Below are positions 1 through 49,832 of a DNA stretch of 49,832 bases, piece after piece; positions within the stretch are counted from its first letter, which is position 1; the number at the start of each line of letters is the position of its first letter. Location: assembly GCA_030684695.1 (NCBI GenBank), contig JAUXXX010000016.1:1-49832 (forward strand), in the 5' to 3' direction. A model generated the notes under the pieces. The model saw only the letters and a list, made by a program, of their open reading frames with translations. It was not told the DNA's origin and searched no databases. This DNA is from a bacterium (GTDB lineage Bacteria; Bacillota_I; Bacilli_A; Izemoplasmatales; Hujiaoplasmataceae). A program made the translations under genes and the position numbers.

Positions 1-550
1 GGTTTTGCTTCATCGCAAAAAATGTATGTTCTTCAATGTCAAATCCTAGTTTCGAAACAAAACGAAATGCACGAAGTATTCGTAATGCATCTTCTTTGAA
101 TCGTTCAAAGGCATTGCCAATCGCACGAATGACTTGGTCTGCCAAATCTGCTTTGGCTCCAACTATATCAATTACATGTCCGTTTTCAGTCATTGCCATA
201 GCGTTGATTGTGAAGTCTCTACGGACCAAATCATCTTCAAGAACATTGGAGAACTCCACATTCTCAGGCCTTCTTGAATCGAGGTATATACCATCTAATC
301 GGTAAGTTGTCACTTCAAATGCCAAATGGTCTTGAAAAACGGTAACTGTTCCATATTTAAGCCCTGTATCTTTGGTTTTTTCAAAGAGCGCTTTGATTTG
401 ATCGGGTGTTGCCGAGGTAGTTATATCGATATCATTTGCCGGAATGTGCAAGACATAATCTCGGACAAATCCTCCAACGAAAAAAGCCTCAAATCCATTG
501 AGGGTTAGTTGATGCAAGATTTTTTTGCCTGATTCTATGTATTTACTCAT
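1..550 (-). CDS. cca: CCA-adding tRNA nucleotidyltransferase, N-terminal part (truncated by window edge)
   Basis: Translating the minus strand from the ATG at 550 gives about 183 residues that run off the left edge; the C-terminal half is missing. The protein has the class II nucleotidyltransferase head: GGFVRD near residue 27, the metal-binding D-I-D pair a little after it, the RRDFTINAMA motif and the RFKEDALRILRAFRF motif. Enzymes of this family add or repair the 3' CCA of tRNAs in the cytoplasm using CTP and ATP. Some relatives are poly(A) polymerases or split C/A-adding enzymes, which the visible part does not exclude. All four tRNA genes in this window already encode CCA, so a repair role is likely here. 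The start is supported by a GGGGGTG Shine-Dalgarno stretch just upstream. Confidence 0.93.
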   Translation of the reverse strand, partial: MSKYIESGKKILHQLTLNGFEAFFVGGFVRDYVLHIPANDIDITTSATPDQIKALFEKTKDTGLKYGTVTVFQDHLAFEVTTYRLDGIYLDSRRPENVEFSNVLEDDLVRRDFTINAMAMTENGHVIDIVGAKADLADQVIRAIGNAFERFKEDALRILRAFRFVSKLGFDIEEHTFFAMKQN

Positions 551-566
551 TTATAACACCCCCGAT

Positions 567-572
567 ATTATA
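567..572 (-). promoter_or_regulatory. cca promoter -10 (extended)
   Basis: The minus strand reads TGT-TATAAT, an extended -10, about 17 bases before the cca start, giving a very short leader. The same ten bases ATGTTATAAT occur in the divergent yigZ promoter. Confidence 0.55.
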
Positions 573-612
573 ACATAACTTGTATTGCTGTGCTACTTGT
601 ATCAATGCATCA

Positions 613-621
613 TGTTATAAT
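613..621 (+). promoter_or_regulatory. yigZ promoter, extended -10
   Basis: TGT followed by TATAAT at 616-621 forms an extended -10 element. It lies only 15 bases before the preferred ATG at 637. No good -35 box is visible, as is usual with extended -10 promoters. Confidence 0.55.
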
Positions 622-636
622 AGCCTTGGTGATAAC

Positions 637-1251
637 ATGAAATCGATTGAATCTGTGAAAATCAAAGAACAAATCATTGAACGCTCTCGATTTATAGGAA
701 TTCTTGTCCCTATACAAAACGAGCAAGATGTTGTTACAATCTTACAACTTTACAAAGAAGTTTATCCTCAAGCCAATCATTATTGCTATGCCTATGTGAT
801 TGGACAGACATCTCAATTGATTAGAGCATCCGATGATTCTGAACCTAAAGGAACGGCTGGTTTGCCAATCCTCGAAACATTAAAGAACCATGGACTAACC
901 AACGTACTAGGAATTGTTGTTCGCTATTTTGGTGGAACATTGCTTGGAACAGGTGGATTACGAAGAGCCTATGTTTCCTCGATTCTCTTAGCAATCGAAT
1001 GTAGTACGTTTGTTTTTCCTCATCAAATAGACACCTATTCCATTGATATTCCTTACGAGCAACTAGGATCATTGGAAGGATTTTTGCGACTTCATGTGGA
1101 AGGACTCCTTGTCGAATACAAAGACCGTCATGTTTCATATACCTTTGATATTTTACATGAACACTATGATAAAATATCAAGTCAAATCAATGCCCTGACT
1201 CATTATCAATCGTCCTTACAGTTCAATAGTGCGAAGACCATATATCGATAA
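637..1251 (+). CDS. yigZ: YigZ/IMPACT family protein
   Basis: This 204-residue protein matches the YigZ/IMPACT (UPF0029) family in length and motifs. The signature region reads DDSEPKGTAGLPIL and is followed by VVRYFGGTLLGTGGL in the N-terminal domain. A weaker ferredoxin-like C-terminal domain follows. The biochemical role of bacterial YigZ is not settled; the eukaryotic relative IMPACT regulates translation-linked GCN2 signalling. An in-frame start exists at 580, but a TATAAT sits at 616-621 between the two candidates, so ATG 637 is chosen. The gene is divergent from cca, and its stop codon is built into a terminator stem. Confidence 0.9.
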   Translation: MKSIESVKIKEQIIERSRFIGILVPIQNEQDVVTILQLYKEVYPQANHYCYAYVIGQTSQLIRASDDSEPKGTAGLPILETLKNHGLTNVLGIVVRYFGGTLLGTGGLRRAYVSSILLAIECSTFVFPHQIDTYSIDIPYEQLGSLEGFLRLHVEGLLVEYKDRHVSYTFDILHEHYDKISSQINALTHYQSSLQFNSAKTIYR

Positions 1252-1280
1252 AAGCGAACACCTCATTGGCGTTCGCTTTT
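1250..1280. terminator. Bidirectional terminator between yigZ and the DUF1146 gene
   Basis: AAAGCGAAC (1251-1259) pairs with GTTCGCTTT (1271-1279). T-rich sequence follows on the plus strand. It lies between convergent genes and could serve both. Confidence 0.75.
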
Positions 1281-1287
1281 CATATCG

Positions 1288-1512
1288 TTATGCAAATAAA
1301 GCACTAATGTATTCAAGCAGTGAGACAAATGCATGCATAAAGAAAAAGCCAATAATCACACTAATCATCATTAACAACAAACGAATGGCATCTCCAGAGT
1401 TCGCTTTAAACACTTTTTGTAAATCGAGTGCTTGCATCGACCGATAAGCTACGAATGTAAATGGAAAAAACAATAAAAATCGAATTGCAATAAATACGGT
1501 AGGATCAATCAT
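1288..1512 (-). CDS. DUF1146 (YwzB-like) small integral membrane protein
   Basis: The predicted protein has 74 residues with two hydrophobic segments, one near residues 4-23 and one near 45-67, joined by a short polar loop. It resembles the DUF1146/YwzB family of small Bacilli membrane proteins, whose function is unknown. A longer reading from 1554 overlaps the upstream gene and is rejected: the ATG at 1512 has a good GGAGTG ribosome site six bases upstream. It lies four bases after the NusG-domain-II gene and is almost certainly co-transcribed with it. The family assignment rests on hydropathy, size and recalled sequence pattern. Confidence 0.7.
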   Translation of the reverse strand: MIDPTVFIAIRFLLFFPFTFVAYRSMQALDLQKVFKANSGDAIRLLLMMISVIIGFFFMHAFVSLLEYISALFA

Positions 1513-1516
1513 GAAA

Positions 1517-2017
1517 TCACTCCAAAATTGCGTCTGGGATAAACTCATCGGCATTCATATTGGTGAATACAGAAACGGTTAATTCGTTTGGTAGGCATAC
1601 AAGAGGTCGGAGTCTAGAGTCTGTTGGACTTTGAAGTTCACACAAATCACGCGGACTTTCTTGATAAGCAATTCTTATTTTTTGATTTTCTACCATTAAT
1701 TTGATGCCTACTACTTGGTTATCTTTGGCATAGTTATCTACTAAGTAGAGCATTTCCATCGACTGAGTTGTCGTTCCAGGGACATAAAAAATGCCTTCGC
1801 TTGCTAAACCAACGTTAATCTGATTTTTATAGGGGGTATTATAGATGACATATTCGTTGGTATGCAAATCAATCATTAAGATAAGTTCATCTTTATAAAA
1901 GACTTTTGCATACAACTCCCCTGTAGATTGCATCGAATCCCATAGTGATACTGCCCCAAACAACAACAAGAAAAGAACGGATACGATACTTAAAAACAGA
2001 ACATCTTGTTTACGCAT
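1517..2017 (-). CDS. Membrane-anchored NusG domain II protein
   Basis: The 166-residue protein begins with a signal anchor (residues 6-27). The C-terminal half resembles NusG domain II: a cysteine in the ESPRDLC stretch and a second in PLVCLPNELTV, as in that family. The function is not established. Such proteins are often found next to Gx-type transporters, ApbE and FMN-binding electron-transfer genes, and here apbE is divergent and the Gx transporter lies just beyond it. The two conserved cysteines could be a redox pair (inference). It has its own promoter at 2045-2073 and leads a two-gene operon with the DUF1146 gene. It is longer than the usual ~120 residues because of an inserted N-terminal region. 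Confidence 0.75.
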   Translation of the reverse strand: MRKQDVLFLSIVSVLFLLLFGAVSLWDSMQSTGELYAKVFYKDELILMIDLHTNEYVIYNTPYKNQINVGLASEGIFYVPGTTTQSMEMLYLVDNYAKDNQVVGIKLMVENQKIRIAYQESPRDLCELQSPTDSRLRPLVCLPNELTVSVFTNMNADEFIPDAILE

Positions 2018-2044
2018 CCAATCCCCTCCTTCAGCGATGAATCT

Positions 2045-2073
2045 ATTATACTAAATATATGTGATTTTTCCAA
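2045..2073 (-). promoter_or_regulatory. Promoter of the NusG-domain-II/DUF1146 operon
   Basis: The minus strand reads TTGGAA (2068-2073), a 17-base spacer, then TATAAT (2045-2050). It is back to back with the apbE promoter, with 18 bases between the two -35 boxes. Confidence 0.75.
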
Positions 2074-2091
2074 GAAGTGGTTTGATTTCTT

Positions 2092-2120
2092 TTGGCAAAC
2101 ACCATGAAATTTGGTATAAT
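2092..2120 (+). promoter_or_regulatory. apbE promoter
   Basis: TTGGCA (2092-2097), a 17-base spacer and TATAAT (2115-2120) give a near-consensus sigma-A promoter. It rules out the longer in-frame apbE start at 2092. Confidence 0.8.
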
Positions 2121-2136
2121 AGAACAGGTGATATTT

Positions 2137-3345
2137 ATGAAAAAGATGATAGCTTCTTTTATTGTTTTAATGATAGCCTTCAGTGTATCTTCTTGTACTA
2201 CAACCACTGTTTTTACCAATCCAAACAAAGATTTTTGTGTGCCAGCAACCAATACAGACTACTATAAATGCGATTTTTCTTGGACATCGTATTTTGATAC
2301 GATTATTCGTCTGACAGTCTATCCATCGAGTGGGGACTCCAAGACACTGCAAGAAATTCGCGATTCAGTATCTACGATTTTGCTGCAGCATCACCAATTA
2401 TTTGATAAATACAATGCGTATGAAGGCATTAACAACATCTATGCCATTAATCAACAAGCAGATACACCAACACCATTAAAAAATAATGAGTATGGTAAGA
2501 TGCAAATTGATCCGATTCTTTTTGAGGCCATCCAATTTGCACTCGCTAATGAAGAGTTAGTGAAAGCAGAGTCTGTAAAGTTATTTAGTATTGCCTTAGG
2601 ACCCGTACTAGAAATTTGGCACGACTTGAGAAATCAAACCTCTTGTGTGGATGATTTTTTCTTTGGTTCATTGGTATGTGACGCTCCCAGTCCACAACTA
2701 TTTAATCGTACGTTTGCAATAGATTCAAGTAAGATTATCTTGGATGAAACAACACACTCCATTGCTTTTTCGGTTCCTTATATGCGACTTGATGTTGGAG
2801 GATTTGCCAAAGGGTATGCTGCGGAAGTCGTCACTGATTTTCTTGATGATCTAAACATTCCCTATATTTTTAATGCAGGTAGTTCAAATGTAAAAGCTGG
2901 CGGAGTGAACCCTCAAACACTGGATGGTTTTTACAATGTCGCATTGACACAGCCCATCATTGGATTTTCGCTGTCCCAACCATTCTATGGAATTGTCAAA
3001 GTTGGCGAAGGGGTTTCGATTGTAACCAGCGGTAACTATCAACGATACTTCATTGGCTCACAAGATGGTAAAGTGTATCACCACATCATTGATCCACGTA
3101 CATTCTTCCCTGGAGGAGACACGATGTCTGTTTCTGTATTGCATGAAGATGGCGGGCTAGCGGATATCTACTCTACTGCTGTTTATTTACTTGGGTTGGA
3201 AGCCGGGTTGGCGTTTGTGAACAATACTCCTGGACTAGAAGCTATTTGGTACTTAAATGATAACACGATACAAGTTTCAAATGGAATTGCTGTGGGTACA
3301 TTTACATATAATAATCAGTCTTATCCTCAATATACCTTAAAATAA
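2137..3345 (+). CDS. apbE: FAD:protein FMN transferase, lipoprotein
   Basis: ApbE moves FMN from FAD onto a threonine of target proteins such as NqrB, NqrC, RnfD and RnfG, outside the cytoplasmic membrane. The 402-residue protein has a lipoprotein signal peptide ending at SVSSC. It carries the family blocks DVGGFAKGYAAEV, the N-A-G-S-S-N segment, HHIIDPRT, and a late LADIYSTA block that corresponds to the metal-binding DALSTA region. The start at ATG 2137 fits the promoter at 2092-2120, an AGGTGAT ribosome site and the signal peptide. Its likely substrates in this window are the NqrB-like and NqrC-like proteins at 23930-25506. The final block is slightly divergent (IYS in place of ALS). Confidence 0.93.
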   Translation: MKKMIASFIVLMIAFSVSSCTTTTVFTNPNKDFCVPATNTDYYKCDFSWTSYFDTIIRLTVYPSSGDSKTLQEIRDSVSTILLQHHQLFDKYNAYEGINNIYAINQQADTPTPLKNNEYGKMQIDPILFEAIQFALANEELVKAESVKLFSIALGPVLEIWHDLRNQTSCVDDFFFGSLVCDAPSPQLFNRTFAIDSSKIILDETTHSIAFSVPYMRLDVGGFAKGYAAEVVTDFLDDLNIPYIFNAGSSNVKAGGVNPQTLDGFYNVALTQPIIGFSLSQPFYGIVKVGEGVSIVTSGNYQRYFIGSQDGKVYHHIIDPRTFFPGGDTMSVSVLHEDGGLADIYSTAVYLLGLEAGLAFVNNTPGLEAIWYLNDNTIQVSNGIAVGTFTYNNQSYPQYTLK

Positions 3346-3349
3346 CAAA

Positions 3350-3386
3350 AGCGAGATTTTCTATTTCTAGATAATCTCGCTATTTA
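3350..3386. terminator. Bidirectional terminator after apbE
   Basis: GCGAGATT (3351-3358) pairs with AATCTCGC (3373-3380), flanked by T-rich sequence on both strands. The flanking genes converge here. Confidence 0.75.
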
Positions 3387-3387
3387 T

Positions 3388-3909
3388 TTATTCATATTCA
3401 GGATTTCGTAGTTGATTTTCGAAAATAGTGACCATTCGTTTACTTACTAAGCCAGTAAAGATTCCTGCAGGAATGGATGTTAATAACATGTATGGAATCA
3501 AATAGACAAACTGTTCGGTAGAAATGAGCAAAATGAGGGTGAAAATCTGACCGATAATATGCATAATCGAACCCGCTACACTGATGGAAATGATGGAGAA
3601 AACCTTCATTTTTCGAAAAAGGATCATCGTTATAATCGCTAGAACACCGCCGCCAAACGATGTTAATGACAAGATACTAAAGAATCCACTATATAACAAA
3701 GATACTAAGAAAATCCGAACAAACAAGACCAGAATGGCTTCTTTTGGGGAATAAACCATTAGAACAACTAGTACAATAATATTGGCTAATCCGATTTTAA
3801 TCCATGGAGCCGCAGGATAGATGAACGGTGAGATTGCAGACTCCACAATAGATAAAACAATGCTAATGGATATTAGAATAGATAAGAACACAAGCTTCTT
3901 TAGTTTCAT
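3388..3909 (-). CDS. Gx transporter family protein (HepS component I-like)
   Basis: This 173-residue membrane protein has about five hydrophobic segments. It resembles the Gx transporter family, often labelled heptaprenyl diphosphate synthase component I, with the typical N-terminal SAISPFIYPAAPWIKIGLAN region. The family is suspected to be a small-molecule S-component-like transporter, and the substrate is unknown. In many Firmicutes it sits next to NusG-domain-II, ApbE or FMN-binding genes, and the same neighbourhood is seen here. The upstream in-frame ATG at 3975 is rejected because it lies in a terminator stem; ATG 3909 has an AGGTGAT site and a promoter just upstream. Confidence 0.8.
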   Translation of the reverse strand: MKLKKLVFLSILISISIVLSIVESAISPFIYPAAPWIKIGLANIIVLVVLMVYSPKEAILVLFVRIFLVSLLYSGFFSILSLTSFGGGVLAIITMILFRKMKVFSIISISVAGSIMHIIGQIFTLILLISTEQFVYLIPYMLLTSIPAGIFTGLVSKRMVTIFENQLRNPEYE

Positions 3910-3925
3910 AAAATCACCTTGAATC

Positions 3926-3954
3926 ATTGTATCACATTGCCATAAAACTCTCAA
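3926..3954 (-). promoter_or_regulatory. Promoter of the Gx transporter gene
   Basis: The minus strand reads TTGAGA (3949-3954), 17 bases, then TACAAT (3926-3931). The -35 box starts directly behind the T tail of the preceding terminator. Confidence 0.75.
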
Positions 3955-3955
3955 G

Positions 3956-3988
3956 CAAAAACGCAAAGCGAGCAATTGCTTTGCGTTT
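3956..3988 (-). terminator. Terminator after the WG-repeat lipoprotein gene
   Basis: AACGCAAAGC (3960-3969) pairs with GCTTTGCGTT (3978-3987). The minus strand continues into a run of Ts. Confidence 0.8.
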
Positions 3989-4004
3989 ATATTTTCAAAT
4001 AAAA

Positions 4005-5300
4005 CTAGTTAAGATCTAAGGAAAAGTCCGTGTACTTCGCTTCTATGACAATTTTTCCTTTTGTAGTCATAATACCATATAATCCATCTAACTCATACAA
4101 CAAATACCCGTCTCCAAACAATAAGATGTTATCATAATTGAACTCGACAATTCGAATTCCCTTCATGTTGAGCAATCCATATTTGCCATTGCTTCTCATC
4201 ACTATTAAATTTTGATCAATGTCGATGATTCTGTTTCCTGTCAACGCAATCGTTTCACTGGCTTTTCCGTTGAATAACTCAACGGTATTTGTGCGTTCTA
4301 AACTAGCCCACGCTTTCCCATCGATGATGTAGAAATCATCCAATGCTTCTAAATCGACTAAGACAGTAAATGACATAACCAGCTTGTTTTTAGGGCTATA
4401 GACATACAGTTGTTCTGCGGCTTGATTTGCAAACAAGAAATAGCCTTCCATCAATCCCATTCCAATGTCGTATGTCGTTTCACTGGTTTTTACACCTTTT
4501 AGATTGAGAAGAAAATACCGTTCATTCTTTTCTACAATATAATAGTCTCCAACAAATTCAATATCCGTATAGGAATCTTCAAACACTACTTTATTCGACT
4601 TATCAATGACCTTATAAAAATTTCCTACTCGAACAATGGCATGATTATGCTCATTGAATGAATTTGCAGAATCATATGTTGCTGGAATCACCAGTTTGTT
4701 TGACTTATCAATATAACCGTATTTGGTCCCTATTTTTACATAGGCCAATCCATTAACGAACGATCCTACTCCATCGTATGTGATTTCAATTTTCACCTTT
4801 CCAGAGGTGTCAATGAATCCGTATTTGGTTCCATTTGATACTCTTGCATACCCATTGGAGAAAAAGGAACTAATCCAATAAGTATTCGAATAAGAACTCT
4901 TGTTGGCATGATAAATGGGTTCTGTTAATTTTTTACCAGACGCATTCATCAAGCCTAACTTCTCATTGGCCACATACCACACCAATCCTGATTCAAAATC
5001 TCTTTCTAAAAAATCATAGTCGTCTTCAAACACCTTAGCGCCCTTTTTATTGATAAGATTATATTTGGTTCCAACCTTGACCAAAGCGACTCCGTCTTTG
5101 AATGCATACGCCTCGTCGTAATAAAACTCAATTACTTTTTTTCCTGTGTTGTTGATGTAACCAAACCGTCCGTCTTTTTGAACCGCTAACAATCCTTCAG
5201 AAAACAAATCTGGATTGACTAACTTGGGACTACATCCCGTCAATAAAAACAAAATCGCAACCACGAGTAGTAACAACCGAACTGAAACTTGTCGTTTCAT
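4005..5300 (-). CDS. WG-repeat lipoprotein
   Basis: The 431-residue protein starts with a lipoprotein signal peptide with lipobox LTGC, so it is probably anchored on the outer face of the membrane. The mature part consists of about nine or ten WG-type repeats of roughly 40 residues. Each reads like (Y/F)G(Y/F)I-(D/N)-x-x-G-K-x-V-I-E, for example FGYINNTGKKVIE near residue 46 and YGYIDKSNKLVIP near 190. WG repeats are thought to form beta-rich binding scaffolds; no enzymatic motif is seen. The ribosome site GGGGGGA is unusually strong. It has its own promoter and terminator and is likely monocistronic. Confidence 0.88.
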   Translation of the reverse strand: MKRQVSVRLLLLVVAILFLLTGCSPKLVNPDLFSEGLLAVQKDGRFGYINNTGKKVIEFYYDEAYAFKDGVALVKVGTKYNLINKKGAKVFEDDYDFLERDFESGLVWYVANEKLGLMNASGKKLTEPIYHANKSSYSNTYWISSFFSNGYARVSNGTKYGFIDTSGKVKIEITYDGVGSFVNGLAYVKIGTKYGYIDKSNKLVIPATYDSANSFNEHNHAIVRVGNFYKVIDKSNKVVFEDSYTDIEFVGDYYIVEKNERYFLLNLKGVKTSETTYDIGMGLMEGYFLFANQAAEQLYVYSPKNKLVMSFTVLVDLEALDDFYIIDGKAWASLERTNTVELFNGKASETIALTGNRIIDIDQNLIVMRSNGKYGLLNMKGIRIVEFNYDNILLFGDGYLLYELDGLYGIMTTKGKIVIEAKYTDFSLDLN

Positions 5301-5330
5301 TGTTTCCCCCCTTTAACACTAGATATAAAA

Positions 5331-5359
5331 ATTATAGGACGGATCATCGGTCATTTCAA
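5331..5359 (-). promoter_or_regulatory. Promoter of the WG-repeat lipoprotein gene
   Basis: The minus strand reads TTGAAA (5354-5359), 17 bases, then TATAAT (5331-5336), about 30 bases before the start codon. Confidence 0.75.
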
Positions 5360-5389
5360 TGGATTGCGATATAATGAGATCTATTTTTG

Positions 5390-5809
5390 TTATTTTTTTG
5401 AAAGTCGGTAATGATAAAACATCGCTCCCGGCCAAAATGAGACACCGATGCCAACCAATACAGCCCATGGATGAACAAAGAAATCAATGAAGACTACATT
5501 GAAGAATGTACAAATCCCCACAATCGCTAAATATCCAAGAATGGAAAACATGAACTGCCCTTTTCGTTTGTTAATCAGGAATCGTCTGTCCATGTTTGCT
5601 TTTTTTGGAAATGCTTCTAGTACATCTTCCGCATTGCCAAACTCTTGAATGGATTGTTCAATGGCTTTGTCCACAGGTGTTCCTTGTTCTACCAAGTCTT
5701 CCACTTTTTCCTCTAAACTGACAGTAAGTAAATGGATGAGCTCTTTTTTATCCGATTCATTAAAGTAATCCTTTAATAACTTGGATACAAATTTTTTTAT
5801 CTGATTCAT
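5390..5809 (-). CDS. HAAS-domain (permease prefix domain 1) membrane protein
   Basis: The 139-residue protein has an N-terminal helical domain with an SLEEKVEDLVEQGTPVDKAIEQ-type pattern and a FGNAEDV motif, typical of HAAS/permease-prefix or DUF1700-like domains. Two transmembrane helices follow (about 86-108 and 112-134). Such proteins are usually encoded directly behind a PadR-like regulator, as here, where the two genes share four bases (ATGA overlap) and are translationally coupled. The pair is thought to form a membrane-linked regulatory unit, but the partner signal is unknown. No terminator is evident downstream. Confidence 0.8.
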   Translation of the reverse strand: MNQIKKFVSKLLKDYFNESDKKELIHLLTVSLEEKVEDLVEQGTPVDKAIEQSIQEFGNAEDVLEAFPKKANMDRRFLINKRKGQFMFSILGYLAIVGICTFFNVVFIDFFVHPWAVLVGIGVSFWPGAMFYHYRLSKK

Positions 5810-6138
5810 ATGAGTTCACTCCCTAACATAGCTTTCATAATCTCACCAAGTAACCGGTATTCATCAAGCATTTCTTTATAATATGCTTTGCCTAATGGTG
5901 TTACTTTGTAATATCGGCGTTTTCCACCATGTGATTTCTCGCCCATGTAGGAGGATATTAACTCTTTTTGTTCCAATCGTTGAACAACGGAGTAAAGAGT
6001 CGCTTCTTTGATATCAAACTTATTTTGTGTGCGGCTTTTTATTTCATTTGCTAGTTCGTATCCATAACGGTCCTTTTCAGATAAGAGCTTCAAAATGATT
6101 GTATCAATGTGACCGCGAATTACATCACTGGAAATCAA
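5806..6138 (-). CDS. PadR family transcriptional regulator
   Basis: The 110-residue protein has the PadR winged-helix layout: GHIDTIILKLLSEKDRYGYELANEI in the first helices, EATLYSVVQRLEQKELI in the recognition region and GGKRRYYKVTPLGKAYY in the wing. PadR proteins are ligand-responsive repressors that usually act on membrane or export genes. The start codon is TTG (6136-6138) with an AGAGGTGG ribosome site four bases before it. The gene lies 12 bases after degV and overlaps the HAAS-domain gene by four bases, so degV-padR-HAAS probably forms one operon. Confidence 0.9.
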   Translation of the reverse strand: MISSDVIRGHIDTIILKLLSEKDRYGYELANEIKSRTQNKFDIKEATLYSVVQRLEQKELISSYMGEKSHGGKRRYYKVTPLGKAYYKEMLDEYRLLGEIMKAMLGSELI

Positions 6139-6150
6139 ACTACCACCTCT

Positions 6151-7005
6151 TTACGGTTTTAACACGTATCCTAGTGTCATGGCTTTTGGGCCACAATGTG
6201 CCCCTACAGCTGGTGTTAATAAATAATCATTAATATGTCCAATTTCTGGACGAATGGCTAATACTTTCTCCCGTACATAAGCAACTGCTTCTGGATTATT
6301 GGCATGAATGATAAACGGTTCGTAGTTTTTACCTTCGGTCTCTTCTAGGAACTTATCAATGACGCGATCAATGGCACGACTCATTGTGCGGATTTTTTCA
6401 ACGGTTACAACCGCTCCAGCTTTGTCGATTTCAAGCAAGGGTTTGATTCGTAATACATCGGCTAAAAACCCAGCAGCGTTGGATAGACGTCCATTTTTGA
6501 CTAAATATTTTAAATCATTTACTGCAAAATAAAGATGATTGTTATCCCGAATAAAACTTAAAGCTTCCACAATTTGAGCCATCGATTTACCAGCACGTGC
6601 CAATTCATGAGCTAAAAATGCCATTTTACATTGCAAATATCCGACGGTTTTAGAATCAAAAACAGTGACTTTTATTCCTTCTACCATATTGGCTGCAATC
6701 ATTGCATTCTCGAAAATACCCGACATTTTCGAAGAAATGGTAATAAAAATTGCTTCATCACAGCCTTGATCACGCAGCATTTCATAACGTTCCAGCATCG
6801 TTCCAGTAGAAGCCATCGCAGTTCTTGGAAACAACGAAGGGTCGCTTTCAAGCATGTTATAAAATTCATCCGCTTTTAACTCTTCAAAATCGACATATTC
6901 TTTCCCGCCCATTAAAATTGTGGAACGTATGACTTCGATTTGATCCGTATGCGGAATGTAATCGATGGCGGAATTTGTGCAAACCAGTACTCCTAATTTT
7001 TTCAT
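6151..7005 (-). CDS. degV: DegV family fatty-acid-binding protein
   Basis: The 284-residue length is typical for DegV. The N-terminal half has the VLVCTNSAID and TAMASTG lipid-headgroup segments, followed by ITISSKMSGIFENA and VFDSKTVG. These resemble DegV/FakB proteins, which bind a fatty acid and can present it to the kinase FakA for phosphorylation. No fakA is present in the window, so the kinase link is only inferred from the family. The start ATG has an AAAGGAG site. The canonical second-position aspartate-serine of the motif is here N-S, a small deviation. Confidence 0.88.
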   Translation of the reverse strand: MKKLGVLVCTNSAIDYIPHTDQIEVIRSTILMGGKEYVDFEELKADEFYNMLESDPSLFPRTAMASTGTMLERYEMLRDQGCDEAIFITISSKMSGIFENAMIAANMVEGIKVTVFDSKTVGYLQCKMAFLAHELARAGKSMAQIVEALSFIRDNNHLYFAVNDLKYLVKNGRLSNAAGFLADVLRIKPLLEIDKAGAVVTVEKIRTMSRAIDRVIDKFLEETEGKNYEPFIIHANNPEAVAYVREKVLAIRPEIGHINDYLLTPAVGAHCGPKAMTLGYVLKP

Positions 7006-7042
7006 TCAATATTCTCCTTTACAGAATTAACTAGATATTCCC

Positions 7043-7070
7043 ATTATAACGGAAACGGCGACTTTGTCAA
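7043..7070 (-). promoter_or_regulatory. degV operon promoter, -35 inside the preceding terminator loop
   Basis: The minus strand reads TTGACA (7065-7070), 16 bases, then TATAAT (7043-7048). The -35 box is the loop of the terminator hairpin of the upstream helicase gene. Confidence 0.75.
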
Positions 7071-7086
7071 TAAGTCGCCGTTTTTG
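7053..7086 (-). terminator. Terminator after the DEAD-box helicase gene
   Basis: ACGGCGACTT (7055-7064) pairs with AAGTCGCCGT (7072-7081) around a 7-base loop. The T tail is clearer on the plus strand, so termination on the minus strand may be partial. Confidence 0.65.
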
Positions 7087-7103
7087 TGTGTTCGATATCT
7101 CGA

Positions 7104-8708
7104 TTAATTACTGCCTTTAAATCGATCGTTTTTTGCGTATTTCGCAATGGTAATTTGAACGCGTTTTCCTTTTAAACGAGCGGATTTTAACGACTCAAAT
7201 ACCATGGATCCTACTGCGTTGGGTACATTGAAAAACGAAAATTCTGTTAAGATTGCAATATCTTGAATATCCCGACGTTCTACACGAACTTTTGATGTAA
7301 TTACATCGAGTAAATCAGACACAGTAAGTCCATCATTTTTACCAATGTTAATATGGAATCTAGTGGAATTTCCTGAGCCGAAACTTCCAGGCTTTTTGGT
7401 TTCAAATTCTTCATTGATATCGGATTGATTTAAACTATCTTGTTCATTCCGATGGATAATTTTTAGTAAAGCAACGATAATTTGGTCTTCTGTAAGTTTT
7501 TCTTGAATGATTTTATTGAGGATTTCATACTCTTTATCGAAATTTTCTGTTTCGACTAAACTTTGTAGTTTTTGGATGAACTTCTCATTTTTCACATCGA
7601 GTACTTTATCATAAGTTGGTACGGAACGTTTCTTAATTTTTGTTTTCGTAATCCGTTCAATTTCTTCGATTTGTTTTAATTCTCCACGTGATACCAAGGT
7701 AAAGGAATACCCTACATGGCCAATACGTCCAGTACGCCCAATACGATGTACATAATAATCCGCTTTTTCAGGAACATCATAGTTAAACACCGCTTCAACG
7801 GCTTTGATGTCTAATCCACGGGCTGCGACATCGGTCGCAATCATGACATCGATGATACCAACATGAAACTTCTTTAACACGTCTAGGCGAGTGGTTTGAG
7901 GCAAATCACCATGGATTTTATCACAGTTCACTCCTCTAGATATGAGTTCTTGTGTCAATTCATCTACTTGTACTTTCGTATTACAAAAGATCAAAGAAAG
8001 CTTAGGACGATAGATGTTAATCAACCGATAAATGGCTTCTGTTTTGTTCTCTTTTTTTACCTTGTAATAGTATTGAATGATATCCGAGTTCGTAGACTCA
8101 TCACCAATGACACGAATGGTCTCAGCATCGTGCATATACGTTTTCGCAAGAGCTAAAATGGTACGTGGCATGGTCGCTGAAAACATCAATGTTTGACGAT
8201 TTGCAGGAGTGTTCGTGAAAATTTTTTCAATGTCTTCTTGGAAGCCCATTTTTAGCATTTCATCAGCTTCATCGAGCACCATGTACTTGAGGTTGTCAAG
8301 TTTGATGAGCTTTCGTTCTAGATGATCAATGGTTCTTCCTGGTGTACCAATGACAATTTGTGGTTTTTTCTTTAAATCCTTGATTTGGTTAATAATGGGA
8401 TCTCCCCCAAAAACCGCAACCATACGACAATTGGCTATATATTTTGCCATCCGGCCCATTTCATCTTTAATTTGAACAGCGAGTTCGCGTGTTGGGCAGA
8501 TGATTAAGGCTTGAATTTGATCAGAATCAAAATTGATTGATTCTAATATCGGGATACCAAATGCGGCAGTTTTTCCCGTTCCAGTGTGGGAATGACCAAT
8601 CACATCTCTACCTTCTAATAATAAGGGGATGGTCATTTTTTGGATTTCTGTAAAGTCTACGAAACCCATTTCTTGAATTGCTTGTTCGATCTCTTTTTTA
8701 AATTCCAT
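7104..8708 (-). CDS. DEAD-box ATP-dependent RNA helicase with DbpA-type RNA-binding domain
   Basis: The 534-residue protein has the helicase core in order: Q-motif region (15-27), GTGKTA Walker A (43-48), PTREL (72-76), TPGR (122-125), DEAD (146-149), SAT (177-179), ARGLD (296-300) and HRIGRTGR (321-328). The C-terminal region (about 450-525) resembles the DbpA/YxiN RNA-binding fold, including the FSFFNVP segment. Related proteins (DeaD/CshA/YxiN) unwind rRNA or mRNA duplexes in ribosome assembly or RNA decay. The exact subfamily cannot be fixed by eye, so no symbol is given. It is monocistronic with its own leader of about 45 bases. Confidence 0.93.
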   Translation of the reverse strand: MEFKKEIEQAIQEMGFVDFTEIQKMTIPLLLEGRDVIGHSHTGTGKTAAFGIPILESINFDSDQIQALIICPTRELAVQIKDEMGRMAKYIANCRMVAVFGGDPIINQIKDLKKKPQIVIGTPGRTIDHLERKLIKLDNLKYMVLDEADEMLKMGFQEDIEKIFTNTPANRQTLMFSATMPRTILALAKTYMHDAETIRVIGDESTNSDIIQYYYKVKKENKTEAIYRLINIYRPKLSLIFCNTKVQVDELTQELISRGVNCDKIHGDLPQTTRLDVLKKFHVGIIDVMIATDVAARGLDIKAVEAVFNYDVPEKADYYVHRIGRTGRIGHVGYSFTLVSRGELKQIEEIERITKTKIKKRSVPTYDKVLDVKNEKFIQKLQSLVETENFDKEYEILNKIIQEKLTEDQIIVALLKIIHRNEQDSLNQSDINEEFETKKPGSFGSGNSTRFHINIGKNDGLTVSDLLDVITSKVRVERRDIQDIAILTEFSFFNVPNAVGSMVFESLKSARLKGKRVQITIAKYAKNDRFKGSN

Positions 8709-8753
8709 GTGTTCAACTCTTTTCTATATTTGACACCTATTAATTTGCTATTT

Positions 8754-8783
8754 CTATAATCGGTGGTGTCTATTCCGGTCCAA
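8754..8783 (-). promoter_or_regulatory. Promoter of the helicase gene
   Basis: The minus strand reads TTGGAC (8778-8783), 18 bases, then TTATAG (8754-8759). It follows directly after the T tail of the preceding terminator. An inverted pair GACACC/GGTGTC (8732-8737 and 8765-8770) overlaps the spacer and leader. Confidence 0.5.
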
Positions 8784-8785
8784 AC

Positions 8786-8808
8786 AAAAAGTCAGCGGAA
8801 GCTGACCA
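8786..8808 (-). terminator. Terminator after the DUF523 gene
   Basis: GTCAGC (8791-8796) pairs with GCTGAC (8801-8806) around a 4-base loop, and TTTTT follows on the minus strand. Confidence 0.75.
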
Positions 8809-8811
8809 TTG

Positions 8812-9225
8812 CTAGAAATCAATGAAAGTAACTCCCTTATCCTTCAAAAAACGAGCCGTAACGCCTAGACCTTCCACTACCACATTGGTAAATGTTCCGT
8901 CATAGATCGTTTTGAAGCCACAAGAGGGAGAGCCATCTTTGAGGATAGCTTGCGTGCAATGATGTTTTTTTAATACTTCCCAAGTTAACTTGGTTCCACG
9001 TTGAAAGCAAAAAGATACATCACGGCCAAATTTATTGAGCACGCGGCCATCTTGTTGAATCTCGGATGGAATTCTAGGGGTATCTAGTCCCCCAAATACT
9101 TCTGGGCAAATAGGAATAATCTGTTTCCCTTTGCAAAAGTTGATGACATCATGATTCAAGTTTGAACCACCGTCATATTTGCAATGATATCCAAGTAAAC
9201 AGGCACTTACTGCGATGTTTTCCAT
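8812..9225 (-). CDS. DUF523/TudS-like desulfurase family protein
   Basis: The 137-residue protein shows the DUF523 pattern: SACLLG at the N-terminus, ICPEVFGGL in the middle and KDGSPSCG in the last third. The three conserved cysteines in these motifs (about Cys9, Cys40 and the GSPSCG cysteine) match the ligand set of the 4Fe-4S cluster in thiouracil desulfidase TudS, a member of this family. Members may remove sulfur from thiolated nucleobases; the substrate here is not known. It sits 26 bases after khpA and is probably the last gene of the rpsP-khpA operon, an unusual partner (rimM and trmD are commoner). Confidence 0.85.
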   Translation of the reverse strand: MENIAVSACLLGYHCKYDGGSNLNHDVINFCKGKQIIPICPEVFGGLDTPRIPSEIQQDGRVLNKFGRDVSFCFQRGTKLTWEVLKKHHCTQAILKDGSPSCGFKTIYDGTFTNVVVEGLGVTARFLKDKGVTFIDF

Positions 9226-9251
9226 AATCTACTCCCAAATCGTGACTTGAT

Positions 9252-9500
9252 TTAGAATGCGTCGATATCGATGTTGATTTTTTTACCGATGCGGGATGCG
9301 GCGGCGTAAGCAATCGTCCGAATGGCATTGGCGATTTTACCGCCTTTTCCGATGACACGGCCTAAGTCGTCTTGATGCACCAACACTTGGATGGTGATCG
9401 ATTCCTCATCTTCGGAAAACTTTTTAACCATTAGGTCATCGGGATGGACGACGAGTGGTTTCACCAAATCCAAAATGAGCTTCTCAAAATTGACTGCCAT
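9252..9500 (-). CDS. khpA: KH-domain RNA-binding protein KhpA
   Basis: The 82-residue single-KH-domain protein carries the RNA-binding GxxG loop (VIGKGGK, about residues 49-55). Length and the location directly behind rpsP match KhpA/YlqC. KhpA forms a dimer with KhpB (Jag/EloR) in Firmicutes and binds RNA; khpB is not in this window. It lies 11 bases after rpsP with no terminator between, so it shares that transcript. Confidence 0.93.
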   Translation of the reverse strand: MAVNFEKLILDLVKPLVVHPDDLMVKKFSEDEESITIQVLVHQDDLGRVIGKGGKIANAIRTIAYAAASRIGKKINIDIDAF

Positions 9501-9511
9501 AGTGGAATAAC

Positions 9512-9781
9512 CTACTTACTTTGCTTTTGTGCTAAAAATTTAGCAATGATACCAGCTTGCTTGAACAGATTTTTAACAGTTTCGGTAGGTTGTGCACCTT
9601 GGTTCAACCAAGCAAGTGCTGCAGTTTCGTTGACTTCAACAAAAGCAGGGGTTCTGGTTGGGTCATATAATCCGACGATTTCTAAGAAACGGCCATCACG
9701 GCGTTTCGTAGCGTCCGCTGCGACAATACGATAAAAGGGGCGTTTGTGAGTCCCAAAACGTTGTAATCTAATTTTAACCAT
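9512..9781 (-). CDS. rpsP: 30S ribosomal protein S16
   Basis: The 89-residue protein has the S16 N-terminus (VKIRLQRFGTHKRPFYRIVAADA) and the following DGRFLEIVGLYDP signature. S16 binds 16S rRNA early in assembly of the small subunit. The ATG has a GGAGGAAA site. The gene starts an operon with khpA and the DUF523 gene and has a strong promoter. The usual neighbours ffh, rimM and trmD are absent here. Confidence 0.98.
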   Translation of the reverse strand: MVKIRLQRFGTHKRPFYRIVAADATKRRDGRFLEIVGLYDPTRTPAFVEVNETAALAWLNQGAQPTETVKNLFKQAGIIAKFLAQKQSK

Positions 9782-9814
9782 GGTTATTTCCTCCTGTGAT
9801 AATTCTCCTGTAGT

Positions 9815-9860
9815 ATTGTATCAAAGAGTTATCGTACTGTCAAGTGTTTTTTCTTGACAG
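9815..9860 (-). promoter_or_regulatory. rpsP promoter within an inverted repeat
   Basis: The minus strand reads TTGACA (9838-9843), 17 bases, then TACAAT (9815-9820). The -35 box is part of an 8-base inverted repeat, CTGTCAAG (9837-9844) and CTTGACAG (9853-9860). The repeat lies just downstream of ylbG but has no T tail on the minus strand. Confidence 0.75.
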
Positions 9861-9867
9861 CTATAAA

Positions 9868-10098
9868 TTATTCTACGAATGAAAATTGCTCCATCTCTAG
9901 CAATGATTCTTCGACTTTTTTGACATTTTTTAGCGCTTCTATTTGCTTTTTGATGCGTGAAAACTGGTTTTCATCCACGTATCCGATGCAATACCCACGC
10001 TTCTCATTTTTATATGCAATGTTAACACCAAGTTTTTCGATTTCAGAAACTACTTTTGCGGATTGAAAATACGTAATAATACCTTTACGCTGGATCAT
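9868..10098 (-). CDS. ylbG: YlbG family protein (DUF2129)
   Basis: The 76-residue cytoplasmic protein begins IQRKGIITYFQS and contains the RGYCIGYVDE and IKKQIEALKNVKKVEES segments typical of YlbG/DUF2129, a small Bacilli family of unknown function. It is encoded three bases after ylbF, as in other Bacilli, so the pair is almost certainly co-transcribed. The family role is unknown. Confidence 0.88.
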   Translation of the reverse strand: MIQRKGIITYFQSAKVVSEIEKLGVNIAYKNEKRGYCIGYVDENQFSRIKKQIEALKNVKKVEESLLEMEQFSFVE

Positions 10099-10101
10099 AA
10101 T

Positions 10102-10479
10102 TTACCTCGTTTGACAAGAATGATTCGCTTCAAAGGTTAACCCTTCGAATCGTTGGTTGATTTGATCAGTAAATTCAGACAAAATCGCATCAAATTCCTT
10201 TTTGGATGAAATATATGTTTGATACTGAGAACTAGAAAATAAAGCTATTTTTGCTTGCTGAAATGCTTGTGAGACCTTGGAATAATCCGGATGATGTTTG
10301 GAATACTTACTGACTTCTTCAAATGCTTGCTTAGCGGAAGTGAACTGGTCAAACAACGGTTTTGTTTGATTGTTTTCCATTAACTCTTTCAACGCACGTT
10401 TCATTTCTTGATAGACAGCTAGCTGTTTTAACTCATCAACAACTTCCCAGGTTTTTTCAATAATTGCTTGCTGGTTCAT
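10102..10479 (-). CDS. ylbF: YlbF family regulator
   Basis: The 125-residue, helix-rich protein matches YlbF/YmcA proteins. In Bacillus, YlbF works with YmcA and YaaT and influences RNase Y-dependent mRNA maturation. The regular charged-hydrophobic pattern suggests a helical bundle with no catalytic motif. It is shorter than Bacillus YlbF (about 149 residues), and neither YmcA nor YaaT is in this window. The promoter (extended -10 at 10496-10501) lies in the gap behind rsuA. Confidence 0.85.
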   Translation of the reverse strand: MNQQAIIEKTWEVVDELKQLAVYQEMKRALKELMENNQTKPLFDQFTSAKQAFEEVSKYSKHHPDYSKVSQAFQQAKIALFSSSQYQTYISSKKEFDAILSEFTDQINQRFEGLTFEANHSCQTR

Positions 10480-10495
10480 AACATACCTCTTATCT

Positions 10496-10504
10496 ATTAT
10501 ATCA
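10496..10504 (-). promoter_or_regulatory. ylbF promoter, extended -10
   Basis: The minus strand reads TGA-TATAAT, with the -10 at 10496-10501, 17 bases upstream of ylbF. Confidence 0.55.
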
Positions 10505-10515
10505 CAAAATGAAGG

Positions 10516-11232
10516 TTAATTTTCTTGATTTTCGAAGATTTTCTCAATGTCTTGTTCGCTTAACTCTTGATAACTGCCTATGGGTAAATCATCAGGCAAA
10601 AACAAGTTGCCGATCGAGATTCTCTTTAAGGCAATGACTTCATTGGCAATGACTTCAAACATTCGTTTCACTTGATGAAATTTCCCTTCTGAAATGGAAA
10701 TTTCCACATGAAATTCATCAAGCACATTTATTTTAGCTGGCTTGGTTCGAAATGGTTTATTTTCCCCATCAAGGATTTCAACACCCTCAAGTAAACTAGA
10801 ATAATCACTTATGGGATGAAGCAATGTCGCAAGATACGTTTTGTATACTTGTTTTTTTGGACTAATGATCCGATGAATCAAGTTTCCATCTGTCGATAGT
10901 AATAGCAAGCCTTCGGTATCCCAATCCAGTCTTCCTGCCATGTTAAATTCAAATCGGGAATACGGTTCCAAAAGTAAGCTCATGACGGATGGATGGGCTT
11001 CATTAACGTGTGTGGATCCATATCCAACTGGTTTATTCACTATCAAATGAATGGGGTCTTTATAATAGACCATTTGTCCATCGATTACAACGACGTCTTT
11101 GCCAGGAAACACATCCATTGCACTATCCTTGGCAAGCACATTGTTTACGAACACTCTTTTTTCCTTGATTAGTTGTTTGACGATTGATCTTGATCCATAT
11201 TGTAAATTGGATAGTAATTTATCTAGTCTCAT
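10516..11232 (-). CDS. rsuA: 16S rRNA pseudouridine synthase, RsuA/RluB family
   Basis: The 238-residue protein has an N-terminal S4 RNA-binding domain (RLDKLLSNLQYGSRS... through residue ~50). A pseudouridine synthase core follows, with the catalytic-aspartate motif GRLDWDTEGLLLLS (about residues 100-113). The KKQVYKTYLA and EGKFHQVKRM motifs are also present. RsuA converts U516 of 16S rRNA, but RluB/RluE-like specificity cannot be excluded. Its start overlaps the debranching-enzyme stop by 14 bases, so both genes share a transcript. Confidence 0.9.
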   Translation of the reverse strand: MRLDKLLSNLQYGSRSIVKQLIKEKRVFVNNVLAKDSAMDVFPGKDVVVIDGQMVYYKDPIHLIVNKPVGYGSTHVNEAHPSVMSLLLEPYSRFEFNMAGRLDWDTEGLLLLSTDGNLIHRIISPKKQVYKTYLATLLHPISDYSSLLEGVEILDGENKPFRTKPAKINVLDEFHVEISISEGKFHQVKRMFEVIANEVIALKRISIGNLFLPDDLPIGSYQELSEQDIEKIFENQEN

Positions 11233-13207
11233 ACGTTGTCCCGCCCATCGAAAGCTGATAATCTTTATATACCCTTAGCCATTCCGCAACACTCCATGCT
11301 TGGTTATGACACCCTTTCGAAATAGAACCAAGGTAACCATCAAATACTTCCGCAACTCCGTTTAGTGAATCCACTTCCAAATGCTTTGCCAATCGTTGAT
11401 AAATTGCAGAAACCTCTGCGACTGCATCGCTAGAATGTTCATTTGCAATCAATACACTCTCTAGATAAATGCCCATTAAGTATCCCCAAGAGGTGCCCAT
11501 ATGATAACAATGATCTCTTAATAATAATGGCCCATGGTAAGTTTGTTTGAATCTTGGATCGCGATACGATAAAGAACGAATTCCATATACATCCAGCAAC
11601 TCATTCTTGGCCACTTGAACAATCGATTTCATTTGAGGGATGGAGAGCACCGTAAAGGGAAGCGTAATCGCATACAACTGATTGGGTCTAATGGATGCAT
11701 CCATGGGATCAACAACATCATATAAACAGTGGGTAGACTCGTTCCAAAAACGAGCGTTAAACGACTGTTTTACGACATTTGCCAACTCTAGGTAGTTGGA
11801 ATCATCCTTCTCTATCAAAGCCCCCAGTTCGCTCATAATACATAAGGCATTATACCACAACGCATTAATCTCTACTGCCTTTCCATGCCTTGGAGTAACA
11901 GCATAGCCATTAATCCTTACATCCATCCATGTGACTTGGTCATTGCCACTTCCCGCATGAATTAACCCATCTTGATCCATGTGTATGGAGAATAATGTAC
12001 CTACTTGATAATGATGGATGATTTCTTGCAGTGCATGCCATAATTCATTTTCTACGAACTTCCAATCATTGGTTTTCTTGACGTATAAATATACGGCATT
12101 TACAAACCAAAGCGATGCATCTACCGTATTATAAAGTGGTTCTTGACCACGTTCAGGAAACATATTCGGGATTAATCCTCGATATTGATAAGTAATAAAA
12201 CTGCGTAAAACATCCTTGGCTTCTGTAAACCGGTTGGTGGAAAGCAATAGTCCAGGAAAAGCAATCATGGTATCTCTTCCCCAATCGGTAAACCATGGAA
12301 TTCCCGCTAAAATCGTTGGTTTATCTGTCGAAGCTCGGTGTGCAATAAATTGATTGCTCGATACGATTAATCGACGTTCAAATTCATCTCTTGCTTGGGC
12401 GTTATCAAGTAGAGTCTTGGTGTAAGAAATGTATTGATCAAAATAAGGTGCCAACGGAAACTCTGGTAATTCTTCTATCGTACAAGCAAGTTCTACTTCG
12501 ATATTTTGATATGGTGATAAAGTCAGTTCAATATGGGCTGGTATAAAGTGATAATCTGCACGTTGATCCCCCATTTCATAATCAAAGATGGGGATGGTGG
12601 GTAAGGACAGAAGTGGTTCATGAGGCACAAATCTTCCCGTTGATGCTTTTAAAAGAATTCTACGAGATTGAGGCTGTTTTTTCACAACCTCCAATGTACT
12701 TTCTTTCATTAAAACATCAAAATCTGATGCACTCCAAGAAGAGGCATCTCCGTATTCTTTATCATTGAGCCAAGGTGTTATTTGGAATACAATACCTTCC
12801 TCAAAGGATTCAATATGGTAGCTTATCACTACCGTATTTTTCCCCATAATAGGGACTATTTTTTTAGAGAAAGCGACTTGCTTTGTTTTATATGTGAAGC
12901 TAGGCATTGGATTTAGTGCAAACCGAACCATGGCTACATCGCCATGATCATAAGAATCACTGTATCGCTGACTATCAAAGCAATAATCTCCTTTGGAATA
13001 TGAAATCGATTCGACGGTTTTAGCTAGATAGACTCTTCGGTTCGTTGGAGGATTTAAGGATGCAACTAGATATCCATGATGTTTTCGAAACAAATCACCA
13101 GTAATACTTCCTGAACAAAAACCACCTATTCCATTTGCTAAGGCAAATTCTGGTAAGTGTTTTGGATCGAGTTCACGAAGTCTATTGATAAAAAATTGCT
13201 GATTCAT
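11219..13207 (-). CDS. Amylo-alpha-1,6-glucosidase (glycogen debranching enzyme)
   Basis: The 662-residue protein has the bacterial/archaeal debranching layout. The N-terminal beta domain (about 1-260) opens with EFALANGIGGFCSGSI. The C-terminal alpha/alpha-barrel (about 280-650) carries GIPWFTDWGRDTMIAFPG and NTVDASLWFVNA. These match GDE-type glucosidases (GH133-like), which cleave alpha-1,6 branches of glycogen or related glucans. No other glycogen gene is nearby, so whether glycogen is made or only scavenged is open. No signal peptide is seen, so it is cytoplasmic. It is the first gene of an operon with rsuA. Confidence 0.9.
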   Translation of the reverse strand: MNQQFFINRLRELDPKHLPEFALANGIGGFCSGSITGDLFRKHHGYLVASLNPPTNRRVYLAKTVESISYSKGDYCFDSQRYSDSYDHGDVAMVRFALNPMPSFTYKTKQVAFSKKIVPIMGKNTVVISYHIESFEEGIVFQITPWLNDKEYGDASSWSASDFDVLMKESTLEVVKKQPQSRRILLKASTGRFVPHEPLLSLPTIPIFDYEMGDQRADYHFIPAHIELTLSPYQNIEVELACTIEELPEFPLAPYFDQYISYTKTLLDNAQARDEFERRLIVSSNQFIAHRASTDKPTILAGIPWFTDWGRDTMIAFPGLLLSTNRFTEAKDVLRSFITYQYRGLIPNMFPERGQEPLYNTVDASLWFVNAVYLYVKKTNDWKFVENELWHALQEIIHHYQVGTLFSIHMDQDGLIHAGSGNDQVTWMDVRINGYAVTPRHGKAVEINALWYNALCIMSELGALIEKDDSNYLELANVVKQSFNARFWNESTHCLYDVVDPMDASIRPNQLYAITLPFTVLSIPQMKSIVQVAKNELLDVYGIRSLSYRDPRFKQTYHGPLLLRDHCYHMGTSWGYLMGIYLESVLIANEHSSDAVAEVSAIYQRLAKHLEVDSLNGVAEVFDGYLGSISKGCHNQAWSVAEWLRVYKDYQLSMGGTTYETR

Positions 13208-13229
13208 ATGACCACCTCATTACGATTGT

Positions 13230-13238
13230 ATTATACCA
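13230..13238 (-). promoter_or_regulatory. Promoter of the debranching enzyme operon, extended -10
   Basis: The minus strand reads TGG-TATAAT with the -10 at 13230-13235, 22 bases before the start codon. It is divergent from the def promoter. Confidence 0.55.
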
Positions 13239-13275
13239 TAATTCTATGTGTATTACGGCAGAGCATGTTTTCCAA

Positions 13276-13304
13276 TTGGAAAATAAATCTGCGTATGATA
13301 TAAT
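13276..13304 (+). promoter_or_regulatory. def promoter
   Basis: TTGGAA (13276-13281), 17 bases, then TATAAT (13299-13304) preceded by TGA, an extended -10. This excludes the in-frame ATG at 13246. Confidence 0.75.
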
Positions 13305-13320
13305 AAAATCGGTGATAAAT

Positions 13321-13902
13321 ATGATAGAGATGAAAGATATAATCCAAGAAGGTCATCCCCTTTTGCGCAAACGTGCAGTGGATGTAACACTTCCTTTAGA
13401 ACAAACAGATTTAAACACATTGCGCGACATGATGACCTATGTGATTCGTTCACAAGACCCTGAAATATCCGAGCAATACCAGCTTCGATCTGCAGTCGGA
13501 ATCGCCGCGCCACAAATTGCCATTCCAAAGAAAATGTTCGTTATTCGAACAACAGATGAAACCATGACGCATCTACATCAATATGCAGTAGTCAATCCAA
13601 AAATCATTAGTTTTTCGGAAGAATTGACCTACATTCCTGGTGGAGAAGGCTGCTTATCTGTGGATGAAGACAAAAACGGATTGGTTCCTCGTTCAACTAG
13701 AATCAAGGCGAAAGTGCATCTTGTCAATCTAGAAACTGGGGAAACCACAGAAACACTTCTTAAATTATCTGGTTATGTTGGCATTGTTTTCCAACATGAA
13801 TATGATCATTTACTTGGTGTATTGTTTGTAGATCGTAAAAAAGAAGATTTGTCCAACTTACAACCAATTATGTTTCCTGAACCAGAGGTAGTGACCGAAT
13901 AA
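13321..13902 (+). CDS. def: Peptide deformylase
   Basis: Peptide deformylase removes the N-terminal formyl group from new proteins, using a metal ion. The 193-residue protein has all three motifs: VGIAAPQ (motif 1), EGCLS (motif 2, with the metal-binding cysteine) and QHEYDHLLG (motif 3, HExxH). The length and the insertion between motifs 1 and 2 resemble type 2 deformylases of Gram-positive bacteria. ATG 13321 is chosen for the GGTGAT site and the promoter position. It is monocistronic, ending at a strong terminator. Confidence 0.96.
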   Translation: MIEMKDIIQEGHPLLRKRAVDVTLPLEQTDLNTLRDMMTYVIRSQDPEISEQYQLRSAVGIAAPQIAIPKKMFVIRTTDETMTHLHQYAVVNPKIISFSEELTYIPGGEGCLSVDEDKNGLVPRSTRIKAKVHLVNLETGETTETLLKLSGYVGIVFQHEYDHLLGVLFVDRKKEDLSNLQPIMFPEPEVVTE

Positions 13903-13977
13903 ATGCTTCCCTTCTGTCATGGAAGAATCTAAGGCAAGAGTTTATAACAAGGACTCATTATCTATCCAAAAAAATAA

Positions 13978-14012
13978 ACCTGATCCCAAACAAAACGGGA
14001 TCAGGCTTTTTT
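13978..14012. terminator. Bidirectional terminator between def and fprA
   Basis: CCTGATCCC (13979-13987) pairs with GGGATCAGG (13997-14005). A T run follows on the plus strand, and an A run precedes it, giving Ts on the minus strand. The 75 bases between def and this hairpin hold nothing recognisable. Confidence 0.85.
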
Positions 14013-14071
14013 TATGATTTTTTGAATCTTTCCACTACTCATTCATATGTATAATGAAATAGTTTGATTTC

Positions 14072-15289
14072 TTAGTTAATGCCTTGCATAAACTTACCAA
14101 ACGTTACACCAAATTGATAACATTCTTCAAGTTGATTACTGGATGGATTAAACTTAATACGGAGTCCTTCGATGGTTTTCATGCGAAGTTGCTTCAGCCT
14201 GGCCATTACATGGACTACCCCTTCTCCGCTCCATCCATAAGATCCAAATGCTGTCGCGAACTTTAATCCATCAATCACTGGATTTAGTTTATAAAGAACT
14301 TCCCAAATGGGTTCTACCGCATCAGATAAGATGGTGGTTGTTCCCATTAAAAACGCATCTGCTTCTTTGATTCTATTGACGACTTCTATGATTGGAGTTG
14401 TAACCAAATCGTACGTTTCCACAACCACTTGTTGTGAAAAGGCGTCTTGAATTCCCCTAATAATCTCTGATGACATTTTCAAAGTGTATCCATATGCACT
14501 TGCATAAGGTATGATAACGATGGGGGGATTGTTACTTGCCTTTGAAGATGCCCACTGCGTATATAAATTTGTTACTTCATCATAGTTGGTTTTATCAACT
14601 ACGGGTCCATGACCAGTTGCGACATAATCAATGGCTAAATCTTTGATTCGATCTACCCCTTTTAATACAAACTTCTTAAAAGGAGACATGATACAATCAA
14701 AATAATATTTCAATGCTTCCCGATACTGACCGATGTTTGGAACATTTTTAGCTAAAACACCTTCAAAGGCGTAATGCGCTCCATAAAAATCACAGGTGAA
14801 CAAGATCTTTTCTTCTTCCATGTAAGTAAACATCGTGTCAGGCCAATGAAGATTGGGTAACATGAATGTACGTAAACTACGGTTACCTAAAGAAATAACC
14901 ATATCTTCTTTGGCAACAATGTGAGTAAACGAACGATTGATGATTTCTTTTAAGTTATTGATACCAGCATTGGTTGCGACGATTGTAATATTGGGATTGA
15001 TTGCTAGTAAGCGCTCAATTGAGCCTGCATGATCTGGTTCTGTATGATTCATGAATAAATAGTCAATAGTCGAGACGTCCACCAATGCACTAAGTTTTGC
15101 TACATAGTCGTCTTGAAAGTTAGCTTTCGTTGTATCGATTAACGCTGTTTTTTCACTGCCCTTGACCAAATATGCGTTGTAAGTTGTCCCATAGACCGTT
15201 TCCATGGTAATATCAAACACGCGCAAATCATAATCATTTACACCAATCCAGTGAACATCTTTGATAAATTCTAATGTATTTGTTTGCAT
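14072..15289 (-). CDS. fprA: Flavodiiron protein (FprA family A-type flavoprotein)
   Basis: Flavodiiron proteins reduce O2 to water and/or NO to N2O in anaerobes. The 405-residue protein has an N-terminal metallo-beta-lactamase-like diiron domain with HTEPDH (residues 82-87), a later LHWPDT histidine, the CDFYGAH aspartate and GHGPV. A C-terminal flavodoxin domain begins near IIPYASAYGYT. No rubredoxin or flavin-reductase extension is present, so it needs an external electron donor that is not encoded beside it. A promoter lies just upstream. Confidence 0.95.
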   Translation of the reverse strand: MQTNTLEFIKDVHWIGVNDYDLRVFDITMETVYGTTYNAYLVKGSEKTALIDTTKANFQDDYVAKLSALVDVSTIDYLFMNHTEPDHAGSIERLLAINPNITIVATNAGINNLKEIINRSFTHIVAKEDMVISLGNRSLRTFMLPNLHWPDTMFTYMEEEKILFTCDFYGAHYAFEGVLAKNVPNIGQYREALKYYFDCIMSPFKKFVLKGVDRIKDLAIDYVATGHGPVVDKTNYDEVTNLYTQWASSKASNNPPIVIIPYASAYGYTLKMSSEIIRGIQDAFSQQVVVETYDLVTTPIIEVVNRIKEADAFLMGTTTILSDAVEPIWEVLYKLNPVIDGLKFATAFGSYGWSGEGVVHVMARLKQLRMKTIEGLRIKFNPSSNQLEECYQFGVTFGKFMQGIN

Positions 15290-15308
15290 ATAAATCCACC
15301 TCGCGATT

Positions 15309-15337
15309 ATTATATCTTATTTCTATAAATTTCACAA
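15309..15337 (-). promoter_or_regulatory. fprA promoter
   Basis: The minus strand reads TTGTGA (15332-15337), 17 bases, then TATAAT (15309-15314). Confidence 0.6.
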
Positions 15338-15353
15338 ACCAAACGAGTGTAGA

Positions 15354-15956
15354 TTACCCCTCAAGCAGCCAGTTTTTGGCTGCTTGTGTTTCAAGTGGAG
15401 CCAATTGATGTCCATGTTTGAATAAATATTGGGTTACTTGATGATTGGTTTTGTTAAGAAGAGTGCAAAGCTCTTCGGTTTGATGTGTAGGAACAATCGG
15501 GTCATTATCGGATGCAAGAACCAACACGTTTGTAGTGTGTTGACGATCAGGCAAAATGAAACAATGAGGTACCATCGGATGATGTAATATAGCATGCGAT
15601 ACAACCGTATTGACATGCAATAGGTAAGAAGCGATTAAATTCGCACCGTTCGAATAACCAACCAGCACTGCAAGCGATAAATCCAACTCATATTGTTGAA
15701 AGATTGTTTCCAGAAATTTCTGAAACTCGTCGGTTCTAGACATCAGGTCTTCTTCGTCAAATACTCCTGCACTTAGTCGTTTAAAGAAGCGATTCATTCC
15801 TTGTTCTTGAACCATTCCTCTGAGTGAAATCACCGCTGCATCTTCATCATAATAGGTGGCTAGTGGTAACAAATCATACTCGTCTCCACCAGTGCCGTGA
15901 AGTAATACTATTGTGCGTCGTGAATTGTTTTTTGCTTTCTGATATATATGGAACAT
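15354..15956 (-). CDS. Alpha/beta hydrolase (phospholipase/carboxylesterase family)
   Basis: The 200-residue single-domain hydrolase has LLHGTGGDEYDLLPLA (oxyanion region) near residue 18 and the nucleophile elbow GYSNG near residue 104. The acid SDNDPIVP and the histidine HGHQL follow in the expected order, completing the Ser-Asp-His triad. This layout is typical of small cytosolic esterases of the carboxylesterase/phospholipase family. The natural substrate is unknown. It is encoded upstream of fprA, but fprA has its own promoter, so linkage is weak. A good AGAGGT site supports the start. Confidence 0.88.
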   Translation of the reverse strand: MFHIYQKAKNNSRRTIVLLHGTGGDEYDLLPLATYYDEDAAVISLRGMVQEQGMNRFFKRLSAGVFDEEDLMSRTDEFQKFLETIFQQYELDLSLAVLVGYSNGANLIASYLLHVNTVVSHAILHHPMVPHCFILPDRQHTTNVLVLASDNDPIVPTHQTEELCTLLNKTNHQVTQYLFKHGHQLAPLETQAAKNWLLEG

Positions 15957-16110
15957 ATAATACCTCTTTCGAATATTATTATCTTAATTATTCTATCACA
16001 GCCATCTAATTGTGGAGAATAACATGCACCATAAGTGCTTGAAAAGGAGAAAGAAGGGGGGTTATTGTTTGAAAATTTACTTATTCAACCTCTTGATTTC
16101 ATGGTTTTGC

Positions 16111-16139
16111 TTTCAAATTGTTAAGTTATTTGGTATAAT
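16111..16139 (+). promoter_or_regulatory. Promoter and structured leader of the CBS-protein gene
   Basis: TTTCAA (16111-16116), 17 bases, then TATAAT (16134-16139) preceded by TGG. The roughly 70-base leader contains a short perfect inverted repeat AGTTTG-C-CAAACT near 16158-16170, nested in AGTTC...GAACT. Confidence 0.6.
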
Positions 16140-16214
16140 GATTTCAAATCAGTTCGAAGTTTGCCAAACTACTCAGTTTGAACTATAATTTTATGAAAAG
16201 AGAGGAAATTGACG

Positions 16215-16625
16215 ATGAATATTGTAGCGTTTATTCGCCCTAAAGAAGAAGTTGTCTTTCTATACGATGATTATACTTTGACAGAAGCCATTGAAAAATT
16301 AGAAAAGTTTCGTTATACTTCCGTCCCTATTATTAGTCGAGATGGATATTATGTAGGTACCCTTACCGAAGGTGACTTATTGTGGGATATCAAAAAACAC
16401 GATGATTTTTGCTTGTCCAAAGCAAATGATCGTTTGGTATCCAGCGTCAAACGAAATCGTGATTACCAAGCCATTAACATCAACGCCAACATTACGGAAT
16501 TGATTATCAAAGCAACGGATGAAAACTTTGTACCTGTTGTAAACGATCATAATATGTTTTTAGGAATTGTAACCCGCAAAACGATTCTAAATTACTTTTT
16601 TGAACACAATTTCATTGTTTTGTAA
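16215..16625 (+). CDS. CBS-domain pair protein
   Basis: The 136-residue protein consists almost wholly of two CBS motifs. The first (about 10-60) contains YTSVPIISRDGYYVGTLTEGDLL and the second (about 80-130) contains FVPVVNDHNMFLGIVTRKTIL. CBS pairs bind adenosine nucleotides; stand-alone pairs of this size in Bacilli include the c-di-AMP-binding DarB/CbpB group, a possible but unproven identity. The ATG at 16215 is preferred over the TTG at 16209 because of the AGAGGA site. It is monocistronic, with promoter and terminator. Confidence 0.88.
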   Translation: MNIVAFIRPKEEVVFLYDDYTLTEAIEKLEKFRYTSVPIISRDGYYVGTLTEGDLLWDIKKHDDFCLSKANDRLVSSVKRNRDYQAININANITELIIKATDENFVPVVNDHNMFLGIVTRKTILNYFFEHNFIVL

Positions 16626-16636
16626 GAAAATTGATA

Positions 16637-16669
16637 AAGGACGAATGGAAAAAATTCGTCCTTTTTTTT
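16637..16669. terminator. Terminator after the CBS-protein gene
   Basis: GGACGAAT (16639-16646) pairs with ATTCGTCC (16654-16661), followed by eight Ts. The convergent DUF1801 gene stops at its edge. Confidence 0.85.
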
Positions 16670-17075
16670 ATGAAATTACTTGTATAAACGGATACGCTTT
16701 GATTACTTCCATGGCTTCTTTAATCAATGATTCTAGCACTTCTATATCTATATCGGCTAGCTTCTTGATGTAAAGACAGCCTTTTCCAATCGTGTGTTTT
16801 CCTAAGAAAGCCAATTTTGAAAATTGTTGAATATCAAAGGACAAGTAAAGAGTCCATGCATTTTTCCGAGATGCAAAGGAAAACAATGGCATGTCTCCGG
16901 AATGTCCGCTTTCGTATTGGTAATGAAGATGACCAAATCCGACAATGGAACCCCATAAAACGGGTTCTTTATTTGTCAGTTTTTTTCCAATAGCGATGAG
17001 CTGATTGATTTCTGCTTGTCGATTCGGCTCTAGTGTCTTTATAAACTCTTGGATGGATGAATTAGTTATTTGCAT
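16668..17075 (-). CDS. DUF1801 (YdhG-like) protein
   Basis: The 135-residue protein resembles DUF1801/YdhG-like proteins: EPVLWGSIVGFGHLHYQYESG near residue 39, FSFASRKNAWTLYLSF near 65 and GKHTIGKGCLYIKKL near 93. The fold is predicted to be small and beta-rich. The function is unknown. No operon partner is visible. The ATG at 17075 is followed by a typical N-terminal helix, and no competing start is better supported. Confidence 0.8.
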   Translation of the reverse strand: MQITNSSIQEFIKTLEPNRQAEINQLIAIGKKLTNKEPVLWGSIVGFGHLHYQYESGHSGDMPLFSFASRKNAWTLYLSFDIQQFSKLAFLGKHTIGKGCLYIKKLADIDIEVLESLIKEAMEVIKAYPFIQVIS

Positions 17076-17664
17076 ACGTTGCTTCCTTATATCAATGACT
17101 TTTGCTTCATACGTAATCCCATTATACTACAAGATATCCAATGTATTTGATTTCTTTGCTTGAGTAAAAGTATACTAACTTCATCCACATTCTGTGAGTA
17201 CTTAATTAAAATTTGCAACGTAATCTATATCCATGAACTCTCAAGGTAAACAAAAAAGTCAATGTAGGAAGTCATAGAAAAAGTACACTCTTTCATTTGT
17301 ATCCACTTGAGTTTTGATGAGTTCACACCGTTTGTCGATTGTTTGAATACCAAATGTATCTGGATGCTCAAAGGTAAGATATATCGTTTTATATTAAAAT
17401 GTTGGTGATGTATCTCAAACATTCTCAATAAAAATTACTTACCCAACTTCTTACCCTAGTTATTATTTTCACGAATTCTGTATCTATACCTTCACCTAGT
17501 TTGACTAAGTAGTAACTTCTAATTCAAATTTTTAGCATTTCCTTAACTTTGATTGTATTTTTTTCCCTTATGAAAAGTAAAAAAATCGATTTTGTCATTT
17601 TTTGCCTTTATATGGTGATTTTCATGTTTGAATGCTGGTGTGATAAGTTCTTTAAAAACAAAAA
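17076..17664. other. Gene-poor AT-rich stretch
   Basis: This ~590-base stretch between the DUF1801 gene and the tRNA operon terminator shows no convincing gene. A 67-codon minus ORF (17225-17428) has no recognisable domain and no clear ribosome site. TATAAT on the minus strand at 17121-17126 may be the DUF1801 promoter. No repeats or attachment sites were recognised. Confidence 0.5.
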
Positions 17665-17683
17665 ACGCCCTATAAGGGCGTGA
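17660..17683 (-). terminator. Terminator of the tRNA operon
   Basis: ACGCCCT (17665-17671) pairs with AGGGCGT (17675-17681). The minus strand continues with a run of Ts after the stem. Confidence 0.85.
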
Positions 17684-17728
17684 ATTTGTTTAATTAGCTC
17701 GTATAACCGAACCAATTCAAGATTAATT

Positions 17729-17802
17729 TGGAGGACCCAGTCGGATTTGAACCAACGATCAGGGAGTTGCAGTCCCTTGCCTTGCCGCTTGGCTATGGGT
17801 CC
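17729..17802 (-). tRNA. tRNA-Cys (GCA)
   Basis: The minus strand folds into a 74-base cloverleaf: acceptor GGACCCA with TGGGTCC, anticodon loop CTGCAAC with anticodon GCA, and T loop GTTCAAAT. The 3' CCA is encoded. It is the last of four tRNAs in the operon. Confidence 0.95.
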
Positions 17803-17843
17803 AACACTGGATGAACCAATACTTGAAAGGTGGGAAAAATGAA

Positions 17844-17920
17844 TGGTCGGGAAGACAGGATTTGAACCTGCGACCTCCTGGTCCCAAACCAGGCGCTCTA
17901 CCAAGCTAAGCTACTTCCCG
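17844..17920 (-). tRNA. tRNA-Pro (TGG)
   Basis: The minus strand gives a 77-base cloverleaf beginning CGGGAAG, with anticodon stem CCTGG/CCAGG and loop TTTGGGA (anticodon TGG). The 3' CCA is encoded. Confidence 0.95.
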
Positions 17921-17930
17921 AAAAAAATGA

Positions 17931-18007
17931 TGGCGCGCTCATCAGGAGTCGAACCCGAAACCTTTTGATCCGTAGTCAAACGCTCTATCCAATTGAGCTA
18001 TGAGCGC
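17931..18007 (-). tRNA. tRNA-Arg (ACG)
   Basis: The minus strand gives a 77-base cloverleaf with acceptor GCGCTCA/TGAGCGC, anticodon loop CTACGGA (anticodon ACG, read as ICG after editing) and encoded CCA. Confidence 0.95.
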
Positions 18008-18013
18008 GCGTTT

Positions 18014-18089
18014 TGGCGGTCCCGACGGGAATTGAACCCGCGATCTCCAGTGTGACAGACTGGCATGTTAACCACTACACCACAGGACC
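18014..18089 (-). tRNA. tRNA-Asp (GTC)
   Basis: The minus strand gives a 76-base cloverleaf with acceptor GGTCCTG/CGGGACC (one T-G pair), anticodon loop CTGTCAC (anticodon GTC) and encoded CCA. It is the first tRNA of the operon. Confidence 0.95.
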
Positions 18090-18137
18090 GCAAGTCTAAT
18101 AACCTGCTGCCAATAGGCCTTTTTTTAGGCCGATATC

Positions 18138-18167
18138 TATATTAACAAATTCAGGCCTAAATTGCAA
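18138..18167 (-). promoter_or_regulatory. Probable promoter of the tRNA operon
   Basis: The minus strand reads TTGCAA (18162-18167), about 17 bases, then TAATAT. Three AGGCC/GGCCT copies lie in and just after the promoter (18115-18158), and two of them can form a short GGCCT/AGGCC hairpin. Confidence 0.45.
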
Positions 18168-18252
18168 CTTATTTTTACTCAAAAGCACTCGAATTTTTTA
18201 TACACATATGCGTCTGGAGTGCATTATTCAAGAGTTAATCTATAAAATGATT

Positions 18253-18258
18253 TATAAT
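18253..18258 (+). promoter_or_regulatory. -10 box of the VOC protein gene
   Basis: TATAAT stands 25 bases before the start codon. No convincing -35 box is seen. Confidence 0.45.
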
Positions 18259-18282
18259 ATTAAATAGAAAGGAATTGATAAG

Positions 18283-19146
18283 ATGACATCGAATGAATTT
18301 ATGACTGGAACGAGAGTAACCCAAATTGAATTAAATGTATCCTCACTTGCTCGTTCTTTACAATATTATCATCACGATCTTGGTTTTACCATCCTTGAAA
18401 AAACCGAAGGTAGTGCAATCTTAGGCACCAAAGATTTTCAACCCTTCCTTCGACTAGTGCAAACGCCTACCTTGCCCTATATAAAGAAACAAGCAGGTTT
18501 ATATCACTTTGCCATTCTTCTCCCGACACGTCAAGATTTAGGGCGGTTTTTACGCCACCTAATTGTGAAACAAATCCCCGTTACTGGTTCTGCAGACCAT
18601 GGGGTATCTGAGGCGTTTTACCTAGAAGATCCCGATCGAAACGGGATTGAAGTTTATTCAGATCGCGATCATCGAATGTGGTATGATGAGTTCAAAGAAC
18701 TGAAGATGTTTACAAAAGAATTGGATTATCCGGGTTTGTATTACGAAGCAGAACATGTAGAACCATATGCTGGGATTCCAGACGGATCCTTGCTTGGTCA
18801 CATTCATCTGTATGTTCGTGATTTAGCAAAAAGTCGAGTCTTCTACGAAAACGCCATCGGATTTCACCCCATGGTAGAAAACTTTCCTGGCGCATTGTTC
18901 TTATCTGACCAACAATACCATCATCACCTTGGGCTCAATACCTGGCTTGGAAAAGGAATCCCGAAACGAAACCCACAAAGTTTAGGAATGGTTTCTTGTA
19001 TGATTCGTTTTCCAAACTGTGAAACCATGAATGAGTCCTTAAACAACTTGAAGGATTTGGGTTTTGTTGTGGAAGAAACCAACTCTGGTTACCTGACAAA
19101 AGACCCAGATGACAATACCATTCACTTGCGTTTACAAGAATCCTGA
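18283..19146 (+). CDS. VOC family protein, CatE-like extradiol dioxygenase type
   Basis: The 287-residue protein has two tandem vicinal-oxygen-chelate modules. The first (about 10-130) starts VTQIELNVSSLARSLQYYHHDLGF and ends with DPDRNGIEVYSDR. The second (about 165-285) starts LLGHIHLYVRDLAKSRVFYENAIGF and ends with DPDDNTIHL. Conserved histidines and glutamates of the metal site are visible (H in GHIHLYV, HHHLGLNTW, the E of NGIEVY). Length and motifs resemble CatE (catechol 2,3-dioxygenase) of Bacillus, part of quinone stress defence, but the substrate is unproven. The AAAGGAAT ribosome site supports the start. Confidence 0.88.
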   Translation: MTSNEFMTGTRVTQIELNVSSLARSLQYYHHDLGFTILEKTEGSAILGTKDFQPFLRLVQTPTLPYIKKQAGLYHFAILLPTRQDLGRFLRHLIVKQIPVTGSADHGVSEAFYLEDPDRNGIEVYSDRDHRMWYDEFKELKMFTKELDYPGLYYEAEHVEPYAGIPDGSLLGHIHLYVRDLAKSRVFYENAIGFHPMVENFPGALFLSDQQYHHHLGLNTWLGKGIPKRNPQSLGMVSCMIRFPNCETMNESLNNLKDLGFVVEETNSGYLTKDPDDNTIHLRLQES

Positions 19147-19180
19147 TAGAAAACGACTTCGATTGAAGTCGTTTTCTTTT
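19147..19180. terminator. Bidirectional terminator
   Basis: GAAAACGACTTC (19149-19160) pairs perfectly over 12 bases with GAAGTCGTTTTC (19165-19176), between the convergent VOC and EIIC genes. Confidence 0.85.
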
Positions 19181-20192
19181 ATTTTTGAATTTCTTCTGCT
19201 AAAGCCAAATCTCCCTTGACAATCCAGCCCTTTTTTCGGAAGAAAAGATCGATTCCAAAAACTAAGACCAAAGGAAGTGCGATGTGCATCAATCCAATCA
19301 ATAACAACGTTGAACCACTGGAGCCCATCGATGAAATCGTTGCGATTTGTCCTACCAATCCAGCCGTCCCCATTCCAGCTCCGCTGGCATCGGTCGTCAT
19401 TTGAAAAACACTTGTGGAAATCGGACCTAAAATCGCTGAGACAATAATCGTGGGTAACCAAATAATCGGTTTCTTAATAATATTCTTAAATTGTAACATG
19501 GAGGTACCAAACGCTACTGATAATACACCACCAATGTTGTTATCTTTGCGAGACATTACCGCAAATCCAATCATTTGTACGGCACCACCAATTACCGCTG
19601 CTCCACCACCGATTCCACCAAGTGAAATGGCAATCGCAATCGCTGCAGAAGAAATTGGTGCCGTTAATGCCATTCCCATGACGACCGCAACCACAATCCC
19701 GATAATGATCGGTTGTTGAATCGCTGCTACCCGAATGAATTCGCCCAATGCAGCCATAAAGGAAGCAACTGGTTGTCCAATGAGGGAAGTGACTCCTAAA
19801 GCGATGAGAGAGCCTATAAGAGGGATGATTAAGATATCGACTGGCGTTTTCTTTTTCAACACATGTCGGAAAAATTCCACTACAGCGACAGTGGTCAAGT
19901 AAGCGACAACCGGATCAGCTGGTCCTACTTGTGTCGCGATTCCACCTGCCACAGCTCCAACAATCAATTTAAGTCCCGTTAATCCTAAACTATGTGCAAC
20001 CCCAAGACCGATTCCCACTCCCATTAAACTTCGAAGAGCATTGGCAAGCGTAATCAAGGCATCGATGGAAAGCAATGTTCCTAATTGACGAATAATCACG
20101 CTGATGATTAAGGTCGCAAATAGTCCCAAAGCCATTCCATTTAATGTTTTTACAAGATAATTTACAAACGACTTCCAAAGGTTCTTTTTCAT
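19179..20192 (-). CDS. PTS EIIC-like membrane protein (EIIC_2 family), orphan
   Basis: The 337-residue protein is very hydrophobic, with about nine membrane segments and repeated glycine-rich stretches (for example SLGGIGGGAAVIGGA), as in the PTS_EIIC_2 family. EIIC domains normally carry sugars through the membrane together with EIIA and EIIB. None of these, nor HPr, is encoded nearby, so a transport or sensor role cannot be settled. ATG 20192 is chosen over 20210 because the GGGGAAAA ribosome site lies before it. The gene appears monocistronic. Confidence 0.8.
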   Translation of the reverse strand: MKKNLWKSFVNYLVKTLNGMALGLFATLIISVIIRQLGTLLSIDALITLANALRSLMGVGIGLGVAHSLGLTGLKLIVGAVAGGIATQVGPADPVVAYLTTVAVVEFFRHVLKKKTPVDILIIPLIGSLIALGVTSLIGQPVASFMAALGEFIRVAAIQQPIIIGIVVAVVMGMALTAPISSAAIAIAISLGGIGGGAAVIGGAVQMIGFAVMSRKDNNIGGVLSVAFGTSMLQFKNIIKKPIIWLPTIIVSAILGPISTSVFQMTTDASGAGMGTAGLVGQIATISSMGSSGSTLLLIGLMHIALPLVLVFGIDLFFRKKGWIVKGDLALAEEIQK

Positions 20193-20295
20193 AGTTTTCC
20201 CCATTTCCATTCCAAAATTGCTTCTTTATTTTCTCACAATTCCTTTGAAAACTCAATGGATGTGATGTGGGAGTTTCATAAGATTTATGAATGGA

Positions 20296-20865
20296 TTATT
20301 GAATCCCTTTCACAAAACTTGTAAATTGCTTCAAAGACATGAATTGATGAATTTCTTTATCTGTAGAGGATGATAATACAAAATCCATTGATTCTTGATT
20401 GGAAGGAGTTACTAAGATGATCCGGTAACTTCTATCCCCATTTGGTTTTGAAATCTTTGTGAAGTAGTGCTCAAAAAAGGACATCGATACTTCATGGTGA
20501 TGATCTTCATGAATGTGCCTTATGGATACAATAAGTTTCCCATTCTCTTCAAAGAAATAATCCATTCGTTCCATGGAAACAATATCAATGACTTCATCAA
20601 TCGCTTCTATTCGAAACACAGAAGTGTTTTCCAACTTGGTTGCTAAGACACGAAAGTCCCTCGAGTAAACTTGTCTGAAAAGTTGGTATTGTAGGCTAAA
20701 ACGATAATAGGGATGATATCCGAAATAAAAAGCATATCGAGATAAACGAAAACTCAATAAATCAAATGGTAGGAATACGATGGCGATGCAAGCTATCGCC
20801 ATGTATATTGGCAGTAAAAGAAGAAAGGCTAGAATTCCTAAGAATACATTTCTCCACTTCGACAT
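20296..20865 (-). CDS. Uncharacterised membrane-anchored protein
   Basis: I do not recognise this 189-residue protein. Residues 7-34 form one long or two short hydrophobic segments, followed by a soluble region of about 150 residues rich in aromatic residues near its start and in acidic and histidine residues in the middle (HIHEDHHHEV). No catalytic motif is identified. It starts nine bases after the hemolysin III gene with an AAGGTGA site, so the two are co-transcribed. Confidence 0.75.
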   Translation of the reverse strand: MSKWRNVFLGILAFLLLLPIYMAIACIAIVFLPFDLLSFRLSRYAFYFGYHPYYRFSLQYQLFRQVYSRDFRVLATKLENTSVFRIEAIDEVIDIVSMERMDYFFEENGKLIVSIRHIHEDHHHEVSMSFFEHYFTKISKPNGDRSYRIILVTPSNQESMDFVLSSSTDKEIHQFMSLKQFTSFVKGIQ

Positions 20866-20874
20866 TGATTCACC

Positions 20875-21504
20875 TTAATACAAATACAAATAGATGGCTA
20901 AAAAGTGAAGGAGTGTCCCAATGAACACAAATAAATGCCAAACAAAATGGGAGAATTTAAACCATTTAAAGGCATAAAATAAAACGCCAATGGTATACGA
21001 AATCCCTCCAGCTAAAATTAAGTAAAATGCAGGTACAGAAACATCATACAAAGGTCCGATGAGGGTAAAACCACTCCAACCAAGGAGTAAGAATAAAAAC
21101 AAATGAATCTTACTAAATTTGTTTATTTTAATGGCCTTAAAAATGGTTCCTAAAATAATAATAGCCCACTGTACTCCTAGTAAAATCCAACCCATCGGTT
21201 TTTCAATCACTAAAATGAAAATGGGAGCGAACGTTCCACCAATTAAAAGATAAATTCCGATATGATCGAACCGTTTGAAGACATTTTTTACAGTCGAGCC
21301 ATTTCGAAATGAATGATACAATGTTGACATTACATATAGTAAAATCATCCCAAACCCAAACACAATGGAGCTGAATACTTCTGCACTACTACTACTTTTG
21401 ACTAAAAGCAAAATCAAGCCGGCAATTCCAAATAAACCCGCCACTCCATGTGAAATCGCATTGGCAATTTCTTCCCCAAGTGTTTGACGCTTTGATAACC
21501 CCAT
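20875..21504 (-). CDS. Hemolysin III family (TrhA/PAQR-like) membrane protein
   Basis: The 209-residue protein has seven predicted membrane segments and the family residues: EEIANAISHGV at the start, STLYHSF in the middle, FDHIGIYLLIGGTFAP and the C-terminal HFVWHLFVFIG. These S/H/D/H positions form the presumed metal site of the PAQR/hemolysin III superfamily. In E. coli, TrhA modulates membrane energetics. The start is set at ATG 21504, spaced well behind AGGGTG; a GTG and an ATG lie up to nine bases further upstream. Confidence 0.88.
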   Translation of the reverse strand: MGLSKRQTLGEEIANAISHGVAGLFGIAGLILLLVKSSSSAEVFSSIVFGFGMILLYVMSTLYHSFRNGSTVKNVFKRFDHIGIYLLIGGTFAPIFILVIEKPMGWILLGVQWAIIILGTIFKAIKINKFSKIHLFLFLLLGWSGFTLIGPLYDVSVPAFYLILAGGISYTIGVLFYAFKWFKFSHFVWHLFVFIGTLLHFLAIYLYLY

Positions 21505-21536
21505 GTTCATCACCCTTTCACCAAGTAATTGTTTCT

Positions 21537-21542
21537 ATTGTA
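21537..21542 (-). promoter_or_regulatory. -10 box of the hemolysin III operon
   Basis: The minus strand reads TGA-TACAAT, an extended -10. Any -35 would lie in the T tail of the preceding nqr terminator. Confidence 0.45.
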
Positions 21543-21559
21543 TCACAATGCTTACTAAA

Positions 21560-21591
21560 TGAAAACCGTGAAGCGAAGACCTCACGGTTAC
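21560..21591 (-). terminator. Terminator of the nqr operon
   Basis: AACCGTGA (21564-21571) pairs with TCACGGTT (21582-21589), and the minus strand continues TTTTC. Confidence 0.75.
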
Positions 21592-21595
21592 TATA

Positions 21596-22678
21596 CTACG
21601 AGAATTTATCGTAAAATACATTTTGTTTTAAAATTTTGTGTTTATTCAATACCCGGATACATGCATCAATCATCCCAGGCGATCCGCAAAGATACGCTTC
21701 AGATTCGGTTAAATCACCCGTGAATCGATCCACAACATCCGTAATCAGTCCTACTTCACCCTGCCAATTGTCTTCTGGAAGTGGACTCGATAATGCCGGA
21801 ATGTATTCAAAGTTTGGAAACTCTTTGGACAACTCCAAAAATTCCTCTGTGTAATACAAATCTTTTAATGATTTGGCTCCAAAAAAGTACTTCACCTTTC
21901 TTGGCATTCCACGATCTTTTAAATACGCAAGAATCGAACGAATCGGTGCTTTTCCCGATCCCCCAGCAATACAAATCATATCTTTGTTGGAGTTTTCTTG
22001 CAAGTAGAAATCACCAAATGGTCCAGTAACAATAATCTTATCGCCCACTTCTAAAGCATTGTGTACAAACCCCGTGGCTTGACCTTTGGGAACCATTCTG
22101 ATGATCATTTCAATTTGATTGGTTTGAGATGGATTGGATGCAATCGAATAGGCCCGAATAATATCAATCCCAGGAACCTTAATTTGAGCATATTGACCTG
22201 GCTTAAATGACATTGTATTGGGTTTTTTTAGTTTAAACTGAACCAACTTAATATCATAGGTCAGATCTTCAATATTGACAACTTCTGTATGGTATTCTTT
22301 AGCATAAAGCATGGTTTCTGGTATTTCAATCGAAATGTTATCTTTGACTTTTACTTGGCATGACAAGCGAACCCCATCTGCTTTTTCCTTTTCGCTTAAG
22401 AAAGGATCTTCCATTGCTTTCCGTTCTCCGCCGCCTTCGGTTACTTTACACTTACAAAATCCACAAGTGGCTTTCCCACCACAAGCAGAAGGAATAAAGA
22501 TTTTTTGTTGAGCTAGGGTATTTAATAAAGTTTCTTCGCCAGTCACCGGAATTTTGGTATGTTTGTTAATCGTAATGATTTTTTCACCACCACCGCCAAG
22601 TAAATAACTGATTCCAATCAAGATGAGTGTAATAACAAGCATGACTCCGACGAGGATCAATGGTACGTATATGTTCAT
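21596..22678 (-). CDS. nqrF: Na+-NQR subunit F-like NADH dehydrogenase
   Basis: NqrF oxidises NADH with FAD and passes single electrons to a 2Fe-2S centre. The 360-residue protein has an N-terminal membrane helix (about 5-28). A plant-type ferredoxin domain follows with Cys66, Cys72, Cys75 and Cys107. A ferredoxin-NADP reductase module completes it: RAYSIASNP for FAD, GGSGKAPIRSIL for the nicotinamide side and LCGSPGM near the C-terminus. NqrF is usually about 405 residues, so this copy is compact. It is the last gene of an nqrBCDEF operon without nqrA. Confidence 0.92.
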   Translation of the reverse strand: MNIYVPLILVGVMLVITLILIGISYLLGGGGEKIITINKHTKIPVTGEETLLNTLAQQKIFIPSACGGKATCGFCKCKVTEGGGERKAMEDPFLSEKEKADGVRLSCQVKVKDNISIEIPETMLYAKEYHTEVVNIEDLTYDIKLVQFKLKKPNTMSFKPGQYAQIKVPGIDIIRAYSIASNPSQTNQIEMIIRMVPKGQATGFVHNALEVGDKIIVTGPFGDFYLQENSNKDMICIAGGSGKAPIRSILAYLKDRGMPRKVKYFFGAKSLKDLYYTEEFLELSKEFPNFEYIPALSSPLPEDNWQGEVGLITDVVDRFTGDLTESEAYLCGSPGMIDACIRVLNKHKILKQNVFYDKFS

Positions 22679-22687
22679 ATAATCCTC

Positions 22688-23269
22688 CTAAATATTCGCG
22701 ATGCCAGTGAATCCAATAAAGGCAAGTGCTAAAATTCCAAGGACAATAAAAACAATCCCTTTCCCAGCAAGCCCTTTTGGTAAATCACTATTTTTCGCCA
22801 TTTTTTCACGAATACCTGCAAGAAGAATAATGGCGATCATCCAACCAACTGCAGAACCAAAGGAAAACACAGCGGTTTCACCAAAGGTGTATTCGCGGTT
22901 CACAAAGAACAACGAAACAGCCAATACAATACAGTTCACAGTGATGAGTGGTAAGTAGATACCAAACGCATTATAAAGCTTCGGTAGATATTTTTCTAGT
23001 AATAATTCTAAGATTTGAACCGTTGCAGCGATGGTAATCATAAAGACCAACAATGATAAATGTTCTGTTTGTGTACTTTTCAACAATTGATAGATGGGAT
23101 AGTTGATCACTGCGGTTAGTGTTACAACCAAGACGACAGCGAGTCCCATTCCTTTTGCATTTTTCACATTGGTGGAAATTGCAATCAGTGGACACATACC
23201 TAAAATATAGGTAAGAGCTATGTTATGGTTGGTTAATGTTGCGAGAAGTAACTCGATTAATCGTTCCAT
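22688..23269 (-). CDS. nqrE: Na+-NQR subunit E-like membrane protein
   Basis: The 193-residue, six-helix protein matches NqrE better than RnfA. It has LGMC near residue 26, LPLITVNC with Cys113, VQILELLLEKYLPKLYNAFG and the C-terminal VGWMIAIILLAGIREKM. In the Nqr complex, NqrD and NqrE each supply two cysteines to an intramembrane iron centre; both positions (Cys26, Cys113) are kept. Its start lies 25 bases after nqrD. Confidence 0.92.
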   Translation of the reverse strand: MERLIELLLATLTNHNIALTYILGMCPLIAISTNVKNAKGMGLAVVLVVTLTAVINYPIYQLLKSTQTEHLSLLVFMITIAATVQILELLLEKYLPKLYNAFGIYLPLITVNCIVLAVSLFFVNREYTFGETAVFSFGSAVGWMIAIILLAGIREKMAKNSDLPKGLAGKGIVFIVLGILALAFIGFTGIANI

Positions 23270-23294
23270 TTAATGTCCCTCCATGATCCTATAT

Positions 23295-23918
23295 TTACGT
23301 CGTTTCATAATACTTGGTCAATTCACGAATGCCCCAAATGAAGAGCCCAAGCACGAAGAATCCACCTGGAGCTAAGGACATAACAACCCAATTTGTCCAA
23401 TTAGCACCCATAATCGAAACCCCAAGAATCGATCCATTTGCGAGTAACTCACGCACAATCGCGACAACCACTAACACGAAGGTATACCCCATACCGCTGG
23501 CAAAGCCATCAATTAAGGAATACTTTACTGGATTTTTGACTGCGAATGCCTCAGCTCGTCCCATCACGATACAGTTGGTAATAATCAAGCCAACATACGC
23601 TCCTAGTTGCTTTGCAATGGTTGGAAAATAAGCAGCTAAAAACATTTGAACGGAAATAACAAATGTAGAAATGACAACCATATACGTAACCATCCGGACT
23701 TTCGGTGGAATCAACTTACGTAGTAAAGAAATGGTTGCGGAACTTGCCATGACAACAAACGTCACTCCAAGTCCCATTGCAATCGCGTTTTCAACTCTAT
23801 TTGATACCGCAAGTGAAGAACAAATCCCTAGTACCGCAATCACGATTGGATTGTTTTTCACCAATCCATCTTTGGAGATGTTAAACCACTTGGTATATTT
23901 TACTCGAATTAGTTTCAT
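23295..23918 (-). CDS. nqrD: Na+-NQR subunit D-like membrane protein
   Basis: The 207-residue membrane protein has the NqrD/RnfE pattern with NNPIVIAVLGICSSLAV (Cys33) and LIITNCIVMGRAEAFA (Cys116). The G-I-C-S-x-L form is closer to NqrD than to RnfE (C-P-x-L). The cysteine pair would bind the shared intramembrane iron centre with NqrE. ATG 23918 has a strong GGGGGCC-type site; a longer in-frame start at 23945 would overlap nqrC by 16 bases and is less likely. Confidence 0.9.
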   Translation of the reverse strand: MKLIRVKYTKWFNISKDGLVKNNPIVIAVLGICSSLAVSNRVENAIAMGLGVTFVVMASSATISLLRKLIPPKVRMVTYMVVISTFVISVQMFLAAYFPTIAKQLGAYVGLIITNCIVMGRAEAFAVKNPVKYSLIDGFASGMGYTFVLVVVAIVRELLANGSILGVSIMGANWTNWVVMSLAPGGFFVLGLFIWGIRELTKYYETT

Positions 23919-23929
23919 ACTTTGGCCCC

Positions 23930-24562
23930 CTACCGTGCGTTCCACGCAGCGAGGTGAGCAGCGTAGTTCGTATTTAGGATAAATTCAAAAGCTTGTGAAG
24001 TTCTGGTAGCACCAACAATACTATCAACTTCATTGGGTAAATTCACTTGATTATCGTCTTTATTTATTTCGATGAATAAGGCGACATCTGTGTTTGGCGC
24101 TGGATATCGTTTTATTGAAGCTTGGTCAAATGTTTTTCCAACAAATTGTGCCAAATACGGAGCCTCTGCAACAACGCCTCCAAGTCCAGGTGTTTCTTCC
24201 TGTTGAAGGATAGTTATTGAGACAATCGTGACAAAATCGGACTCAAAGGTAATAATCCCAATGATGTCTCCCCACACTCCACCACCTATAAACCGAAAAC
24301 TAATACGATTTGTGTCTTTTCCAACATAGAACGTATAGCCATCTAAGACAACCGTTTCAATCTTCTCGTTAAAGAAGGTATTGATGTTCGCGGCTGTGAA
24401 CTGGTTTGCGTATCCATTCGCAATTAAGACTGTCGATTGATTGTCAAAATTTTTGTTGGCTTCGATACGATCTCTTGTAAGAGCATCCATCCCAACAAGA
24501 ATCCCTGAAGTAAACAATCCAAGCACAAGAACAAAGAGTATCATTTTTATGTTTTGATTCAT
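23930..24562 (-). CDS. nqrC: Na+-NQR subunit C / RnfG-like FMN-binding protein
   Basis: The 210-residue protein has an N-terminal signal anchor (about 7-26) and an external FMN-binding domain with EETPGLGG (about 122-129). The flavinylation motif is DSIVGATRTS, with FMN expected on Thr186. It carries V-G-A-T rather than the usual S-G-A-T. FMN would be attached by ApbE (2137-3345). The protein is shorter than Vibrio NqrC (about 257 residues) and nearer RnfG in length. It overlaps nqrB by four bases (ATGA), showing translational coupling. Confidence 0.9.
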   Translation of the reverse strand: MNQNIKMILFVLVLGLFTSGILVGMDALTRDRIEANKNFDNQSTVLIANGYANQFTAANINTFFNEKIETVVLDGYTFYVGKDTNRISFRFIGGGVWGDIIGIITFESDFVTIVSITILQQEETPGLGGVVAEAPYLAQFVGKTFDQASIKRYPAPNTDVALFIEINKDDNQVNLPNEVDSIVGATRTSQAFEFILNTNYAAHLAAWNAR

Positions 24563-25506
24563 ACGACTGCCTCCGTTTCCTCAACAGACAAACCTTTTTC
24601 TTTTCCAATGGTATCCAGAAGTGGTCCAATTGCATTCATAATAATGATGGAAAAAGTTACTCCTTCTGGGAAAGTAGCGAAGTTACGTATCACTACGGTA
24701 AAAAATCCGAGTCCTATTCCATAAAGAATCTTGGCCAAAGGTTTCATCGGTGCCGTGACCGGATCGGTTGCGACAAAGAATGCCCCAAACAATAAACCAC
24801 CTAGCAATAACGACATAATAGGATCTTTAAAACCAGTGAGCCCGAATAGTTGACCCAAGGCATTTAATCCAAATACGGTAGCTAAGTAGAAAAGTGGAAT
24901 TCTCCAGTCAGCCACTTTCAACACAAGTAATAAAATTCCTAATATCAAAATACCCAAACGGAATGTTTCTCCAATGGTTCCTGGCATCATCCCATTCAAC
25001 ATTTGCCATAGAGTGTATGGTATTTCTCCCCCACGATTAAAAACAATCAATGGTGTCGCTGCCGCTACGGCATCGATTCCTGGCGTGTACCATCCTAAAT
25101 TCGGATCAAACCACGAAACCGCTGTAAATGCTGGAAAGGAAATTAAGATAAATAACAATCCAACGATTGCTGGATTAAAGACGTTTTTTCCATATCCACC
25201 AAACACTGCTTTTCCAAAGAAAACCCCGAAAGCAGAACCAACTGCCACAATCCACAAAGGAATCGTTGGAGTCATCAATAGCGCAAACACGAGTGGTGAA
25301 ACATACCATGAAACATCAATACTGCGTTTTCTTGCTTTGGCAAACAACACTTCTACTGCAATCGCAGCACCGTAGGAGACGGCTGTGATTGCTAAGACAT
25401 AAAAGCCAAAAATCACCGTGGAAGCTATTAACAAAATCAATAGAGCTCCGGTGTAAATCAGCAAATTTCTATTTTGCTTGGGGGTAATTGCATTACCCTG
25501 ATTCAT
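24559..25506 (-). CDS. nqrB: Na+-NQR subunit B / RnfD-like membrane protein
   Basis: The 315-residue protein has about eight to ten membrane helices and the family blocks GVFFGKAVFGGYGKNVFNPA (about 94-113), LNGMMPGTIGE, AFFVATDPVTAP and the C-terminal RNFATFPEGV. The covalent-FMN region reads GIDAVAAATPL, with Thr151 the likely acceptor; the usual S-G-A-T is A-A-A-T here. Vibrio NqrB is about 415 residues, so the N-terminal extension that helps bind NqrA and quinone is missing, as in RnfD. It is the first gene of the operon, directly behind a promoter with a palindrome. Confidence 0.88.
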   Translation of the reverse strand: MNQGNAITPKQNRNLLIYTGALLILLIASTVIFGFYVLAITAVSYGAAIAVEVLFAKARKRSIDVSWYVSPLVFALLMTPTIPLWIVAVGSAFGVFFGKAVFGGYGKNVFNPAIVGLLFILISFPAFTAVSWFDPNLGWYTPGIDAVAAATPLIVFNRGGEIPYTLWQMLNGMMPGTIGETFRLGILILGILLLVLKVADWRIPLFYLATVFGLNALGQLFGLTGFKDPIMSLLLGGLLFGAFFVATDPVTAPMKPLAKILYGIGLGFFTVVIRNFATFPEGVTFSIIIMNAIGPLLDTIGKEKGLSVEETEAVV

Positions 25507-25538
25507 AATGTCACCTCTTCTATTTCGTCGATGAGTGG

Positions 25539-25554
25539 TGAGTATACATACTCA
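25539..25554. promoter_or_regulatory. Candidate operator of the nqr operon
   Basis: TGAGTAT-AC-ATACTCA is a perfect inverted repeat with 7-base arms. It lies about 7-22 bases downstream of the predicted transcription start of nqrB, a typical repressor position. Confidence 0.5.
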
Positions 25555-25567
25555 TCCATTTTAAAAT

Positions 25568-25576
25568 ATTATAGCA
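25568..25576 (-). promoter_or_regulatory. nqr operon promoter, extended -10
   Basis: The minus strand reads TGC-TATAAT with the -10 at 25568-25573, about 60 bases before nqrB. No clear -35 box is seen. Confidence 0.6.
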
Positions 25577-25627
25577 CACCACAAAGACATAAATGCTTGA
25601 TATGCAAGAAAAAGAGTGAAAAGAAAA

Positions 25628-25651
25628 TCAGGCAAGAGACTACTTGCCTGA
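25628..25651 (-). terminator. Terminator of the opp operon
   Basis: TCAGGCAAG (25628-25636) pairs with CTTGCCTGA (25643-25651), followed on the minus strand by TTTTCTTTTC. The stop codon of the last gene lies inside the hairpin. Confidence 0.75.
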
Positions 25652-26041
25652 GGAAATCGGATTTGATTTTAGTGCTTGATAAAACTGAATGTTTTGAATG
25701 GTACTTACCCCAACTGCAACAATAGTTATTCCAATGGTAATCCACCATTTGGCTTCTATATCAACGCGATATGCAAAGATGTAGGAGGCAAATTGATAAA
25801 GCATCAATGGCAAGTAAAAGGAAAGTAACAGATAACTGCTTTTATAAAAAGGCTTTGCTTGCACTCCCAATTGGCGAAACATTTTTTTAGAAAAGATGAA
25901 CAATAAGATTCCCCCATGCATGAAGACTAGGAATAATAAGAATGTTACTCCTTCGACTTTTTGCAAGAGTGTGATAAAAGTATAGGTTATGATTTGAGCC
26001 GATAAAAACATCCCAAATGCCTGTTTTAATTTCATCTTCAT
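25640..26041 (-). CDS. Small four-helix membrane protein, unknown
   Basis: I do not recognise this 133-residue protein. It has four predicted membrane helices (about 8-27, 30-50, 68-88 and 98-118) with short basic loops. It lies 13 bases behind oppF, and its stop codon is inside the operon terminator, so it is part of the opp transcript. The ribosome site (AAGAAG) is weak, which fits coupling to oppF translation. A link to the transporter is only contextual. Confidence 0.65.
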   Translation of the reverse strand: MKMKLKQAFGMFLSAQIITYTFITLLQKVEGVTFLLFLVFMHGGILLFIFSKKMFRQLGVQAKPFYKSSYLLLSFYLPLMLYQFASYIFAYRVDIEAKWWITIGITIVAVGVSTIQNIQFYQALKSNPISSGK

Positions 26042-26054
26042 CGTAGAGTTCTTC

Positions 26055-27077
26055 TTACAGATTCAATGGCTTGGCTAGGCCTGCATTGATTTCTTCTTGA
26101 GCAAAAGGATTGATATAGTGGCACGCGACGAAATGTTCTGGTTCAATTTCTATGAGTGCTGGTTTTTTGTCCACACATCCTTTCATCGCGTAAGGACATC
26201 GTTGATAAAAGCGACACCCTCTTGGTGGATTGATGGGCGATGGAATATCTCCTTGTAGTAAAATGCGTTCCTTTTTGTTATCGAGATCGACATCAAGAAC
26301 TGCCGATAATAAGGCGTTGGTATAAGGATGTAGTGGATGTTGATAGATTGCTTTGGTGGAACCAGATTCCATCACATTTCCTAAATACATCACCACCATA
26401 TGATCACATATGCTTTTCACAACCGCTAGATTATGTGAAATAAAGACGTAAGTCATCTTTAGTTTTTCTTGAAGTTCCATCAACAAATTCAAGATTTGAG
26501 CATGCACCGAAACATCGAGAGCTGAAACTGGTTCATCACAAACTAAAAAGTCAGGATTTAAAATAATCGCCCGTGCAATGCCAATTCGTTGACGCTGTCC
26601 ACCTGAAAAATCACTTGGATATCGATACAGATCCTTTTCGGACAAACCAACTAATTCCAACAACTCAATGACCCGCTTTTTCATTTCATCGACGCTTGCA
26701 CCACCCCTGATTTTCATTGGTTCAGAGATGATTTGGTAGACATTAAAACGTGGATTTAAAGAAGAAAAAGGATCTTGGAAAATCATTTGCATGTCACGTC
26801 TGATTTCTTTAAACTCCTGAGGGGACAACGAATAGAGTTTGTTACCTTTGAAAAGTACTTCTCCGCTGGTTGGCCTAACTAAGCCAATCATTGCGTTTGC
26901 TAAGGTAGATTTTCCACACCCTGATTCGCCAACAATTCCAAATGTTTCTCCTTGGAAAATATCAACAGAGACATCACTTACTGCAGAAACCACACGTTTT
27001 TTTGAAAATGGGAGTGCTCCTTTGACTGGGAAGTGGACACTAACGTTTTTCATTGATAATATAATGGGTTTACTCAT
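26055..27077 (-). CDS. oppF: Peptide ABC transporter ATP-binding protein, OppF-like
   Basis: The 340-residue ATPase has Walker [10 protein letters not shown] (about 53-61), the Q-loop MIFQDPFSSL, the signature SGGQRQRIGIARA and Walker B DFLVCDEPVSALDVS. The H-loop VFISHNLAVV follows. The C-terminal oligopeptide-transporter extension with CRFYQRCPYAMKGC-type cysteines is present. It pairs with OppD to drive uptake through OppBC. It overlaps oppD by eight bases. Confidence 0.95.
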   Translation of the reverse strand: MSKPIILSMKNVSVHFPVKGALPFSKKRVVSAVSDVSVDIFQGETFGIVGESGCGKSTLANAMIGLVRPTSGEVLFKGNKLYSLSPQEFKEIRRDMQMIFQDPFSSLNPRFNVYQIISEPMKIRGGASVDEMKKRVIELLELVGLSEKDLYRYPSDFSGGQRQRIGIARAIILNPDFLVCDEPVSALDVSVHAQILNLLMELQEKLKMTYVFISHNLAVVKSICDHMVVMYLGNVMESGSTKAIYQHPLHPYTNALLSAVLDVDLDNKKERILLQGDIPSPINPPRGCRFYQRCPYAMKGCVDKKPALIEIEPEHFVACHYINPFAQEEINAGLAKPLNL

Positions 27078-28071
27078 GGGCTACCTCCTCGAAATCAACG
27101 ACGTTTTGCGGATGAAAACAACGAATTTCTCTGCCATTGAGTAACGTTTTTAATGGAGGCATAACTTGACTACACTTCAATGTGGAATGTGAACATCTGG
27201 GATGAAAATAGCAACCCGTTGGTTTAAACATTGGATGGGGTACTGCATCTGGTATTTGCACAAATTTATGCACTTCATCACTCAGTTTGGGAATACTACC
27301 CAACAGACCAATAGTATATGGGTGATGGGGATGTAAAAACAGTTCACGAACTTTTGCTTTTTCCACAATTTTTCCACTGTACATCACATAAATGGTATCT
27401 GCCATATTTGCAACAACCGATAAATCATGAGTGATCAATAACAGCGATACTTCATGTTTTTTTTGCATGTCGGATAAGACATCCAATACTTGAGCTTGGA
27501 TTGTAACATCCAAAGCAGTCGTTGGTTCATCCGCGATGATGAGTTTTGGCATACAAGCAAACGCCATAGCAATCAATACACGCTGTCTCATACCACCTGA
27601 TAATTGATGTGGAAATTGATTAGCCCTCGATTTTGGTTCTGGCACACCGACCAATTCCAATGCTTTGATCGTCGCAATTCTCGCTTCGCCTTTATCCATT
27701 TTTCCATGACGAATGAATACTTCATCTATTTGCTTTCCAATGGTCATAACCGGATTTAATGCGGTCATCGCATCTTGAAAAATCATCGAGATTTGTTTTC
27801 CTCTGACTTCTTGCATCATTTGATCGGTATAGTCTTTTAAATCCGCTCCATCAAGGACTAACTCATCAACCCTTACCATTGCGGGAGGAGAATTTAATAA
27901 CTTCATTACGGCTAAGCTTGTTACACTTTTTCCACATCCGGATTCCCCAACAATAGCAACACATTTTCCTTTTGGAATATCAAAATCGATTCCTTCGACT
28001 GCTTTTAATACCCCCATTTGATTGGGAAATATGACTTTTAAATTTCGAACTTTTAACATCAAATCTTTCAT
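27070..28071 (-). CDS. oppD: Peptide ABC transporter ATP-binding protein, OppD-like
   Basis: The 333-residue ATPase has Walker [10 protein letters not shown] (about 39-47), the Q-loop [12 protein letters not shown], the signature [13 protein letters not shown], Walker [16 protein letters not shown] and the H-loop [10 protein letters not shown]. The C-terminal region has the CYFHPRC and C-terminal cysteine pattern of OppD/DppD proteins. It overlaps oppC by four bases. Confidence 0.95.
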
Positions 28072-29060
28072 GATTGCTCACCACCAACGCCTAAGATTTG
28101 TGCTTCTGACATGGATGAAAACACTTCTTCTATATACGTATTGTTTAGGTTTTTAAACAACTTATAGATATTAGATGATTGCTTCATTTTGGGATTAAAC
28201 ACTTCTTCCATGACCAAACCTATTCTCATGAACGAAAAGACTGCTAAGAAAATCCCAATCCCAGGAGCGATGATCCACCACCAATGGCCAAACAATAACG
28301 CTCCACCACTTTGGGCTTCTGCCAACATTTTTCCCCATGAGATTGCTGTAGGGTCTCCAAGTCCCAAAAATGATAAACCGGCTTCTGCTACCATGATTCC
28401 TGCTGAGGTCAAAGCTGTTGACATAATCAATAAATGTGAAGTTCCAGGCAAGATGTGTTTCATCATGATATGCCACCTCGAAGCTCCTGCTAACTCCGCT
28501 GCTTTTACATAATTCGCGTTTTTTAGTACCAATACCAAAGACCGGATGACTCTGGCAAGTCCAGTCCAGCCAAACAAGGTAAAGATTAAAATAATCATCA
28601 AATAGCTTCTCCCAAATAAATTGGTCAGAACAATGGTTAGTGGTAAGGTAGGAATCACCAACAAGACATCAACGATACGCATAATCAAGGTATCTGCAAA
28701 TCCACCAATGTAACCTGCACAAATCCCCATTAATGCACCTAGAAAAGCCAAGCTAACTCCTGTGACTACTCCGATGGTCAACGAAACTCGCGTTCCATAA
28801 ATCAACATACTAAAAATATCTTGTCCTGTCGTAATCGTCGTTCCAAGTAAATGTTGAAAAGATGGGGACAATCCCTTTTGAGCACGCTGGGTCACATCAT
28901 ATGGATCATAAGGAGCGATCCATGGAGCGAAAAGTGCACATACAACCAAAAGAATGACAATGATTAAGCCGATTCTTCCTTTGGGGTGGCGCCACAACTT
29001 TCGTATGAATCCCCATATTCCTGAAAGCATTTCTTTTAATCCATTCATGAATGATTTCAT
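28068..29060 (-). CDS. oppC: Peptide ABC transporter permease, OppC-like
   Basis: The 330-residue permease starts with a cytoplasmic N-terminus and a first helix near residues 33-52, followed by the APYDPYD segment typical of OppC. Five further helices surround the EAA loop (ELAGASRWHIMMKHILPGTSHLLI, about 187-210). It overlaps oppB and oppD by four bases each. The ~60-residue C-terminal tail after the last helix is longer than usual. Confidence 0.92.
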   Translation of the reverse strand: MKSFMNGLKEMLSGIWGFIRKLWRHPKGRIGLIIVILLVVCALFAPWIAPYDPYDVTQRAQKGLSPSFQHLLGTTITTGQDIFSMLIYGTRVSLTIGVVTGVSLAFLGALMGICAGYIGGFADTLIMRIVDVLLVIPTLPLTIVLTNLFGRSYLMIILIFTLFGWTGLARVIRSLVLVLKNANYVKAAELAGASRWHIMMKHILPGTSHLLIMSTALTSAGIMVAEAGLSFLGLGDPTAISWGKMLAEAQSGGALLFGHWWWIIAPGIGIFLAVFSFMRIGLVMEEVFNPKMKQSSNIYKLFKNLNNTYIEEVFSSMSEAQILGVGGEQS

Positions 29061-30055
29061 CGTCTCTCACCTACCGTAACTCGAGGATCAAGCAACGAAT
29101 AACAAAGTTCCGTTACTAAGTTCGCTACAATCGCGAAACTGGACATAAATAACATAACTCCCATCATTAATGGATAGTCATTGGTCGAGTTAGCTTCTAA
29201 AAATAATGTTCCCATCCCGTTCCAATTAAAGATTTGTTCGATGATTACCGCTCCTCCAATGAGTCCAGAAATCGACATCCCAATCGACGTTACAATCGGT
29301 AACATCGCATTTCGAAGAGTATGCTTATAAAGTACTTGTCGTTGACTGAGTCCTTTGGATCTTGCAGTTAAAATAAAGTCTTCATTGGTAACCGCAATCA
29401 CAGAATTTCTTGTCCCTTGGGCATAAGAAATTATGCCCCCTATGGACATACTAATAATCGGAAGTGCTGCGTTTGCAATCACCACTTTGATGGCCTCAAA
29501 ACTCCAATCAAATTGACTTATCATATTGGGGTTGGTATATGCAGGAAACAACTCTAACTCAAATCCCAAGTAAAACGATAAAATTAGGGCAATGAAGAAA
29601 CCAGGAAGTGCTGTTGAAATCGTGGAAGCATTCAGTAGAGCCGTATCTTGCCACCTTCCACGTTTCCAAGCTGCGATTGATCCCAATGAAATACCAATTG
29701 ATAAGCAAATGATTAAGTTGGTAACCGACAACACAAGTGTCCAAGGCAATCGTTGTGCGATTAGATCGCTTACCTTAGGAGATCCACTCTTAAATGATGT
29801 ACCCAAATCAAAACGACTTAGTTTTTCGACATAATTGAGATATTGTTGAAACGTTGAAACATCAAATCCATATTGTTCTCTCGTGACTTGTTTAATGATG
29901 TCATATTCAATCTCACTCATATTTCCTTGTGGGGGATAATACCGCTCTGCGGGGTCAGTTACCCCGATTCTAGGAATGAAAAAGTTTAGGGTCATCACGA
30001 TAAAGAAAATAAAGATGGCATAGAGGATGCGTTTGAATACATAACCTTTTTGCAT
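29057..30055 (-). CDS. oppB: Peptide ABC transporter permease, OppB-like
   Basis: The 332-residue permease has an N-terminal helix (about 9-28), an external loop and five further helices. The EAA loop reads ARSKGLSQRQVLYKHTLRNAMLPI (about 233-256). The C-terminal DPRVTVGERR ending is typical of OppB/DppB. The good GGAGGAG site and eight-base spacing to oppA place it in the opp operon. Confidence 0.93.
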   Translation of the reverse strand: MQKGYVFKRILYAIFIFFIVMTLNFFIPRIGVTDPAERYYPPQGNMSEIEYDIIKQVTREQYGFDVSTFQQYLNYVEKLSRFDLGTSFKSGSPKVSDLIAQRLPWTLVLSVTNLIICLSIGISLGSIAAWKRGRWQDTALLNASTISTALPGFFIALILSFYLGFELELFPAYTNPNMISQFDWSFEAIKVVIANAALPIISMSIGGIISYAQGTRNSVIAVTNEDFILTARSKGLSQRQVLYKHTLRNAMLPIVTSIGMSISGLIGGAVIIEQIFNWNGMGTLFLEANSTNDYPLMMGVMLFMSSFAIVANLVTELCYSLLDPRVTVGERR

Positions 30056-30063
30056 GGCTCCTC

Positions 30064-31920
30064 CTATCCTACTCGAGTGATATTTTGAAGTGACTCGGAA
30101 TTAAACACAGTCGATCCAGCTACACTCACATATCCTGTGTAGCGATCAATCCGAGCTACTGACAAAACATTCGAACTATAAAGTGGAATCTTATAGTATA
30201 AATCCGCAATCATCGGTTGTAATTCATAGATTAACTCGTATTTTCGGTTTAAATTCAGAGTCGTTCTCATTTCGTTTATTTTCGAAGTTAAAACACTATT
30301 TGCTAATCTTCCATAATTCGAAGACGTTCCCATTGTTACAAAGTGAGCCATATACATAATATCCACATTGGAAATCGAAAACGTAACTCCTTGAATGGTC
30401 ATATCAAACTTGGATGTATACAAAAATGTCTTTTCTGGAGAAGATCCTTTTGCTTGATACTTGACTTCTATGCCAATTTTTTGAAATTGGATTTGAAGGT
30501 AAGAGATGACTTCTTGTTCTCCTGGTGTTCCTAAAATATGAAATGTCATCCGACTTTCACCAAGCATTCGATACCCTTGATCGTCTTTGTTTGGATAGTG
30601 AGTATCGAGTAATTGATTGGCAAGCGTTAAACGCTCTTCCACATTCGTAGGCAATGTATCCGCTGTAGGATTAAAGAAATCCACCAAACTTTCACGCATC
30701 AATCCATTGGACATTACCCTTCCGGATTGATTCAACACCCGATTGATGAGTTCATCTTGGTTTACCGCCAATGCGAGCGCTTTTCTAAAGTCTATGTTGG
30801 CAAGCACATTCCGAATGGGCGTTTTCTCAAGAGCTACTGGATTGATATTGAGCACCAAGGTTTGAGCAAAGGTTCCTTCTGCATTGGATAAGAATAAATC
30901 CTCACGTTGATCAAACAAAGACATGTAGTTACTTGATACTGAAGCATCAAGCACATCAATATGCCCTTTTAAGAGCGCATAGATCGCGACATTGAGTTCT
31001 TGATATAAAAGTAATTTGATCGTATCTACCTTATAAAGAGGACCTCCCTCGTCATCGGTAATGTGATAATCCACCCTTCGTTGTAAGGTGATGACTTGTG
31101 CATTGGAACGAGCCACATCAAGTAAGAATGGACCACATCCTACGGGGTTTTTATATTGATGTAAGGAATCCACGGAAGGGTCTTTGCTATTTAGTTGATT
31201 GTTCACACTCACAATTGGTTTCCAGATGTGCTCTGGTAATATTAAAATCGTGGTAAATAAAGTAGTTACTGCCCCAAGAACCTTATTTACATGCAGATAA
31301 AGGACGTAATCGGCATCTTCTTCTTCAATGAAATAGCCTTGTTGGCTGGCTCCATGGTGATAGGTAAAAATGCCTTGTTTTGTCAAGACTCCATTTCGGT
31401 GTGTGTGTTGTAAGTCGCTGGTCCATGCTAACGCTCCTGCATGATTGGAGAGTGCATTGTTGGTTCCAATATCAAACGTATAATAGACATCTTCTGCCGT
31501 GAATGCTTCGCCATCGGACCAAGTAATACCTTTGTTTAAGATAATCTTCACCGGTAAATAAGTTTTCGAAGAGGTTCCATAAATTTCTTCTAGACGATCA
31601 TAATCGATTTTCCCTGATTCATCCACAATGGCTTGTCCATCTTCATCGACATAATACCATTCTTTGGCCAACAAACTGACGAACTGTCCAGTGTCTTCAT
31701 CGTAGGAAAACAAGGTACTGTAAAGCATACTAGCAATGGTTGGAGCGACTCCTTCTCTCGATAACCAAGGCATAAAGGAAACCGGAAAAGAAGAGGCAAC
31801 CGAGCCCACATATAAGGTGTTTGTTTCATCGAGTCTTCGGGGATATTCTGAAGCTTGGCATCCAAACAAACTACACCCTAGGAGGAAAAGCATCCACAGA
31901 ATGCTCACTTTTTTGATCAT
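30064..31920 (-). CDS. oppA: Peptide ABC transporter substrate-binding lipoprotein, OppA-like
   Basis: The 618-residue protein is a family 5 extracellular solute-binding protein, anchored by a lipoprotein signal (candidate lipoboxes LLGC and LFGC near residues 13-20). Typical features include ITWSDGEAFTAEDVYYTFD (about 125-143), the NPVGCGPF block and the FRKALALAVNQDELI helix. The substrate is unknown, and an insertion after the signal (EDGQAIVDESG region) is not typical. The start is ATG 31920, with a GAGGGA site; a longer in-frame reading begins inside a hairpin. Confidence 0.92.
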   Translation of the reverse strand: MIKKVSILWMLFLLGCSLFGCQASEYPRRLDETNTLYVGSVASSFPVSFMPWLSREGVAPTIASMLYSTLFSYDEDTGQFVSLLAKEWYYVDEDGQAIVDESGKIDYDRLEEIYGTSSKTYLPVKIILNKGITWSDGEAFTAEDVYYTFDIGTNNALSNHAGALAWTSDLQHTHRNGVLTKQGIFTYHHGASQQGYFIEEEDADYVLYLHVNKVLGAVTTLFTTILILPEHIWKPIVSVNNQLNSKDPSVDSLHQYKNPVGCGPFLLDVARSNAQVITLQRRVDYHITDDEGGPLYKVDTIKLLLYQELNVAIYALLKGHIDVLDASVSSNYMSLFDQREDLFLSNAEGTFAQTLVLNINPVALEKTPIRNVLANIDFRKALALAVNQDELINRVLNQSGRVMSNGLMRESLVDFFNPTADTLPTNVEERLTLANQLLDTHYPNKDDQGYRMLGESRMTFHILGTPGEQEVISYLQIQFQKIGIEVKYQAKGSSPEKTFLYTSKFDMTIQGVTFSISNVDIMYMAHFVTMGTSSNYGRLANSVLTSKINEMRTTLNLNRKYELIYELQPMIADLYYKIPLYSSNVLSVARIDRYTGYVSVAGSTVFNSESLQNITRVG

Positions 31921-31960
31921 AGATTCCCTCTTTTCAATAGAGTTCAAAACTGAATTGGTT

Positions 31961-31988
31961 TGGCCGCAGTCGGTGTTGGCTGCGGCCA
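31961..31988. other. GC-rich hairpin upstream of oppA
   Basis: TGGCCGCAG (31961-31969) pairs with CTGCGGCCA (31980-31988). The minus strand has no T tail after it. It lies 14 bases behind the stop of the preceding gene and at the start of the oppA leader, with a TATAAT at 32001-32006 just upstream. Confidence 0.6.
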
Positions 31989-32001
31989 TTTATTTTGACA
32001 A

Positions 32002-32658
32002 TTATAAATATGGGTATTCCATTTTGGTTCCAAAACCGTCTTTGGTAACACAGTTATCATAGATTTCTTCAATACGGAACACGTAGGCTGGATATCGTAA
32101 CCAACGAGTTTTGTCTGGACGATGATAGACGTCATGTTGAGCATTGATGAATTGTTGATAGATTTCTCTTTTTCCAGAAGTGGTTTCGTCATGAATTTCC
32201 ATTTTCCCACGTAACTCATAACTAATCATCGGTGGTTGATAAAATAAAACCGTAGCTTCAGGATTGACGAGATAGTTTGCATAACTATGTTTCTTTGCCA
32301 TTTCTAAGCTGCCAATGCAAGTAAAATCAATTCGATGATGAGCTTCTGGGCTATACATATATTTCATTAAAACACCCAATCCACGTTGAGAATATTCTTT
32401 GTCATTGCCATCGTAACTATTGATGTGTTCCATATACGCGGCAAGTGTTTCTTCAAGATATTCTGGTTTTGGCATAAATCCGATGCCTTTAATCGATGCA
32501 TTCAAACCTGCGGGTCCGTTGGAAATTAAAGCAGGATCGTGTGAACAAAAACTCAAAAATATTTTTTCGTTTGACATTTCTTCCTTGTTATGAAGCTTTG
32601 CGACGGTGTTTGCTCTGGTTTTAAATGCCCAGTTGAAGAAGCTTTCTGCTGTTTTCAT
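32002..32658 (-). CDS. Uncharacterised protein, possibly FMN-binding split-barrel type
   Basis: This 218-residue soluble protein is not confidently recognised. The segment HSYANYLVNPEATVLFYQPP (about 124-143), followed by SYELRGKMEIHDE, vaguely resembles the strand-turn pattern of pyridoxamine-phosphate-oxidase-like split barrels. Typical flavin-contact residues cannot be confirmed. There is no signal peptide and there are no membrane helices. It starts 29 bases after the modular lipoprotein gene with a GAGGAG site, so the two probably share a transcript. Confidence 0.7.
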   Translation of the reverse strand: MKTAESFFNWAFKTRANTVAKLHNKEEMSNEKIFLSFCSHDPALISNGPAGLNASIKGIGFMPKPEYLEETLAAYMEHINSYDGNDKEYSQRGLGVLMKYMYSPEAHHRIDFTCIGSLEMAKKHSYANYLVNPEATVLFYQPPMISYELRGKMEIHDETTSGKREIYQQFINAQHDVYHRPDKTRWLRYPAYVFRIEEIYDNCVTKDGFGTKMEYPYL

Positions 32659-32687
32659 GGTTATCTCCTCGTCTTGTTTCTTCTATT

Positions 32688-34646
32688 TTATTTTACTTTT
32701 GTTAAGCGAATTGCTTCAAAATTGATCCCAACCAAATAGCCAAAAATTAGTCCTTCTACATCAAATGTGACAACTCTACTACTGCCTGTTCTGTTCAACA
32801 CAAGTATTTTTTGACCAGTAAATTCAAACTTATAGACGCCACTTTCTTCTAATATTGCATTTTCTCCTTGTGTGATTGTGAGTAGATAGGTCGCATCATT
32901 TCTTAATAACAGTGCAACATCATAAGTTGCCTCACCAATTACATACTGTCCACCAAATTCTCCCAGTAGTTCCCGTGAATAAAACAAAATTTCAGTTCTG
33001 CTGGTGGACATCGTGGATACTTTAAATGATACGGATAATACTCCGTTCGCATACGTGCCTACGAACGTTGTTGAGGATCCTCCGATGGTAAATGTAATCA
33101 CATTGTCAAGAACGGTATAGGTTCCATTTTCACTGACAGGTCCATTGACGGTATCTTCACCCACATAGGTATACGTTCCATTTGCAAGTAAAGTAAGTGT
33201 CGCAGTGGTTTCATACATCTTCGTCTTCCCAGCAGATTGTGTTTTAAATCCCACATAGGTGCCTACAAAGTTCGGAGCTTTGAATTTTAAATGAGCAGCA
33301 CTTCTACTAGCTGATGGAGCTGGCTGAATCGTAATTTGGATGGATCCATCTGATTGGATGCTTCCGATTACTGGGTCCTTCCCAAGTGGTAAAAGGGTAA
33401 ATACTTCCCCAACTTTAGTAAAAGTACCCGTTTCTACATAAGAGAAATCATTACTTGCATGAGTCCATTTGGATGTAATAACATAACGATTTCCAGCTAA
33501 TAGTTCCAAGACGACTTTATATTGATGGTCTGCACTGAGCACTACTGAGTATTCTCCGTATATACTCCTGTTATCGAGGTTTTGAGCCATCAGTTGATGA
33601 CTTCCACCAAGACCATCTGATTTCGTGTATAAAATAGTCGTGTCTTGAATGACAATGTTCGATAAAATCTTTAAGTTATCTCCGATAGCATCGATGAGAA
33701 TGGATCCTGTCGAATAGGTTAATCGATATTGTAACCCTGCTGTTTCCACTACTCCTTCTATGATAAATACCGTGGAATTATAACCATAACTTAATTTAAA
33801 AGCACGGTCACCGGTGATTGCTAAGTATAAGATAATGGTTTGGCCTACATCGTAAGCATTGATTTCATAAATGCCTGCGAGAGTGAAATCTCCATCCACA
33901 GGAATGGCTACGGTTTGTACTTCACGTGCTCCTGAAGAAGTAAGTTTCAGTGATACTTGATAACTGCCAACTCCTACAATAGTGCCCTCGATAAAAGCAT
34001 CCGAACCGTCTGGTTTTAGTGAGATGGTCGTTTCATTGACCCTAAACTGTCCATGTTCGATATACTCATAGGCGGTTCCAGAAATGCTATATCTTGAAAT
34101 AATCTTATAAAATCCACCCAGACCCAAAGAAAGCGAGTAATTGTATTTGATGTCTTCTATTGTGTGGGATCCTACATAATCTCCCCAATGAGATTCCTGA
34201 TAATAACGAAGTGCTGTTAACACGTAGATGATTTCTGGGTCATCTTCATCGACTTTCATAAAAGTAATATTGGATGTCCCATAAGGTAAATTTGTAGAAA
34301 ATACCAGATTTAGATTATCTACGGTGAATGTGGCAGTCTTTGGTGTTTCGGAAGTGGAATCACTATAAATCATCATATACGTTCCACTGCTGTGTCCAAT
34401 GGTACCTTTGCCTTTGTCCACATCAAACAATCGACTACTCGATAATTCGAAGGACGAGTCTGCATGTATCCGCAAATAGAAGACCAGAGGCATCCCTAAA
34501 TTTTCAATGTCGATTGCATAATCTCCAGCTAACGCTACCCCAGGTTTTATCGTCGTTGTCGTTTGTGTTGTTTGGCAAGCCAAAACGCTACCTACAAGAG
34601 CTCCCATAAGAAGTAACAAAGTCAAACATTTCATTATTCTTTTCAT
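32688..34646 (-). CDS. Modular beta-rich lipoprotein
   Basis: The 652-residue protein has a lipoprotein signal peptide (cleavage before the cysteine of LVGSVLAC). I do not recognise a named domain, but the mature part appears to contain about six similar modules of around 100 residues. They begin near G-x-Y at residues ~37, 160, 262, 363, 464 and 568 (for example AGDYAIDIEN, LAGIYEINAYD, IYGEYSVVLS, FVGTYVGFKT, FGGQYVIGEA). Each then has alternating hydrophobic strands, an L-x-x-x-x-x-Y turn and a later G-T/V-Y or G-x-F repeat. It is probably a surface protein with lipocalin-like or beta-sandwich units. The stretch SASRSAAHLKF joins two modules. Confidence 0.75.
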   Translation of the reverse strand: MKRIMKCLTLLLLMGALVGSVLACQTTQTTTTIKPGVALAGDYAIDIENLGMPLVFYLRIHADSSFELSSSRLFDVDKGKGTIGHSSGTYMMIYSDSTSETPKTATFTVDNLNLVFSTNLPYGTSNITFMKVDEDDPEIIYVLTALRYYQESHWGDYVGSHTIEDIKYNYSLSLGLGGFYKIISRYSISGTAYEYIEHGQFRVNETTISLKPDGSDAFIEGTIVGVGSYQVSLKLTSSGAREVQTVAIPVDGDFTLAGIYEINAYDVGQTIILYLAITGDRAFKLSYGYNSTVFIIEGVVETAGLQYRLTYSTGSILIDAIGDNLKILSNIVIQDTTILYTKSDGLGGSHQLMAQNLDNRSIYGEYSVVLSADHQYKVVLELLAGNRYVITSKWTHASNDFSYVETGTFTKVGEVFTLLPLGKDPVIGSIQSDGSIQITIQPAPSASRSAAHLKFKAPNFVGTYVGFKTQSAGKTKMYETTATLTLLANGTYTYVGEDTVNGPVSENGTYTVLDNVITFTIGGSSTTFVGTYANGVLSVSFKVSTMSTSRTEILFYSRELLGEFGGQYVIGEATYDVALLLRNDATYLLTITQGENAILEESGVYKFEFTGQKILVLNRTGSSRVVTFDVEGLIFGYLVGINFEAIRLTKVK

Positions 34647-34731
34647 AACACCCATTTCCTCCTATTAATTGATTTTTCTTTACACATAAATTGGATGAAT
34701 TCTACAAATATCGTCAAGTAATATGTCCAAA

Positions 34732-34760
34732 GTATAATATGACAACTTGTCACTTGTCAA
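34732..34760 (-). promoter_or_regulatory. Promoter of the modular lipoprotein gene, with palindrome in the spacer
   Basis: The minus strand reads TTGACA (34755-34760), 17 bases, then TTATAC (34732-34737). A perfect palindrome TGACAA-C-TTGTCA (34740-34752) fills the spacer and is a candidate operator. Confidence 0.6.
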
Positions 34761-34850
34761 TACGACTGGGAAAAATCGCCGAAATACAAGTACAATTATT
34801 CGAATTGCTTTAGCATAGTAATAGGGTGTGGAAATCTGCATCATCTGAAA

Positions 34851-34880
34851 TTGACAAACAGGAGACAGACGTGATAGTAT
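34851..34880 (+). promoter_or_regulatory. Promoter of the cysteine desulfidase gene
   Basis: TTGACA (34851-34856), 18 bases, then TAGTAT (34875-34880) preceded by TGA, an extended -10. The leader is about 57 bases with AGGA before the ATG. Confidence 0.65.
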
Positions 34881-34943
34881 GAACTAGCTACCATTTGTTT
34901 TACATGATAATCACTTTTACTTTTTTATGAACCGAGGATATCT

Positions 34944-36212
34944 ATGATAGATAATGAATTAGAGTTCTACCAAATATTACGAGAAGAACTCATTCCTGCA
35001 CTAGGATGTACCGAACCCATTTCAATCGCTTATGCCGCCGCGAAGGCAAGAGAAATTTTAGGAGAAGCTCCTGATCATATCCACATCTATGCAAGTGGTG
35101 GGTTAATCAAAAACATTCGATGTGTGACAGTTCCAAATACAGGTGGATTGATAGGAATAAAAGCCAGTGCTATTGCAGGCGTGGTTGGTGGGAACTCTAG
35201 CAAAGAACTCCAAGTCCTGGAAGACATTTCACCAGAAGATCGAATTCAAATGCGGCTTTTATTAGCACAAAACATCACAACTGTGGATCTTCTAGAAACG
35301 AAACTTAATTTGCATTTTATACTAAAATTAGGTACAAATCATCAGTATGTGGAAGTAGAAGTTAAAAACCTCCATACAAACATAACAAAGATTGTTCATA
35401 ATGGAACTATTATTCACGAGGAAGAAGGCTCCTTACGTTTTTATCAAGGGAAAATGACAAATCGTGATTTTATGACGATTGAAGGCATAGTTAATTTTGC
35501 GTCAAACACCGACTGGCAACGACTAAAAAAAGCATTGCATCGACAAGTGGAATACAACATGGCCATCGCTTATGAAGGACTAACTAACCCGTATGGAGTT
35601 TCCATTGGGAATTCTATTTTGAAACACTATCCGACTGTATATGGAAAAATGAAAGGTCATGCCGCCGCCGCATCTGAAGCGCGGATGTGTGGTTCAGACT
35701 TACCAGTCATTACCAATTCAGGTTCAGGAAACCAAGGAATCGCAGCGTCGATACCAATCGTTGTTTATGCCCAAGAAATGAACTTAAGTGAAGAACAACT
35801 CTACCGAGGATTAGCAATATCCAACTTATTAACCATTTATCAAAAAAACTATATTGGTCGACTCAGTGCGTTTTGCGGTGCGATTAGTGCCTGCGCGGGG
35901 GCTGGAGCGGCAGTGACTTATTTGGCTGGTGGCACTTTAGAACAAGTTAAAATGACAGTTACAAACGCCCTAGCGGATGCTTCTGGAATTGTTTGTGATG
36001 GCGCAAAGGCCTCTTGTGCCTCAAAAATCGCCACTGGAATTGAAGCAGCCTGTGTCTCTCATTTTCTAGCAATGGAAAACAAAAGCTATCAACCTTTTGC
36101 TGGCTTTTTAGGGGAAGATGCGGATAAAACCATTCAAGCGGTCGGAAGAATTGCTTCAGAAGGTATGAAAGATACCGATCGAGTGATTCTCAATATAATG
36201 CTAGAAAAATAA
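34944..36212 (+). CDS. L-cysteine desulfidase family (CyuA/YhaM)
   Basis: The 422-residue protein matches the UPF0597/L-cysteine desulfidase family, whose 4Fe-4S enzymes split cysteine into pyruvate, ammonia and sulfide. The N-terminal ALGCTEP motif holds the first conserved cysteine (about residue 20). The C-terminal region holds the later cysteines, including the C-D-G-A-K-A-S-C pair. NSGSGNQGIAASIP is also typical. No transporter or cyuR regulator is adjacent. Other members have been named L-serine dehydratase-like, so cysteine specificity is probable rather than certain. Confidence 0.87.
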   Translation: MIDNELEFYQILREELIPALGCTEPISIAYAAAKAREILGEAPDHIHIYASGGLIKNIRCVTVPNTGGLIGIKASAIAGVVGGNSSKELQVLEDISPEDRIQMRLLLAQNITTVDLLETKLNLHFILKLGTNHQYVEVEVKNLHTNITKIVHNGTIIHEEEGSLRFYQGKMTNRDFMTIEGIVNFASNTDWQRLKKALHRQVEYNMAIAYEGLTNPYGVSIGNSILKHYPTVYGKMKGHAAAASEARMCGSDLPVITNSGSGNQGIAASIPIVVYAQEMNLSEEQLYRGLAISNLLTIYQKNYIGRLSAFCGAISACAGAGAAVTYLAGGTLEQVKMTVTNALADASGIVCDGAKASCASKIATGIEAACVSHFLAMENKSYQPFAGFLGEDADKTIQAVGRIASEGMKDTDRVILNIMLEK

Positions 36213-36250
36213 AAAGATGGACGAGTTGATTACGACTCGTCCATCTTTCA
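36211..36250. terminator. Bidirectional terminator
   Basis: AAAGATGGACGAGT (36213-36226) pairs perfectly over 14 bases with ACTCGTCCATCTTT (36235-36248), between convergent genes. Confidence 0.85.
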
Positions 36251-36919
36251 TTATGAATGTTTTTGAGTAGATAAAACAATCAGTATTTGAGAAGGTAAAT
36301 AAAACAACCAAATGAGATTGATTGGAAAATTCAGTAAGAACACCCAAATGGAATCTGGAGCTAAATACAAATACGCAGCGCTTTGAGACAATCCCACTAA
36401 AGTGTCGCAACAAATGTAAAAGAGCAGTCCAAGTGCAAACAACCAATCACGTCGCCAGTATCTACAAGCCACAGCTGCGTTATATATCAAGTTGGAGTAA
36501 TAAAAGACCGCAACAATGACAAGTACATCGATTGCACTTCCAACCACTATATAACTAATTCCCAAAAATATGAGCACAAATACCAAGCGTGCAATCAAGA
36601 ATCTTCTTTTGTATGTAAGTTCTTGAACATGAAGCACCAGTCCAAACATCAGTTGAGCAAATGCAAAGAAGATGGTACCAAGTAATTGCTCTGTTCCTCG
36701 CAACGTTAAAAAGTAGTCCGCAATCACTGTAAAAATCATACCGATCAGGATGATATTCCATTTTTTGGAATTCACCTTATTCAGAAGTAAGAACAACAAA
36801 CACACGACAATGGAAGTAAAATGAAATACACCACTTGGTAGAACATTAGGGACAAACAAGATAAAGATATACAGTACCAATTCGACCAATAAAAAAAGCG
36901 CAATCTTATTCGGTTTCAT
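36251..36919 (-). CDS. YhhN-like (lysoplasmalogenase family) membrane protein
   Basis: The 222-residue protein has about eight membrane helices. Motifs such as GMIFTVIADYFL, GTIFFAFAQLMFG and CCDTLVGLSQ resemble the YhhN/lysoplasmalogenase family, whose members hydrolyse the vinyl-ether bond of lysoplasmalogens. The similarity is moderate, so the activity is uncertain. It is monocistronic, with promoter and terminator. Confidence 0.7.
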   Translation of the reverse strand: MKPNKIALFLLVELVLYIFILFVPNVLPSGVFHFTSIVVCLLFLLLNKVNSKKWNIILIGMIFTVIADYFLTLRGTEQLLGTIFFAFAQLMFGLVLHVQELTYKRRFLIARLVFVLIFLGISYIVVGSAIDVLVIVAVFYYSNLIYNAAVACRYWRRDWLFALGLLFYICCDTLVGLSQSAAYLYLAPDSIWVFLLNFPINLIWLFYLPSQILIVLSTQKHS

Positions 36920-36947
36920 TTGAAATCTCCTTTTTTTTACACTTGAT

Positions 36948-36977
36948 ACTATAGCAAATCATTTCATTGTTTGTCAA
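36948..36977 (-). promoter_or_regulatory. Promoter of the YhhN-like gene
   Basis: The minus strand reads TTGACA (36972-36977), 18 bases, then TATAGT (36948-36953) preceded by TGC. Confidence 0.7.
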
Positions 36978-37003
36978 TGAGTGAATGAATGAATGCACAG
37001 GGG

Positions 37004-37032
37004 TTGCTCTCTTTTCATAAACGGATTATAAT
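37004..37032 (+). promoter_or_regulatory. Promoter of the TspO-like gene
   Basis: TTGCTC (37004-37009), 17 bases, then TATAAT (37027-37032). It is divergent from the YhhN-like gene promoter. Confidence 0.65.
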
Positions 37033-37066
37033 GTAGATACGTCATCAAATCGGGGGTATCACAAGC

Positions 37067-37864
37067 ATGAAGAAATGTATTCAGACCTTACTATTTCCAA
37101 AGAACCTAGTCTTCATTACGGCAATCACTTATGGTCTCATGGTTTTTGTTAATGCATTGGCCAACATTATCCCAATCAATAATATCACAACTGGCGAAGT
37201 CTCAGACTCCTACTTTAATTTATTCGCTCCAACTGGATTGACTTTCTCGATTTGGGGTTTGATTTATGTATTGCTTGGATGGTATGTTTATACACAACTG
37301 AAAGGAATCAATGCAGTAGCCGACCCAGAAAAACAAGCCGTTTATTCGAAGGTTAATTTGTATTTCTCATTGTCATCGATTGCCAATTTCATTTGGATTT
37401 TCGCATGGCATTATCGTGTCATTTTACTTTCTTTGCTCCTAATGCTCTTTATTTTAGTTATGTTAATTCTCATTTCATTCCAATTTAAAAAAGTAAACAC
37501 CCTGACTAAAGTCACGTTTGGTATATATTTTGGCTGGATTACCGTCGCGACGATTGCTAACGTAACCACTTATTTGGTTCGACTAGGATTACCCAATAAC
37601 ACGGTTGGCGCGAACCTACAAACGATTGTCATTTTACTTGTTGGTGTCGTCATCGGGCTTCTTACTTTGTGGATTCAAAAAAATGTAGGCTATGGACTCG
37701 TTTTAGCGTGGGCATATTTAGGGATTTATCTAAAACACATCGATCCCAATCAATTCGATTATGGATACATCTCGATTGTAAATACTTCGTTGGTTGGTAT
37801 GATTATCTTACTTGCATTCAGTGGTTTTACCTTGTGGCGAAATCTTAAGTTACAGAAACAATAA
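37067..37864 (+). CDS. TspO/MBR-related (tryptophan-rich sensory) membrane protein
   Basis: The 265-residue protein has about eight hydrophobic segments. The pattern of an early FAPTGLTFSIWGLIYVLLGWYVY block, a middle SSIANFIWIFAWHY block and GIYFGWITVATIANVTTYLV resembles long TspO/MBR-like proteins found in Firmicutes, which may bind porphyrins or other lipophilic ligands. Classical TspO is shorter (about 160 residues, five helices), so this is a divergent relative of unknown ligand. It is monocistronic and ends in a strong terminator. Confidence 0.72.
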   Translation: MKKCIQTLLFPKNLVFITAITYGLMVFVNALANIIPINNITTGEVSDSYFNLFAPTGLTFSIWGLIYVLLGWYVYTQLKGINAVADPEKQAVYSKVNLYFSLSSIANFIWIFAWHYRVILLSLLLMLFILVMLILISFQFKKVNTLTKVTFGIYFGWITVATIANVTTYLVRLGLPNNTVGANLQTIVILLVGVVIGLLTLWIQKNVGYGLVLAWAYLGIYLKHIDPNQFDYGYISIVNTSLVGMIILLAFSGFTLWRNLKLQKQ

Positions 37865-37865
37865 T

Positions 37866-37899
37866 GAAAAGGGTTCTTCCGCAGAAGGACCCTTTTTTT
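37866..37899 (+). terminator. Terminator after the TspO-like gene
   Basis: AAAAGGGTTCTTC (37867-37879) pairs with GAAGGACCCTTTT (37884-37896), one G-T pair inside, followed by Ts. The convergent small membrane gene stops at its edge. Confidence 0.85.
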
Positions 37900-37901
37900 G
37901 T

Positions 37902-38180
37902 TTACATAAAATGGGTATATACCACCCAAAGTGACCCAAGGACAATTAAAACGAACTGTATTACCACAGCAACATTATAATATGAACTCAAACGTGTTTT
38001 TGGAAGATGTAGTGCGTATAGACCGATGCTTCCTGGAATGAACATGCCAATAAGAAACTCTTTTCTTGAAACCTTTGCTTGGAATAACACCAAGAAACGA
38101 AGAATCCAAACAACGATAAACCCGCCAACAAAGCCAATCCATAAAGAATATATCAAGACTCCTAAAATAAGATCAGTCAC
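37902..38180 (-). CDS. Small membrane protein, unknown
   Basis: I do not recognise this 92-residue protein. It has two or three hydrophobic helices (about 7-30, 42-58 and 68-89) and a basic middle. It starts with GTG and overlaps the 49-residue membrane protein upstream by eight bases, so it is translated from the same transcript. It is the last gene of the Nudix/phosphoesterase operon. Confidence 0.65.
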   Translation of the reverse strand: MTDLILGVLIYSLWIGFVGGFIVVWILRFLVLFQAKVSRKEFLIGMFIPGSIGLYALHLPKTRLSSYYNVAVVIQFVLIVLGSLWVVYTHFM

Positions 38181-38322
38181 GAGAAATCACTCCCTTCCAT
38201 ATCGCATATGCGAAGGCAAGGACTGGTAAAAACAAAAGAGGTATCCATCCAAGTAACCAAAAAAGAATCAAGGAAATGGAAGAAAGATGCATTGCAATCA
38301 ATACTTTCTCATGGTTTCTCAT
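38173..38322 (-). CDS. 49-residue membrane protein, coupled small gene
   Basis: Reading the minus strand from ATG 38322 gives 49 residues ending in TGA, with one long hydrophobic helix from about residue 12 to 41 (starting HLSSISLILFWLLGWIPLLF). The start overlaps the phosphoesterase stop by four bases (ATGA), and its end overlaps the next gene by eight, so the reading frame is fixed on both sides by translational coupling. The function is unknown. It may work with the next membrane protein as a pair. Confidence 0.65.
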   Translation of the reverse strand: MRNHEKVLIAMHLSSISLILFWLLGWIPLLFLPVLAFAYAIWKGVISRD

Positions 38323-39269
38323 GAAGACACTTCCTTGTGCGATTTGACATAGGTGTGAATGATACCTTGAACGGAAACTTCAATGATTCTTCCGCCTCGA
38401 TCAAATGAACCATAGGCATTGTATCCAGAGATAAGCCCATAGGCAAGAAGAATTTCGTCTCGATCAAAAGAGAAGTCATTCAAATGATCATGTCCGACAA
38501 ACACCGCCTTCGTACGGCCATGCTCAAGCATTTTATCAAACATTCCCGTATCCATTCCTTGAGGATACACAGCTTCTTCCTTGCGACCAGTGATATTGGT
38601 GGGATTCATATATTGTCTTAGGGGCATATGAATGAACAGTAGCGAATTCACTGTATCGGTTTGAACATGTGTTTCATACCACATGACTTGAGAGGGTTTC
38701 AAATAGTCGTATATGCCTTCTTCTTCTGTATATACTTTTCTCTCAGCGTGAGAATCCATAAAATAAAGCATCTGAAAGGGATTGCCTTGGTAATTCATTT
38801 GAATTCGAAAGTTACCCACTCCACCAAGTTCTAAATCCGGACCGACTTTAAAATACAAGAATTCTGTCTGAGGAATACGGTTAACATATTGGCTATGTGG
38901 ATGAAAGTCTGTTTCATGATTGCCAAAGACAAACGTCCAAGGGGTTTTCAGTGTTTCCATAAAGTGAATGAGTTGTAAAAATAGCCTGGGCCCTGAGGGA
39001 GACATGGTCAAATCTCCTGTGAAAACGACCAAATCAAAGTCATCGCTTTCTACCATGGTTTTGATGTTTTTAAATGTTTGTCGATCATTAAAATCGATGC
39101 CATACGTTAAATGAAGATCGGTGAGTTGTAAAATCTTTAACGTATCTGACTTCATTTCGATAATAAACGGTTCGTCATCAGAATAATCTATGGTTTGAGA
39201 AATTGACTCACAAGAGATAAAAGCAAATAACATCAAAAGCAAGATTCCAAGTGTACTTATTTTTTTCAT
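38319..39269 (-). CDS. Calcineurin-like metallophosphoesterase lipoprotein
   Basis: The 316-residue protein has a lipoprotein signal (lipobox FISC). The metallophosphoesterase motifs appear in order: LQLTDLHL (D-x-H), VVFTGDLT (GD), FVFGNHETD (GNHE), LLFIHMPLRQY (H) and FVGHDHLND (GHxH). These bind two metal ions and hydrolyse a phosphoester. The enzyme is predicted to face outward, and its substrate is unknown. It overlaps the Nudix gene by four bases and the small gene behind by four. Confidence 0.87.
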   Translation of the reverse strand: MKKISTLGILLLMLFAFISCESISQTIDYSDDEPFIIEMKSDTLKILQLTDLHLTYGIDFNDRQTFKNIKTMVESDDFDLVVFTGDLTMSPSGPRLFLQLIHFMETLKTPWTFVFGNHETDFHPHSQYVNRIPQTEFLYFKVGPDLELGGVGNFRIQMNYQGNPFQMLYFMDSHAERKVYTEEEGIYDYLKPSQVMWYETHVQTDTVNSLLFIHMPLRQYMNPTNITGRKEEAVYPQGMDTGMFDKMLEHGRTKAVFVGHDHLNDFSFDRDEILLAYGLISGYNAYGSFDRGGRIIEVSVQGIIHTYVKSHKEVSS

Positions 39270-39757
39270 AGCATCGGCTCCATCAAAGGGTATTGTTCTA
39301 CTTGTTTGAGTACCTTGTTTTCAAAGGTACAGTGAAAATGGTATCGCTGGTTGGATTGTAACAAAACGGGCAAGAAATAAGGTATATTTTTCGCAATCCC
39401 CTCATTATCAAAATCGTTGATCCAGTCGATGGATTTCCAATCTAAAATGCCTTCTTCTTTTTTTATAGGGGTATGAAATGAAAAATGAGGATCAAGATGA
39501 ACCAAGAAGAGATGAAGACCCACTCCTAAAGCATCAAAGGAGGTCCATGTTAGGATTCCTTTGTCCTCTACTTGTGACTCATTCACACAAATAGATGTTT
39601 CTTCTTGAATTTCTCGAATGATGCATTGAAGGGGGCTTTCATGTTGATTTCGTTTCCCGCCAACCCCATTCCATGACCCTTTCCAAGGTTTTTTTTCTCG
39701 ATTTAAAAGCAAAATTTCATGACCTCTTTTTAAGAACGCTAGCGTATAGACATACAT
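39266..39757 (-). CDS. Nudix hydrolase (MutT-like)
   Basis: The 163-residue protein has a Nudix box, GGKRNQHESPLQCIIREIQEET (about residues 33-54), matching G-x5-E-x7-REUxEE. The preceding KPWKGSWNGVG region is typical of 8-oxo-dGTP-cleaning MutT/YtkD-like proteins. The precise nucleotide substrate is unknown. ATG 39757 is preferred to 39763 because GGAGGA has proper spacing only to the former. It leads an operon with the phosphoesterase and two small membrane proteins. Confidence 0.88.
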   Translation of the reverse strand: MYVYTLAFLKRGHEILLLNREKKPWKGSWNGVGGKRNQHESPLQCIIREIQEETSICVNESQVEDKGILTWTSFDALGVGLHLFLVHLDPHFSFHTPIKKEEGILDWKSIDWINDFDNEGIAKNIPYFLPVLLQSNQRYHFHCTFENKVLKQVEQYPLMEPML

Positions 39758-39835
39758 AGTCATTCCTCCTATATAGGAATTCTTTATTATTATATCATAC
39801 GTACTGATTACTAATCGATTGCCTTTTCAGTTTAT

Positions 39836-39873
39836 AAAAAAAAAAAAAAAATATGACCGCTTATGACGGTCCT
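39836..39873 (-). terminator. Terminator after the RCC1-repeat gene with a 16-base A/T run
   Basis: GACCG (39855-39859) pairs with CGGTC (39867-39871). On the minus strand a run of 16 Ts (39836-39851) follows, unusually long and prone to length change. Confidence 0.75.
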
Positions 39874-39878
39874 TTGAA

Positions 39879-41126
39879 TTATTCGTAAGGATTAAAAATT
39901 GTCGTGACATCTTGAATCGATAACACAGTGGGGTCAGCTGTGGAATACCCAAGTTGCGAAAAGTTGTTATACCCCCAAGCTAAAATTCGTTGATGAGATG
40001 TTTTTATGACCGTATGTAATGTGCCAAGTTGAATGGAAACCACTTTTTCATTTCCCGTCAATTCAAGACGCGCGGTAATATTGGTTGGAAAAACAAGTTT
40101 TACGGTGGTGCCATTACCGAGTTGACCATTGCTATTGGTTCCCCATCCATATACTTTTCCACTTGAAGATATTGCCATGGAGGCAGCACCACCTGAAGTG
40201 ATATAGGAGATGGTCTCGTTTGATTGTAATTCAAAATAGGAAGTAATCTCAACTGGTTTTTTCCGGTTGACTTGAGTACCATCGCCCACGGAGTTACCCG
40301 ATGACAATACTCGTCCTTTTGATGTTAAAAAGGTAGTTGTATACAGCGCTGCACTAATGGACTGAATCGTTTCTTTATTCACTAAAAAGATCTGTGAGGT
40401 AATCTCTACAGGTGTGAGTCGATTGGTAGTGGTATCGTCTCCCAATTGACCATAAGAATTATTACCAAACGAGAAAATTCGACCTTTTGTAGTTAGCACA
40501 ATGCTATGACGCTCCGATGTTGCGACCATCTTGAACCCTTCTCCTGTTAGTAAAGAAAACGAGGTTGTGATATTTAGAGGGGTTTTAATATCGTTGGTCG
40601 TTCCGTTGCCTAACTGACCATAATTGTTGCGACCCCAAACAAACAACTTATTCTTGTTTGTGATTGCAAATAAATGGTTTTTCCCTGATATCAGCTGGAT
40701 GATTTTTTCATTGGATGGAAGTTCAAAAGAAGATGTAATATCGATGGGTGTCGTTTGGTTTGTACTACCCTCTCTTGCTAATTGTCCATATTCACTTCTA
40801 CCCACCATCAACACTCGACCATTGGAAGTTAGAAAAGCAGAATGACTAACCCCTGAGACGATTTGGATCACTCGTTCATTGTTAATGAGTGTAACATTAG
40901 CCGTCACATTTTGAAAAGCATTGACATTGGATGTGCTTTTCGTCGCTAATTGTCCCGCATTGTTTCGACCAACTACGTAGATACTTCCATGATTTGAAAG
41001 TGTGAATGTGGCGTATTCACCTACGGCGACTTGATCTACTTGTTCGGTCTTATTCAGTAAAAACGTTGCAATGATAGAAAGCATCACCACAACTACAGTA
41101 ATGAGTAAAATTCGTCTTGTATTCAT
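39879..41126 (-). CDS. Membrane-anchored RCC1-repeat protein
   Basis: The 415-residue protein has one N-terminal helix (about 4-26) and a mature part made of seven RCC1-type repeats of about 50 residues. Each has a G-x-N-x-x-G-Q-L-like turn: GRNNAGQL, GRSEYGQL, GRNNYGQL, GNNSYGQL, a degenerate GNSVGDG, GTNSNGQL and GYNNFSQL. Seven repeats agree with a seven-bladed propeller. Its partner is unknown; such bacterial proteins are often extracellular or surface-exposed. ATG 41126 has a GGAGGAT site. It is monocistronic. Confidence 0.87.
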   Translation of the reverse strand: MNTRRILLITVVVVMLSIIATFLLNKTEQVDQVAVGEYATFTLSNHGSIYVVGRNNAGQLATKSTSNVNAFQNVTANVTLINNERVIQIVSGVSHSAFLTSNGRVLMVGRSEYGQLAREGSTNQTTPIDITSSFELPSNEKIIQLISGKNHLFAITNKNKLFVWGRNNYGQLGNGTTNDIKTPLNITTSFSLLTGEGFKMVATSERHSIVLTTKGRIFSFGNNSYGQLGDDTTTNRLTPVEITSQIFLVNKETIQSISAALYTTTFLTSKGRVLSSGNSVGDGTQVNRKKPVEITSYFELQSNETISYITSGGAASMAISSSGKVYGWGTNSNGQLGNGTTVKLVFPTNITARLELTGNEKVVSIQLGTLHTVIKTSHQRILAWGYNNFSQLGYSTADPTVLSIQDVTTIFNPYE

Positions 41127-41276
41127 GCTATCCTCCAACAAAAATTAGATAAGTTCATTGTATCATAAACCAAGGAATCTTCAAGGACCATTCATCAAGC
41201 TAACTCCCATTTCCTATAAAAACATAAAAAAAGAGACGAAATCGTCTCTTAAAAGGATTAAATGATGTGCGAAATC

Positions 41277-42854
41277 TTAGTCATTGGTTAATCCAAAAAA
41301 CTTGGTATCTTCTTGTAACATATGTCCAACTAGAATCTTTCCTACAATTGTATTGAAAAGATGGATGGAATTAATCGAGCCTTCTTTGACTTTTGTCATG
41401 ATTTGCTCCATCTCGACAAGTAAATTCCTATGAATCGTACGATGTTCCATATATTCTGAATATCCAAGGGATTTAAGAATCAATTCCTCGTGGTCAAAAT
41501 GCGATTTCAACTCTAGGTAGATCTTTAAAATAATCTCTTCTAAGTATACTTTAGGGGTTTCTAATGGATTGATATCAAGTAGCATATTAGCATAATCCAC
41601 AAGTTTCATGTGTTCAACATCAATTTCGTGATTTCCAGAATTCCATTTTTCTTGCCATTCTAATCGATGATACACTCCAGCAGTTGCTAGACTTCTACTA
41701 TGAGCTTTTACTTGGTTTCTACCAGAATACTTTGCATGATACAAGGCAAAATCCACGTTTTGAAACCATACACGTTTTGATTCTCCCAGTTCGTAATCTG
41801 CCACACCACAACTTATGGTGATTTGCTCTTGGATAGGGAATACAGTTCGCATGACTTTAACACGAATCTGTTCCGCAAGCGAAATGGCTTCGGTTAAGTT
41901 TTGGTTTGCAACAATTAAAAACTCTTCTCCACCCCAACGATATACTTTTCCCATTGCGCCAATGGATGAAACTAAAATTTTAGATAAGTCCTTTAAGACG
42001 AGATCGCCTACTTGATGTCCATAACTGTCATTGATACTCTTGAAATAGTCGATGTCCACCAAAATTAAGGTCGTTGGAATGTGTTGTTCTTGAAGTTCTT
42101 TCAACACATCATCCAATTCTCGCTCTAGTGTATTTCGGTTGAATAGTCCAGTTAAGTAATCATATTTCGCAGATGCCTCAAGTAAATCATTTTTTAGTTT
42201 TAGTTCATTGGTGAGCAAGCTTTGATTTAAAATCAAAACAAGTGCTGCCCACAAAGAAAAGGAAACGATACTATACATGCTTGCGGCAACAAATGAAAGA
42301 CTATCTTGATGTACGATGACGGTTGGTGGTACTGTTATGAAAGTAAAAAGTGCTCTAAATATCGCTAATGTAGTGGTTAGTGAAACTGCACCAATAAACA
42401 GATTGCGTAGACCCCTAGGAACCATATCTTTATGAGTGAGTAAATAGCGTGCTACTTCAGTCATCATAAATGCAGTATATAGTGAAATCCCCGCTACTCG
42501 AAAAGAAAACGATGGAATAATCAATACGAAGATAATCGACGATAATGCAAAAAGAACATATGCAATGATATGCCTCTTATAGATCATCTTTTCTTGTCGA
42601 AATGCTTGCATTCCAGTTGCCATTAACATCACACCTAGTCCGGTGAAAAGGTTAAAAAACAACACGCCAACGACCAATCCAACAACAGTGTTTGACTGAA
42701 AAAAGGCAAGTATATAGGCAATTCCAGTGATGAAATACGCAAAAGAATAAATGGATAATACACGTTGATTTCGCTGTCTTCCAACCGCAAAAAAGACACC
42801 AGAGAATGTAAACAGAAGCAAGATAACAGCAATTAGTAATGTTTGACTATCCAT
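41277..42854 (-). CDS. Membrane GGDEF protein with C-terminal hemerythrin domain
   Basis: The 525-residue protein has about seven membrane helices (residues ~5-225), a GGDEF domain (about 240-395) and a C-terminal hemerythrin-like domain (about 405-525). The GGDEF active site reads RWGGEEF and is preceded by DYLTGLFNR and DIDYFKSINDSYGH, so it should make cyclic di-GMP. No RxxD inhibitory site is visible before GGEEF. The hemerythrin ligands are present in order: EIDVEH, HFDHEE, HRTIH and HMLQED. This suggests an oxygen-, NO- or iron-dependent switch on cyclase activity (inference). ATG 42854 with an AAAGGA site is preferred. Confidence 0.92.
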   Translation of the reverse strand: MDSQTLLIAVILLLFTFSGVFFAVGRQRNQRVLSIYSFAYFITGIAYILAFFQSNTVVGLVVGVLFFNLFTGLGVMLMATGMQAFRQEKMIYKRHIIAYVLFALSSIIFVLIIPSFSFRVAGISLYTAFMMTEVARYLLTHKDMVPRGLRNLFIGAVSLTTTLAIFRALFTFITVPPTVIVHQDSLSFVAASMYSIVSFSLWAALVLILNQSLLTNELKLKNDLLEASAKYDYLTGLFNRNTLERELDDVLKELQEQHIPTTLILVDIDYFKSINDSYGHQVGDLVLKDLSKILVSSIGAMGKVYRWGGEEFLIVANQNLTEAISLAEQIRVKVMRTVFPIQEQITISCGVADYELGESKRVWFQNVDFALYHAKYSGRNQVKAHSRSLATAGVYHRLEWQEKWNSGNHEIDVEHMKLVDYANMLLDINPLETPKVYLEEIILKIYLELKSHFDHEELILKSLGYSEYMEHRTIHRNLLVEMEQIMTKVKEGSINSIHLFNTIVGKILVGHMLQEDTKFFGLTND

Positions 42855-43050
42855 AGGTGTCCTTTCTACAACCATGCAACTTGTGAGTAACGAATGATTG
42901 TCAGATGTTGATTTTTTTATCGCTCTTTAGTATTTAACACATATTATATCATATGTTGCTTAAAATGCTTCTAAATCACGTAAGAATAATCATAAGAAAA
43001 GAGCCAAATTGACGGCTTTAGATGCAAATTTCTTCCAGACTTATCAAAAA

Positions 43051-43362
43051 CTATTCTAGTTCGATCCATTGATCTGACCAATCTGCAATAGATTTCATAA
43101 CTGGAGATAATGACTTCCCTTTGGGGGTTAGAGAGTACTCCACACGAAGTGGAACTTCAGGAAACACTTCACGGTGGATCAATCCAAGTTCTACCAATTC
43201 TTTTAATCGAACAGACAAAACACGACCGCTAATTTTGATTTCAGTTTCTAAAGTATGAAATCGTTTCGGCCCAGCTAGTAACTGATTAATAATCAATCCT
43301 ATCCAAGGTTTTCCAAGTATTTGAGTTGCTTTGTCAAATTTCGGACAAATAGTATGCTCCAT
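43051..43362 (-). CDS. HxlR family redox-sensing regulator (YodB-like)
   Basis: The 103-residue protein has the HxlR winged helix: KPWIGLIINQLLAGPKRFHTLE, ISGRVLSVRLKELVELGLI and VEYSLTPKGKSL. A single cysteine lies at position 6 in MEHTICPKF, matching the sensor Cys6 of Bacillus YodB/CatR, which respond to quinones, diamide and other electrophiles. ATG 43362 is chosen because it gives this exact position and has a GGGTGAT site. It is divergent from the FMN reductase-ohr operon, which it probably represses. Confidence 0.9.
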   Translation of the reverse strand: MEHTICPKFDKATQILGKPWIGLIINQLLAGPKRFHTLETEIKISGRVLSVRLKELVELGLIHREVFPEVPLRVEYSLTPKGKSLSPVMKSIADWSDQWIELE

Positions 43363-43411
43363 AGTATCACCCAAATATATTATACAATATTATTTTGTCT
43401 ATGCATATTAC

Positions 43412-43440
43412 TTTACATCATTAACTTACTAATGTATAAT
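43412..43440 (+). promoter_or_regulatory. Promoter of the FMN reductase-ohr operon
   Basis: TTTACA (43412-43417), 17 bases, then TATAAT (43435-43440). Confidence 0.7.
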
Positions 43441-43458
43441 TGCTTACAAATAGTAAGT
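43424..43458. promoter_or_regulatory. Candidate HxlR/YodB-type operator
   Basis: ACTTACTA (43424-43431) and TAGTAAGT (43451-43458) form an inverted repeat with a 19-base spacer that encloses the -10 box. The minus strand contains TACTATTTGTAAG, which resembles the YodB-box as I recall it. Confidence 0.6.
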
Positions 43459-43523
43459 ATATAAACATCATAAACTGACTTCATCTATGATAAATGAACT
43501 ACTTACATGAATCGGAGGATCAC

Positions 43524-44072
43524 ATGTCACAAAAATTAAACATTGGTATTATTTTAGGTTCTACGAGAGAAGGACGAGTAAGTCCATTTGTTGGAGAATG
43601 GTACAAAACAATTGCAAATAAGCGTCAAGACGCCAATTATGAGATCGTTGATATCAAAGAATATAAATTGCCATTTCTTGGAGAATCTACTGATAATACG
43701 AATATCGTTCGTTGGAATCAAAAGTTAGCATCACTAGATGGCTTTGTTTTCGTTGTTGCAGAATACAATCATTCGATTACTGGGGTGCTTAAAAACGCTC
43801 TTGACTTAGCCAAAGAGGCTTGGAATAACAAAGCCGCAGGAATCGTTAGTTATGGTTCTGCTGGAGGAGCACGTGCTGCAGAGCATTTACGTGGAATTTT
43901 AGGGGAACTCCAAATTGCAGATGTTCGAACTCATATTTTACTAACACTGTTTAACGATTTCGAAAACTTTTCAATCTTTAGGCCACTTCCTGTTCACGAA
44001 AAGAACATCAACTTGCAACTCGATCAATTAGTCAAATGGTCTACTGCTATGAAATCGGTACGTTTATCATGA
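43524..44072 (+). CDS. NADPH-dependent FMN reductase
   Basis: The 182-residue flavodoxin-fold protein has the FMN phosphate loop GSTREGRVSPFV (about 12-23), the VVAEYNHSITGVLKNALD block (about 77-94) and the SYGSAGGARAAEHLR block. These are typical of NADPH-dependent FMN reductases/azoreductase-like quinone reductases. It probably reduces quinones or other electrophiles with two electrons. ATG 43524 has a GGAGG site. It overlaps ohr by four bases, and the HxlR regulator is divergent. Confidence 0.9.
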   Translation: MSQKLNIGIILGSTREGRVSPFVGEWYKTIANKRQDANYEIVDIKEYKLPFLGESTDNTNIVRWNQKLASLDGFVFVVAEYNHSITGVLKNALDLAKEAWNNKAAGIVSYGSAGGARAAEHLRGILGELQIADVRTHILLTLFNDFENFSIFRPLPVHEKNINLQLDQLVKWSTAMKSVRLS

Positions 44073-44485
44073 GTAAAAATCTATTCTTAGAACGAAGTGC
44101 TACCACTTATGGTGGAAGAGACGGAGTCATTAAAAACACACAAAGCGGCCTACAAGTGGAGATGACAAAACCTCTTGAAATGGGTGGCTCCAATCCCACA
44201 GGAACGAACCCCGAAGAACTATTTTCCATGGGATATAGTGGTTGCTTTGCTAGTTCACTAGAATACTTGCTATCTGTAGACAAAGTATCCTATCAAGAGA
44301 TAGTAGTGAATGTAAACACACAATTGGTGTCAGACGAACAAGGTGGATTTAAGTTTGCTTTACAAGTCCATGCAAGAATCAAAGGCTTGACTTCAGAACA
44401 AGAAACTCAATACATTCAAAAAGCGTTCCAATTTTGTCCTTATTCCAAAGCCATTAAGGGAAATATAGACATTTCATTTATCTAA
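44069..44485 (+). CDS. ohr: Organic hydroperoxide resistance protein (Ohr/OsmC family)
   Basis: Ohr is a thiol peroxidase that reduces organic hydroperoxides. The 138-residue protein has the two catalytic cysteines in GYSGCF (Cys59) and FCPYSKAIKGN (Cys123). It also has PLEMGGSNPTGTNPEELF, which fits Ohr better than OsmC. The start overlaps the FMN reductase stop by four bases (ATGA), so the two are coupled. In this organism it appears to be under an HxlR regulator rather than the usual MarR-type OhrR. Confidence 0.92.
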   Translation: MSKNLFLERSATTYGGRDGVIKNTQSGLQVEMTKPLEMGGSNPTGTNPEELFSMGYSGCFASSLEYLLSVDKVSYQEIVVNVNTQLVSDEQGGFKFALQVHARIKGLTSEQETQYIQKAFQFCPYSKAIKGNIDISFI

Positions 44486-44490
44486 AATAA

Positions 44491-44524
44491 ATTGCCCTCA
44501 ACAACAGTTGAAGGCATTTTTTTT
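44491..44524. terminator. Bidirectional terminator between ohr and tag
   Basis: TGCCCTCAAC (44493-44502) pairs with GTTGAAGGCA (44507-44516), one mismatch inside, followed by Ts. Confidence 0.8.
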
Positions 44525-45077
44525 ATTCACGTGACCAAGCAGCACCTGCTTGGATGGTTTTTTGATAAATGGGACAATCAAACACATGAGATCCAGGTAA
44601 ATAACCTGTGGACATTAAAAACTCATTCACAATTTCTCCACCTGTAAAATGGAAGGTCTTTTTAAACAACGTAGTCCACTCTTCTTTGGTTAATGGATGA
44701 TGATGCTCTAACCATTGATAAAAGGAACCATATTCCTTTTGGATGCCTTGAAGTACCTTCGCATTATAAATCGCCGCATTAATTTTTAAGCGATTTCGGA
44801 TGATTCCTGAATCAGATAACAAACGTGCGATATCCATTTCTTGGTATTGTGCAACCTTATCAATCTCAAAACCATCATACGCTTTTCTAAAATACTCTTG
44901 CTTTCTTAAAATGGTGGTCCAACTTAACCCCGCTTGATTGATTTCAAGCACAAGTCGCTCAAACAGTTCATTATCATTTTTGATGGGAAATCCATAGTGA
45001 TGATCATGATACATTTTATGAATATGATTGTCTTCTAACTCACTCACTGCATGGCAATAACTATTCCCTGATTCCAA
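44523..45077 (-). CDS. tag: DNA-3-methyladenine glycosylase I
   Basis: The 184-residue protein matches Tag, a base-excision glycosylase for 3-methyladenine. It has YHDHHYGFP near the start, the LVLEINQAGLSWTTILRK block and the SGIIRNRLKINAAIYNA helix. A C-terminal HVFDCP is also present. The start is TTG (45075-45077) with an AGAGGTGA site. This start keeps Cys8, which corresponds to the zinc-binding N-terminal cysteine of the family; the next ATG would remove it. Confidence 0.92.
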   Translation of the reverse strand: MESGNSYCHAVSELEDNHIHKMYHDHHYGFPIKNDNELFERLVLEINQAGLSWTTILRKQEYFRKAYDGFEIDKVAQYQEMDIARLLSDSGIIRNRLKINAAIYNAKVLQGIQKEYGSFYQWLEHHHPLTKEEWTTLFKKTFHFTGGEIVNEFLMSTGYLPGSHVFDCPIYQKTIQAGAAWSRE

Positions 45078-45116
45078 TATCTCACCTCTAATTCAAGAAG
45101 ATAATAGTAAACCTTA

Positions 45117-46772
45117 TTATTTTAGTATACTTTGAACTGCACGAATCCGCTTCTTGACGTTTTCTTCTCCTAAAATAGATAAAATTTGGAAAAAGTTTGG
45201 TGTGCTATTTTTCTTGGATACTGCAATCCGTATGATTTCTGCGAAATCACCAACATGACCAAGATATGCTTCTTTATTTTTCTTATAGTCTTTGACAGAA
45301 GGACTAAAGCCAATGCTTGCACACAGTTCTTTTATGTTTTCAAACCAACCAACTTCTCCCAACGATAGTCCGGGGTTTTGAAGGTAAGTTTGAAGAACCA
45401 AATGAATTTGATCTTTTGTAAAACGTTCTTGGAATGGCCAAACGAATCCATCCCATTGATAGTAATACTCATCATACATAAAACCAATGACTGGTAGTAT
45501 ATCCATAAATGTATTGTAATCTTTTCGAGGTTTCTCTCCACCTCGTTCGATGGCAATAATCCGTTCAAAATAATCTACATCTGATTCAATGATAGACAAC
45601 AATTCTTTATTGTATTGCATTGCATAAGCCAACGCTCTAGATACAAACATCTTAGAGTCCATCGCACCTAATTTTTCCTTCGAAATGGACTGGACCTTTT
45701 CGATATCAAACAACGCTCCATCCAAGGTCATCTTTTGAAATGTCAACGAAAAATCAAACATATCCAACGTAGGATTGGCAATTCGCCATTCTTCAAAGTT
45801 TGAATTGGCGATGGTCATTAAATACTCAAGAATTCCTTCAATCGGATAACCTGCTTCTAAAAAGAAACTTACACTGGCTTCTGGGTCTTTACGTTTCGAT
45901 AGTTTTCGTCTTCTTCCTTCTTCTAATTTCATGATGACTGGTAAATGACAATACTTGGGTCTTGTCCAGTTCATCCGATCAAACAACTCTAGATGAATGG
46001 GCAAAGAAGGAAGCCATTCCTCTCCCCGAGTAATATGTGTTGTTCTCATAAAGTGGTCATCCACCAAATGAGCAAAATGATACGTTGGTAATCCATCTGT
46101 TTTCATGATTACAATGTCTTGATCATTTTCTGTTAATTCCAGATTCCCTCGAATTTCATCACTAATGGCGATTTTATTTTCATGTTTTCCATGAGATTTA
46201 AACCGGATAACATAAGTCATTCCCGCTTGAATTTTTGAAATCATCTCTTCGGTAGTGAGTCTTCGACAAGTAGCGTATTGACCATAATATCCAGGATTAA
46301 CTTTCAACGCTTCTTGTTTGTAACGCATCTCAGTTAACTCATCATGCGAGCAAAAACAAGGATACGCATCTCCTCGGATAATTAATTCTTTTATTACTGT
46401 ATCGTAACAAAATTTCCGTTCACTTTGAGCATATGGTCCATAAGCTCCACCGGATAAGAAAGATTCATCGGGAACCACTCCAAACAAATGCAATTGATTA
46501 ATCAATTGCTCTGCAGAACCACTGATTTCTCTTTTTTGATCGGTGTCTTCGAGTCGAACAAAAAAGACACCTTGGCTTTGTTTGGCCATGCGATAACTTA
46601 CTAGACTTGCAAAGAGACTTCCTGTATGTAAGAATCCAGTAGGCGAGGGTGCGAAGCGGGTAACCATCGCAGAATCGCTTAAATCTCTGGGGGGATACTT
46701 CGCTTCTAGATCGGCGATTGTTACTGTTGAGTTGGGATAAATCAGTTGTGCTAATTCGTGCAATTTGGTCAT
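45117..46772 (-). CDS. gltX: Glutamyl-tRNA synthetase
   Basis: The 551-residue enzyme charges tRNA with glutamate. It has an N-terminal extension of about 45 residues before the HIGH-type motif SPTGFLHTGS, a later HITRGEEWLPS block and the KMSKS-type motif KLSKRKDP (about 285-292). The extension and length match the GluRS type found in clostridia and some other Firmicutes. Whether it also charges tRNA-Gln cannot be told here. ATG 46772 has a GAGGTGA site, and a promoter lies directly upstream. Confidence 0.95.
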   Translation of the reverse strand: MTKLHELAQLIYPNSTVTIADLEAKYPPRDLSDSAMVTRFAPSPTGFLHTGSLFASLVSYRMAKQSQGVFFVRLEDTDQKREISGSAEQLINQLHLFGVVPDESFLSGGAYGPYAQSERKFCYDTVIKELIIRGDAYPCFCSHDELTEMRYKQEALKVNPGYYGQYATCRRLTTEEMISKIQAGMTYVIRFKSHGKHENKIAISDEIRGNLELTENDQDIVIMKTDGLPTYHFAHLVDDHFMRTTHITRGEEWLPSLPIHLELFDRMNWTRPKYCHLPVIMKLEEGRRRKLSKRKDPEASVSFFLEAGYPIEGILEYLMTIANSNFEEWRIANPTLDMFDFSLTFQKMTLDGALFDIEKVQSISKEKLGAMDSKMFVSRALAYAMQYNKELLSIIESDVDYFERIIAIERGGEKPRKDYNTFMDILPVIGFMYDEYYYQWDGFVWPFQERFTKDQIHLVLQTYLQNPGLSLGEVGWFENIKELCASIGFSPSVKDYKKNKEAYLGHVGDFAEIIRIAVSKKNSTPNFFQILSILGEENVKKRIRAVQSILK

Positions 46773-46795
46773 AATCTTCACCTCATATTGGTTAT

Positions 46796-46824
46796 AGTGT
46801 ACCATAAAAAACGCTGAATTTCAA
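46796..46824 (-). promoter_or_regulatory. gltX promoter, -35 inside the preceding terminator hairpin
   Basis: The minus strand reads TTGAAA (46819-46824), 17 bases, then TACACT (46796-46801) preceded by TGG. Confidence 0.6.
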
Positions 46825-46840
46825 AGTAATCCAGCGTAAA
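46805..46840 (-). terminator. Terminator hairpin upstream of gltX
   Basis: ACGCTG (46811-46816) pairs with CAGCGT (46832-46837), extended by ATT/AAT. Six Ts follow on the minus strand. No gene ends just before it, so it may back up the terminator at 47016 or act on a leader. Confidence 0.65.
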
Positions 46841-47015
46841 TTTGTCTTTCCAAGACAACCAAGGAGAAACGATGGACGCTTTCTTTATTGCTTTGATTTA
46901 GAGATGGATATATTCAACATATTGCGGCTTCTACATATGATTTATACGCATGGTATATAAGAAAAACAGCTCTATATTGTGAAGCGAATTGCCATGATCG
47001 TACAAAAATAAAAAA
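46838..47015. other. Non-coding stretch between gltX and the rhodanese gene
   Basis: No convincing gene is seen. A small hairpin TTGTCTT/AAGACAA (46842-46858) and an AAGGAG-led nine-codon plus-strand frame (ATG 46872, MDAFFIALI) are present. No T-box sequence was found. Confidence 0.4.
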
Positions 47016-47037
47016 GGGAGATACGTAAATACCTCCA
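47005..47037 (-). terminator. Terminator after the rhodanese gene
   Basis: GGAG (47017-47020) pairs with CTCC (47033-47036), extended by TA/TA. The minus strand continues with TTTTTT. It fits the end of the CoADR-rhodanese operon. Confidence 0.65.
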
Positions 47038-47111
47038 CAGATAATCAATATACACATACAGCTAAATATTGATAACTGTCTGTATTGCTTTACAAATGAC
47101 AATCTACAATG

Positions 47112-47411
47112 TTACTCTTCAATTACCCCACGGTAAACGATCATACCACCCAACACATTTGATACTTGGTAGCCATTGTTACCTAAGTATTGTGCTACTG
47201 CTTGAGAGCGTGCTCCTGTTAAACAAACGATATAATAATGGATAGTTTTATCTAATTTGCTTACAAACTTCATAAAAGATGAAATTGGTGTATTGATGGC
47301 TCCTGGAATGTGCCCTTCCTCAAATTCATCGATTTCTCTGACATCGAGGATATGTACTAGTTCACTTTTCATTGCTTGTTCAAGTTCTGTCATTTTTATA
47401 TTTTTATACAT
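47112..47411 (-). CDS. Single-domain rhodanese (sulfurtransferase)
   Basis: The 99-residue protein is one rhodanese domain: ILDVREIDEFEEGHIPGAINTP (about 21-42), the active-site loop C-L-T-G-A-R (Cys63) and a C-terminal VLGGMIVYRG. The cysteine would carry a persulfide. Its start overlaps the upstream CoADR-rhodanese stop by eight bases, so the two are co-translated. Both carry rhodanese domains, a repeated arrangement typical of persulfide-detoxifying clusters. Confidence 0.92.
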   Translation of the reverse strand: MYKNIKMTELEQAMKSELVHILDVREIDEFEEGHIPGAINTPISSFMKFVSKLDKTIHYYIVCLTGARSQAVAQYLGNNGYQVSNVLGGMIVYRGVIEE

Positions 47412-49062
47412 GGATATGCTCCTTTAGCATGTTAGATAGTATGGTAAAAGCTCCATCAAGTAGGACAACATTGTATCCTTTTGATCGTAAGAATAGTTCT
47501 GCATTGTAACTTTTCGCTCCTGTGTCGCAGTACACAACAAGTAGTTTATCTTTTGGAAGTTGATGATATGTGTGGGACAATTGATCAATGTCTAAATTTA
47601 TCGAATTTCTAATCGATCCAAATGCATTTGATTCAAAAGAACTTCGGACATCTAGGAATAAGGTAGTATCTGAGTGTTGTTCAATGAATTCTTTGACCTC
47701 ATACCACTGGATTGTTTTTGAAAGACCAACAATAACATTTTGAGCAACATATCCAGCTAAATTAACGATATCTTTTGCACTTGAATAAGGTGGTGCGTAG
47801 GATAATTCTAGTTCTTGTAAGTCGGATACTTTGATGTGTCCCTTGATGGCTGTTGCTAAAATATCGATTCGCTTATCAATGCCCTTTTGACCCACTGCTT
47901 GTGCTCCAAGAATTTCTTCTGTTAAGGGGTTAAATAAAACCTTCAGGTAAATCGGTGTTGCGTGAGGATAATAACTAGCGTGATCATTTGCCTGAAGATG
48001 GATCGTTTTATAGGTTGAATTTTTTAGTTGCTTTTCATTCATACCAGTGGATGCCAAACTTAAGTCAAACACTTTGACAATGGAAGTACCTATGGACCCT
48101 TTATTTGATACCAATTGCCCACTTAAGATGTCTGCTAATTGTCGACCTTGACGGTTCGCAGGGGAAGCCAAAGGGATTAATGTATCCATATGAGAAATCT
48201 GATGTTTGATAACAATTGCGTCTCCCACGGCATAAATATGATCTGCCGATGTTTTATACTGATGATCCACAACAATTCCACCGCGTACGCCTGTTGTGAT
48301 TTTTGCCATTTGAGCAAGGATGGAATCTGGGCTTACTCCAACCGCTGAAATCACAAAATCAGTTTCAAATGATTCATTCGATCGTAATCGCGCTACTCTT
48401 CCTTCAAAGGAGGTAATTTCGTTATCTACGTAAACATCGATTTCATTTCGGAGTAGTTCATTCCGTATAAAGAACCCCATTTCTTCATCCACAACCGGTA
48501 GAACTTCTTTTGACTTTTCAACGATACTAACCTTTAATCCACGTTTCTTAAGGTTCTCTGCCACTTCTAAACCAATGAACCCAGCTCCAATAATCGTGGC
48601 ATGCTTAGGATTGCTTGTCTTAATAAAGGACATAATTTGATCCAAATCAGGAATATTACGTAATACAAACATTGGCAACTCTAACCCAGGAACTTTCAAT
48701 ATGATGGGCTTAGCTCCTGTAGATAAGACAAGTTCATCGTAGCTTTCTATATGAGTTTTGCTTTCGAATCGATATTCGACTTGTTTATTGAGGGGATCAA
48801 TGCGGAGGACTTCCGTGTTGGAGCGGATGTCCAAACGAAAGCGATCTTTCAATAATTGTTCCTTGACTACTAAAAGAGCACTTCTAGTACGTATTTCTCC
48901 AGACATGTAATAAGGTAACCCACAATTTGCAAAGGACACGTACGGTCCCTTTTCAAAAACAATGATTTGAGCATCTTGATTAAGACGACGGTATCGTGTT
49001 GCGAAACTCATACCACCAGCAACTCCGCCGATGACTACTATTTTCTTATTCTTGTTTTCCAT
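47404..49062 (-). CDS. CoA-disulfide reductase with C-terminal rhodanese domain
   Basis: The 552-residue protein has the FAD-binding GGVAGGMSFATRYRR near the start, the redox cysteine in SFANCGLPYY (about Cys47) and a second dinucleotide site ATIIGAGFIGLEVAENLKKRG. AVGDA closes the FAD domain. The last ~100 residues form a rhodanese domain with C-D-T-G-A-K-S active-site loop. This is the CoADR-Rhd layout, which reduces CoA disulfides/persulfides and polysulfide with NAD(P)H. ATG 49062 with GGTGAT is chosen. A CstR-like palindrome lies in its promoter. Confidence 0.92.
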   Translation of the reverse strand: MENKNKKIVVIGGVAGGMSFATRYRRLNQDAQIIVFEKGPYVSFANCGLPYYMSGEIRTRSALLVVKEQLLKDRFRLDIRSNTEVLRIDPLNKQVEYRFESKTHIESYDELVLSTGAKPIILKVPGLELPMFVLRNIPDLDQIMSFIKTSNPKHATIIGAGFIGLEVAENLKKRGLKVSIVEKSKEVLPVVDEEMGFFIRNELLRNEIDVYVDNEITSFEGRVARLRSNESFETDFVISAVGVSPDSILAQMAKITTGVRGGIVVDHQYKTSADHIYAVGDAIVIKHQISHMDTLIPLASPANRQGRQLADILSGQLVSNKGSIGTSIVKVFDLSLASTGMNEKQLKNSTYKTIHLQANDHASYYPHATPIYLKVLFNPLTEEILGAQAVGQKGIDKRIDILATAIKGHIKVSDLQELELSYAPPYSSAKDIVNLAGYVAQNVIVGLSKTIQWYEVKEFIEQHSDTTLFLDVRSSFESNAFGSIRNSINLDIDQLSHTYHQLPKDKLLVVYCDTGAKSYNAELFLRSKGYNVVLLDGAFTILSNMLKEHIHV

Positions 49063-49077
49063 AAATTTATCACCGTC

Positions 49078-49083
49078 ATTATA
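49078..49083 (-). promoter_or_regulatory. -10 box of the CoADR-rhodanese operon
   Basis: The minus strand reads TATAAT, directly abutting the 16-base palindrome at 49084. A TTGCAA at 49104-49109 is a possible -35 with an over-long spacer of 20 bases. Confidence 0.6.
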
Positions 49084-49099
49084 ATACCCCACGGGGTAT
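49084..49099. promoter_or_regulatory. CstR/CsoR-like operator
   Basis: ATACCCC-AC-GGGGTAT is a perfect inverted repeat with 7-base arms immediately upstream of the -10 box. It matches the C/G-run palindromes bound by CsoR-family repressors, of which CstR controls persulfide genes. Confidence 0.75.
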
Positions 49100-49229
49100 A
49101 TAATTGCAAACAAGTTGCTCATATTTCTCACGCTGTTTTATATCCGTTTTCTGGACACATGTAGACGAATAAAATGATGGCTTGTAAATGAAAGTATCGG
49201 TATCTTGAAATTATGAATTTGTCACCTAT

Positions 49230-49271
49230 TGACAAAAAAAGACCATCTTTTCAAACAGATAGTCTTTTTAT
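49230..49271 (-). terminator. Terminator after the HD-GYP gene
   Basis: AAAAAGACCATCT (49236-49248) pairs with AGATAGTCTTTTT (49257-49269), one mismatch. The minus strand continues with Ts. Confidence 0.75.
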
Positions 49272-49319
49272 GAATATAATCATTTCTCAATGCTTTGCTT
49301 CATTTGATGACATTAAGAC

Positions 49320-49832
49320 TTATGCTACTACTTCTGCATATCTTGAAACAAAAACTTTGACAATTTCTGGATCATATAATGTCCCAGAACATTTTATAAT
49401 TTCATCGAGTGCTTCTTGATCTGATAATTCTTTACGATAAGTTCTAAATGAAGTCATGGCATCAAAAGAATCCGCAATAGCAATGATTCGAGCTTGGACC
49501 AAAATCTCTTCTTCTTTTAGTCCTCTTGGATAGCAACATCCATTCCAACGCTCATGATGTTGTAAGATATAATCTGCTATTACTGAAAATTCTTGAGTAG
49601 TACTTAATATCCGGTATCCAATCTCAGGATGTTTCTTAATTTGATCCCATTCATCAACGGTAGGTTTTCCTGGTTTGTCTAATATATTCTCACTAATCCC
49701 AATTTTACCAATGTCATGCATCATTCCTGCAATGCGCATATCATAGATGGAAGATTGATCTAATTCTAGAAAGGACGCGATCTTTTCACAAATAAATCCT
49801 ACTCGATTTGAGTGATCTGCTTCTCTTGGATT
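49320..49832 (-). CDS. HD-GYP-type protein, C-terminal part (truncated by window edge)
   Basis: The minus-strand frame runs from the right window edge to a stop at 49320, giving at least 170 residues; the N-terminus is outside. It begins READHSNRVGFICEKIA and continues with MHDIGKIGI (HD pair) and ILDKPGK. HHERWNG and IADSFDAMTS follow. This is the HD-GYP phosphodiesterase layout, which degrades cyclic di-GMP. The GYP itself reads CCYPRGL, so the glycine is replaced by cysteine. Activity may be altered. Its input domain cannot be seen here. Confidence 0.9.
   Translation of the reverse strand, partial: NPREADHSNRVGFICEKIASFLELDQSSIYDMRIAGMMHDIGKIGISENILDKPGKPTVDEWDQIKKHPEIGYRILSTTQEFSVIADYILQHHERWNGCCYPRGLKEEEILVQARIIAIADSFDAMTSFRTYRKELSDQEALDEIIKCSGTLYDPEIVKVFVSRYAEVVA

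Follow-up and report, generated by a model that had tools for sequence, protein, structure and literature searches.

An nqrBCDEF operon without nqrA in Acholeplasma/Izemoplasma-type bacteria: a candidate quinone-independent member of the RNF/NQR family

Gene content, cofactor residues and surroundings of the operon

The ORF listing of the window, by which we mean the whole stretch of 49,832 nucleotides analyzed here, contains five adjacent ORFs on the minus strand (25506-21596) that follow each other in close succession and represent nqrB, nqrC, nqrD, nqrE and nqrF (Table 1). For nqrD, an internal ATG about nine codons into the ORF is a more probable start. Pfam and NCBIfam agreed on the family of each of the five proteins. 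None of them reached the NCBIfam cut-off of its own nqr subunit model; NqrF scored 277.7 bits against TIGR01941 (cut-off 295), and the only NCBIfam cut-off reached by the protein here called NqrB was that of rnfD (217.6 versus 207.05 bits).

The alignments showed that the 2Fe-2S cysteines C66, C72, C75 and C107 of NqrF are invariant in 59 aligned rows, as are the cysteine pairs of NqrD and of NqrE in 56 aligned rows each. The reductase domain of NqrF carries the RAYS, GGSG and CGSPGM motifs and lacks an insertion of 31-33 residues found in five of the six canonical-group NqrFs compared. The FMN threonine of NqrB sits in the motif DAVAAATPL. Thus, ORFs, family assignments and alignments all agree with the claim of an earlier note on this DNA that five adjacent NqrB- to NqrF-like genes occur here in the expected order and with the key residues.

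The genes on either side are unrelated to the operon, with an HlyIII-like gene downstream and an ORF of 133 amino acids without a Pfam match upstream. Neither nqrA, rnfB nor rnfC was found beside the operon among the ORFs and Pfam matches of the window. The operon had been described as bounded by a promoter and a terminator. Terminator-like hairpins are indeed present on both sides, such matches being barely more common than in shuffled sequence, but the promoter is unsupported, because promoter-like matches were no more common than in shuffled sequence. A search of the window with Rfam at gathering scores gave tRNAs only and no riboswitch. The window also contains a gene for ApbE, a member of the enzyme family responsible for FMN attachment at threonine sites of the NqrB/NqrC type. 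It is located next to a NusG_II gene and an Hpre_diP_synt_I/ECF-like gene, and ApbE was found in 10 of 12 relatives tested.

Table 1. Positions of the operon genes and associated features in the window
Feature	Position	Strand	Characteristics
Terminator-like hairpin	21564..21589	-	directly 3' of nqrF
nqrF, 360 aa	21596..22678	-	membrane anchor, 2Fe-2S domain, FAD/NADH reductase domain
nqrE, 193 aa	22688..23269	-	cysteines C26 and C113
nqrD, 216 aa	23295..23945	-	cysteines C42 and C125
nqrC, 210 aa	23930..24562	-	single FMN_bind domain, flavinylation site DSIVGATRT
nqrB/rnfD-like membrane subunit, 315 aa	24559..25506	-	FMN threonine T151, riboflavin-site D248, without N-terminal quinone-pocket helices
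Terminator-like hairpin	25628..25651	-	upstream of nqrB, end of adjoining gene
apbE, FMN transferase	2092..3345	+	lipoprotein-like N-terminus; sole ApbE match found in the genome

Absence of nqrA and distribution of the five-gene layout

No match to NQRA_N was obtained in the genome from which the window derives, and the nqrA model TIGR01936 gave nothing above the cut-off in this genome or in 36 nqrF-bearing relatives (37 genomes in total), in line with the earlier note, which had seen no nqrA on either side of the operon. The matches to the nqrA model below the cut-off in these 37 genomes mostly fall at sites recognized by the rnfC model. A further nine genomes likewise gave no nqrA match, while the Flavobacterium control scored 496 bits; the set included genomes with the Kosmotogaceae, Sphaerochaeta and Clostridiales DTU024 loci, as well as Paracholeplasma vituli, Peloplasma aerotolerans and strain MO-XQ.

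The accompanying claim that rnfB and rnfC are also absent holds for the flanks of the operon but not for the genome, since both genes are present in a separate operon on contig C71, in the order rnfC-D-G-G-E-A followed by rnfB. The rnfB gene of this operon is short (95 amino acids, one cluster motif). Matches to rnfC above the cut-off were found in 31 of the 37 nqrF genomes. One relative (G048) was considered as an nqrBCDEF genome without rnfC and rejected as such, since its contig C29 begins within rnfD, so that rnfC probably lies just beyond the contig. In another genome (G062), rnfC is present in broken pieces.

Among 150 relatives, 37 contain nqrF, with 57-75% identity across its length, as do 28 of 392 genomes sampled over the phylum. 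A survey of relatives had been suggested as a check on the layout, and the order nqrB-C-D-E-F without nqrA was recovered in all 20 neighbourhoods inspected (20/20), with differing flanking genes. Several of these loci are located on contigs of 1.3-2.0 Mb. Public contigs with the same layout were found in additional Acholeplasma/Izemoplasma-type genomes, in one member each of Sphaerochaeta, Victivallaceae and Kosmotogaceae, and in Clostridia.

In a tree inferred from NqrB, NqrD and NqrE together, the NqrF-bearing complexes were separated from RNF, which was sampled with five sets, at a support of 100/100. The nqrA-less operons of Bacilli formed a clade (100/100), and the operon of the window falls in the Acholeplasma/Izemoplasma-type clade. 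The nqrA-less operons from outside Bacilli clustered with canonical NQR in the unconstrained tree (94/92); a constraint placing all nqrA-less operons in one clade was not rejected by the AU test (p = 0.096). NqrA may have been lost once, lost twice or gained late.

Proposed electron path and candidate acceptors

We put the probability at roughly 0.55 that the operon encodes a quinone-independent, NADH-oxidising and probably Na+-pumping complex of the RNF/NQR family. Such a complex would be complete with five subunits and would work without NqrA or RnfC. NADH would reduce the FAD of NqrF, and electrons would pass from the 2Fe-2S cluster of NqrF to a 2Fe-2S cluster between NqrD and NqrE, from there to FMN bound covalently to NqrC, outside the membrane, and then via the covalent FMN of NqrB to the NqrB riboflavin near the cytosolic face. 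By analogy with the argument made for RNF, the electron step at the NqrD/E cluster is presumably where Na+ export would be coupled; in the A. woodii complex, Na+ movement has been placed in RnfA/E, the homologues of NqrE/D (PMC11889175). The predicted pumping thus draws on the conserved D/E core and on the work on RNF, and assembly, NADH oxidation and the acceptor side are predicted from sequence. The riboflavin would then hand its electrons to an acceptor that is not a prenyl quinone made by the cell itself. We regard as likeliest either oxygen or a protein, soluble or peripheral, that is reached at the side of NqrB exposed to the cytosol; certain relatives may instead release electrons outward via NqrC. 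Our confidence in any particular named acceptor is lower than in a working quinone-independent complex.

The flavin sites of NqrB bear on the direction of the outlet. Both its FMN threonine and its riboflavin-site Asp are retained in the window, and 36 and 42 of 45 nqrA-less relatives, respectively, have them as well, which suggests that electrons return to the cytosolic face. A less probable alternative, though one to be taken seriously, is that electrons leave instead from NqrC, to be taken up by extracytosolic flavoproteins or by acceptors outside the cell; the complex would then act as a transmembrane NADH:external-acceptor reductase in which NqrB is secondary. NqrC is enlarged in two relatives, in one of which it has four FMN_bind domains, and small membrane-anchored FMN_bind proteins are encoded in the genome itself and in relatives. 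The loss of the NqrB threonine in several relatives also fits an outward outlet better, and electron wires of flavinylated extracytosolic proteins are well established (PMC8238504, PMC11334425). However, an outward outlet would not need the FMN and riboflavin-site residues of NqrB that are kept in the window and in most relatives, and no gene for an external reductase flanks the operon.

A conserved protein of about 150 amino acids encoded after nqrF in nqrA-less operons outside Bacilli was considered as the acceptor and rejected; the Bacilli loci examined yielded no copy of it. It belongs to no Pfam or NCBIfam family, and its confident model (pLDDT 86) had no PDB match at E <= 0.001.

Cryo-EM has located ubiquinone on NqrB, where it is covered by two N-terminal amphipathic helices and contacts F159 and G141 (PMC10643135), and RnfD lacks these helices (review, PMC12174285). 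The NqrB of the window aligns with Vibrio NqrB only from residue 126-127 onward, which bears out the proposal that its long N-terminus is missing and means that the quinone-pocket helices are absent. The G141 position is occupied by Ile49, a position that is also variable in two of five canonical rows. The known routes to ubiquinone and menaquinone require prenyltransferases of the UbiA family. The genome of the window and 15 of the 18 nqrF genomes of good quality gave no match to this family, whereas all 14 controls were positive; a UbiA-family gene was present in 8 of 26 nqrF genomes. With both the helices and UbiA absent, a self-made prenyl quinone is an unlikely acceptor, and imported quinones or menadione-like compounds might conceivably serve in its place. 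That the operon encodes an ordinary NADH:quinone reductase without NqrA, using an imported or unconventional quinone at another site of NqrB, is accordingly improbable, despite the minority of nqrF genomes with a UbiA-family gene and despite the finding for Vibrio NQR that NqrA has no cofactor and quinone binds to NqrB (PMC12174285, PMC10643135): the helices that close the pocket are missing, and so is UbiA from this genome and from most of the good-quality relatives.

Most RnfDs and canonical NqrBs compared have a PHVRD- or SPYIRK-type motif ahead of the first membrane helix. The motif is not present in the nqrA-less NqrBs, in which the single pattern match (1 of 45) was an unrelated PLVK. 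In A. woodii, the N- and C-terminal loops of RnfD bind RnfC (PMC11889175), and we infer that the N-terminal motif common to RnfD and canonical NqrB is a docking element. These observations weaken the suggestion that the five subunits borrow the RnfC of the separate rnf operon as their output subunit. Since rnfC is encoded in this genome and scored above the cut-off in most nqrF genomes, sharing of RnfC is conceivable. However, the nqrA-less NqrBs lack the shared motif, and it is the terminal loops of RnfD that bind RnfC in A. woodii; moreover, RnfC reduces NAD+, so that electrons would in net terms pass from NADH to NAD+, and the rnf operon itself encodes RnfD, G, E and A. We therefore give this arrangement only a slight chance. 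Although the source assembly is a draft broken into 129 contigs, with a completeness of 87%, the view that nqrA disappeared through an assembly gap or a recent deletion, leaving a non-functional remnant, was rejected as extremely improbable, because the layout is conserved in relatives, several times on contigs of 1.3-2.0 Mb, and also outside Bacilli, with NqrF similar over its full length and the cofactor residues invariant.

The earlier note had suggested an acceptor other than quinone, for example an external flavoprotein. The absence of the quinone helices, of UbiA and of the N-terminal motif supports the first part of this suggestion, but an external flavoprotein is only one possibility and the flavin sites of NqrB point to the cytosolic side. 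As the layout is conserved in relatives that mostly lack quinone-making genes, the acceptor of the preferred quinone-independent complex has probably not yet been recognized. More tentatively, and at somewhat less than even odds, nqrA-less NQR may represent, in functional terms, a third kind of RNF/NQR pump. Needing neither NqrA, RnfC nor quinone, it would couple NADH oxidation to the export of Na+, use a dedicated, as yet unrecognized acceptor, and provide wall-less-type Bacilli that have no quinones with a respiratory pump.

Previously mentioned in passing, nqrA-less NQR is here found as a conserved layout in Acholeplasma/Izemoplasma-type bacteria in which the quinone pocket and, mostly, UbiA are missing. 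The question of the acceptor is open to direct test in the cultured carriers Paracholeplasma vituli and Peloplasma aerotolerans, and bears on the role of NqrA in ordinary NQR as well as on the divergence of RNF and NQR.

Comparison with known systems

NqrBCDEF without NqrA has been described in Pseudothermotoga thermarum and Pseudothermotoga lettingae (PMC4148951). Clostridium ultunense has been reported to possess it too, in a paper that additionally shows an nqr set for Alkaliphilus metalliredigens (PMC5924567). For 'Ca. Izimaplasma' ZiA1, NqrBCDEF appears in a published list, and the same paper refers to an NQR complex in Acholeplasma palmae (PMC6256511). The acceptor was left open for each of these published sets, and neither the nqrA-less layout nor the proposal of a different acceptor is new (PMC4148951, PMC5924567, PMC6256511). 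Since the layout is published but uncharacterized, the operon of the window is a further member of this group. Judged by the published descriptions, it resembles the operons of Pseudothermotoga, C. ultunense and ZiA1 in its five genes and their order, in the lack of a reported nqrA and in the presence of an rnf operon in the genome, and differs only in species.

The six-subunit Na+-NQR of Vibrio cholerae has homologues of NqrB to NqrF with the same gene order, cofactor residues and entry of NADH at NqrF, and the domains of NqrF, the cluster cysteines of NqrD and NqrE and the FMN threonines of NqrB and NqrC are all found in the window. In contrast to that enzyme, the set of the window lacks NqrA, the quinone helices of NqrB and the NqrF insertion, and falls below the NCBIfam nqr cut-offs. 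Compared to RNF (RnfABCDGE), homologues of RnfD, G, E and A are shared, and NqrB is RnfD-like in both length and score. However, NqrF takes the place of RnfB, the operon contains no RnfC, and the tree of NqrB, NqrD and NqrE groups the set with the NqrF-bearing complexes. Partial sets are also known from the NQR/RNF-like flavinylation systems, in which NAD(P)H is thought to donate electrons that end up on an FMN domain outside the cytosol (PMC8238504, PMC11334425). In those systems, a single fusion protein combines the NqrB/RnfD domain with an NAD-binding domain of the NqrF type, whereas the operon of the window encodes five separate subunits and includes the D/E pair.

Genes adjoining the nqr operons

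Among the nqrBCDEF operons that lack nqrA, those from Kosmotogaceae, Sphaerochaeta, Victivallaceae and Clostridia encode a conserved protein of ~150 aa after nqrF. No known family was matched in Pfam or NCBIfam; the structure was predicted with confidence, and the predicted structure had no match in the PDB (E <= 0.001). This protein could be a partner or acceptor. Directly upstream of nqrB, three loci carry a second, divergent set of rnfE/rnfA-like genes, which is preceded, where the contig extends that far, by an RnfD-like protein of ~500 aa. In L095, the sole locus tested, this protein includes an FMN_bind domain.

Coordinates of the features, each numbered within its own locus (L)
Feature	Locus:position	Remark
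Protein after nqrF	L097:7097-7555	
Protein after nqrF	L098:7102-7563	
Protein after nqrF	L099:1504-1971	
Protein after nqrF	L100:6002-6502	
Protein after nqrF	L101:5176-5628	
Second rnfE/rnfA-like set	L089:2-1200	
Second rnfE/rnfA-like set	L090:431-3152	
Second rnfE/rnfA-like set	L095:484-3186	
Enlarged NqrC	L057:11329-13356	675 aa, four FMN_bind domains
Enlarged NqrC	L056:10648-12243	531 aa
Mini-RnfB	L005:9764-10051	Own genome, contig C71
Mini-RnfB	L130:9154-9453	

Probable flavinylation genes and sites

NusG_II, ApbE (FMN transferase) and Hpre_diP_synt_I/ECF-like genes adjoin one another at positions 1517-3975 of the window, and are likely to represent a flavinylation cluster, 18 kb away from the nqr operon. 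In one genus (genomes G048 and G065; loci L058, L093 and L094), no ApbE match was found and the FMN threonine of NqrB is replaced by Met, although the flavinylation motif of NqrC is retained.

The short RnfB

The last gene of the rnf operon encodes a "mini-RnfB" of ~95 aa with a single cluster motif, and RnfB-like short ORFs of about 100 aa were found repeatedly among the relatives. Ordinary RnfB contains ferredoxin domains, whereas the mini-RnfB does not.

Follow-up and report, generated by a model that had tools for sequence, protein, structure and literature searches.

A predicted seven-helix diguanylate cyclase with a C-terminal hemerythrin domain in an Izemoplasmatales genome

The stretch of DNA analysed here (the window, 49,832 nucleotides) carries on its minus strand, at positions 41277-42854, a gene for a protein of 525 amino acids, which the open reading frame together with Pfam and NCBIfam matches predicts to be a 7TM-GGDEF-hemerythrin diguanylate cyclase. 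Its ATG lies at 42854 and its stop codon ends at 41277, exactly the limits given in a preliminary description of the locus. A second in-frame ATG is present at 42875; the start at 42854 is favoured because the motif AAAGGA stands just 5' of it. From the N-terminus, the chain consists of seven transmembrane helices, a signalling helix, a GGDEF domain and a C-terminal hemerythrin (Hr) domain. A full-length AF2 model, built from 11 sequences, had a mean pLDDT of 84.1 and a pTM of 0.50, so that the relative placing of the domains in it is unreliable, and the linker between the GGDEF and Hr domains was poorly ordered (residues 388-395, pLDDT <50). The E-values of the domain matches, and motifs conserved at 21-31% overall identity, put the architecture far beyond chance.

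The GGDEF domain occupies residues 229-381 (positions 41712-42170, minus strand), where PF00990 matches with an E-value of 3.8e-39 (134.5 bits against a cut-off of 23.8) and TIGR00254 scores 140.8 bits against 37.4. In nine proteins of the same family, 21-31% identical to the window protein, the GGEEF motif (residues 308-312) is invariant, as are D267, D269, F271, K272, N275, D276 and D284, which we take, from what is commonly held about their single catalytic roles, to be the conserved GGDEF active-site residues. Judged by these residues, the protein should synthesise c-di-GMP. Its inhibitory RxxD site is replaced by GAMG. Across the 16 GGDEF-Hr proteins collected in this study, RxxD is present in 12 and GG[DE]EF is retained in all.

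The Hr domain, residues 399-520 (positions 41295-41660, minus strand), matches TIGR02481, the O2-binding type, with an E-value of 1e-20 (74.0 bits, the cut-off being 51.75); PF01814 is barely above its threshold (25.7 against 25.3 bits), and the bacteriohemerythrin subfamily NF033749 scores below its cut-off (61.7 against 84 bits). Five histidines, one glutamate and one aspartate (H415, H452, E456, H471, H475, H511 and D516) align with the ligands of the Hr domain of DcrH. All seven are invariant in the nine family proteins and complete in 15 of the 16 GGDEF-Hr proteins as well as in the single GGDEF-EAL-Hr protein. Fold searches with the whole model returned mostly GGDEF chains, and the Hr fold rests on sequence and on the four helices predicted for this domain in the full AF2 model. 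The domain would, from its ligand set, bind two irons. It is the single Hr match of this type in the window's genome, which is 87% complete. A complete GGEEF site and a C-terminal Hr domain with every ligand, both claimed beforehand, were thus confirmed by curated models and by the alignment of the seven diiron ligands.

Residues 1-225 (positions 42180-42854, minus strand) form the membrane domain, as delimited by AF2 models and loop charges. The seven N-terminal helices of the preliminary description were recovered both in the full-length model (residues 3-28, 31-51, 57-84, 93-112, 116-140, 147-174 and 186-230) and in a model of the domain alone (mean pLDDT 84.5, pTM 0.81); the last of them continues unbroken to about residue 230 as a signalling helix, after which the GGDEF fold begins. 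Lysine and arginine occur in the loops around residues 29-30, 85-94 and 136-150, with none in the remaining loops, and this confinement of positive charges to inner loops points to an N-out/C-in topology, by which the cyclase and Hr domains are predicted to lie in the cytoplasm. The earlier notion of membrane-sited sensing therefore stands for the anchor, which is the seven-helix domain, but not for the sensor, since the loop charges place Hr in the cytoplasm, tethered to the membrane rather than in it. When six domains were scanned against Pfam and NCBIfam, no named family was above cut-off for the seven-helix domain, the best sub-threshold family being QueT (19.2 against 33.7 bits). Structure comparison retrieved generic seven-helix bundles only (Foldseek best E 7.9e-3; VIA-align Z at most 16.7), and a rhodopsin is unlikely because the last helix contains no lysine for retinal. 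N68, R119, R167 and W202 are invariant residues inside the predicted helices. A second, membrane input through this domain is possible.

The cyclase gene probably stands alone, as terminator-like hairpins flank it on both sides: one, a consensus match, follows the stop codon (41231-41250, minus strand) and a weak one lies between the gene and the upstream HxlR gene. A promoter-like site 5' of the gene (42948-42975, minus strand) is likewise a consensus match, at 9 of 12 positions, and sites of this kind turn up about as often in shuffled sequences. A riboswitch ahead of the gene was rejected, because Rfam finds four tRNAs only in the window. Directly upstream (43051-44485), the gene of a HxlR regulator is divergent from those of an FMN reductase and an OsmC protein, which together are likely to be a redox-stress cluster of their own; among curated models, those of redox regulators come closest to the HxlR protein, which stays under their cut-offs (70.6 against 175 bits). 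Just downstream (39879-41141) lies a gene for an RCC1-type repeat protein with an N-terminal hydrophobic segment. A conserved operon partner was also rejected, since the adjacent genes were not found beside the homologue in nine relatives; the matches listed there went to the protein itself, to other GGDEF proteins, to ABC ATPases, to a helicase and to the frame at 47404-49137. Elsewhere, the window holds an Rnf/Na+-NQR-like cluster (21596-25506), with RnfD above its cut-off and an RnfA/NqrE-like protein below both cut-offs, and a gene (14072-15289) for a flavodiiron protein that combines metallo-beta-lactamase and flavodoxin domains and is akin to anaerobic NO/O2 reductases, in which Pfam and NCBIfam gave no match to a rubredoxin domain.

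The kinship of this flavodiiron protein with NO reductases raises the question of whether the Hr domain senses nitric oxide, or another ligand, instead of O2 or redox state, and diiron sites can indeed bind NO. However, the flavodiiron gene is 26 kb away from the cyclase gene and not linked to it. Moreover, the activity of the Vibrio enzyme Bhr-DGC tracks redox state and not ligand binding, as azide indicates (PMC9388753, in its accessible part), and we hold sensing of NO or another ligand to be quite improbable.

Whole-protein searches at E <=1e-20 were run over 61 genomes, among them 33 others from the window's family and 27 from the rest of the order. GGDEF-Hr proteins occurred in eight of the 33, three with the seven-helix domain (full-length matches L091-L093) and five with other N-terminal regions (L094-L098, matching over GGDEF and Hr only); in the 27 genomes of other families, no match over Hr was detected at this threshold. 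PAS domains are clear in front of L094 and L096, and the PAS match of L098 is weak and under the cut-off; the domain scan covered these three, and L095 and L097 align with L094 throughout. Hr of this type is rare in the class: profile A3 matched (E <=1e-6) seven of 395 sampled genomes, five from the same family and two from another, f21, and in both f21 genomes the seven-helix architecture is repeated without large gaps. In the latter two, the cyclase gene adjoins serS (L248 and L249) and at L248 it lies between serS and gyrA, gene names that we assigned by eye, a conserved place that differs from the location in the window's family. One f21 genome (G237, contig 20) also encodes at L254 (1399-6114) a protein of 1571 aa with the order PAS-GGDEF-EAL-Hr-GAF-PAS-GGDEF, in which Hr is preceded by a c-di-GMP phosphodiesterase module and followed by a cyclase module.

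Such a patchy distribution within the family, together with the lost RxxD, could be the mark of a degenerate cyclase or c-di-GMP receptor, or of a protein on its way to being lost. Yet active cyclases without RxxD exist, the catalytic positions are invariant despite the low overall identity of the family proteins, and the same architecture recurs in a second family of the class. Degeneration or loss has, in our judgement, only a slim chance of being correct.

Beyond the class, tblastn with GGDEF-Hr against a plasmid collection, some records of which are chromosome-sized, gave two among the best 5000 records that cover at least 80% of the query, from Acetoanaerobium noterae (L141) and Aeromonas caviae (L142). 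In the phylum of Clostridium tunisiense, 142 of 398 genomes had an Hr match at 1e-14; of the 12 listed frames longer than 260 aa, 11 were considered (all but one of 291 aa in G794), and two of these 11 listed matches, both from G761, are GGDEF-Hr proteins with a receiver domain. Matches at 1e-20 were found in 53 of 398 genomes in the phylum of Marinobacter, where one of 30 loci among the matches listed (L215) is a GGDEF-Hr protein, with PAS in front. The Vibrio-type order, with Hr first, was present in three of 45 named genomes (L156, L166 and L214). The idea that the order GGDEF then Hr is exclusive to the window protein had to be rejected, as it also occurs in Acetoanaerobium, Aeromonas, G761 and G1169.

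For a tree of Hr domains, the sequences were trimmed to begin at W400, and 117 of 122 rows were kept, with five long rows (L172 twice, L167, L170 and L151) dropped. Within the limits of 127 columns, a profile built from this protein type and loci picked by score, the tree placed 16 GGDEF-Hr proteins and the GGDEF-EAL-Hr protein on one side against 100 others with a support of 100/99.6, and a smaller set separated 16 from 70 (100/98.8). Four Hr-first rows fall outside the group of 17 (L244 being assigned to them through a GGDEF match that is partial and distant, and VC1216 of Vibrio itself being outside the sample). In the trimmed tree, the window's own Hr row is on a long branch of 1.54 changes per column; in a first, untrimmed tree, the very long single-domain row L172 stood inside the GGDEF-Hr group. 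GGDEF trees were made after thinning the non-Hr rows from L025-L088 by two thirds and removing a few partial or long rows; the GGDEF domains of the GGDEF-Hr proteins did not come out as one group, needing seven changes, but the test did not reject a single clade (p-AU 0.152). Read most simply, GGDEF-Hr is an old unit in which the front has been exchanged; alternatively, an Hr lineage was possibly added to several cyclases. Since the Hr domains that follow GGDEF or EAL group together and those of Hr-first cyclases stay outside, a second class of Hr cyclase is suggested.

These comparisons also bear on which domain senses. The seven-helix domain may be the true sensor, of a lipid, an ion or a small molecule, with Hr as an accessory that buffers oxygen or iron or serves as a structural tail and does not gate the enzyme: its four invariant helix residues and its position, the usual one for a controlling domain, would suit such a role, and single-domain Hr proteins with storage or scavenging functions are common (PMC4919030 and PMC3770913, in the parts accessible). 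Nevertheless, Hr is kept with GGDEF while the front varies between 7TM, PAS and receiver domains, and a separate Hr lineage is more in keeping with a part in the enzyme than with a stray buffer, which makes a purely accessory Hr unlikely to us.

The genome of the anaerobic host (1.93 Mb, G000) contains 24 GGDEF and five EAL matches, and a domain search detected no PilZ in it, so its c-di-GMP network is large for the genome size, with few EAL proteins for so many GGDEF proteins. Three c-di-GMP-I riboswitches score above the gathering threshold (L138, L139 and L140, on contigs 41, 30 and 46), and each precedes, in the same orientation, genes whose products begin with a hydrophobic segment. These segments end in motifs such as FAWF, and surface or fibre proteins under c-di-GMP control are possible. 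We take the N-termini to resemble SipW/TasA-type signals; NCBIfam and Pfam gave no family match for the exported proteins, including the SipW/TasA type. MurC-F were not detected in the genome, where the sole Mur-ligase-type match is FolC, and the accessible text of PMC10868615 describes Izemoplasmatales, the order to which the host probably belongs, as peptidoglycan-free. The suspicion that the organism may lack a cell wall is thus well founded, and the host is very probably without peptidoglycan. In the literature searched, c-di-GMP was not found together with Izemoplasma, and our results point to a c-di-GMP circuit in Izemoplasmatales.

We consider it rather probable that the protein acts as a diguanylate cyclase, anchored in the membrane and controlled by two inputs, in which Hr passes redox state to the cyclase. 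The seven-helix domain would anchor the protein, probably dimerise it and join the cyclase through the long helix, and the cytoplasmic Hr would bind two irons, which in an anoxic cell should be in the diferrous state. O2 would oxidise Hr, and the short flexible linker before it would pass the change to the cyclase. In DcrH, the N-terminal loop of Hr has an ordered structure in the oxidised protein and loses it in the deoxy form (PMC9388753, accessible part), and because this loop corresponds to the poorly ordered linker to GGDEF here, we propose that redox state gates the cyclase through it. In Vibrio Bhr-DGC, the diferrous form has ten times the activity of the diferric form, and the azide-bound diferric form is inactive too (same source); by analogy, the reduced state would be active here, c-di-GMP being made under anoxia and falling upon oxygen exposure; oxygen or redox control as such is presumed from the same analogy, and the sign of the effect is a guess. 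Through the type I riboswitches ahead of exported-protein genes, c-di-GMP would then tie surface make-up to oxygen, with catalysis and this downstream effect both remaining putative. In distant bacteria, too, this Hr lineage is found together with GGDEF or EAL, which counts for this mechanism, as do the curated-model matches and retained ligands, the predicted cytoplasmic position, the redox-type neighbour genes and the riboswitches and other c-di-GMP genes of the genome. Against it count the place of Hr after GGDEF, without the usual helix by which front sensors act, the long branch of the window's Hr and its rarity in the family, and the lack of conservation of the redox neighbour genes in nine relatives.

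On a broader and more tentative level, the Hr-last cyclases might constitute a second, separately evolved class of iron-based oxygen- or redox-controlled c-di-GMP enzymes, spread over Izemoplasmatales, another family of the class, Clostridia and Pseudomonadota, in which a single conserved Hr lineage accompanies GGDEF, and in one case EAL, behind front sensors that are freely swapped, and whose 7TM version in wall-less Izemoplasmatales might link oxygen exposure to riboswitch-controlled surface proteins. Hr-GGDEF fusions as such are already known from survey counts, as far as the accessible parts of two surveys go. In one, 53 of 84 chimeras are C-terminal, 16 with GGDEF plus seven more GGDEF combinations, one including EAL (PMC2556348); the other counts 22 Hr-GGDEF proteins and few O2-binding Hr in Tenericutes and Bacilli (PMC4919030). 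Both give the C-terminal position as the commoner one for Hr among chimeric bacterial hemerythrins. In the passages of openly available papers that were searched, neither a separate lineage of Hr-last cyclases nor this seven-helix version was found described. PG_0686 of Porphyromonas, with a non-canonical Hr and without a GGDEF motif, is not of this kind (PMC10101095, accessible part).

One of the nearest known counterparts is Vibrio cholerae Bhr-DGC (VC1216), which also combines a diiron Hr and GGDEF in one chain and in which c-di-GMP synthesis is redox-controlled (PMC9388753, accessible text). In VC1216, Hr stands in front and there is no such membrane domain, whereas the window protein has Hr at the C-terminus, by Pfam and NCBIfam, and a 7TM domain; the opposite order noted in the preliminary description therefore holds. 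Hr domains of the VC1216-type order likewise lie outside the Hr group of the window protein, VC1216 itself not being in the tree. Bhr-HD-GYP of Ferrovum is another Hr-controlled c-di-GMP enzyme (PMC9388753 and PMC8846402, accessible parts), but it degrades c-di-GMP and its Hr is N-terminal. Among phosphodiesterases of the EAL type, the accessible text of the 2022 review regards an Hr-controlled one as not yet discovered (PMC9388753), and the protein at L254 may be such an enzyme. DcrH of Desulfovibrio vulgaris is similarly a membrane protein with a C-terminal cytoplasmic Hr behind its output domain (same review), and its Hr sequence matches that of the window protein with the ligands aligned; it differs in that its output is a chemotaxis (MCP) domain and that a periplasmic domain with HAMP serves as its input. 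Acetoanaerobium noterae L141 and Aeromonas caviae L142 share both the order GGDEF then Hr and the Hr group of the window protein, with a receiver domain, or an NMT1-like domain plus PAS, in place of its 7TM front. The characterised cases of c-di-GMP control by Hr have the sensor ahead of the enzyme, and the coupling of Hr to output is given as unknown in the accessible parts of PMC9388753 and PMC8846402; a lineage in which the sensor follows the enzyme and the front domains are exchangeable offers natural material for locating the coupling surface.
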